36,267 bases of DNA from an uncultured Bacteroidales bacterium. Lineage in GTDB: Bacteria > Bacteroidota > Bacteroidia > Bacteroidales > FEN-979. The notes under the pieces were generated by a model. The model saw only the letters and a program-made list of their open reading frames with translations. It made no database searches and was not told where the DNA came from. The translations under genes and the position numbers were made by a program. Shown here one piece after another: positions 1-36,267 of this stretch (its first letter is position 1; each line of letters opens with the position of its first letter). Location: assembly GCA_903925275.1 (NCBI GenBank), contig CAIYES010000031.1, forward strand, positions 1-36,267, given 5' to 3'.

Positions 1-316
1 CTAAACTCACCTCAACCCCCTGACCCCTTCTCCTGAAGGAGAAGGGGAAATAGATCCTCCATTTTTGGCGGCAATTATGGTGAAGTCGTTGATTAACAAG
101 TAGAAGTTATAGTAAGTCCCTCCCCTGAAGGGGAGGGATTTAGGGTGAGGTGGTAAATCTAAACTCACCTCAACCCCCTGACCCCTTCTCCTGAAGGAGA
201 AGGGGAGAAAGATCCTCCATTTTTGGCAGCAATTATGGTAAAGTCGTTGATTAACAAGTAGAAGTTATAGTAAGTCCCTCCCCTTGAGGGGAGGGATTTA
301 GGGTGAGGTATAAAAT
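1..316. repeat. Two tandem copies of a ~158-bp intergenic repeat, each with two G/C-rich hairpins (CCCCTTCTCCtgaaGGAGAAGGGG and CCCTCCCCtgaaGGGGAGGG)
   Basis: CTAAACTCACCTCAACCCCCTGACCCC... starts at 1 and again at 159 with only a few substitutions; the whole unit is bounded by CTCACCT ... AGGGTGAGG. Confidence 0.93.
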
Positions 317-430
317 GATAGATTTAGGGTGAGGTATAAAATGATAGATTTAGGGTGAGGTATAAAATGATAGATTTAGGGTGAGGTATAAATTGATAGA
401 TTTAGGGTGAGGCTAGCCTCAGGGTGAGGT
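296..430. repeat. 26-bp tandem repeat (GATAGATTTAGGGTGAGGTATAAAAT), about 4-5 units
   Basis: Consecutive near-identical units visible in sequence; the unit matches the 3' end of the 158-bp repeat. Confidence 0.9.
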
Positions 431-476
431 AATTTTTTGACCAGAATTATCGTTAATTTTTACAAATGTTTTCTTT

Positions 477-2837
477 ATGAAAAAGTTAGTCCTGGCCGTT
501 ATCCTATCCATTTCATGCACCATTTTTACGAACATTTCGGGATTCGCTCAGCCCGTCAAAAAGGCAAGTCCTTCTTTGCCGGCCGAATCACTTACACCCT
601 ATGTAAACCCCTTCATAGGCACCCAGGAGATGGGCCACACCTTCCCCGGGGCGTGTGTCCCTTTTGGATTTGTTCAACTGAGCCCGGATACCGATACGAT
701 TCCCTATGAAAAAGACGGGAAATACAATCCGGATGTATACCGTTACTGTGCAGGATACCAGTACCTGGATAAAACGATCGTTGGCTTCAGCCACACACAT
801 TTCAACGGAACGGGTCATTCCGACCTTGGTGATTTTCTCATCATGCCTACTGTCGGAAAGCTTCAATTGAACCCGGGAACGGCAGATCACCCCGAAACCG
901 GATACCGTTCGGGATTCCGCAAAGAAACGGAAAAGGCATCGCCCGGGTATTACCGCGTTCATCTGGACGATCCGGATGTGGAGGCGGAGATGACGGCAAC
1001 TACCCGCTGTGGCTTTCATCAGTATACCTTTCCTCAAAGCGACAGCGCACATATCATCCTGGATTTGCTTCATGGGATATACAATTACGATGGAAAAGTC
1101 TTGTGGGCTTGTGTGCAGGTTCACAACGACACACTCATCACCGGCTACCGGATCACCCGCGGATGGGCCAGGACCCGTTACATCTATTTTGCCCTGAGCT
1201 TTTCAAAACCATTTAAAAGTTACGGGTATCGAAACGACGAACAGCCCGTTTACAAAGGATTCTGGCGAAAATTCAACCAACAGGAAAATTTTCCGGAAAT
1301 GGCCGGGAAGAAAATCAGGGCTCATTTTGATTTTTCTACCGGTGAAGGTGAAAAGATAATGCTCAGGATTGGGCTTTCAGCCGTGAGCATGGATGGCGCC
1401 CTGAAAAATCTTCAGGCGGAGATACCTGATTGGGATTTTGAGAAAACCAGAACCCAGGCCCGCACCAATTGGGAAAATGAATTGAACCGGATCAGGATTG
1501 AAGGAACCGGCGACCGCAAGATCAACTTTTATACAGCCATGTATCATGCATTGCTATCACCGGTAGTATACAATGATGTTGACGGCAGTTATCGCGGGTT
1601 GGATCAGAACATTCACAAAGCGGCAGACTTCACCAATTATACGATCTTTTCCCTCTGGGATACCTACCGGGCAGAGCATCCGCTGCTGACTCTTCTGTAT
1701 CCGGCACGCACCTCCGACATGGTGAACTCCATGCTTGCCCACTTTGATCAGAGCCCTGAGCACATGCTTCCCGTATGGTCGCATCACGGGAATGAAAACT
1801 GGTGCATGATCGGCTACCACAGTGTGGCAGTAATCGCCGATGCATATGTAAAAGGGATCCGGGGATTTGATGCCGGAAAGGCTTTTAAGGCCTGCGTGAC
1901 CACGGCAAACAACAAATTCTACGACGGCATCGGCGATTACATGAAGTACGGATATGTGCCGGATGATAAATTGGGAAATTCGGCATCCATCACCCTGGAG
2001 TATTCCTACGATGACTATACCATTGCACAATTTGCCCGTGCTATCATCAATGCAAAAGAGCCATCCGATCAGGAAAAACAGTTTGCCGAGGATCAGTTAC
2101 AGCACTTCACCGAACGTTCACTTAATTATCGCAACTTGTTTGATCCCTCGACGGGGTTTATCCGGGCAAAAAAATCGGATGGTACATGGAAAACACCTTT
2201 CGATCCTTTGCGAACTACCGGCCAGGGTTTCATCGAAGGAAACTCATGGAATTATTCGCTCTATGTGCCTCATGATGTTTCGAATTACATTGGGATGATT
2301 GGTGGTGAAATACCCTTTATCCGCCGCCTGGATTCGCTGTTTACAATGTTTCTTGATGATAAGTATTTTAAAGAAACCGAAGATGTTACCCGTGCAGGCC
2401 TCATCGGAAACTATGTCCATGGCAATGAACCCAGCCATCATGTGGCCTATCTCTACGATTGGACTTCCAAACCATGGAAAACACAGGAAAAGATTCACTT
2501 GATCGTGAATACCATGTATCGCAACATGCCCGATGGTTTATGCGGAAATGACGATTGCGGGCAGATGAGCGCCTGGTACATCTTCAGTGTGCTTGGATTT
2601 TATCCCGTTTGTCCGGGAACCACCCTGTATGCCATTGGCAGCCCGTGCATTTCATCAGCAATCATTACTTTGCCCGATGGAAAAACCTTTGTCATAAAGG
2701 CCAATGGGTTGAATAAAAAAAACATCTATATAAAGTCAATGACCCTCAACGGGAAACCATTGGACACACCCTTCCTCGACCACGCTGATTTGGTTGCCGG
2801 TGGAACCCTGATCTTCAATATGGGGAGCAAGCCATAG
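477..2837 (+). CDS. GH92 family glycoside hydrolase (alpha-mannosidase-like), secreted
   Basis: 786-aa ORF; signal peptide MKKLVLAVILSISCTIFTNISGFAQ; GH92 hallmarks YVNPFIGT...GHTFPGACVPFGFVQLSPDT, GFSHTHFNGTG, SLWDTYRAEHPLLTLL, EGNSWNYSLYVPHDV, GNDDCGQMSAWYIFSVLGFYPVCPG. Confidence 0.94.
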   Translation: MKKLVLAVILSISCTIFTNISGFAQPVKKASPSLPAESLTPYVNPFIGTQEMGHTFPGACVPFGFVQLSPDTDTIPYEKDGKYNPDVYRYCAGYQYLDKTIVGFSHTHFNGTGHSDLGDFLIMPTVGKLQLNPGTADHPETGYRSGFRKETEKASPGYYRVHLDDPDVEAEMTATTRCGFHQYTFPQSDSAHIILDLLHGIYNYDGKVLWACVQVHNDTLITGYRITRGWARTRYIYFALSFSKPFKSYGYRNDEQPVYKGFWRKFNQQENFPEMAGKKIRAHFDFSTGEGEKIMLRIGLSAVSMDGALKNLQAEIPDWDFEKTRTQARTNWENELNRIRIEGTGDRKINFYTAMYHALLSPVVYNDVDGSYRGLDQNIHKAADFTNYTIFSLWDTYRAEHPLLTLLYPARTSDMVNSMLAHFDQSPEHMLPVWSHHGNENWCMIGYHSVAVIADAYVKGIRGFDAGKAFKACVTTANNKFYDGIGDYMKYGYVPDDKLGNSASITLEYSYDDYTIAQFARAIINAKEPSDQEKQFAEDQLQHFTERSLNYRNLFDPSTGFIRAKKSDGTWKTPFDPLRTTGQGFIEGNSWNYSLYVPHDVSNYIGMIGGEIPFIRRLDSLFTMFLDDKYFKETEDVTRAGLIGNYVHGNEPSHHVAYLYDWTSKPWKTQEKIHLIVNTMYRNMPDGLCGNDDCGQMSAWYIFSVLGFYPVCPGTTLYAIGSPCISSAIITLPDGKTFVIKANGLNKKNIYIKSMTLNGKPLDTPFLDHADLVAGGTLIFNMGSKP

Positions 2838-2927
2838 CCGGAGCGTTTGAGTTTGACGAAAAATCCACAGTATCGCATGGACAGCGCAGGGTGGAGTCGT
2901 AATACTCACCGGATAGTGAAAATCCAT

Positions 2928-2935
2928 TACCTTTG
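2928..2935 (+). promoter_or_regulatory. Putative Bacteroidetes -7 box (TACCTTTG; TAnnTTTG)
   Basis: Matches TAnnTTTG about 26 nt upstream of the 2961 ATG. Confidence 0.5.
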
Positions 2936-2960
2936 CAAAAATTCACCTCCTTAATTTTCA

Positions 2961-4646
2961 ATGATTATGATACGTATACTCATTATTATATCGGCCTTCA
3001 TCTATTCCCTTGGTCTTGTTGCCCAGGAGCAAAAACACGTTGTTTTTCTGAAAGATAAAGACAACAACCCGTATTCACTTTCCGACCCGAATGCTTTTCT
3101 TACCCAGCGTGCACTCGACCGCCGTACAAAATCGAACATACCGCTCGATATCAAGGATCTTCCCGTAACGCCATCCTATGTCACGCAAATTGCGGCAACC
3201 GGTGCCGTTGTGGTTTATTCACTGAAATGGTTCAACGCCGTGGTTGTTAATACAAATGACCCAACGGTATTGGCTGCCATCGCCCTGCTTCCGTTTGTCG
3301 ATCACATTGACCAGGTGTTGACCAAGCAGCCTCTGGAAACATCCGGTGAGCCGGGTATTAAATCACTGAATGGAATTCCTCCATACACAGTGACCAAACG
3401 GTTGCCCGAAGCCACCACAAAATCTTCGGGTGCATTTAATTATGGCCAGGGATATAACCAGGCACACATGATATCTGTTGACGGTTTACACAACCTTGGA
3501 TATTCGGGACAGGGGATCATGATTGCCATTCTGGATGCCGGATTTTATCATGTCGACCAGATTCATGCCTTCGACAGCCTTTGGTTGAACAACCAGATCC
3601 TCGGGACACGTGATTTTAACATCCCAGGCAATAATGTATTCGGCGATAACATGCATAGCCATGGTATGAGCACCCTGTCAACCATTGGGGCCAATCTCCC
3701 GGGTTTGATGGTTGGAACAGCGCCCCATGCTTCATTCTGGCTGATTAGAACAGAGGTTGCAGATTATGAGGCGCTTATTGAAGAGTATAACTGGGCAGGC
3801 GGAGCTGAATTCGCCGATAGTCTCGGTGCTGATGTGATCAGTTCATCCCTTGGATATACCACCTTCTTTTATGCTCCTTTTAATCATACGTATGCTGATA
3901 TGGATGGCAAAACCACCCCGGTAACCAGGGCGGCCGAACTGGCTGCAAGCCGTGGCATCATCGTGGTTAACAGTGCCGGAAATGAAGGAGGGTCACCATG
4001 GCAATACATTGCCGCCCCAGCCGATGGCGATAGCGTGCTTACTCTTGGCGCCGTGGATGCCCAGGGTATTTATGCCTCATTCAGTTCAACAGGACCAACT
4101 GCCGACGGCCGTATAAAACCCGACGTTGTAGCCGAAGGTTCAGGAACTGCTATTATTGACCAGGGAGGCGGAGTCAGCAGTGGCTATGGCACATCATTCT
4201 CCTGCCCGATCATGGCTGGTGCCATGGCCTGTTTATTGCAATCAGCCCCGTCATTTTCTGCCGAACAACTGCGAAATGCCGTTCGGAATACTGCCTCCCG
4301 TGCGAGCACCCCCGACTCACTGCTGGGATATGGCATCCCGAACATGGTAAATGCACGTTTGATGCTGTCTGGCAGAACCATCATTTCCCCGGAACATGAA
4401 ACATTTTCACTCTCTCCGGTACCTTTTTCATCCGATACCTGGTTAAAGAGTCCACTGAATTCATCGGAAATCATTCATGTTGAAATTCTTTCAATTACCG
4501 GACAGGTGATTCACACCTTAAATCTCAACATGAACGTTACTTCATCCATAAGGCTGGATGTTTTTAACACACTTCCTGCCGGGCTCTATTTCGTGAACAT
4601 TACAACACCATCAGGCAAGCAGGTGCTGCGGGCAGTGAAATTGTAG
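2961..4646 (+). CDS. S8 family (subtilisin-like) serine peptidase with T9SS type A C-terminal sorting domain
   Basis: Catalytic motifs: IAILDAGFYHVDQ (Asp), NMHSHGMSTLSTI (His), GYGTSFSCPIMAGAMA (Ser); C-terminal LSITGQVIHTLNLN...LPAGLYFVNITTPSGKQVLRAVKL. Confidence 0.92.
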   Translation: MIMIRILIIISAFIYSLGLVAQEQKHVVFLKDKDNNPYSLSDPNAFLTQRALDRRTKSNIPLDIKDLPVTPSYVTQIAATGAVVVYSLKWFNAVVVNTNDPTVLAAIALLPFVDHIDQVLTKQPLETSGEPGIKSLNGIPPYTVTKRLPEATTKSSGAFNYGQGYNQAHMISVDGLHNLGYSGQGIMIAILDAGFYHVDQIHAFDSLWLNNQILGTRDFNIPGNNVFGDNMHSHGMSTLSTIGANLPGLMVGTAPHASFWLIRTEVADYEALIEEYNWAGGAEFADSLGADVISSSLGYTTFFYAPFNHTYADMDGKTTPVTRAAELAASRGIIVVNSAGNEGGSPWQYIAAPADGDSVLTLGAVDAQGIYASFSSTGPTADGRIKPDVVAEGSGTAIIDQGGGVSSGYGTSFSCPIMAGAMACLLQSAPSFSAEQLRNAVRNTASRASTPDSLLGYGIPNMVNARLMLSGRTIISPEHETFSLSPVPFSSDTWLKSPLNSSEIIHVEILSITGQVIHTLNLNMNVTSSIRLDVFNTLPAGLYFVNITTPSGKQVLRAVKL

Positions 4647-4886
4647 GATCCCTGAACCGGGGCCAAAACAAACGTTTAATCACAGAAATAATCTTGTTGA
4701 TCAAGAAATTTCATGTACTTGCCGAATATTTTCATCGGCCAGTGCAGGAGGTATTATATTTGGAACCAGAAAGATATTCCCCGCCACAGGTAGTGTGTAA
4801 TTAACCCAAATGACCGGTCTCAGCCACCCATCCCCCTGAAAGGGCAGGACAGTGAATGAGGTCTGTAAATTTTAAACGTAAGCATT

Positions 4887-6956
4887 ATGAAAAACTGTTT
4901 GATCCTTTTACTTTTTTGGCTGCCGTTTTGCGGTTTTGCCCAGGTAGCATTCAACCCGCCACCTACCGAAAAAAAACCGGTTGTGGATACCCTTCATGGG
5001 GTTCTGTTAACAGATAATTACCGCTGGCTTGAAGACAAAACCGATCCGAAGGTTGTGGAGTGGACAAAGGCCCAGCATGATTACACCGTGCAATTCATGA
5101 ATGCAACCCAGAAGAACCATCCGGGGCTTCGCGAGGAGATTGCGGCTTTTATTGATATGGATTATGAGGGCCCGCTCAGCAAAGAGGGGAAACGCGTATT
5201 CCAGACCATCAAAAAAAAAGGTGATAAACAATCCTCGGTGTATACCATTCTTGAAGGTAAAAAGGTTCAGATATGGGATCCGGTGAAACTCGACACCTCA
5301 GGTAAAACATCGACTACTTCCGTTCAATACACCTATGACGGGGAACGTGCCGCCGTGAGTGTGCAGAAAAGCGGTGCGGAAATATCCACAACCTACATCA
5401 TCGACACCCGAACCGGGAAGATCCTTTATCCGCCGCTCGAAAATATCTTCGGATACCAGTGGACCAAAGACCAGCAACATGCCTATTTCACAATACGGAG
5501 CCAGGCAGATGTCGACAACCAGGTCCCGCTGAAGAGTTACCTGTGGAAAGTAGGCGACCCTGTTGAAAAAGCACAGTTTATAGGAACCACAAAGGATGCG
5601 AAAGATTCCTATTATGTATATGACAACAGGTATAGTGATGTGACCTTTTTCGGGGAGAGCAATTTCAATTCGAATAATTGCACAATGAGGAAGACCGGAA
5701 CAAACGATACCGGGATACCTGTCTACGATAGTAAGGAGTTCCAGGCATATCCCTGGGCTATCGGCGATAAACTTTATATTCTCACCAACGACCATGCACC
5801 CAATTACCGCTTCATGGTTGCCAGCAAGGAAAAGCCTTCCTTTAAGGACTGGCAGGTACTTATTCCCGAAGGCGCTACCGTGATACAAAATGTTGAGGTT
5901 CTGAAAGACGGAAGGTTGATCGTCCAGGATAAAAAAGACATTCAGAGCCGGCTTACGCTCCACGATGCCAAAGGGAAAGTAATCAAGGCCATCGGATTGC
6001 CTGAAATCGGAAATGTGGATTATGTGAGTTTCGACCGAGAAGAGGACTCCGTTTATATCTATATGAGTACCTTTACCTCGCCCGGAAAAATGTATGTTGC
6101 CTCTCCTTCCGATTTCAAATGGCGGTTGTATTATTCCCGGACGCTGCCGATCGATATGAGCAACATCACCGGCGAAATTAAATTTTACTATTCTAAAGAC
6201 AGCACCCGCATTCCATGCATTGTGGTTCACCGGAAAGATCTGAAACTCGACGGCAACAACCCCGTACTTTTAACTGCTTACGGCGGTTTCAGAATCGGCA
6301 TTACGCCCGGTTACTATGGATATTATGCATCGTTTATCAACCGTGGCGGGGTGGTCGTTGAACCGGGCATCCGCGGAGGCGACGAATATGGAGAAAAATG
6401 GCACGACAACGGCATGTTACTTAGGAAACAAAACTGTTTCGACGATTTCAACGCCTGTGCCGAATGGCTTATCAGGGATAAATATACCAATCCCGGCCGA
6501 ATCGTTGCAGAAGGTGGCAGCAACGGAGGATTGCTGATGGGTGCCATTGCCACCCAGCGCCCCGATCTGTATAAAGCGGTACTCTGCGCGGTTCCATTGT
6601 TAGACATGGTTCGATTCCATAAGTTTCTGATCGCCCGTTACTGGATCCCCGAATATGGTTCCTCCGACAATGAAGCCGATTTCAGGAATTTATTGAGTTA
6701 CTCTCCTTACCATCACATCAGGCAAGGGATAAACCTGCCCACCATGCTGATACGGACAGGTGCCAACGACAGCCGTGTTGATCCGCTGCACGCAAAGAAA
6801 TTTACCGCAGCCCTGCAGAATAATCCGGGACAGATTAATCCGGTGCTGCTCTACATTGATTATAATGTAGGTCATGGTTCCGGCCAGGCTACCAAACAAC
6901 GGATTGACAACATAATGGTCGATCTCGAATTCATGATGAACCAGCTTGGAATGTAA
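4887..6956 (+). CDS. Prolyl oligopeptidase family serine peptidase (S9A)
   Basis: 689-aa ORF; signal peptide; TDNYRWLEDKTDPKVVEWTKAQ; GGSNGGLLMGA nucleophile motif; late GHGSG His motif. Confidence 0.95.
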   Translation: MKNCLILLLFWLPFCGFAQVAFNPPPTEKKPVVDTLHGVLLTDNYRWLEDKTDPKVVEWTKAQHDYTVQFMNATQKNHPGLREEIAAFIDMDYEGPLSKEGKRVFQTIKKKGDKQSSVYTILEGKKVQIWDPVKLDTSGKTSTTSVQYTYDGERAAVSVQKSGAEISTTYIIDTRTGKILYPPLENIFGYQWTKDQQHAYFTIRSQADVDNQVPLKSYLWKVGDPVEKAQFIGTTKDAKDSYYVYDNRYSDVTFFGESNFNSNNCTMRKTGTNDTGIPVYDSKEFQAYPWAIGDKLYILTNDHAPNYRFMVASKEKPSFKDWQVLIPEGATVIQNVEVLKDGRLIVQDKKDIQSRLTLHDAKGKVIKAIGLPEIGNVDYVSFDREEDSVYIYMSTFTSPGKMYVASPSDFKWRLYYSRTLPIDMSNITGEIKFYYSKDSTRIPCIVVHRKDLKLDGNNPVLLTAYGGFRIGITPGYYGYYASFINRGGVVVEPGIRGGDEYGEKWHDNGMLLRKQNCFDDFNACAEWLIRDKYTNPGRIVAEGGSNGGLLMGAIATQRPDLYKAVLCAVPLLDMVRFHKFLIARYWIPEYGSSDNEADFRNLLSYSPYHHIRQGINLPTMLIRTGANDSRVDPLHAKKFTAALQNNPGQINPVLLYIDYNVGHGSGQATKQRIDNIMVDLEFMMNQLGM

Positions 6957-7030
6957 TGGTGTTGGCCGATTCCCGCTGATTTTAGCAGAGGTTTTCGCGG
7001 ATTCCGCTACGTAATCTGACCGTTTACTAT

Positions 7031-7056
7031 TAAGGGCTGAAAATTTTCAGCCCTTA
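7031..7056. terminator. Perfect 26-bp palindrome downstream of the S9A gene; candidate hairpin terminator or 3' stem
   Basis: TAAGGGCTGAAAATTTTCAGCCCTTA is fully self-complementary; no strong U-tract. Confidence 0.5.
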
Positions 7057-7413
7057 TGGTTACTATTTCGCAGCATTGCCGTTCTAAGATTTACGCCCTG
7101 TTATTACTACTACAAAGATTAGGCAACTACGCTGTCAATTGTGGAGAAAGGGTAAAACCTCCAGATCTTCCTTTTGATTCAGTATTTCCCTGTTGAGAAT
7201 GTTGTTGACCAACCAGGTTGGGAAATGAAGAATATTGATGCAGGTCATTTTTTACGATTCCGGGAATATTTTTAGTGATACGGCAGTCATTGTAATCGTT
7301 TTATTATACTTTTACTATGAAAAAACCTGCAAGATTGTAAAAGGACGAATGGAAATAAATCTCATAAACGGAGTATAATCCAACCCCCTCATAAAACAAC
7401 AAATTTTTACCTT

Positions 7414-10400
7414 ATGAAACAAATTCTCAGGCTGGTTTCCATTCTCATAACAGGTGTCTGGGCATCTGCATCTGTGGAAGCACAAAAGGAAATAAAAATT
7501 CAGCAAGGACATAATGTTCAAATAAATCAGGTTGCATTTTCCAATGATGGAAAGTATGTTTTAACAGCATCCTATGACCAGACCTCAAAGTTGTGGGAAA
7601 TTGCTTCAGGCAAAGAGATAAGATGTTTTGCGGGACATTCAAGTTCTGTGCAATCAGTATGTTTCTCACAAAACGGCAGGTTTGTCTTAACAGGCTCGGC
7701 GGATAATACTGCTAAATTATGGGATATAAAAACCGGAAAAGAAATACACACCTTTACCGGGCATAGCAGAAGCCTTCGTTCAGTTGCCTGTTCGCCTGAC
7801 GGGAAATATGTTTTAACAGGCAGTGATGACCAGCTGATGAAACTCTGGGATATCGCCACTGCAAAGGAAGTACAATCCTTTAAAAATACATTCATCGTTC
7901 ACCAGGTGGGCTTCTCATCCGATGGGAAGTATGCTTTCTCAAATGCAGGTAGTAACTTAAAGGTATATGATGTTGCATCAGGGAAAGAACTGCAATCCCT
8001 TGATACAAAAGCAGGAAGCGGGTTCGGCCGTTTTACTTCCGGCTCATTTGTTCCAAATTCTCATTATCTGCTGACAGTTCGTAATGGAGGGAAAATGAAA
8101 ATATCCGTTTGGGATATTTTGACCGGTAACGAGATCAGTAAAACAGAGTGGTCTTCAAAATCCATCTTTGCGCTATCTCCGGATTGCAGGTCTGTAATGG
8201 TTGCTGGATTGAACAATACGTTTGAACTATGGGATCCATTTACGGGGCAAAAGACAAAAACATTTACAGGATATAATGATACTATATTTTCCGTGGCTGT
8301 TTCAAATAACGGGAAATATTTTTTAGCAGGCTATAAAGATAATACGGCAAGATTATATGATATATCTTCCGGCAACCAAATAAAAATTTTCAAAGGTCAT
8401 CCCAAACATATCGGCCACCCTGCATGGGGTCGCAGTGTGGGTTTTATCCCCGGTGACCGTTATATCTATTCAAATGCGCTAACCCGCATGAAAATTTGGG
8501 AAATTTCGACTGACTGGACAGTTGGTTTGTTTCAGGGTATTACTACTCCGATAAACAGTGCGGCCATCTCCCCCGACGGAAAATATGCTGCATCTGTTTC
8601 GGATAGTAATTCAGTGAGTTTATGGGATCTTACAAGGGGATCTTTAATCAGAAACTACAGCGGACATACGGCAAGGGTTTTCTCTGTTTGCTTTTCTCCT
8701 GACGGAAAATATATTCTTTCAGGATCTGAGGATAAAACATTAAAACTCTGGGATGTATATTCAGGCGAGTTGGTAAAAACCCTTGTAGGACATGATAATG
8801 CAATCATCCAGGTGGCATTTTCACCCAGCGGAAAATATGCTTTTTCGATTGCATGGGATAATAAGTGCATCTTATGGGAAATATCTACAGGAAAGTTGGT
8901 GAGAAATTATGAGTGGTGGGGAGGTTATGGAATATTATCCTTTGTGTTTTCTCCTGATGAAAACAATATTATTACCGTGTCTCCTGATGCCTTAAAGTCA
9001 TGGGATGTGAATTCAGGCAAAGCCATACTGCAGTTCAAAGATCAATTTAAATATGTTATTCAGGAGAATTCTGTTGCTGTTTCACCGGACGGAAAATTGG
9101 TATTATCAAAAGGCCGGGATAGCAGTCAATGCCTGAAACTGTGGAGTGTCCAGACTGGCGATGTGGTCAGAAGCTTTAATTATTCAGATCGAATATATTC
9201 TGTCGCATTTTCGCCCGATGGGAAGCAGGCATTATCAAATGGAAGCGGAGGTTCAATCATTTTCTGGGATATACAGAAAGGAAGCATACTAAGGTCTTTT
9301 TACGGACATACCTCGCTGGTAACGTCGTTATCATTTTCCCCGGATGGGAAATATTTTTTATCGGGTTCAAAGGATGGTACAATCCGTTATTGGAAAATTC
9401 AAACAGGAGAGCTACTTTTTACAGCAACGAGTACCCAAAAAGGCGAATCGCTTTGCTGGACTCCCGAAGGCTATTTCTCAGGTTCTGAAAAGCTGGCGAA
9501 GGAAGCAGTGTATATCGTGGATGGAATGAATGTCATCGGTATTGATCAGTTGTTTGAAACCTATTATCGTCCGGATCTTGTGATGGCCAGGATAAAAGGA
9601 GAGGATATTTCGCGATATTCAAAAGCTACAATCCAACAGGGATTAAAGTTGCCTCCCTTGGTGAAGATCACCTCTCCTGCAAGTGGAGCTGATTTATCGA
9701 AGGGATTAACCAACATTGCGGTTGAAGTTACCGACCAGGGCGGCGGTATCGATGAAATAAGACTTTATCACAATGGAAAACTGATCGATGGCACCCTGCG
9801 TGGATTCAAGCCTGTAACCGGTAATGCCGGCAAACAGATTAAAACTTTCTCACTGACCCTGGTCAATGGCGAGAATCATATCAAAGCCACTGCATTTAAT
9901 ATGCAGCGTACAGAGTCATTGCCCGATGAAATCACTGTTCATTACACTTCTGCTCAACCAGCGAAATCCAACATGTATGTCCTTGCTGTTGGCATTAACC
10001 AGTACCTGAATCCCCGGTATAACCTCAACTATGCGTGCAACGATGCCGAGGCCTTTGTTCAGGCGCTTAAAACGGGCGCCACTCCCATTTTCGGGAAGGT
10101 GGAGGTGACGACGATCTATGACCTTCAGGCTACCCGGGTGGCAATACTGGCAGCCATCGACGCCATCAAAGGGAAAGCAGGTGCTGAGGATGTATTTGTT
10201 TTTTACTATGCCGGCCATGGGGTGATGAGCAGTGTAATTGACAACGATCAATCCATGTACTACCTTGTCCCCCATGATGTAACGAAAATGTACGAAGCCG
10301 ACGAGATGCTTAAAGCCAAAGGAATATCGGCCAAAGAAATAAAGGAATTTTCGAAAAACATCAAAGCACAAAAGCAGCTTTTCGTGCTTGATGCCTGTCA

Positions 10401-10740
10401 GAGCGGAGGAGCGGTTCAAACCTTTGCCATGCGGGGTGCGGGGGAGGAGCGGGCGATCGCCCAACTTGCCCGCAGCACCGGAACCTATTTCATTGCGGCA
10501 AGCGGTACCGAACAATTCGCCACAGAGGTGGCCACTCTCGGGCACGGAATATTTACTTACTCGGTGATTGAAGCTTTGAAAGGAAGTTGCAAATCGCAGG
10601 ATGGACGCATTACCGTGAACATCCTCAAGGGTTGTGTAGAGAACCTCGTTCCTGAACTCTCAAAACAGCACAAAGGCCAGCCCCAGTTTCCTACCGGTTA
10701 CGGGTATGGGCAGGATTTCCCGTTGGGGGTGGTGAAATAG
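7414..10740 (+). CDS. Secreted WD40-repeat protein with C-terminal caspase-like (peptidase C14/metacaspase) domain
   Basis: 1108-aa ORF; signal peptide; many repeated SPDGKYxLSGSxDxTxKLWD units; caspase-fold signatures VFYYAGHGV (His) and QLFVLDACQSGG (Cys). Confidence 0.93.
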   Translation: MKQILRLVSILITGVWASASVEAQKEIKIQQGHNVQINQVAFSNDGKYVLTASYDQTSKLWEIASGKEIRCFAGHSSSVQSVCFSQNGRFVLTGSADNTAKLWDIKTGKEIHTFTGHSRSLRSVACSPDGKYVLTGSDDQLMKLWDIATAKEVQSFKNTFIVHQVGFSSDGKYAFSNAGSNLKVYDVASGKELQSLDTKAGSGFGRFTSGSFVPNSHYLLTVRNGGKMKISVWDILTGNEISKTEWSSKSIFALSPDCRSVMVAGLNNTFELWDPFTGQKTKTFTGYNDTIFSVAVSNNGKYFLAGYKDNTARLYDISSGNQIKIFKGHPKHIGHPAWGRSVGFIPGDRYIYSNALTRMKIWEISTDWTVGLFQGITTPINSAAISPDGKYAASVSDSNSVSLWDLTRGSLIRNYSGHTARVFSVCFSPDGKYILSGSEDKTLKLWDVYSGELVKTLVGHDNAIIQVAFSPSGKYAFSIAWDNKCILWEISTGKLVRNYEWWGGYGILSFVFSPDENNIITVSPDALKSWDVNSGKAILQFKDQFKYVIQENSVAVSPDGKLVLSKGRDSSQCLKLWSVQTGDVVRSFNYSDRIYSVAFSPDGKQALSNGSGGSIIFWDIQKGSILRSFYGHTSLVTSLSFSPDGKYFLSGSKDGTIRYWKIQTGELLFTATSTQKGESLCWTPEGYFSGSEKLAKEAVYIVDGMNVIGIDQLFETYYRPDLVMARIKGEDISRYSKATIQQGLKLPPLVKITSPASGADLSKGLTNIAVEVTDQGGGIDEIRLYHNGKLIDGTLRGFKPVTGNAGKQIKTFSLTLVNGENHIKATAFNMQRTESLPDEITVHYTSAQPAKSNMYVLAVGINQYLNPRYNLNYACNDAEAFVQALKTGATPIFGKVEVTTIYDLQATRVAILAAIDAIKGKAGAEDVFVFYYAGHGVMSSVIDNDQSMYYLVPHDVTKMYEADEMLKAKGISAKEIKEFSKNIKAQKQLFVLDACQSGGAVQTFAMRGAGEERAIAQLARSTGTYFIAASGTEQFATEVATLGHGIFTYSVIEALKGSCKSQDGRITVNILKGCVENLVPELSKQHKGQPQFPTGYGYGQDFPLGVVK

Positions 10741-10796
10741 ACGTACAAATCATTTGTGAGGTACTGGTACCATTGAGGAGTGACGCATGAAACAAT

Positions 10797-10878
10797 AGTG
10801 ACAAGTAACGAGTGACGAGTGACAAATGACAAGTGACAAGTGACAAGTGACAAATGACAAGTGACAAATGACGAGTTA
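10797..10878. repeat. Degenerate 7-bp tandem repeat (GTGACAA)
   Basis: gtgacaagtaacgagtgacgagtgacaaatgacaagtgacaagtgacaagtgacaaatgac... Confidence 0.9.
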
Positions 10879-10997
10879 TGGGAGGTTTCTGCGTGCCTCG
10901 AGAGAAATATTTTCATAAATGCTTGACTTCAGCCAAAAAATGTAGTATTATTGCAAAATCATTTTAATATTACTTTAATATCAAAAAAATTAACAAA

Positions 10998-11867
10998 ATG
11001 GAAAAAGAAAATGTAAGTTCAACATCCTCGGGATACATGGGTGTTGTCATGTTACTCGTGTTTTTAGCCCTTGGAATCTGTGGGCTTGTGTTATTCAACC
11101 AGTATGTCACGGGAATCGTGGTTTCAATGCTTTGCTTTATCGCTGTGATATTCACAGCCCTTGGTCTTATTGTGGTAAATCCCAATGAGTCATCGGTGTT
11201 GGTGCTGTTCGGGGAGTACAAAGGGACTATTAAAACGAATGGATTTTTCTGGGTCAATCCGTTTTTAATTAAAAAGAGAATTTCGCTGCGTGCACGCAAC
11301 CTTAACCGTGAGCCGATCAAGGTGAATGATAAACTCGGAAACCCCATCATGATCGGTTGTGTACTGGTATGGAGGGTTAAGGACACCTTCAAGGCTGCAT
11401 TTGAAGTGGATGATTACGTACATTTCGTCGATATTCAAAGTGAATCGGCCACCCGTAAACTCGCCGGACATTATGCCTATGACAATTTTGACGATGAACA
11501 AAAAGAGATCACCCTGCGTGCAGGGGGCGAAGAGGTTCATCTGGCCCTTGAAAGAGAACTTTCAGAGCGGTTGACCATGGCAGGGATCGAGGTAATGGAA
11601 GCCAGAATCAGTTATTTGGCCTATGCTTCAGAAATTGCCGGTGCGATGTTGCGTCGTCAGCAGGCAACCGCTGTTGTAGCGGCCAGGACAAAGATCGTGG
11701 AGGGTGCGGTGAGCATGGTTGAACTGGCGCTGGATCAGCTCAGCAAGAAAAATGTGATCGAACTGGATGAAGACAAGAAAGCTGCCATGATCAGCAACCT
11801 GATGGTTGTTCTCTGTTCGGATAAGGACACAACACCTGTGGTAAACACCGGAACACTGCATCAGTAG
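10998..11867 (+). CDS. SPFH/Band 7 (stomatin/prohibitin-like) membrane protein
   Basis: Two N-terminal TM segments, then VNPNESSVLVLFGEYKGTI, long acidic-basic C-terminal helix (EVMEARISYLAYASEIAGAMLRRQQATAVVAARTKIVEGAV). Confidence 0.88.
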   Translation: MEKENVSSTSSGYMGVVMLLVFLALGICGLVLFNQYVTGIVVSMLCFIAVIFTALGLIVVNPNESSVLVLFGEYKGTIKTNGFFWVNPFLIKKRISLRARNLNREPIKVNDKLGNPIMIGCVLVWRVKDTFKAAFEVDDYVHFVDIQSESATRKLAGHYAYDNFDDEQKEITLRAGGEEVHLALERELSERLTMAGIEVMEARISYLAYASEIAGAMLRRQQATAVVAARTKIVEGAVSMVELALDQLSKKNVIELDEDKKAAMISNLMVVLCSDKDTTPVVNTGTLHQ

Positions 11868-11874
11868 GAACATT

Positions 11875-12060
11875 ATGGCAAGTAAAAAAGTATTCATGCT
11901 CCGGGTTAATCCGGAAATTTATGAAGCACTTGAAAAATGGGCGGCTGATGAATTCCGTTCAGTGAACGGACAGTTGGAATGGGTAATCGATAAGGTGCTG
12001 AAAGAGGCCGGCCGTGTTCCCAGGAAAAAAATATCTTCACAGGATTTACCAACGAAATAA
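11875..12060 (+). CDS. Arc family (ribbon-helix-helix) DNA-binding protein
   Basis: 61-aa MASKKVFMLRVNPEIYEALEKWAADEFRSVNGQLEWVIDKVLKEAGR resembles Arc-like RHH proteins; 7 nt after the SPFH gene. Confidence 0.75.
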   Translation: MASKKVFMLRVNPEIYEALEKWAADEFRSVNGQLEWVIDKVLKEAGRVPRKKISSQDLPTK

Positions 12061-12071
12061 ACCGAACGCAA

Positions 12072-12617
12072 ATGATCTTACACCGTAATAACTATGGCTT
12101 GTTCAGGCGAAACCGCATCGAATCCGACCGGCCTGTGATGAGGCCTGATATGGGACCCATCGACTGGTTGCTGGAAGCGATCGCCATTTCTGGATTGATG
12201 TTCTTTTTAGGATATACAATCTACAATTATCCCCATATCCCGGAGACCATTCCAACTCATTTTAATAGTTCGGGTCAGGCAGATGAATATGGAAGCAGGG
12301 CTTCATTTATTATCCTTCCGGGTATTGCTTTTTTTGTATACATCTTACTTACTCTGATCAGCCTGATCCCTTACAGATTCAACTTCAGCGTGAAAATTAC
12401 ACCTGAAAATGCCCAGCGGCAATACATCCTGGCAATCAGAATGATACGAACCCTGAAATCATCACTGATCTGGGGCTTTTTCTATCTCAGTTATGCTACA
12501 ATCCGGGTAGCGGAAGGTGCGGCATCAGGACTGGGAATTTGGTTTGTTCCGCTGTTTCTGGGAATTATCCTGGTACCGCTGATCAACTATTTTATCATGG
12601 CACATTTGAAAAGGTGA
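12072..12617 (+). CDS. DUF1648 domain-containing membrane protein
   Basis: YPHIPETIPTHFNSSGQADEYGSRASFIILP is typical of DUF1648; multiple TM segments. Confidence 0.8.
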   Translation: MILHRNNYGLFRRNRIESDRPVMRPDMGPIDWLLEAIAISGLMFFLGYTIYNYPHIPETIPTHFNSSGQADEYGSRASFIILPGIAFFVYILLTLISLIPYRFNFSVKITPENAQRQYILAIRMIRTLKSSLIWGFFYLSYATIRVAEGAASGLGIWFVPLFLGIILVPLINYFIMAHLKR

Positions 12618-12635
12618 CCCATTCACCCCCCCCCC

Positions 12636-12672
12636 TTCACCCTGTCAGGGTCAACGACCCTGACAGGGTGAA
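12636..12672. repeat. Long perfect hairpin (17-bp stem, 3-nt loop) of the CCCTGACAGGGTC palindromic element
   Basis: TTCACCCTGTCAGGGTC-aac-GACCCTGACAGGGTGAA; imperfect pairing continues outward (TTCACCCCCCCCCC / GGGGCGGGGTGAA). Confidence 0.93.
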
Positions 12673-12704
12673 AGGGGCGGGGTGAACAAATCCGCCATTT
12701 TTCA

Positions 12705-12712
12705 TACTTTTG
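12705..12712 (+). promoter_or_regulatory. Putative Bacteroidetes -7 box (TACTTTTG) of tyrS
   Basis: TAnnTTTG match, ATG at 12728. Confidence 0.5.
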
Positions 12713-12727
12713 CAAAAAATCTGAAAA

Positions 12728-14008
12728 ATGAATTTCATTGAAGAGCTGCGCTGGCGGGGGATGATCCATGACCTTACACCGGGTACTGAAGAACAATTTC
12801 TGAAAGAAATGACGTCGGCCTATATCGGATACGACCCCACAAGCGATTCCCTTCACATCGGGAATCTGGCTTCAATCATGATGCTGGTGCACCTGCAACG
12901 GGCCGGACACAAGCCTTTTGCACTTGTCGGAGGCGCCACGGGCATGATCGGCGATCCTTCAGGAAAGTCGGAAGAACGGAACCTGCTCGACGAAACAGTT
13001 TTACGGTATAACCAGGCATGCATTCAAAAACAACTTGAAAAATTTCTCAATTTTGATTGCGGAGCCAATTCTGCCGAAATGGTCAACAACTACGACTGGA
13101 CCAAAGATTTCAGCTTTCTTCAATTCCTGCGCGATGTTGGCAAGCACATAACAGTTAACTACATGATGGCAAAGGATTCTGTGAAAAAACGCATGGAATC
13201 AGGCAGTGGAATTTCGTTCACCGAATTCAGCTATCAATTGGTACAGGGATATGACTACTGCTGGCTTTATGAGCATAAAGGAGTCAAACTGCAGATGGGC
13301 GGCTCCGATCAATGGGGGAATATTCTTACCGGCACCGAACTGATCCGCCGGAAGCTTGGCGGTGATGCTTTTGCGCTTACGTGTCCGCTGATTACCAAAA
13401 CCGATGGCGGTAAATTCGGAAAAACCGAATCGGGGAATGTATGGCTCGATCCCCAAAAAACATCTCCGTATAAATTTTACCAGTTCTGGCTTAATACAAG
13501 CGATGCCGATGCCTCGGAATATATCCGGAAATTCACGCTGCTTTCCAAGGAAGAAATTGAGAATCTTCAGGCGCAACACAATGAAGCGCCTCACCTGCGG
13601 ATTCTGCAAAAGGCCCTTGCTGTGGAAATCACCCTCAGGGTGCATTCCAAGGAAGATTTACAACTAGCCTTGGAGGCATCCGATATCCTGTTCGGCAAGG
13701 GTACTGCTGAAACGCTGATGAAGCTGCCTGAAGAAACACTGTTGTCGGTGTTCGAATGTGTCCCTCAAAGCGAAATTGCGAAAAACGAATTGGTGAAATC
13801 AGTAAACATCGTCGACTTCCTTGCGGATATGACACAAATATTTTCCTCCAAAGGAGAGGCCAGAAGGATGTTAAAAGAGGGTGGAGTACAGGTAAATAAA
13901 GCAAAAGTGGATGAATCCTTTGTGATGAACCCCGATTGTTTGCTGAATGGAAAGTATATCCTGATCCAGAAAGGAAAGAAAAACTATTACCTGGTAAAAG
14001 CCGGGTAA
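12728..14008 (+). CDS. tyrS: Tyrosine--tRNA ligase
   Basis: [22 protein letters not shown] (HIGH-like), [37 protein letters not shown] (KMSKS-like), C-terminal S4-like domain. Confidence 0.97.
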
Positions 14009-14057
14009 TTCCCGCGTATTAGATAGCTTTTCTGTTAATATTACGGGTCAGTCAGCG

Positions 14058-15230
14058 CTATTTTGAAAAATTGTCTCCCTCGTAATAAATTGGATTTATT
14101 ACGATATTTCCTGAGGAATTGATAAATCCCCATTTTGAGCCTTTGCGAACCAGCGAAAATCCATGGACAAAATCATTTGCATTTTCAAACTGCGGATTGA
14201 TAATGTAAACGCCTTTTTTGCCAATAAAACCCCACTGCGTTCCTTTTTTCACCCGGGCAAGACCATCGTTAAAATCTTCAGCATGGTCAAACTGGGGATT
14301 AATGGAATAACTGCCTGATGATTCTATATAACCCCAATCCTTCCCTTTTCTGACACGTGCCAAACCCTCTGTAAAATCTCCTGCATCGTCGAACTGAGGA
14401 TTGATTACCCAGGTTCCTTTTTTATCAATAAAACCCCATTGCCGCATTTTTTTTGCCCGGGCCAACCCGTTAAAAAAATTACCGGCAGCCTCAAACTGCG
14501 GATTGATCGAATAGGTCCCCGTTTTGTCAATATAACCCCATTGAGTTCCTTTTTTCACGCGGGCAAAATCACCGTTAAAATCTTCAGCATCATTAAACTG
14601 CGGGCTGATTTCCCATTTCCCTGTCTTGTCTATATAACCCCATTCCTTGCCTGTCCGGGCACGTGCAAGCCCGTTGGAAAACGGCCCCAATTCGGCAAAT
14701 TGCGGATTAACAACATAGGTGCCTTTGGTGTCAATAATTCCCCATGACAACCCCTTCTTTACACTGGCAAGGCCATTCTTGAAGTCGTTGGCATCGTTAA
14801 ACTGTGGATTTATTGCAAATGTCCCTGATTTTTCAATGTATCCCCATTTTTTAAATTTAACGACTCTTGCAAGTCCCTCGCTAAAATTCTCGGCGCGTTC
14901 AAATTGCGGATTTATCACATACGTGCCTTTGGTGTCAATATAACCCCAGTCCCTCATTTTTTTCACACAGGCCAGTCCTCCCGAAAAAGAGGTGGCGTTA
15001 TCAAACTGGAGATTAATAGCATAATTGCCGGTCCTGTCAATGTATCCCCAACTTTTAAATACCCTGACAAGGGCCAGAATATCAAAGTTTTCTGTTTTCC
15101 TTACCATCGCTTCCGGGGCTTGGGTTGGGTTATCCGCCTTTGATTTTCCTGATTTTTTGGCTGGCACGGGAACTTGGCCATAAACAGAAAAAACAAGTAA
15201 AACACCAAGAATAAAAAATAGCTTTCTCAT
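14058..15230 (-). CDS. WG-repeat containing protein (about 10 repeats), secreted
   Basis: Repeats of ~34 aa: (W)GYIDKTGxYxINPQFDxAxDFxxGLARVKKG; N-terminal signal peptide MRKLFFILGVLLVFSVYGQ. Confidence 0.93.
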   Translation of the reverse strand: MRKLFFILGVLLVFSVYGQVPVPAKKSGKSKADNPTQAPEAMVRKTENFDILALVRVFKSWGYIDRTGNYAINLQFDNATSFSGGLACVKKMRDWGYIDTKGTYVINPQFERAENFSEGLARVVKFKKWGYIEKSGTFAINPQFNDANDFKNGLASVKKGLSWGIIDTKGTYVVNPQFAELGPFSNGLARARTGKEWGYIDKTGKWEISPQFNDAEDFNGDFARVKKGTQWGYIDKTGTYSINPQFEAAGNFFNGLARAKKMRQWGFIDKKGTWVINPQFDDAGDFTEGLARVRKGKDWGYIESSGSYSINPQFDHAEDFNDGLARVKKGTQWGFIGKKGVYIINPQFENANDFVHGFSLVRKGSKWGFINSSGNIVINPIYYEGDNFSK

Positions 15231-15410
15231 AAAAATTTATTTTTTTTGACAATACTGAATGAGGGTTCTTTCATAATGGGTAGTAAAATTAATTATAAAT
15301 CCGACATATCAACTATCCTGTCCCTTGAAATTATATTACGGAAAGCCTTTATCGCAATGTTATCGGTACTATTTTTAGTTAACTTTGCTGATACATCAAC
15401 AAGCCAGCCT

Positions 15411-15704
15411 ATGATTCTCTCTGCCTGTGGCCTCATTTGCTCCGACTGTGAATTCTTTGGTAACCTTTGCAATGGTTGCCATGCTGTAAAGGGACAAACC
15501 TTCTGGGCGCTTGAACACGTGCCTTCAAAAATTTGTCCGTTGTACGATTGTTCAGTAAATAAGCTGAAGTACAAGGATTGTGGCGATTGTCCCGAATTAC
15601 CCTGCACAATGTTCCGTGAAATGAAAGATCCCAATTCAACTGATCAGGAACATCAGCAAGGATTGATCGACCGGGTTGCCAGGTTGAAGGAAAAAACAGC
15701 ATGA
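15411..15704 (+). CDS. DUF3795 domain-containing cysteine-rich protein (ORF track start 15246; start uncertain)
   Basis: MILSACGLICSDCEFFGNLCNGCHAVKGQTFWA...KICPLYDCSVNKLKYKDCGDCPELPCTMF matches the DUF3795 cysteine pattern; the family normally begins near the first CGLxCxxC, favouring the internal ATG at 15411. Confidence 0.8.
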   Translation: MILSACGLICSDCEFFGNLCNGCHAVKGQTFWALEHVPSKICPLYDCSVNKLKYKDCGDCPELPCTMFREMKDPNSTDQEHQQGLIDRVARLKEKTA

Positions 15705-16072
15705 CACTGATCTTTGCCATTATTTTCATCAACATAGCGATGGTGCTCTATACCGTTGGCGTATGGGCCGAACGCATCAGCCGGAGGCTGAAATTCTGGC
15801 ATCTCTGGTTTTTCTGGTTCGGGCTGTTGTGCGATACGATCGGCACAACGGCCATGGCCGAAATCAGCGGAACGCTTTTCAAATTCAACATCCACGGAAT
15901 GACCGGAATGACTGCCATCCTGCTTATGCTGCTTCATTCAATATGGGCAACAATAGTTCTGGTTAAGAAAGATGAAAAGAGAATCCTGAATTTTCACCGG
16001 TTCAGCATCTTTGTATGGATTGTGTGGATGATTCCGATGATCGGGGGGATGGTTATGGGAGCGAAAATTTAA
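15701..16072 (+). CDS. HsmA family protein (TIGR03987-like), membrane
   Basis: MTLIFAIIFINIAMVLYTVGVWAERISRRLKFWHLWFFWFGLLCDTIGTTAMAE; ATGA overlap with the previous gene. Confidence 0.8.
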   Translation: MTLIFAIIFINIAMVLYTVGVWAERISRRLKFWHLWFFWFGLLCDTIGTTAMAEISGTLFKFNIHGMTGMTAILLMLLHSIWATIVLVKKDEKRILNFHRFSIFVWIVWMIPMIGGMVMGAKI

Positions 16073-16118
16073 ATGGTGAAATGGTGAAATGGTGAAATGG
16101 TGAAATGGTGAAATGGTG
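16071..16118. repeat. 8-bp tandem repeat AAATGGTG x6
   Basis: Six exact consecutive units starting at the hsmA-like stop codon. Confidence 0.95.
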
Positions 16119-16254
16119 AATAATAACATGCATCATTATGGAAAGGGTTACTTGACACATGTTTGTCGAAGCACAGGTAACGTTTGACGAAAAAGATTTT
16201 TCCTGGCTCGTTTTTGTGTTTCTTTTGTGCTGTTAAACCACAAAATACTGAAAC

Positions 16255-16884
16255 ATGAAAGCGAAAAACATTTTTTTGACGGGCCTGGTTGTATTTATCC
16301 TCTCGGGTTGTTTTGTAAAATCACTTCACCCTTTTTATAAGGATGGCGATCTTCTTTTCAGAAAAGAATTTTTAGGAACATGGACCGGGAATGACTCCTC
16401 GTCGTGGAAGATCGAACAGCATATGAAATCTACCGGTATCCTGCAACCGCACAAACCTGAGAATGCTTACCTGATCACTTATTCGGATAAGAAGGGAACG
16501 TCGCAGTTCAGCGTCCATCTCTTTAATCTCGGCAATAAGCTGTTTTTTGATTTTTATCCCGAGGAGGTGGAGAGCAGCAGCGAAATGATGGCATCACACC
16601 TTGTACCGATGCACACCGTGGCCAGGGTTGAACAGTCATCCGGAAAAATTACCATCCAATGGTATAACGAAGAGTGGCTGATCGGGATGTTCAAACAAAA
16701 CAGGATCCGCATCGCCCATGAAAAGATCCCCTTAGAATCCGGAAAAAGCGATGATGACAATTTCCAGGTTGTGCTTACTGCTTCAACCGATGATCTGCAG
16801 AAATTCATGCTGAAATATTCCGATGATCCAAAGGCTTTTAACAAAGACTATACTTTTATCCTGACAAAAAACAACCCGCAATGA
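16255..16884 (+). CDS. Putative lipoprotein, unknown function
   Basis: 209 aa; lipobox ILSGCFVKSLHPFY; ATGA overlap with the downstream kinase. Confidence 0.75.
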   Translation: MKAKNIFLTGLVVFILSGCFVKSLHPFYKDGDLLFRKEFLGTWTGNDSSSWKIEQHMKSTGILQPHKPENAYLITYSDKKGTSQFSVHLFNLGNKLFFDFYPEEVESSSEMMASHLVPMHTVARVEQSSGKITIQWYNEEWLIGMFKQNRIRIAHEKIPLESGKSDDDNFQVVLTASTDDLQKFMLKYSDDPKAFNKDYTFILTKNNPQ

Positions 16885-17936
16885 GTCTGAAGATTTCTTA
16901 CCGGTCATGGCCTGCCAGGCTTACCCAGCACCTGGTTTTCTGGGGGTTGTCGTACTATATCCTGGTCCATGTATTTGCCAGTTCGAGCGAAATTCAGCAA
17001 ACTGATCATATTTATACCGCCCTTTTTCTCTGCACGATCGCCATCGGGGTTTACGTCAATCTTGCACTGCTGATTCCTTATTTTTTGAACCGGGGAAAGT
17101 ATTTAACATATGCTTTATTGCTCGTCGTATGTCTCATTGCCAGCACTGGTCTCAACCAGCTCACTTTTACGCATATCATCGATTTAATCCTTCCCGGTTA
17201 CTATTTCATCTCATACTTCAGCTTCATCGACCTGTTAAAATTCATGGCAGCCTTCATTGGGATTACAAGTCTTGTAAAACTGTCGAAAGGGTATTTCCTG
17301 CTGCTCGAGGCCAGGGGGCAACTCATGCAGGTGCAGAAAGATCGTACGGAAGCGGAGTTGCAGGCTTTGCGGGCCCAGGTCAATCCACATTTCCTTTTTA
17401 ACAGCCTCAACAGCATCTATGCATTGGTACTAAGGCACTCCGACAAGGCGCCGGAAACGATCCTGAAGCTATCCGATTTGCTGCGTTACATATTATATGA
17501 AACCGGCAGGGAGCGCGTTGAATTAACCACAGAACTGGATTATATGCGGCATTATATTGATCTTCAAAAGATCCGTTCAGGACCGCAGGCAAAAATTGAG
17601 GTCAGGATCAACGGCGAACCGAAAACCCTGAAAATAGTCCCTTTACTTTTCCTGCCCCTGATCGAAAACAGTTTCAAACACGGAATAAAGGGAGAAACCG
17701 GATCTGCATTTGTCACGTTCGAATGGACCATTTCAGATGATGCCATCAGGTTTGTGGCAGAAAATAACAAGGGTCAGGCAGAGGATATCCCCGGGGATAA
17801 TCGCCGGGGGATCGGACTTGAAAACCTGAAAAAGCGGCTGATGATGACCTATCCATGGAAACACCGGTTTGAAATATCTGAAACGGATAACCGTTATAAA
17901 GCTGACCTGCTGATCTTATCGGAAAATGAAACTTAA
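16881..17936 (+). CDS. LytS/YehU-type sensor histidine kinase (His_kinase PF06580-like)
   Basis: N-terminal TM helices; ALRAQVNPHFLFNSLNSIYALVLR and RRGIGLENLKKRLMMTYP motifs. Confidence 0.93.
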   Translation: MSLKISYRSWPARLTQHLVFWGLSYYILVHVFASSSEIQQTDHIYTALFLCTIAIGVYVNLALLIPYFLNRGKYLTYALLLVVCLIASTGLNQLTFTHIIDLILPGYYFISYFSFIDLLKFMAAFIGITSLVKLSKGYFLLLEARGQLMQVQKDRTEAELQALRAQVNPHFLFNSLNSIYALVLRHSDKAPETILKLSDLLRYILYETGRERVELTTELDYMRHYIDLQKIRSGPQAKIEVRINGEPKTLKIVPLLFLPLIENSFKHGIKGETGSAFVTFEWTISDDAIRFVAENNKGQAEDIPGDNRRGIGLENLKKRLMMTYPWKHRFEISETDNRYKADLLILSENET

Positions 17937-18654
17937 ATGCCTGGTGATCGATGATGAACCGCTGGCCCAGGAAATCCTGGTCCAGTATATAGGCGATTGC
18001 CCGTCGCTCACGTTGTTACAGGTATGTTCTGATGCCCTTGAAGCTGGTGAATACTTGCGAACCCACCAGGCCGACCTCCTTTTTCTCGACATCAATATGC
18101 CACGGTTATCGGGCATCCGGTTTGTCAAAACGCTGACACAACCGCTTTCCATCATATTTACTACGGCCTATCCCGAATTCGCTGCCGAAGGGTTCGAATC
18201 AAATGCAGTTGACTACCTGTTAAAACCGTTTTCATTTGAACGGTTCCTAAGGGCTGTCAACAAGGCTGCTGAATTAGCCGAATTCAGAATGAACAAGGAA
18301 AATGCCCGGGAAGTTCCACAGGCATTGAACAGGGAATATATTCTGCTTCGCGCCGATAAACGAATTCATAAGATTGATTTTGGTGACATCCTGTTTTTTG
18401 AATCAACCGGTGATTACATCAAGGTGCATTCCCGGGATAAAAACCTGGTTATTCATGAAACCTTCAAGAACCTGTTGATGCAACTTCCTGATAATTTGTT
18501 TATCCGTGTACATAAATCCTTTATCGTTTCCTTTACCCTGATTCGTTCGATCGAAGGGAACCAGGTAGATGTTGCAGGTCATCTGATCCCCATCGGATTG
18601 GTTTACAAGGATGGATTGCTTGAAAAAATGAATATGCAAAGCCGAAACACATAA
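17926..18654 (+). CDS. LytTR family response regulator
   Basis: MKLKCLVIDDEPLAQEIL, LFLDINMPRLSGI, LLKPFSFERFLRAVNK; LytTR region DILFFESTGDYIKVHS...FIRVHKSFIV. Confidence 0.95.
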   Translation: MKLKCLVIDDEPLAQEILVQYIGDCPSLTLLQVCSDALEAGEYLRTHQADLLFLDINMPRLSGIRFVKTLTQPLSIIFTTAYPEFAAEGFESNAVDYLLKPFSFERFLRAVNKAAELAEFRMNKENAREVPQALNREYILLRADKRIHKIDFGDILFFESTGDYIKVHSRDKNLVIHETFKNLLMQLPDNLFIRVHKSFIVSFTLIRSIEGNQVDVAGHLIPIGLVYKDGLLEKMNMQSRNT

Positions 18655-18670
18655 CTTAATCATTTATCCA

Positions 18671-19192
18671 ATGAAGATCCTGGTCACCTACTGGTCACAA
18701 ACCGGCAATACACGAAAAGTGGCGGAAGCTATATTTTCGTCACTTGGCGGCGAAAAGACCATAAAACCCTTTGATGAAGTTGAAAATCCCGGAGGGTTCG
18801 ATCTTGTCTTTATCGGCTTTCCGGTCATGCAGTTCGGCCCGCCTGCCCCGGCAAGGAAATTCATTGCTGCTCATGCTCCGGGCAGAAAGATTGCACTTTT
18901 TATCACCCATGCCATGCTGATGCAGAACGAGGATCAGCAACAACAGGATTTGCTTGAAAAAGAACTGGAGAAATGCAGGGCTGTCTGTTCAAAAAGCGAA
19001 CTTGTTGGTCTTTTTCATTGCCAGGGAGAACTTTCGGAAAAGATCGCAAATGAACTCATGGCAAGCAATATCCCGATGCTCATGGAATTTGCCGGAATGC
19101 GCCCGCTTACCATCGGGCATCCCGATCAGGGCGAACTGGAGCGGGCGCAAACCTTTGCCAGGAATATTGCAGCACCCTTTGCAGCACCCTGA
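18671..19192 (+). CDS. Flavodoxin family protein
   Basis: MKILVTYWSQTGNTRKVAEAIFSSL FMN phosphate-binding loop; FDLVFIGFPV. Confidence 0.88.
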   Translation: MKILVTYWSQTGNTRKVAEAIFSSLGGEKTIKPFDEVENPGGFDLVFIGFPVMQFGPPAPARKFIAAHAPGRKIALFITHAMLMQNEDQQQQDLLEKELEKCRAVCSKSELVGLFHCQGELSEKIANELMASNIPMLMEFAGMRPLTIGHPDQGELERAQTFARNIAAPFAAP

Positions 19193-19205
19193 CAGGGTCA
19201 GGGCA
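19185..19205. repeat. CCCTGACAGGGT palindromic element at convergent gene ends
   Basis: GCACCCTGACAGGGTCAGGGC spans the stop codon of the flavodoxin gene and the stop of the convergent gene. Confidence 0.75.
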
Positions 19206-22200
19206 ACACCACAACTTTCTTTTCCGGATACCGGGACGCCCCCTCAAAAGTGACGAAGTAAACTCCCGCATCCTTCAGATACACCTCAAACCTTTGCTGG
19301 GCCACCGGTATGCTCTGCAATGTTCTCCCTTCCGGATCGAAAACCCTGATGCCCGTCACCCCTTCCGGGACAATGATGCTGACCATGCCCCTGGTAGGAT
19401 TGGGAAAAACCATGGGCGACACGAATGCCGGATCATCCCGCTGGCCATAGCTTTGCAGGGCGTATACCTCCGATGTCGCCCTGCAGCCGTTGGAATCGGC
19501 AATTTCGACCATGTAATTTCCGTTTTGATGAGGTGTGCAACGTTGCATCGTTTCGCCGGAAATCGCGTTCCCCTCAAGAAACCACTGGTAACCAGCAGCA
19601 GTAGTTGACAGGAGTTCGGGGGCCAGCCAGGTGACGACCGGCTTTTCTGCCGGCCCGTAAACGATAACATTCGCGTAATCCTTATTATCCGGGCAGTTCC
19701 GGATCTTCTCCGAAACGGTGTAGGTCCCCGACATGGAAACCCTTGCGGAATCACTGACCACGGGGTTCTGCTTCGCGGCGAAGAAGCCGTTAGGGCCTAT
19801 CCAGAACAACGAGGCCCCGGGCAGGGCCGTGGCGGTGAGATAGAGTTGCCTGCCTGTACATACAGGGCTGTTGCTGCCGGCGACCGGAGGCGGTGGAACA
19901 GGATTGACCGTTACCGTCGTGTGTCCCGATGGTCTTGTCTGGCCACCCTGGGTAACATAAAGGTAATAGATCCCTGACATCCCGGCCGTGGCGCTGTTGC
20001 TTACGACAGGGTTTTGCTGCGTTGACGTGAATCCAAGCGGACCATACCATTTGTAAGTGACCCCTGGGATGGTCGTTGCCGACAGTGTGAGTCTCATACC
20101 TTCGCATAGCGGGCTGTTGCTGGTGATCCAGGCGCCAATCCGGGCGTTGTAGAGATCGTAATAAACGGGGTTGGTCATCAGGATGCTGTCGAACTTCAGG
20201 CTGTTGCTGCCATAATACCCGTTGAGGTAGATATTGTCGTCACCGTCGGCCACCAGAGCCGTTACATAATCATCCCCCTTGCCGCCCACCCGCTTTGCCC
20301 AGGCAGATAATCCTGCAGGACTAAACCTGGCGAGGAAGATATCCTTTTCTCCGACATTCGGCAGGCTCGTGTTCCCGATAAGCAGGCTGGAACTACGGTA
20401 TTCGCCAGCCATATATACGTAGCCCAGGGTGTCGGTCGCAACGCTGATCCCCACATCACTGCCGATCCCGCCACCCCGCTGTCCCCAAACAACATGGCCA
20501 GCAGCGTTCATCTTCAGCAGGAAATAATCAAAATAGGGAACGTACGCATTTGAAAGTGTTACAGTATCGGCCTGGATGGTGCCGGAGTTGAAGGAACCTG
20601 TGAAAAAGAGGTTGCCTGCAGGATCACATGCCATTCCGGCCCCGGTCTCCCAGCTGCTGCCGGCGACCTGACGGGCCCAGAGTACATTGCCCGCTGAATT
20701 GAACTTGTAGACAAAGGCATCCATGTAGTTCTGACCGGTATTCGGCAGTTCCGTGGTTCCGAATTTAATGGAGTTCCCGCCATAGCTGCCTGAGAGATAG
20801 ATGTTCCCTATCCTGTCGGTAATGATCGCGGCTACCTCGTTGAACCGCTCGCCGGTGGCTTTCTGAAGCCAGCGCTGGTTCCCGGCCGGGTCCCACGAGC
20901 CAATAAAAAGGGTGCTGTCGAGCGTTCCGGCTACATAAAGATTCCCCTGGGCATCAGTGGTTGCACACGACCCCAGATCCTCGCCTGGTCCGCCCAGCCG
21001 CCTGGACCAGGTCAGCACCCCGTTTTCAGTGAACTTGCAGATGAAAACATCCCCTGTGCCTGGGTTGCCGCCGTTCACAAGTGTTTCCGCATCGAACTGG
21101 ATGGAGGCACTCCTGAACCGGCCCGTGATGTAAATATTCCCCGCCGGGTCGGCTGCCATCCCGTTGGCTTCATCATAATCGGGTCCTCCGGCACTTTTTG
21201 CCCATTTGAAGTTCCCTTGCGGGTCCAGCCGGGCAAACAATACATCGTTGACCATATATGTTCCGTGGTTGTGCAGTGTTATGTCGCCCAGCGTGACCGA
21301 GTCACCGCCGAAGGCACCAGCGATGAAGAGGTCGCCTCCGGCCCCGCAAACAGCGGCATTGCAGTAATCATTGTAATTGCAACCTGCGCCATGTGCCCAG
21401 CGCCAATCGGGACCATGCTTCACCGCTGGTTGCGAACCGTTGAATTTAGAAACGCCACCATCTTTGGTGGCGATCCAGAGGGAACCGTCACGGTCGATGA
21501 CAATGTCCCAGATGTAGTCGCTTGCCAGGCCATCGGCTATAGTGTAATAATTCCACACCCCGTTCTTGTATCCCGCCAGGCCGCCGCCCCAGGTCGCGAA
21601 CCATTTTTTATCCTGGGCGTCAACTGCGATCGCATAAACATCCTGCTGCGGCAATCCGTTGGACCTGTTAATAGTATCCCATGTGAGGTCATCGAAGACG
21701 GAGATCCCCCTGTTGGTTCCGCACCATTTGGTCTCCTGGGCGTCGAAGGCGATCGCATATACCGAAAAACTCAACAAACCGCTGTTCTGAGGCGAATATT
21801 TGGTCCACGACGAACCGTCGAACCTGCAAAGCCCGCTGTCGCCTGGCCCGAGCCAGACATTGCCTGAAGGGTCCTGCTCAACCACGAAAACCGAGCAGCA
21901 GGTCATATAGGTGGTCCAGGTTGAACCGTCGAACCGGGCTGCGCCACTGCAGGTGCCGAACCAGATATTGCCCAGGTAGTCGACAGATACATCGTAAATG
22001 AAATCGTATGGTAATCCGTCGGCAATGGTATAAGTCGTCCAGGTGGAGTCGTCGAAAACCGAGGCGCCATTGGCTGTGCCAAACCATTTCCTGCCCTGAG
22101 CGTCGATGGCTATGGCATTCACATAGTTGCTGGCAAGCCCGTCCTTTTCGGTATAGGTGGTCCAGGTCGTGCCGTTGAATTTAGAAACCCCGCCGTCGGT

Positions 22201-22350
22201 GGCGAACCACTTGTTGCCGGCGGCATCAATGGCGATCTTCTTAACTGTATTGCCGGCAAGCCCGTTGCCGGTGTTGTAGGTCTTCCAGGTTTGTGCCGAA
22301 AGCAGGGTGGAGGCGGCCAGAACGAGGAAAAGCAAGATGGCATTTTTCAC
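19198..22350 (-). CDS. Large secreted protein: two-component-regulator-type propeller repeats, SBBP-like repeats, two Ig-like repeats, T9SS type A sorting domain
   Basis: Repeats such as DGLASDYIWDIVIDRDGSLWIATKDGGVSKF and GGxGxDxGxxxATDxxGNxYxxGxF; C-terminal FVSPMVFPNPTRGMVSIIVPEG...LKDAGVYFVTF. The ORF track starts at 22437, but a GTG at 22350 directly precedes a good signal peptide (VKNAILLFLVLAASTLLSAQ), and the upstream extension encodes a repeat ([14 protein letters not shown]). Confidence 0.87.
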   Translation of the reverse strand: MKNAILLFLVLAASTLLSAQTWKTYNTGNGLAGNTVKKIAIDAAGNKWFATDGGVSKFNGTTWTTYTEKDGLASNYVNAIAIDAQGRKWFGTANGASVFDDSTWTTYTIADGLPYDFIYDVSVDYLGNIWFGTCSGAARFDGSTWTTYMTCCSVFVVEQDPSGNVWLGPGDSGLCRFDGSSWTKYSPQNSGLLSFSVYAIAFDAQETKWCGTNRGISVFDDLTWDTINRSNGLPQQDVYAIAVDAQDKKWFATWGGGLAGYKNGVWNYYTIADGLASDYIWDIVIDRDGSLWIATKDGGVSKFNGSQPAVKHGPDWRWAHGAGCNYNDYCNAAVCGAGGDLFIAGAFGGDSVTLGDITLHNHGTYMVNDVLFARLDPQGNFKWAKSAGGPDYDEANGMAADPAGNIYITGRFRSASIQFDAETLVNGGNPGTGDVFICKFTENGVLTWSRRLGGPGEDLGSCATTDAQGNLYVAGTLDSTLFIGSWDPAGNQRWLQKATGERFNEVAAIITDRIGNIYLSGSYGGNSIKFGTTELPNTGQNYMDAFVYKFNSAGNVLWARQVAGSSWETGAGMACDPAGNLFFTGSFNSGTIQADTVTLSNAYVPYFDYFLLKMNAAGHVVWGQRGGGIGSDVGISVATDTLGYVYMAGEYRSSSLLIGNTSLPNVGEKDIFLARFSPAGLSAWAKRVGGKGDDYVTALVADGDDNIYLNGYYGSNSLKFDSILMTNPVYYDLYNARIGAWITSNSPLCEGMRLTLSATTIPGVTYKWYGPLGFTSTQQNPVVSNSATAGMSGIYYLYVTQGGQTRPSGHTTVTVNPVPPPPVAGSNSPVCTGRQLYLTATALPGASLFWIGPNGFFAAKQNPVVSDSARVSMSGTYTVSEKIRNCPDNKDYANVIVYGPAEKPVVTWLAPELLSTTAAGYQWFLEGNAISGETMQRCTPHQNGNYMVEIADSNGCRATSEVYALQSYGQRDDPAFVSPMVFPNPTRGMVSIIVPEGVTGIRVFDPEGRTLQSIPVAQQRFEVYLKDAGVYFVTFEGASRYPEKKVVVLP

Positions 22351-22359
22351 CGGGACTGG

Positions 22360-22393
22360 AACCCTGACGGGGTGGTGGACCCTGACGGGGTCA
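22360..22393. repeat. Two copies of CCCTGACGGGGT element between the T9SS gene and the M2-like peptidase gene
   Basis: AACCCTGACGGGGTggtggACCCTGACGGGGTCA. Confidence 0.8.
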
Positions 22394-24070
22394 ATCGACA
22401 AACTGCTTTGCATAATACTTCGCCGTAAGTTTTTCACCGGTGGCCTTTTCGATCATTTCGTTCCAGTACCAGCGACTGCCGGGCATGAAGATTTTTTCCT
22501 TAAGCCAGGCGCCAACCTCTTTGTTGCCCACAAAACTCTGAAATTTGTAGTTGTCAGATTTAATTACCGAGCCAACGATGTAATAATACAATTGCGAAGC
22601 AAGAAGTTCGCCAAGCAGGTAATTGTGATAGTAGCAGGGATAGGTGGCAATGTGGATTTTGGTAGCCCAGTCGGGTTCGTTACGGCCTGCCGGGCGTTTT
22701 AGTAACTGATATTTTTCAACCAGGTTCCACCACAATTTGTTCAGATCCTGATCTGGATTTTCATACATACCCTTTTCGAAACGATACATTACCTGAGCCC
22801 AGCGGCTGAAAACAAGTTGTTCAAGGCGAAGTGTTTTAAAACTATTTTCGGCAATCTTCATCTTCTCCTCTTCGGTGATACCGGTCATATCTTTTATCCA
22901 CTGCGGATTTGAGGAGAAACGACCGAACATCATGGCAATGGATTCGGTGGTAAAGGTATGCGCCGGATCACGCAGGATGAAGGGCAACAGGGTGTCGATG
23001 TTTTTATCATAAGCCGCATGTCCGAACTCATGAAGCATGGTGTTCATCCATTTGGAATTTGGTTTGATGTTGCAAAGTACACGAACATCACCTGCGTTAT
23101 CAAGATCAGTGCAGAAAGCATGCTGATTCTTCCCCGACTTTTCGTACAGGTCGCTGTTTTTGAGGATATCATTGATGGGAAGCCCGATGCCGGCATAAAA
23201 ATCGGCGGTCAGTGTTTCAAGGTTTTTATCCTTGTAATACGTATCAAGGTCAACATTATAAATCTTCGGCGCCTCCTGAAAAAAGCGGTTCTGATAATTC
23301 CAGGGCATCAGTTCATCCTTGCTTTTCAGATTGTAATATTTAACGAAATAGCTGTCAATATCACCCTTCACTTTGACAAAGGCACCTTTGGTTAATTTGT
23401 CAAGCTCATCAAAGAGTTTACTCACCTCTTTCGGATCCTGGTCACTCAAGGTAAGACTCATCTCATGGTAGTTGTTAAATCCAAGCTCTTTGGCAACTTC
23501 ATTGCGCAGTTTGACTAATTTTTTGATGTCTCCTGCGACGACAGTGCCTATCTTTTTCTGGGCTTCCCAGACATCTTCCTGATATTTGACATCTTTTGAA
23601 CTGCGCAACACATCTTCTACATCATTGTCCGACAGTTTTTTACCACCTATTTCCGTACGGAAATTGCCGTATTTTTGTTCTATCACTGTACCCAGGCGCA
23701 CCATTGCATTAAGCTTAGCCGTATCGGCCTTTGCCATAAGGAAAGAGCGGTACAGCACATCCAGCTCGCGGAGGAGCAGGCTGTCGGTAATCATCCCTGA
23801 AATTTTAATCTCCTCCAGTTTTTTTAACGACTCCTTATTGGAATAGAGGGACATCATTTGCAAATTAAGATCTTCCGATTTTTTAAAATCTTCCGGATTT
23901 CCTGAAACCGCTGCATTCCACGACGCAAGCGCAGTTTGCTTGTAAAGTGGAATCAGCACCGAATCATGCTTTCTGATAAAATTGGTTAGTTCTTTCTTCA
24001 TTTTTTCCTGTTTGGAAGTACAGCCTGCCAGTAACAGCAGCGACAAGGTTAATGCGTAGATTGTTTTCAT
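22391..24070 (-). CDS. M2-family-like (angiotensin-converting-enzyme-like) zinc metallopeptidase, lipoprotein
   Basis: [11 protein letters not shown] (HEXXH) with downstream E ([13 protein letters not shown]); lipobox [11 protein letters not shown]. The ORF track extension to 24193 is a translated tandem repeat; the true start is probably 24070. Confidence 0.9.
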
Positions 24071-24082
24071 ATGGGTTGGTTT

Positions 24083-24201
24083 AGGCAGTAGGCAATAGGC
24101 AATAGGCAATAGGCAGTAGGCAATAGGCAGTAGGCAATAGGCAGTAGGCAATAGGCAATAGGCAATAGGCAGTAGGCAATAGGCAATAGGCAATAGGCAT
24201 T
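24083..24201. repeat. 7-bp tandem repeat AGGCA(A/G)T, 17 units
   Basis: Continuous units, alternating AGGCAAT and AGGCAGT. Confidence 0.97.
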
Positions 24202-24214
24202 GGCTTCAGCCAAT

Positions 24215-24300
24215 TTTCACATCAGCACATCAGCACATCACCACATTCCTGCATTATTTGCATTATTTGCATTGTTTGCATTGTTTGCATTCATTCATTC
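24215..24300. repeat. Short tandem repeats: CACATCAG (8 bp) followed by TGCATTATT/TGCATTGTT (9 bp)
   Basis: cacatcagcacatcagcacatcac...gcattatttgcattatttgcattgtttgcattgtttgcattcattcattc. Confidence 0.88.
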
Positions 24301-25839
24301 AGTTTCCCACGATGATCCATCCTTCCCATCCTTCACCGTGATATGCAGCTTCTGCAGCGTATCCCTGATCTGATCTGATGTTCCCCAGTCTTTTGTTTCA
24401 CGTGATTTCTGGCGTATTGAAAGAATAAGTTGCATCAGATTGTCGAGCATCTCACGTTGATCATTTGATTTTTCTTCTTTAAGCCCAAGGATGTCGAATA
24501 AGAATGTATCAAAAATTTCTTTCAGCAATATCTGGTCTGCTCCTGAAATCGTCTCTTTTTTATCGGCCACTGAATTGATGATCCGCACACCTTCAAACAG
24601 GTTGGCAATCACGATCGGACTGTTGAAATCATCGTTCATGGCAGAATAGCAACTCCGCTGAAGATCCGGGATCCTCCCCTCTCCCCCCGGGAGAGGGGTC
24701 GGGGGTGAGGGCAGGTATGGATCAAGAGGGGTCGGGGGTGAGGGCATTCCCCCCGCGAGAGAGTTCGGGGGTGAGGGCATTTTTTCCAGGGTTGCATAAC
24801 CGGCAAGTAATTTTTTGAGCCCTTTTTCGGCGGCCTGCAGTGCTTCGTTTGAGAAATCGAGGGTACTGCGGTAATGGGCCTGCAGCATGAAAAACCGGAT
24901 GGTCATTGGGCTATAGGCCTGTTGCAACAAACGATGCGATCCGGTAAAGAACTCCTCCAGGGTAATAAAATTCCCCAAGGACTTACCCATTTTTTGTCCC
25001 TGGATGGTGATCATATTGTTATGCAACCAGTATTTCACCGATTCATGGCCGATAGCGGCCTGACACTGCGCAATTTCTGATTCGTGGTGTGGGAAAAGCA
25101 AATCCATCCCACCTCCATGGATGTCGAAATAGTTCCCCAGATATTTGGTGCTCATGGCAGAACATTCGATATGCCAGCCCGGGAATCCATCGCTCCATGG
25201 CGAAGGCCAGCGCATAATGTGCTCGGGCTGTGCCTTTTTCCAGAGGGCAAAGTCGGCAGGATGACGTTTTTCCTCCTGCCCTTCGAGGGCACGGGTATTG
25301 GAAATCTGATCATCGAGTACCCTCCCCGAAAGTTTCCCGTACTCGTAAGTTTTACTGTATTTTTCAACATCGAAATATACCGATCCGTTCTCTTCGTATG
25401 CATACCCCGAATCCAATATCTGTTTGATCATAAGGACCTGCTCAATGATATGACCTGAAGCGCGTGGTTCAATGCTGGGACGCTTCACATTCAGGGAATC
25501 CATATAAACAAAATAACGGTCGGCATAATACTGGGCGATTTCCATTGGTTCAAGTTGCTCAACGCGTGCCTTCACCGCGATTTTATCTTCACCCTCATCC
25601 AGATCGGCCACAAGATGCCCTACATCCGTAATATTTCTGACATATCTTACCTTATATCCAAGGTGCAGCAGGTAGCGGAAAACAAGGTCGAAGGTTATGG
25701 CCGGCCGTGCATGTCCCAGATGCGGATCCCCGTAAACTGTAGGCCCGCACACATACATGCCGGCAAATGGCGGGTTGATGGGTTCGAAATGCTCTTTTTT
25801 GCGCGTAAGGGTATTGTGAATAAAAAGCGTGTTGTCCAT
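24295..25839 (-). CDS. cysS: Cysteine--tRNA ligase, with a repeat-derived insertion
   Basis: [77 protein letters not shown]. Confidence 0.97.
24668..24782. repeat. Three in-frame copies of a GGGGTC-GGGGGTGAGG intergenic-type repeat inside cysS
   Basis: GATCCTCCCCTCTCCCCCCGGGAGAGGGGTCGGGGGTGAGGGCA / AGAGGGGTCGGGGGTGAGGGCA / CCCCCCGCGAGAGAGTTCGGGGGTGAGGGCA; encodes [36 protein letters not shown]. Confidence 0.93.
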
Positions 25840-25858
25840 AATTTGATTGAATTCAGGG

Positions 25859-25866
25859 CAAATTTA
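25859..25866 (-). promoter_or_regulatory. Putative Bacteroidetes -7 box (TAAATTTG) of cysS
   Basis: caaattta on the + strand = TAAATTTG on the - strand, ~20 nt upstream of the cysS ATG. Confidence 0.45.
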
Positions 25867-25954
25867 AAAATAAAAGCTGAAATCATTACATAAATCAACT
25901 CTTCTGATAATCATCCAAACATATTTTTGTTAATTTTTTCACGATAAATCTTTC

Positions 25955-25962
25955 TATTTTTG
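25955..25962 (+). promoter_or_regulatory. Putative Bacteroidetes -7 box (TATTTTTG)
   Basis: TAnnTTTG match upstream of the ATG at 25990; implies the TTG start at 25960 in the ORF track is upstream of the real start. Confidence 0.45.
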
Positions 25963-25989
25963 TGGGATAATTATAACCTCCTTTTGTTT

Positions 25990-26940
25990 ATGACTGAAAA
26001 GATACTTGTTATCGGATGCTCTGGTCAGATTGGCTCGGAGCTTACCCTCGAATTACGCAAATTATATGGTGAATCAAAGGTAATAGCCACAGATATTCGC
26101 CCTGCCCCACCCGAAGTTGCCGGCACAGGTCCGTTTGAAATCCTCGACGTACTCGATGCCTCCAAACTTCAGCTTATCCTCGAACACGAGAAGATTACCC
26201 AGGTGTATCACCTGGCGGCCATCCTGTCGGGCAATGCCGAAAAACGTCCATTGGCCTCATGGGACATCAACATGCGCAGTTTGATGAATGTTCTTGAATT
26301 GGCGCGTGAACTGAAAATTCCTAAGATTTTCTGGCCATCTTCCATTGCCGTATTTGGCCCATCCACACCACGAATGGATACGCCACAGTATACGATTATG
26401 GAGCCCAACACTGTTTATGGTATCAGTAAACTGGCTGGTGAACGCTGGATCGAATACTACTTTAACAAATATGGCGTCGATACCCGTAGTCTGCGCTACC
26501 CGGGCCTGATCAGCTACAAAACCGAAGCCGGTGGCGGTACCACCGACTATGCCGTTGAGATATTCTATGCAGCCATCAAACATAAAAAATATGAGTGCTT
26601 CTTAGGTCCCGATTCTGCCCTTCCGATGATGTTCATGCCCGATGCCATCAAAGCCACCATCGATGTAATGCAAGCCGATGCCGCCAAACTGACCCTGCGC
26701 TCAAGTTACAATGTGGCTGGTATCTGTTTTACCCCGCGAATTCTGGCGGATGAAATTAAAAAACACATCCCTGAATTCGAGATAACCTACAAGCCCGATT
26801 TCCGCCAGGCCATCGCCGATTCCTGGCCGGCATGTATCAATGATACGGTGGCAAAAAAAGACTGGGGGTTGTACTACGAATACGACCTGCCGAAAATGAC
26901 TGAGGTGATGTTGAGAGAGGTGGGGAAGAAACTGGCTTAA
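25990..26940 (+). CDS. NAD-dependent epimerase/dehydratase, SDR-type L-threonine 3-dehydrogenase-like
   Basis: MTEKILVIGCSGQIGSELTLELRK (GxxGxxG), YGISKLAGERW (YxxxK), RYPGLISYKTEAGGGTTDYAVEIFYAAI, RQAIADSWPACINDTVAKKDWGL are typical of SDR L-threonine dehydrogenases. Confidence 0.87.
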   Translation: MTEKILVIGCSGQIGSELTLELRKLYGESKVIATDIRPAPPEVAGTGPFEILDVLDASKLQLILEHEKITQVYHLAAILSGNAEKRPLASWDINMRSLMNVLELARELKIPKIFWPSSIAVFGPSTPRMDTPQYTIMEPNTVYGISKLAGERWIEYYFNKYGVDTRSLRYPGLISYKTEAGGGTTDYAVEIFYAAIKHKKYECFLGPDSALPMMFMPDAIKATIDVMQADAAKLTLRSSYNVAGICFTPRILADEIKKHIPEFEITYKPDFRQAIADSWPACINDTVAKKDWGLYYEYDLPKMTEVMLREVGKKLA

Positions 26941-26950
26941 AGGTTTGATT

Positions 26951-28132
26951 TCACTTCCCGGCTCCTGCGAGCAACCCTTCCAGGTAATGCTGCCCGATGC
27001 CATAAAATTCCTTGATCCTGTTGATATTCTCCAGGATATTCAGTTTATCCGCCGGATTGATGGTTACTTTTCTGCCCACGATCAATAAATTTTTCGGGGT
27101 ATGGTCTGTGGAAATAAATTCAAAAACCCGGGTCTGATAGCCCTGCGACTCCATAATCATGGCGCGAAGACCATCAGTAATGATTTCTGCCTGCCGTTCC
27201 ATCAAAATTCCGTGTTTCAATATATTTTTCAGTTCATTTTTCACCCGGAATTCTTTGCGGATCTGTTTATGGCAGCATGGAGCACAAACAATCAAAGACG
27301 CATGCGAGACGATCCCTCTGAAAATCGCATCATCGGTTGCAGTATCACACGCATGGAGGGCTATGAGAATGTCAATTTTTTCGAGTGGAACCTCAGCAAT
27401 TGTTCCTGTTATGAAACGAAGACTGGAAAATTTTGACTTAGCTGCAATGTCATTTGAAAGGTTCACCAATTCATTCCGAGATTCCACACCTGTCATCGTG
27501 ATTTTTTTTCCGAGAATATTGGTGAGAAAATCATACATGGCAAAGGTAAGGTAACCCTTGCCTGAACCCATATCAACCACATGGAATCCATCGGACAATG
27601 ACAGTTCTCTGATGGTTGGCCCGATCAGTTCAATGTACCTGTTGATCTGTAAGTACTTGTCACTCATTTCGTGGTATACCTCATAGTTTGCATTGAGGAT
27701 GCCCAATTCACGCAGGTAAACGTTCTGTTCAGTGGCAATCACACGTTCCTTTACGTGGTCATGGGCAAAGGAGTCAACAGCTTTCAGTACAGGCCGTGTT
27801 GTTTTTATTTTTGCCTTTCCTCGCTTGGCGATATTTAACTGGATGGTTTCATTGTTTGTAAACAAATCCGCATTGAAGAACTCATCCTCCAGGCTCTTTT
27901 TTATGATAGGAATAGCCTCCTCAAAAGCAAAGTTCTTTGTAATGTCTTTTGTTTTGAAGCGGTACACAAAATTTAACCGTACCCCTTTTTTTATTTCGAC
28001 AATGGTAATGATCGTACTTTTTAATTCAGATGAATGATCACGCTGATTACTTAACACAAGTTTTATCAACGTCTTATCATTGACAATGCGTTTCAGCTTA
28101 TCGAAGAATAGGTTGATTTGTTGATTTTCCAT
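26951..28132 (-). CDS. Class I SAM-dependent methyltransferase (Methyltransf_32/METTL25-like)
   Basis: HVVDMGSGKGYLTFAMYDFL; LIALHACDTATDDAI; VCAPCCHKQIRKE. Confidence 0.85.
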   Translation of the reverse strand: MENQQINLFFDKLKRIVNDKTLIKLVLSNQRDHSSELKSTIITIVEIKKGVRLNFVYRFKTKDITKNFAFEEAIPIIKKSLEDEFFNADLFTNNETIQLNIAKRGKAKIKTTRPVLKAVDSFAHDHVKERVIATEQNVYLRELGILNANYEVYHEMSDKYLQINRYIELIGPTIRELSLSDGFHVVDMGSGKGYLTFAMYDFLTNILGKKITMTGVESRNELVNLSNDIAAKSKFSSLRFITGTIAEVPLEKIDILIALHACDTATDDAIFRGIVSHASLIVCAPCCHKQIRKEFRVKNELKNILKHGILMERQAEIITDGLRAMIMESQGYQTRVFEFISTDHTPKNLLIVGRKVTINPADKLNILENINRIKEFYGIGQHYLEGLLAGAGK

Positions 28133-28222
28133 GGTCAGTTTTGAATATTAAGTCCAATCGACATTTCATTCTGCCATCAAATCAGGCAGGAACGACAGGG
28201 TGGCGGTAACGGTGGATGCGAA

Positions 28223-28753
28223 TTATTTGACCGGTCTGAAAATCTTGAATTTTCCACGGGTGATGTTTTTCATGTCAATCTCGCTGATGTCTACCTTGCG
28301 ACCCCCAAAACCTGTATTCTGATGTGCCAGGAAATATTCTCCCTTGCCAGTTACCTTATAGATTATAGCCGTATGATGTCCCATTGTTTCGGTATAGTGA
28401 ATTCCGTTTTTATCGTATTTAACGGTAACCCCTTCAAACTGGATGATATCACCCGGGTAAATGCACTGCGTTTGGCAATCGACTTCCTGCCCAAACACAT
28501 AACTGTGGTCCCAGGTAGCATCCAGTAAGTTTAGCGCTTCTGCTGCCACATCCCAGCATTCTCCTCTTCCGACCTTTTTTTTCATATTGGAATTTACGAA
28601 GTGAACCACCCCGAGGTTCAATTCCGGGATGCTGTCGCAACCGATTGAATCAATGGGCACTGCAGAATTATCAGGAAGATCTTTCCCGGCAATTGGGTGG
28701 CAAAAAAACAGAAATCCGACGAAGATGAATGGGCATACAAACAGTAATTTCAT
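28223..28753 (-). CDS. Secreted protein of unknown function, possibly CHAP/NlpC-P60-like
   Basis: Signal peptide from internal Met (MKLLFVCPFIFVGFLFFCHPIAG); GECWDVAAEAL ... IYPGDIIQFEG ... MGHHTAIIYKV resembles a Cys/His papain-like fold; weak assignment. Confidence 0.6.
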   Translation of the reverse strand: MKLLFVCPFIFVGFLFFCHPIAGKDLPDNSAVPIDSIGCDSIPELNLGVVHFVNSNMKKKVGRGECWDVAAEALNLLDATWDHSYVFGQEVDCQTQCIYPGDIIQFEGVTVKYDKNGIHYTETMGHHTAIIYKVTGKGEYFLAHQNTGFGGRKVDISEIDMKNITRGKFKIFRPVK

Positions 28754-29124
28754 TGTTTCATTTTTAAATTCGACAGTACAATTTAGTTTCCTTTGACCCG
28801 CCAGAAGCTTACTTACCTGTTCAGGAAGGTAACCATCAGAATCAGTATATAGCCGCTTTTCCAACGAAAGTTGGCAAAATTTTAAAGATCAGTCCATAGA
28901 TGCCCGATCAAAACGCAAGCGGCATAAAAAGTACTTTCCGGATGGGACTCAATCTGCGATTTTTCCAGAATCAAACTTACATAATAATTGCGATTCATAA
29001 CGTACCAAATAAAAATCACTTTGGATATTTCGAAGATGGTACACCGGATTGACTTGAAAAGCCAAGCCACCGGTTTAAAGTAAAAACCACATAATACAGA
29101 TATTTAAATAGTTATGAATCGACA

Positions 29125-29141
29125 TGTTGAATAATGCAACA
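29125..29141. promoter_or_regulatory. Candidate activator-binding site A (TGTTGAATAATGCAACA)
   Basis: 17-bp element with TGTTG/CAACA inverted arms; 15/17 identical to the element at 29214. Confidence 0.55.
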
Positions 29142-29213
29142 GGTGTATATAAAATATACAATACGTGCAATATATCTGATAAACAGAACGTTGCATGAAG
29201 TTTTCCATGAAGT

Positions 29214-29230
29214 TGTTTAATAATTCAACA
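29214..29230. promoter_or_regulatory. Candidate activator-binding site B (TGTTTAATAATTCAACA)
   Basis: 15/17 identical to site A, same orientation, 89 bp downstream; ~78 bp upstream of the sigma54-like promoter. Confidence 0.55.
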
Positions 29231-29307
29231 GTTCGCCGTGTATATTTTATAAACACTCATCATGTTAAATGATTGATAAACAGCTAGATATAACCTGTTT
29301 TGTCCTT

Positions 29308-29322
29308 TGGCACTATTATTGA
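29308..29322 (+). promoter_or_regulatory. Sigma54-like -24/-12 promoter (TGGCAC-TATTA-TTGA)
   Basis: Matches TGGCAC-N5-TTGC with correct GG-N10 spacing; only the C of the -12 GC is replaced by A. ATG at 29357. Confidence 0.6.
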
Positions 29323-29356
29323 AAGACTGAATTCATTACATAAAATAAATAAGATT

Positions 29357-31051
29357 ATGAAAACCAGTATCTTTTTATTCATCGGATTGTTACTGCTGAG
29401 CTGCAGCGCCGTGAATAGCCAGGAAGTAGCTGCAAAAGCCAGCAGCCTGCCAGAGGGAACCATCAATGTTGTGAGTTCGCCGGATCTATATAGCCTGACA
29501 ATGAAATGGGCGGGAGAATACAACCGTTTAAACCCGAAAGTGAAGATTCAGGTAACACAGGGAACAGAAGCAGGGATAGCATCCATGCTGAAATCAGGCT
29601 CGGGCATCGGCTTCGTTTCAAATGAATCTGATCCTGCACTCCACAGTGAATCAGCTTTAAATATGGTGGTTGGACGGGATGTAATCGTGTCGGTGATGAA
29701 TTCAAAAAATCCTTTTCTGGATGAAATTAATCAGAAAGGTATCTCGCCGGCAGCTTTCGCAAGGATTATTGAAAGCCCTGATAAGGTGACCTGGGGAGAC
29801 ATCCTGGGAACCGGGCAGAATGTGCCTGTTCACTGCTATATTGTGAACGATGCTTCAGTAATCACGGGAGTGGAGAATTTTTTAAAAGCAAACCAGCATA
29901 TGGTCAATGCCTTGATGGTGGAAAGCGGAGCCGAGATGACGGCCGCACTGCAGAAGGATCCGAATGCAATCGGTTTTTGCAGTATGGTCAGCATACTTGA
30001 TGCAAATAATCAAAAAATGGCCGAAAACATTAAATTGTTGCCGATCGATAAAAACGGGAACGGGAATATTGATTACATGGAGAAAATATATGGTGACCTC
30101 CAGTCTTTCTCACGGGGTGTCTGGATTGGAAAATATCCAAAAACTTTATCGGGAAATATCTATGCCGTTTCTGCGATTGAACCTGCTAATGAAAATGAAA
30201 CAGCTTTTCTTACATGGGTACTCACAGATGGGCAGCAGTTTCTGAACCTGCAAGGCTTCAGCGACCTCGTAAGCAGTGAAAGACAGACACAATTGGATAA
30301 GTTGACCTATAAGCCGGATACGACTGAGGCCAGTATGTATAATTGGTACAACATTCTGAAAGTGACCCTGCTGATAATCCTCGCGTTCGCGGTAATCGGG
30401 TTCATAGTGGATATGATGGTCAGAACCAGGAGAAGGAAAACGGTTGTTCTTCCGGATTCGGCTTACACACCTTCGCCTTTGTTTGATGAGGAATCAGTGA
30501 TTGTGCCTAAAGGACTTTATTTTGACAAGACCCATACTTGGGCATTCATGGAAAAGGATGGCAAGGTAAAAATTGGCATCGATGACTTCCTTCAGCATAT
30601 CACAGGCCCCATATCCGGAATCGGAATGAAACCTGCCGGGGTGAAGTTAAAAAAAGGAGACCCATTGCTTACCATTCTCCAAAAAGGAAAGCATCTGCTT
30701 ATTTATTCTCCGGTTTCGGGAACCATATCTGACTACAACCACAACCTGTCGACACAATCATCCGCACTCAATGCTGCTCCCTATTCTGACGGATGGGTCT
30801 ATACGATAGAGCCGACAAACTGGTTGAGGGAAATACAGTTTTTAATCACGGCAGACAAATACAGAACATGGTTAAAAGATGAATTTTCGAGGCTCAAGGA
30901 TTTTTTTGCAACAGCTTTAACAATCCACACACCTGAATATGCTCAGGTTGTAATGCAGGATGGCGGTGTTCTGAGTGACAATATCCTTGCTGAACTCGGT
31001 CCCAAGGTATGGGAAGATTTTCAAACGAAATTTATTGATAATGCACGATAA
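29357..31051 (+). CDS. PstS-like solute-binding lipoprotein fused via a TM helix to a GcvH-like (lipoyl-like) domain
   Basis: Lipobox LLLLSCSAVNS; PBP-like SSPDLYSLTMKWAGEYNRLNPKVKIQVTQGTEAGIASMLKSG; TM VTLLIILAFAVIGFIVDMMVRTRRRK; GcvH-like GLYFDKTHTWAFMEKDGKVKIGIDDFLQHITGPI...LLIYSPVSGTI...DGWVYTIEPTNW. Confidence 0.85.
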   Translation: MKTSIFLFIGLLLLSCSAVNSQEVAAKASSLPEGTINVVSSPDLYSLTMKWAGEYNRLNPKVKIQVTQGTEAGIASMLKSGSGIGFVSNESDPALHSESALNMVVGRDVIVSVMNSKNPFLDEINQKGISPAAFARIIESPDKVTWGDILGTGQNVPVHCYIVNDASVITGVENFLKANQHMVNALMVESGAEMTAALQKDPNAIGFCSMVSILDANNQKMAENIKLLPIDKNGNGNIDYMEKIYGDLQSFSRGVWIGKYPKTLSGNIYAVSAIEPANENETAFLTWVLTDGQQFLNLQGFSDLVSSERQTQLDKLTYKPDTTEASMYNWYNILKVTLLIILAFAVIGFIVDMMVRTRRRKTVVLPDSAYTPSPLFDEESVIVPKGLYFDKTHTWAFMEKDGKVKIGIDDFLQHITGPISGIGMKPAGVKLKKGDPLLTILQKGKHLLIYSPVSGTISDYNHNLSTQSSALNAAPYSDGWVYTIEPTNWLREIQFLITADKYRTWLKDEFSRLKDFFATALTIHTPEYAQVVMQDGGVLSDNILAELGPKVWEDFQTKFIDNAR

Positions 31052-31098
31052 CCATTGATTTATTCAGGAAACATTCATCATACTAAAAAACTGAAGTT

Positions 31099-31965
31099 AT
31101 GGGCATTAACCGACGAGGCTTTTTTAAACTGCTGGGCGTTGCAGGGGCCACGCTTGCCATTGGAAATGAAACAAATGCTTCGCCGCAAGGTAAAAGCGAC
31201 GTAGAATTCTACGGAATTTTATATGATGCTTCACGCTGTAAGGGTTGCCGGGGGTGCGAATATGATTGTGAAGAAGCACATAATTTACCTGAACCATTGC
31301 CTTCAAACAAGATCGCAGCAATACGCAAAACGAATGAAACCTGCAATACCGTTGTCAATACGTATAATACAACGAAAGGTAAGGTGTTTGTTAAACGTCA
31401 GTGTATGCATTGCAACGAACCTGCCTGTGTTGCCGCCTGCCTGACCAAGGCCATGCATAAAACAAAAATGGGGCCGGTTACCTGGGATGGCAATAAATGC
31501 ATGGGCTGCCGGTATTGCATGGTTTCCTGTCCGTGGGATATGCCGAAATTCGAATATCACAGTGCAAACCCGAAAATTCAGAAGTGTGATATGTGTTTCA
31601 GCAGACTAAAAACCGGCGACAGTCCTGCCTGTGCATTTAATTGCCCGAATGAAGCACTGTTATACGGAAAACGCAGGGATTTGATTAAGGAAGCACACCG
31701 AAGGATATTTGAAAAACCGGATCTTTATTTCGATCACGTTTATGGCGAACATGAAGCCGGAGGAACGGGATGGCTTTATGTGTCGCCTGTACCGTTTGAG
31801 CAATTAGGCATGAACACATCCCTTCAGCAATCATCCTATCCGGCACTGACAAAAGGGTTTCTGTATAGTGTCCCATCTGTATTTGTTTTAGTTCCGGCAC
31901 TCTTATTAGGAATTCAGCAGGCAACAAAAAAGGATTCCCTTAACAACGATAAAGAAGATGAATAA
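31099..31965 (+). CDS. Tat-exported HybA-like 4Fe-4S ferredoxin-type electron-transfer subunit
   Basis: Twin-arginine start MGINRRGFFKLLGVAGATLAIG; four Cys quartets CKGCRGCEYDC, CMHCNEPACVAAC, CMGCRYCMVSC, CDMCFSRLKTGDSPACAFNC; C-terminal TM helix. Confidence 0.9.
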   Translation: MGINRRGFFKLLGVAGATLAIGNETNASPQGKSDVEFYGILYDASRCKGCRGCEYDCEEAHNLPEPLPSNKIAAIRKTNETCNTVVNTYNTTKGKVFVKRQCMHCNEPACVAACLTKAMHKTKMGPVTWDGNKCMGCRYCMVSCPWDMPKFEYHSANPKIQKCDMCFSRLKTGDSPACAFNCPNEALLYGKRRDLIKEAHRRIFEKPDLYFDHVYGEHEAGGTGWLYVSPVPFEQLGMNTSLQQSSYPALTKGFLYSVPSVFVLVPALLLGIQQATKKDSLNNDKEDE

Positions 31966-33184
31966 CAACAATCCGGTTCCGGCAGATTATGATGGTAAAT
32001 CCATCTGGAAGTTCCTGGTAAGTGAATTTAAGCCCAAAGGGAAATTCCTGACTCCTTTTAATGTTATCTCGATCCCAATTATGATTCTGGGTGTGGTACT
32101 GATCATCTTTCGTTTCTGGAAGGGAATAGGTTCCATTACAAATCTGACCCAGGAAATCCCATGGGGCTTATGGATAGGGTTTGATGTGGTTACCGGGGTT
32201 GCTTTTGCAGGTGGCGCCTATGTGATAACGTTTATGGTGTATATCCTGAACATGCATAAGTACCATTCTATTGTCAGAATCACGGTGTTGAACGGCTTCC
32301 TTGCCTATGTGTTTTACGCCGGTGCCCTGCTCCTCGACCTGGGGCGCCCCTGGCATGTGATAAATCCTGTTATCGGAAACAGTTTCGGAACCAGTTCGGT
32401 ATTGTTCCTGGTCGCATGGCACTTTCTGCTTTATATGATCGCCCAACTGATCGAATTTTCACCGGTTATTGCAGAATGGCTTGGCGCCAGGCGTGCACGA
32501 AAGATACTTTCGGGAATGACCGTTGCAGCCGTTATCTTCGGGATTACTTTGTCTACACTGCATCAGTCGGGACTGGGCGCTCTTTACCTCATGGCAAAAG
32601 ATAAGATACATCCGCTCTGGTATTCCGAATTTATCCCGATCATGTTTTTTGTATCCAGTATTTTTGCCGGGCTTTCGATGGTAATTTTCGAAGGAAGCAT
32701 CAGCCACAAAGTTTTTTTCAGCCAGATCAGTGAAAAAAACCACAAGGCACAGCGCGGGATAATCCATGGACTGGCAAAAATCTGTGCCGGTGCCATGTTT
32801 GCCTACTTTTTCCTGCAGATGCTCGTCTTTATTCACGGGCAGCGCTGGGAACTTTTAAATACAGGGATGGGCTATTGGTTTCTCCTCGAAATGCTGGGGT
32901 TTGTCATGTTGCCCATGATGCTCTTTGTTTACAGTTACCGCCGAAACAACCTCCTGCTGATACGTGTTGCTGCCATCCTGACCATGCTCGGAGTCATCCT
33001 GAACAGGCTGAATGTAACGGTAATTGGATTCAGATGGGATATGGCCATACGGTATGTGCCGTCATGGATGGAAGTTGTGGTTACCCTGACAGTAATTTTT
33101 ACAGAAATTTGGATATTCAGGTGGGTTATTAACCGCATGCCGGTTTTACGGGATGCCCCATCCTGGACAAATGATCAACAATAA
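31958..33184 (+). CDS. HybB/NrfD/PsrC-like quinone-interacting integral membrane subunit
   Basis: About 10 hydrophobic helices; GLWIGFDVVTGVAFAGGAYVITFMVYIL, LDLGRPWH, STLHQSGLGALYLMAKDKIHPLWYSEFIPIMFFVSSIFAG typical of HybB; overlaps the end of the HybA-like gene. Confidence 0.92.
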   Translation: MNNNNPVPADYDGKSIWKFLVSEFKPKGKFLTPFNVISIPIMILGVVLIIFRFWKGIGSITNLTQEIPWGLWIGFDVVTGVAFAGGAYVITFMVYILNMHKYHSIVRITVLNGFLAYVFYAGALLLDLGRPWHVINPVIGNSFGTSSVLFLVAWHFLLYMIAQLIEFSPVIAEWLGARRARKILSGMTVAAVIFGITLSTLHQSGLGALYLMAKDKIHPLWYSEFIPIMFFVSSIFAGLSMVIFEGSISHKVFFSQISEKNHKAQRGIIHGLAKICAGAMFAYFFLQMLVFIHGQRWELLNTGMGYWFLLEMLGFVMLPMMLFVYSYRRNNLLLIRVAAILTMLGVILNRLNVTVIGFRWDMAIRYVPSWMEVVVTLTVIFTEIWIFRWVINRMPVLRDAPSWTNDQQ

Positions 33185-33231
33185 ATTAACCAGGAGTCAC
33201 CGATTACGGTGATTACATAAAAATTAGACAT

Positions 33232-33954
33232 ATGGACGGATTTAGTTATTCTGATATTTTTGCTACTAAAGGCGTAGAATATCTGATCATCATCGCTTTC
33301 CTGGCAATGCTGATCCCTTTTTCGGTTATTTTGAACAAACAGATGAAAATAACAACGCAGATCAAACAGGTACTGGGAAATCTTTCAGCCGGTATTTTAA
33401 GAATTCCCCAGGGATTGTTTTACTCCAAAAATCACACCTGGATGTTTATGGAAAAATCAGGTGCTGCAAAAGTGGGGCTGGATGATCTATTGCTACATGT
33501 TACCGGCGAGGTGAAAATAAGCAAACTTAAAAATCCCGGAGAAATGATCAATAAAGGAGAGTTATTGACCGAGATTGATCAGAATGGCAAACAACTCAGG
33601 ATATTTTCACCTGTTTCCGGAAAAATCATAGAGACAAACGAACGGCTGAGTGAGAACCCCGGCACGATGAATGAGGATCCTTATGGCAAAGGGTGGATTT
33701 ACAAAATTAAACCCTCTGATTGGATTTCAGAAGCAAAGTCCTGTTATTTTGCCGAAGAGGCAACAATCTGGTCAGCAAAAGAACTTGAAAGGTTCAGGGA
33801 TTTCCTGGCAGTGACCATGAAAAACCACTCACCCGAAACCGCCATGGTTATTTTGCAGGATGGTGGTGAATTATGCGATCATACACTTGCAGCATTACCC
33901 GATGAAATATGGAAGGATTTCCAGAAAGAATTTCTAAATCTCTACCGGATATAG
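33232..33954 (+). CDS. Membrane-anchored GcvH-like domain protein, paralogous to the C-terminal half of the 29357 gene
   Basis: N-terminal TM YLIIIAFLAMLIPFSVIL; GLFYSKNHTWMFMEKSGAAKVGLDDLLLHVTGEV...LRIFSPVSGKI...GKGWIYKIKPSDW; shared tail VILQDGGELCDHTLAALPDEIWKDFQKEF vs VVMQDGGVLSDNILAELGPKVWEDFQTKF. Confidence 0.87.
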   Translation: MDGFSYSDIFATKGVEYLIIIAFLAMLIPFSVILNKQMKITTQIKQVLGNLSAGILRIPQGLFYSKNHTWMFMEKSGAAKVGLDDLLLHVTGEVKISKLKNPGEMINKGELLTEIDQNGKQLRIFSPVSGKIIETNERLSENPGTMNEDPYGKGWIYKIKPSDWISEAKSCYFAEEATIWSAKELERFRDFLAVTMKNHSPETAMVILQDGGELCDHTLAALPDEIWKDFQKEFLNLYRI

Positions 33955-34027
33955 AAGCCCGGCAAATGATTGCGAATATCCTTCTTACAATTGCTATCCC
34001 TGATTCGGGGAAAATATAAGATTTTAA

Positions 34028-34055
34028 AAACTGGTGTCAGATCACCAGTTTTTTT
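34028..34055 (+). terminator. Rho-independent-type terminator
   Basis: AAACTGGTG-tcagat-CACCAGTTT followed by a run of T's (34049-34055). Confidence 0.85.
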
Positions 34056-34114
34056 GTATTTTGCAATGAAATATAACATGGTAATTATTAGCGGTTAATC
34101 GACACTCAATAAAA

Positions 34115-35797
34115 GTGGTTCCTATGATTTTCTTTAATAAACCGGCAAATAAAAATGGCACAGGGAATGTGATTTTTAAGAAATATGTCAAATTCCGCTC
34201 TTCAATTTATGGGAGGGTGGTTTTTATCATAACCATGCTGTCTGTGTTTTTATTTGTATCATTCAGCCTTATTTTCAGATCGGTCAATGAAGAATACCTG
34301 AATACGGTCATTCGTCAGAGCGGAAACAATATCGGGTCAATCGTAGAAGGTTCTCTGTATCGTTCAATGCTCGAAAACGACAAGAGTACCCTCCAGTATA
34401 CACTTGATATTATCAATACCATGAAGGGTATCGATGAGGTGAACATGTATGATGACGAGGACTACCTCGTTTATACCTCCATTCCTTCCGACACAAACAA
34501 TAACCACAGCAACCCGAATTGTATCAGTTGCCATACCAATATGAAAACAATGTTTGCCAAAAAGGCAAAGTCATATAAGATCATCAACATCGACAGTGAT
34601 TGCGATATGAATCAGAATGACAACAGCAGCAGGCATTTGCTGATTAAAATTCCCATCCTGAATGAATCGTCGTGTTATCTGAGCTCCTGTCATGCACACA
34701 AGGCAACTGATGAAGTGCTTGGATCCCTTATCATCAAAATTCCCCTAGAAGATCTTGATGCGGCTGTACAAAAGTCTTCAGTGGAGTTTTTCCTGCTGGC
34801 AATATTTGCGACCCTGTTGCTTGTTTCATTTTTAATAATATTCACAAGTAAAAAGATTAAAAATCCTCTGAATGCCCTAATCAAGGCAAGCATAGCAGTT
34901 GCCAACGGTGATAAAAACACGAGGCTGGAAATAAAACCCGATCAGTTAGACGATATGAAGATGGTTTCCCGCGCCTTCAACGACATGCTTGACAATCTTC
35001 AATCTGCAAACAATGAGCTGGAAAACTGGTCGCAACAGCTTGAATATAAAGTTCAGAAAAAATCGGAAGAATTAGGAGCTGCACAGAATGAATTGATGCA
35101 CGTGGAACGGCTGGCTTCGCTTGGAAAATTATCCTCATCGGTTGCGCATGAAATTAACAATCCATTATCGGGAATTCTGATCTATACGAAACTGTTATAT
35201 AAACAGTTAAGCAATCCGGAATTGGATGACTCCAAAAGAAACTCCATGCTCAAGCATCTGAAACTCATTGAAAATGAAACAAAACGTTGCGGAGATATCG
35301 TGAAGGGCTTGCTGGATTTTTCAAGAAAAGACCAGGATAATTTTGAGCCCAAGCATCTTCATGATATTTTACATGAAACATGCGAGATAATGATGCACCC
35401 TATTAAAATCGCAAATATCATCTTTGCCACAGAATTTTCAGCCGGATCAGATTTAATTTATTGCAGTCCTAATCAGATCAAACAGGCCTGCATTGCGATA
35501 CTCGTAAATGCTTCCGAAGCAGTACTTGACAACGGAGAAATCGTGATAAGAACCAAAAACCCTGATGCGGACACCATAAAAATTGAAATAACGGATAATG
35601 GTTTAGGAATATCGGCTGAGGATCTCCCGCATATTTTCGAACCTTTCTTTTCAACAAAACAGGACGCGAGCGGGATTGGTTTGGGATTGGCTATTGTTCA
35701 CGGGATTGTGCAAAGCCATAATGGCAAAATACAAGTGAAATCAGAACTGGGAAACGGAACAACCATAACGGTGACTTTCCCGCTGATAAGAAATTAA
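34115..35797 (+). CDS. HAMP sensor histidine kinase with extracytoplasmic c-type heme-like motifs
   Basis: Two TM helices flank a sensor region containing CISCH (CxxCH) and CYLSSCHAH (CX4CH); HAMP; SLGKLSSSVAHEINNPLSGIL H-box; EITDNGLGISAEDLPHIFEPFFSTK...GIGLGLAIVHGIV. Confidence 0.92.
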   Translation: MVPMIFFNKPANKNGTGNVIFKKYVKFRSSIYGRVVFIITMLSVFLFVSFSLIFRSVNEEYLNTVIRQSGNNIGSIVEGSLYRSMLENDKSTLQYTLDIINTMKGIDEVNMYDDEDYLVYTSIPSDTNNNHSNPNCISCHTNMKTMFAKKAKSYKIINIDSDCDMNQNDNSSRHLLIKIPILNESSCYLSSCHAHKATDEVLGSLIIKIPLEDLDAAVQKSSVEFFLLAIFATLLLVSFLIIFTSKKIKNPLNALIKASIAVANGDKNTRLEIKPDQLDDMKMVSRAFNDMLDNLQSANNELENWSQQLEYKVQKKSEELGAAQNELMHVERLASLGKLSSSVAHEINNPLSGILIYTKLLYKQLSNPELDDSKRNSMLKHLKLIENETKRCGDIVKGLLDFSRKDQDNFEPKHLHDILHETCEIMMHPIKIANIIFATEFSAGSDLIYCSPNQIKQACIAILVNASEAVLDNGEIVIRTKNPDADTIKIEITDNGLGISAEDLPHIFEPFFSTKQDASGIGLGLAIVHGIVQSHNGKIQVKSELGNGTTITVTFPLIRN

Positions 35798-35808
35798 AGC
35801 TATCAACT

Positions 35809-36267
35809 ATGGCAAAAAAGATTTCCATTTTAATCGTTGACGATGAAGAATCGGTAAGAGATTCATTGTTCAGTTGGTTCACCGAAGACGGGTTCCGTGT
35901 AGAATGTGCAGAAAACGCCAGGAAAGCATTGTCAATGCTTGAATCTGATTATTTTGATATTATCCTGGCGGATATAAAAATGCCCGGGATGGACGGGCTG
36001 GAAATGCTCAGAAGAATAAAATCCCTGAAATCGGATTCTATTGTAATTGTCATGACTGCCTTTGCCACCGTAGATACTGCTGTTAAGGCATTGAAAGACG
36101 GCGCGTTTGATTATGTCACCAAACCCTTTGACCCCGACGACCTTACCCATTTGATCCGGAATGCCACTAAACAGATATCGCTGACTGAAGAAAATGAAAC
36201 ACTGAAGAAAAAAATCATTTCACTGGAAAACATCGAGGATCTGATCGGGAACAGCGAACCCATGAAA
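35809..36267 (+). CDS. NtrC-family sigma54-dependent response regulator (N-terminal part; truncated by window end)
   Basis: Open frame from ATG 35809: MAKKISILIVDDEESVRDSLFSWF...DIILADIKMPGMDGLEML...VMTAFATVDTAVKALKDGAFDYVTKPFDPDDL...IEDLIGNSEPMK, the last motif being the start of a sigma54-interaction AAA+ domain. No stop before the end, so absent from the ORF track. Confidence 0.9.
   Translation, partial: MAKKISILIVDDEESVRDSLFSWFTEDGFRVECAENARKALSMLESDYFDIILADIKMPGMDGLEMLRRIKSLKSDSIVIVMTAFATVDTAVKALKDGAFDYVTKPFDPDDLTHLIRNATKQISLTEENETLKKKIISLENIEDLIGNSEPMK

What the first reader, a model, noticed from the sequence alone, without database searches (positions are those of the whole stretch)
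29357..36267. Candidate uncharacterised redox module: PBP-GcvH fusion / HybA-like / HybB-like / GcvH-like paralogue plus heme kinase and NtrC regulator
Seen: tightly packed + strand genes encoding a PstS-like binding domain fused to a GcvH-like domain, a Tat 4x[4Fe-4S] protein, an NrfD/HybB-type quinone-interacting protein and a second membrane GcvH-like protein, followed by a two-component system with c-heme motifs. Established: HybA/HybB-type pairs shuttle electrons between periplasmic donors and quinone, normally with a catalytic hydrogenase or molybdoenzyme. Here no catalytic subunit is visible in the window, and two lipoyl-like domain proteins with a solute-binding domain take its place. 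Inference: a membrane redox complex or sensor coupling a periplasmic ligand or redox signal to cytoplasmic GcvH-like domains. I do not recognise a named characterised system with this composition, but novelty must be checked.
Basis: partly seen in the sequence, partly recalled or inferred. Interest (0 to 1): 0.92.

Follow-up and report, generated by a model that had tools for sequence, protein, structure and literature searches.

The report
Redox signalling module with inert GcvH domains
A widely conserved but apparently undescribed bacterial gene cluster joins a membrane electron-transfer pair to a haem-containing sensor kinase, its gene regulator, a small protease and glycine-cleavage-type domains that have lost their lipoyl attachment site, so it probably senses and tunes respiratory electron flow rather than catalysing a reaction itself.

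Summary
The genes are real, correctly placed and part of a conserved system. It continues past the contig edge: the rest of the RR plus an archaemetzincin lie on contig C349. Seventeen Bacteroidales MAGs keep the block, and 14 of 20 diverse regions in the phylum carry GcvH-A–HmcB–HmcC–GcvH-B–haem HK–NtrC RR–archaemetzincin in order. No hydrogenase or molybdoenzyme subunit belongs to it. The "lipoyl-like" redox role fails: the lipoyl lysine is glycine in both window proteins and absent in 57 of 58 compared domains. HmcC keeps most HybB quinone-site and proton-path residues. A sigma54-like site (16/16 upstream regions) and TGT-N11-ACA dyads (44 seen, 0.45 expected) precede the operon. HmcB–HmcC–GcvH-B behaves as a cassette: absent in three genomes that keep the rest, and placed differently from the kinase on trees. 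A sister variant adds a multihaem cytochrome and fuses phospho-receivers to GcvH domains. Best reading: a redox-responsive two-component module controlling a quinone-linked electron pair, with non-lipoylated GcvH domains as structural or regulatory parts. Function is untested; no description was found in the open-access library searched, and other phyla could not be searched.

The parts
29125..29160 (+). First pair of 17-bp dyads (TGTTGAATAATGCAACA, one mismatch; TGTATATAAAATATACA), candidate operators of the NtrC-type RR
   Evidence: Aligned in 16 upstream regions; 44 dyads observed vs 0.45 expected
29214..29255 (+). Second pair of 17-bp dyads (TGTTTAATAATTCAACA, TGTATATTTTATAAACA)
   Evidence: the paired pattern occurs at only one other place in the own genome
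29306..29323 (+). Sigma54-like promoter element TTTGGCACTATTATTGAA (GG-N10-GA)
   Evidence: TGGCAY-N5-TTG in 16 of 16 upstream regions vs 0.035 expected in all of them together
29357..31051 (+). GcvH-A fused to a periplasmic PstS-like domain: signal peptide, PBP_like_2, TM helix (about 333-351), lysine-less GcvH domain, C-terminal DGG region
31099..31965 (+). HmcB/HybA-type Tat-exported iron-sulfur protein with C-terminal membrane anchor
31958..33184 (+). HmcC/HybB-type NrfD-family quinone-interacting membrane protein
33232..33954 (+). GcvH-B: N-terminal TM helix, lysine-less GcvH domain, C-terminal DGG region
34115..35797 (+). Sensor histidine kinase with periplasmic domain carrying CxxCH and CX4CH
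35809..36267 (+). NtrC-type response regulator, receiver part; cut by the contig end. AAA and HTH parts and the archaemetzincin gene lie on contig C349 of the same genome

Best explanation
A redox-responsive two-component module built around a quinone-linked electron-transfer pair. Inferred steps: (1) the kinase's periplasmic haem-c domain reads a redox or gas/ligand signal; (2) it phosphorylates the NtrC-type regulator, which binds the TGT-N11-ACA dyads and turns on the sigma54-type promoter of its own operon; (3) the operon makes HmcB/HmcC, which exchange electrons between a diffusible periplasmic carrier and menaquinone with protons from the cytoplasm, as proposed for HybB/QrcD; (4) the GcvH-fold proteins, which lack the lipoate site, sit on the cytoplasmic side of the membrane as structural or regulatory partners linking the electron pair and the two-component system; (5) the archaemetzincin trims or removes a component. 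Shown by sequence: composition, conservation, loss of the lipoyl lysine, conserved quinone/proton residues, promoter and dyads, exchange and loss of the HmcB-HmcC-GcvH-B cassette, receiver-GcvH fusions. Not shown: any biochemical activity, the signal, the electron partner, the protease target.
For: Same block in 17 Bacteroidales MAGs; HK and RR follow in 14 of the 15 whose contig reaches that far, archaemetzincin in 13 of those 14. Complete ordered seven-gene cluster in 14 of 20 regions picked only by their GcvH-like protein from 398 genomes of the phylum. Haem motifs in the HK of every cluster that has an HK. Equivalents of HybB D58, D109, S129, Y99, Y141, E148, E155, H184 and R329 in all 39 HmcC sequences, R89 in 38 (residue roles from PMC8076601 and PMC13059093). 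Sigma54-like site in 16/16 and 44 dyads vs 0.45 expected. Three genomes 95-97% complete keep GcvH-A, HK, RR and archaemetzincin but have no HmcC match at all. The HmcC tree joins L080/L082 to the window type at 100/100, while the HK tree puts them with the other clusters at 100/100: cassette exchange within a signalling frame. Variant 2 fuses receivers to GcvH domains and adds a multihaem cytochrome. GcvH fold confirmed, TM 0.88 to H-proteins.
Against: No experiment. The sigma54-like -12 element has GA instead of GC. Paired dyads were found essentially only in front of this operon, so the regulator may have no wider regulon. Distant HmcB proteins lack a Tat motif, so the membrane side may differ between subtypes. 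One relative (L005) has the first four genes without HK/RR next to them, and L087/L095 have GcvH-HmcB-HmcC without a two-component system. Keeping the frame without HmcBC could be decay in progress. Window-type HmcC has lost E133, S190, S187, R265 and E268 of HybB. All comparisons are within one phylum.
Confidence: 0.5

Rival explanations
1. An ordinary respiratory electron conduit: HmcBC passes electrons between an unlinked periplasmic enzyme or cytochrome and menaquinone, the two-component system only sets its expression, and the GcvH-like proteins are structural or assembly subunits taking the place of HmcD/E.
For: HmcBC residues for quinone and proton handling are kept; variant 2 has a multihaem cytochrome like an Hmc complex; some clusters (L005, L087, L095) lack the two-component genes.
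Against: Three genomes keep GcvH-A, HK, RR and archaemetzincin without HmcBC; receivers are fused to GcvH domains; an archaemetzincin is not a known part of respiratory complexes.
Confidence: 0.3
2. A ligand-sensing module: the PstS-like domain binds phosphate or another solute and passes the signal through the TM helix to the GcvH domain and on to the kinase.
For: Fused periplasmic PBP_like_2 domain, TM helix and cytoplasmic GcvH domain; retained in two of three reduced clusters.
Against: The binding domain is absent in the distant clusters and in L104 and L110, scores 46.7 against a PstS cut-off of 206.6, and is the least conserved part of the protein.
Confidence: 0.08
3. The GcvH domains are lipoylated at the neighbouring lysine and shuttle electrons as dithiols.
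For: An invariant Gly-Lys stands one place after the canonical position in the window-type GcvH-A and most GcvH-B.
Against: Arg replaces this Lys in L017 and many distant members; from memory, moving the lipoyl lysine by one residue stops modification (Perham and co-workers, not checked here).
Confidence: 0.05
4. A remnant of a hydrogenase-2 operon that lost its catalytic subunits in this lineage.
For: HybA/HybB similarity.
Against: Same catalyst-free composition across the phylum; the genome's [NiFe] hydrogenase has its own cytochrome b; nearest models are HmcB/HmcC.
Confidence: 0.02

Closest known systems
Hmc complex HmcABCDEF of sulfate reducers
   Same: HmcB- and HmcC-like pair; variant 2 also has a multihaem cytochrome c
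   Different: Window type has no HmcA cytochrome and no HmcD/E/F; below the NCBIfam equivalog cut-offs; joined to its own haem HK, NtrC-type RR, GcvH-like proteins and archaemetzincin
E. coli hydrogenase-2 (HybA/HybB of HybOABC)
   Same: Tat-exported iron-sulfur protein with C-terminal anchor plus NrfD-type membrane protein; most proton-path residues kept
   Different: No hydrogenase subunits; 27% identity to HybB; E133, S190, S187, R265 and E268 not kept in the window type
Glycine cleavage H-protein and GcvH-like proteins (TIGR03077, NF045810)
   Same: Same fold
   Different: Lipoyl lysine lost, membrane anchor, extra C-terminal DGG region, below every GcvH equivalog cut-off; the genome has a separate canonical GcvH
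NtrC-type two-component systems and haem-c sensor domains (Geobacter GSU0582/GSU0935, sCache_heme)
   Same: Periplasmic CxxCH domain on a kinase; sigma54 activator with GAFTGA
   Different: Sensor domain matches no Pfam sensor family above cut-off, has a second CX4CH motif, and the predicted target is the GcvH/HmcBC operon itself
Archaemetzincin (peptidase M54)
   Same: Full zinc and cysteine motif; own copy passes NF033823
   Different: Here a recurrent last gene of a redox two-component cluster; physiological role of the family unknown

Membership tests
Hmc complex | HmcB and HmcC above curated equivalog cut-offs | tested here: not met
   319 of 420 and 407 of 550 bits
Hmc complex | HmcA multihaem cytochrome in the operon | tested here: not met
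   Absent in the window and close relatives; a multihaem cytochrome occurs only in variant 2
NrfD-type quinone-interacting subunit | NrfD family score, quinone-site and N-side channel residues | tested here: met
   PF03916 56 bits over 25.8; D58, D109, S129, R89, Y99, Y141, E148, E155, H184 equivalents kept, E133 and S190 not
[NiFe] hydrogenase-2 operon | Catalytic subunits HybO and HybC | tested here: not met
   None in the cluster; the only PF00374 match of the genome is on contig C17 beside its own cytochrome b
Glycine cleavage H-protein | Lipoyl-accepting lysine | tested here: not met
   Gly at that position in both window proteins; non-lysine in 57 of 58 compared domains
Glycine cleavage H-protein | GcvH fold | tested here: met
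   Model pLDDT 86.9; TM 0.88 (by target length) to 1onl, 3ab9, 1htp
NtrC-type sigma54 activator | Receiver, AAA domain with GAFTGA, Fis-type HTH | tested here: met
   Full-length relative in L006; own C-terminal part on C349 87% identical
c-haem sensor kinase | Covalent haem at CxxCH in a periplasmic domain | tested here: inconclusive
   Motifs conserved; haem binding not testable here
Archaemetzincin M54 | HExxHxxGxxHCx4CxM...CxxC (motif as in PMC3427221) | tested here: met
   Own copy on C349 and 18 of 19 relatives, the exception cut by its contig end; NF033823 163.7 over 145 bits
PstS phosphate-binding protein | Score above TIGR02136 cut-off and ABC transporter partners | tested here: not met
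   46.7 vs 206.6 bits; no transporter genes in the conserved set

The most novel reading that the evidence does not exclude
A previously undescribed class of transmembrane redox signalling: a catalyst-free NrfD-type quinone module read out or controlled through non-lipoylated GcvH domains that act as phospho-regulated adaptors for a haem-c/NtrC-type two-component system, with an archaemetzincin as its dedicated protease.
Probability: 0.35. Interest if true: 0.88.

Novelty: new variant of a known kind. Interest (0 to 1): 0.72.

Why it matters
It would give a fixed genomic context to archaemetzincins, whose role is unknown; show the GcvH fold reused without lipoate as a partner of phospho-receivers; and define a redox-sensing system that recurs across the Bacteroidota, including uncultured lake Bacteroidales. 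The conserved promoter and operators make the predicted regulation directly testable.

Tried and rejected
Structure of the full fusion protein: mean pLDDT 57, not used. Regulon search: the paired-dyad, sigma54 and strict-dyad patterns gave in effect only this operon in the own genome; the control (reversed) pattern gave similar numbers of stray hits. No PDB sequence relative of HmcC at E 0.001. Literature searches for the combination found nothing; a search for work on displaced lipoyl lysines gave nothing usable. The HK sensor domain matches no Pfam sensor family above cut-off, so membership in the NO-binding sCache_heme family of PMC12889525 is not supported. The hydrogenase of this genome was considered as electron partner and set aside because it has its own cytochrome b.

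Full report
Observation. The six genes are present as described. The window is the complete contig C31 of a 5.65 Mb draft genome; its closest named relatives are Bacteroidales MAGs. The cluster is cut inside the response regulator. The missing part lies at the end of contig C349: RR residues from about 158 on, with only a few residues missing between the two contig ends, followed by an archaemetzincin gene.

Conservation. A search with the fourth gene found 17 Bacteroidales loci. All keep the block SBP-GcvH, HmcB, HmcC, GcvH as far as their contig reaches; HK and NtrC-type RR follow in 14 of the 15 with enough sequence (the exception is L005), and an archaemetzincin in 13 of those 14. A profile search of 398 genomes of the phylum, based only on the GcvH-like protein, led to 20 further regions. 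Fourteen carry the complete order GcvH-A, HmcB, HmcC, GcvH-B, HK, RR, archaemetzincin, without the binding-protein domain. Within the order, 12 of 118 sampled genomes have a strong full-length match.

GcvH domains. The fourth protein is modelled with good confidence as an N-terminal helix plus a GcvH fold. Aligned without gaps to H-proteins of known structure, the lipoyl lysine corresponds to Gly119, with a lysine one place later; the fused domain is the same. Of 58 compared domains, 57 have no lysine at that column, while the genome's canonical GcvH has it. These domains are very unlikely to be lipoylated. They share an extra C-terminal region with an invariant Asp-Gly-Gly.

Redox pair. HmcB has a Tat motif and a C-terminal anchor. 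HmcC keeps the equivalents of D58, D109, S129 and most N-side channel residues of E. coli HybB (residue roles from PMC8076601 and PMC13059093) but has lost E133, S190, S187, R265 and E268. The pair should exchange electrons with menaquinone, with proton uptake from the cytoplasm; this is inference from the family. The genome's [NiFe] hydrogenase has its own cytochrome b and is no obvious partner.

Regulation. The HK keeps CxxCH and CX4CH in every cluster examined that has an HK. Upstream of the operon, 16 of 16 relatives have TGGCAY-N5-TTG about 50 to 80 bases before the start codon, and the regions hold 44 TGT-N2-A-N5-T-N2-ACA dyads where 0.45 are expected. In the window the dyads form two pairs. 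This is the arrangement expected if the NtrC-type RR activates its own operon with sigma54; the -12 element is GA instead of GC, which is unexplained.

Modularity. Three genomes of the order (95-97% complete, three families) have GcvH-A, HK, RR and archaemetzincin but no HmcB, HmcC or GcvH-B in the cluster, and no HmcC match in the genome; two of the three keep the sigma54-like site. In trees, L080 and L082 join the window type for HmcC (100/100) but the other clusters for the kinase (100/100). So HmcB-HmcC-GcvH-B behaves as a cassette in a more constant signalling frame. A second variant, found next to variant 1 in two genomes, reads HmcB, HmcC, multihaem cytochrome c, HK, receiver-GcvH, TM-receiver-GcvH. 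Receivers fused to lysine-less GcvH domains are the best clue that these domains are regulatory.

Judgement. The module is real and conserved, and no description of it was found. It is built of known families, so I rate it a new variant of a known kind, with a fair chance that it is a new class of redox signalling. Mechanistic steps beyond the sequence are inference. Distribution outside the phylum could not be tested.

Noticed in passing
window 28223-28864 (-): Small protein matching PF25459, the AIM3/BBC1 C-terminal cysteine-proteinase-fold domain (1.4e-19), a family named from eukaryotic proteins, in a bacterial genome.
   Followed up: no
window 29357-31051, protein residues 231-242: EF-hand-like loop DKNGNGKIDYME inside the PstS-like domain; D231, N233, N235, D239 and E242 are invariant in 14 relatives, which suggests calcium binding.
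   Followed up: partly
L070:12299, L071:6750, L081:12084, L086:6205, L068:6073: GcvH-B of distant relatives has an N-terminal four-cysteine motif (CIWMxxGVVxYKLCDRxFxCxxCPFD) that Pfam did not recognise in the two examples scanned; it may bind a metal or an iron-sulfur cluster.
   Followed up: partly
L083:6797-14045, L086:10436-17653, L085, L094: Variant 2 cluster: HmcB, HmcC, class III multihaem cytochrome c, HK (a zinc-ribbon match in the one scanned), receiver-GcvH and TM-receiver-GcvH.
   Followed up: partly
L071, L073, L075, L077, L078 and others (HmcB genes): HmcB of the distant subtype lacks a Tat motif although it keeps the C-terminal TM helix; which side of the membrane it faces is unclear.
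   Followed up: no
L093 (G000:C201:4247-4286): The only other paired-dyad match in the own genome lies about 100 bases upstream of another NtrC-type regulator and kinase pair; chance or cross-regulation.
   Followed up: no
window 22391-24193 (-): Peptidase with an M2 (angiotensin-converting-enzyme type) match at 4.7e-27.
   Followed up: no
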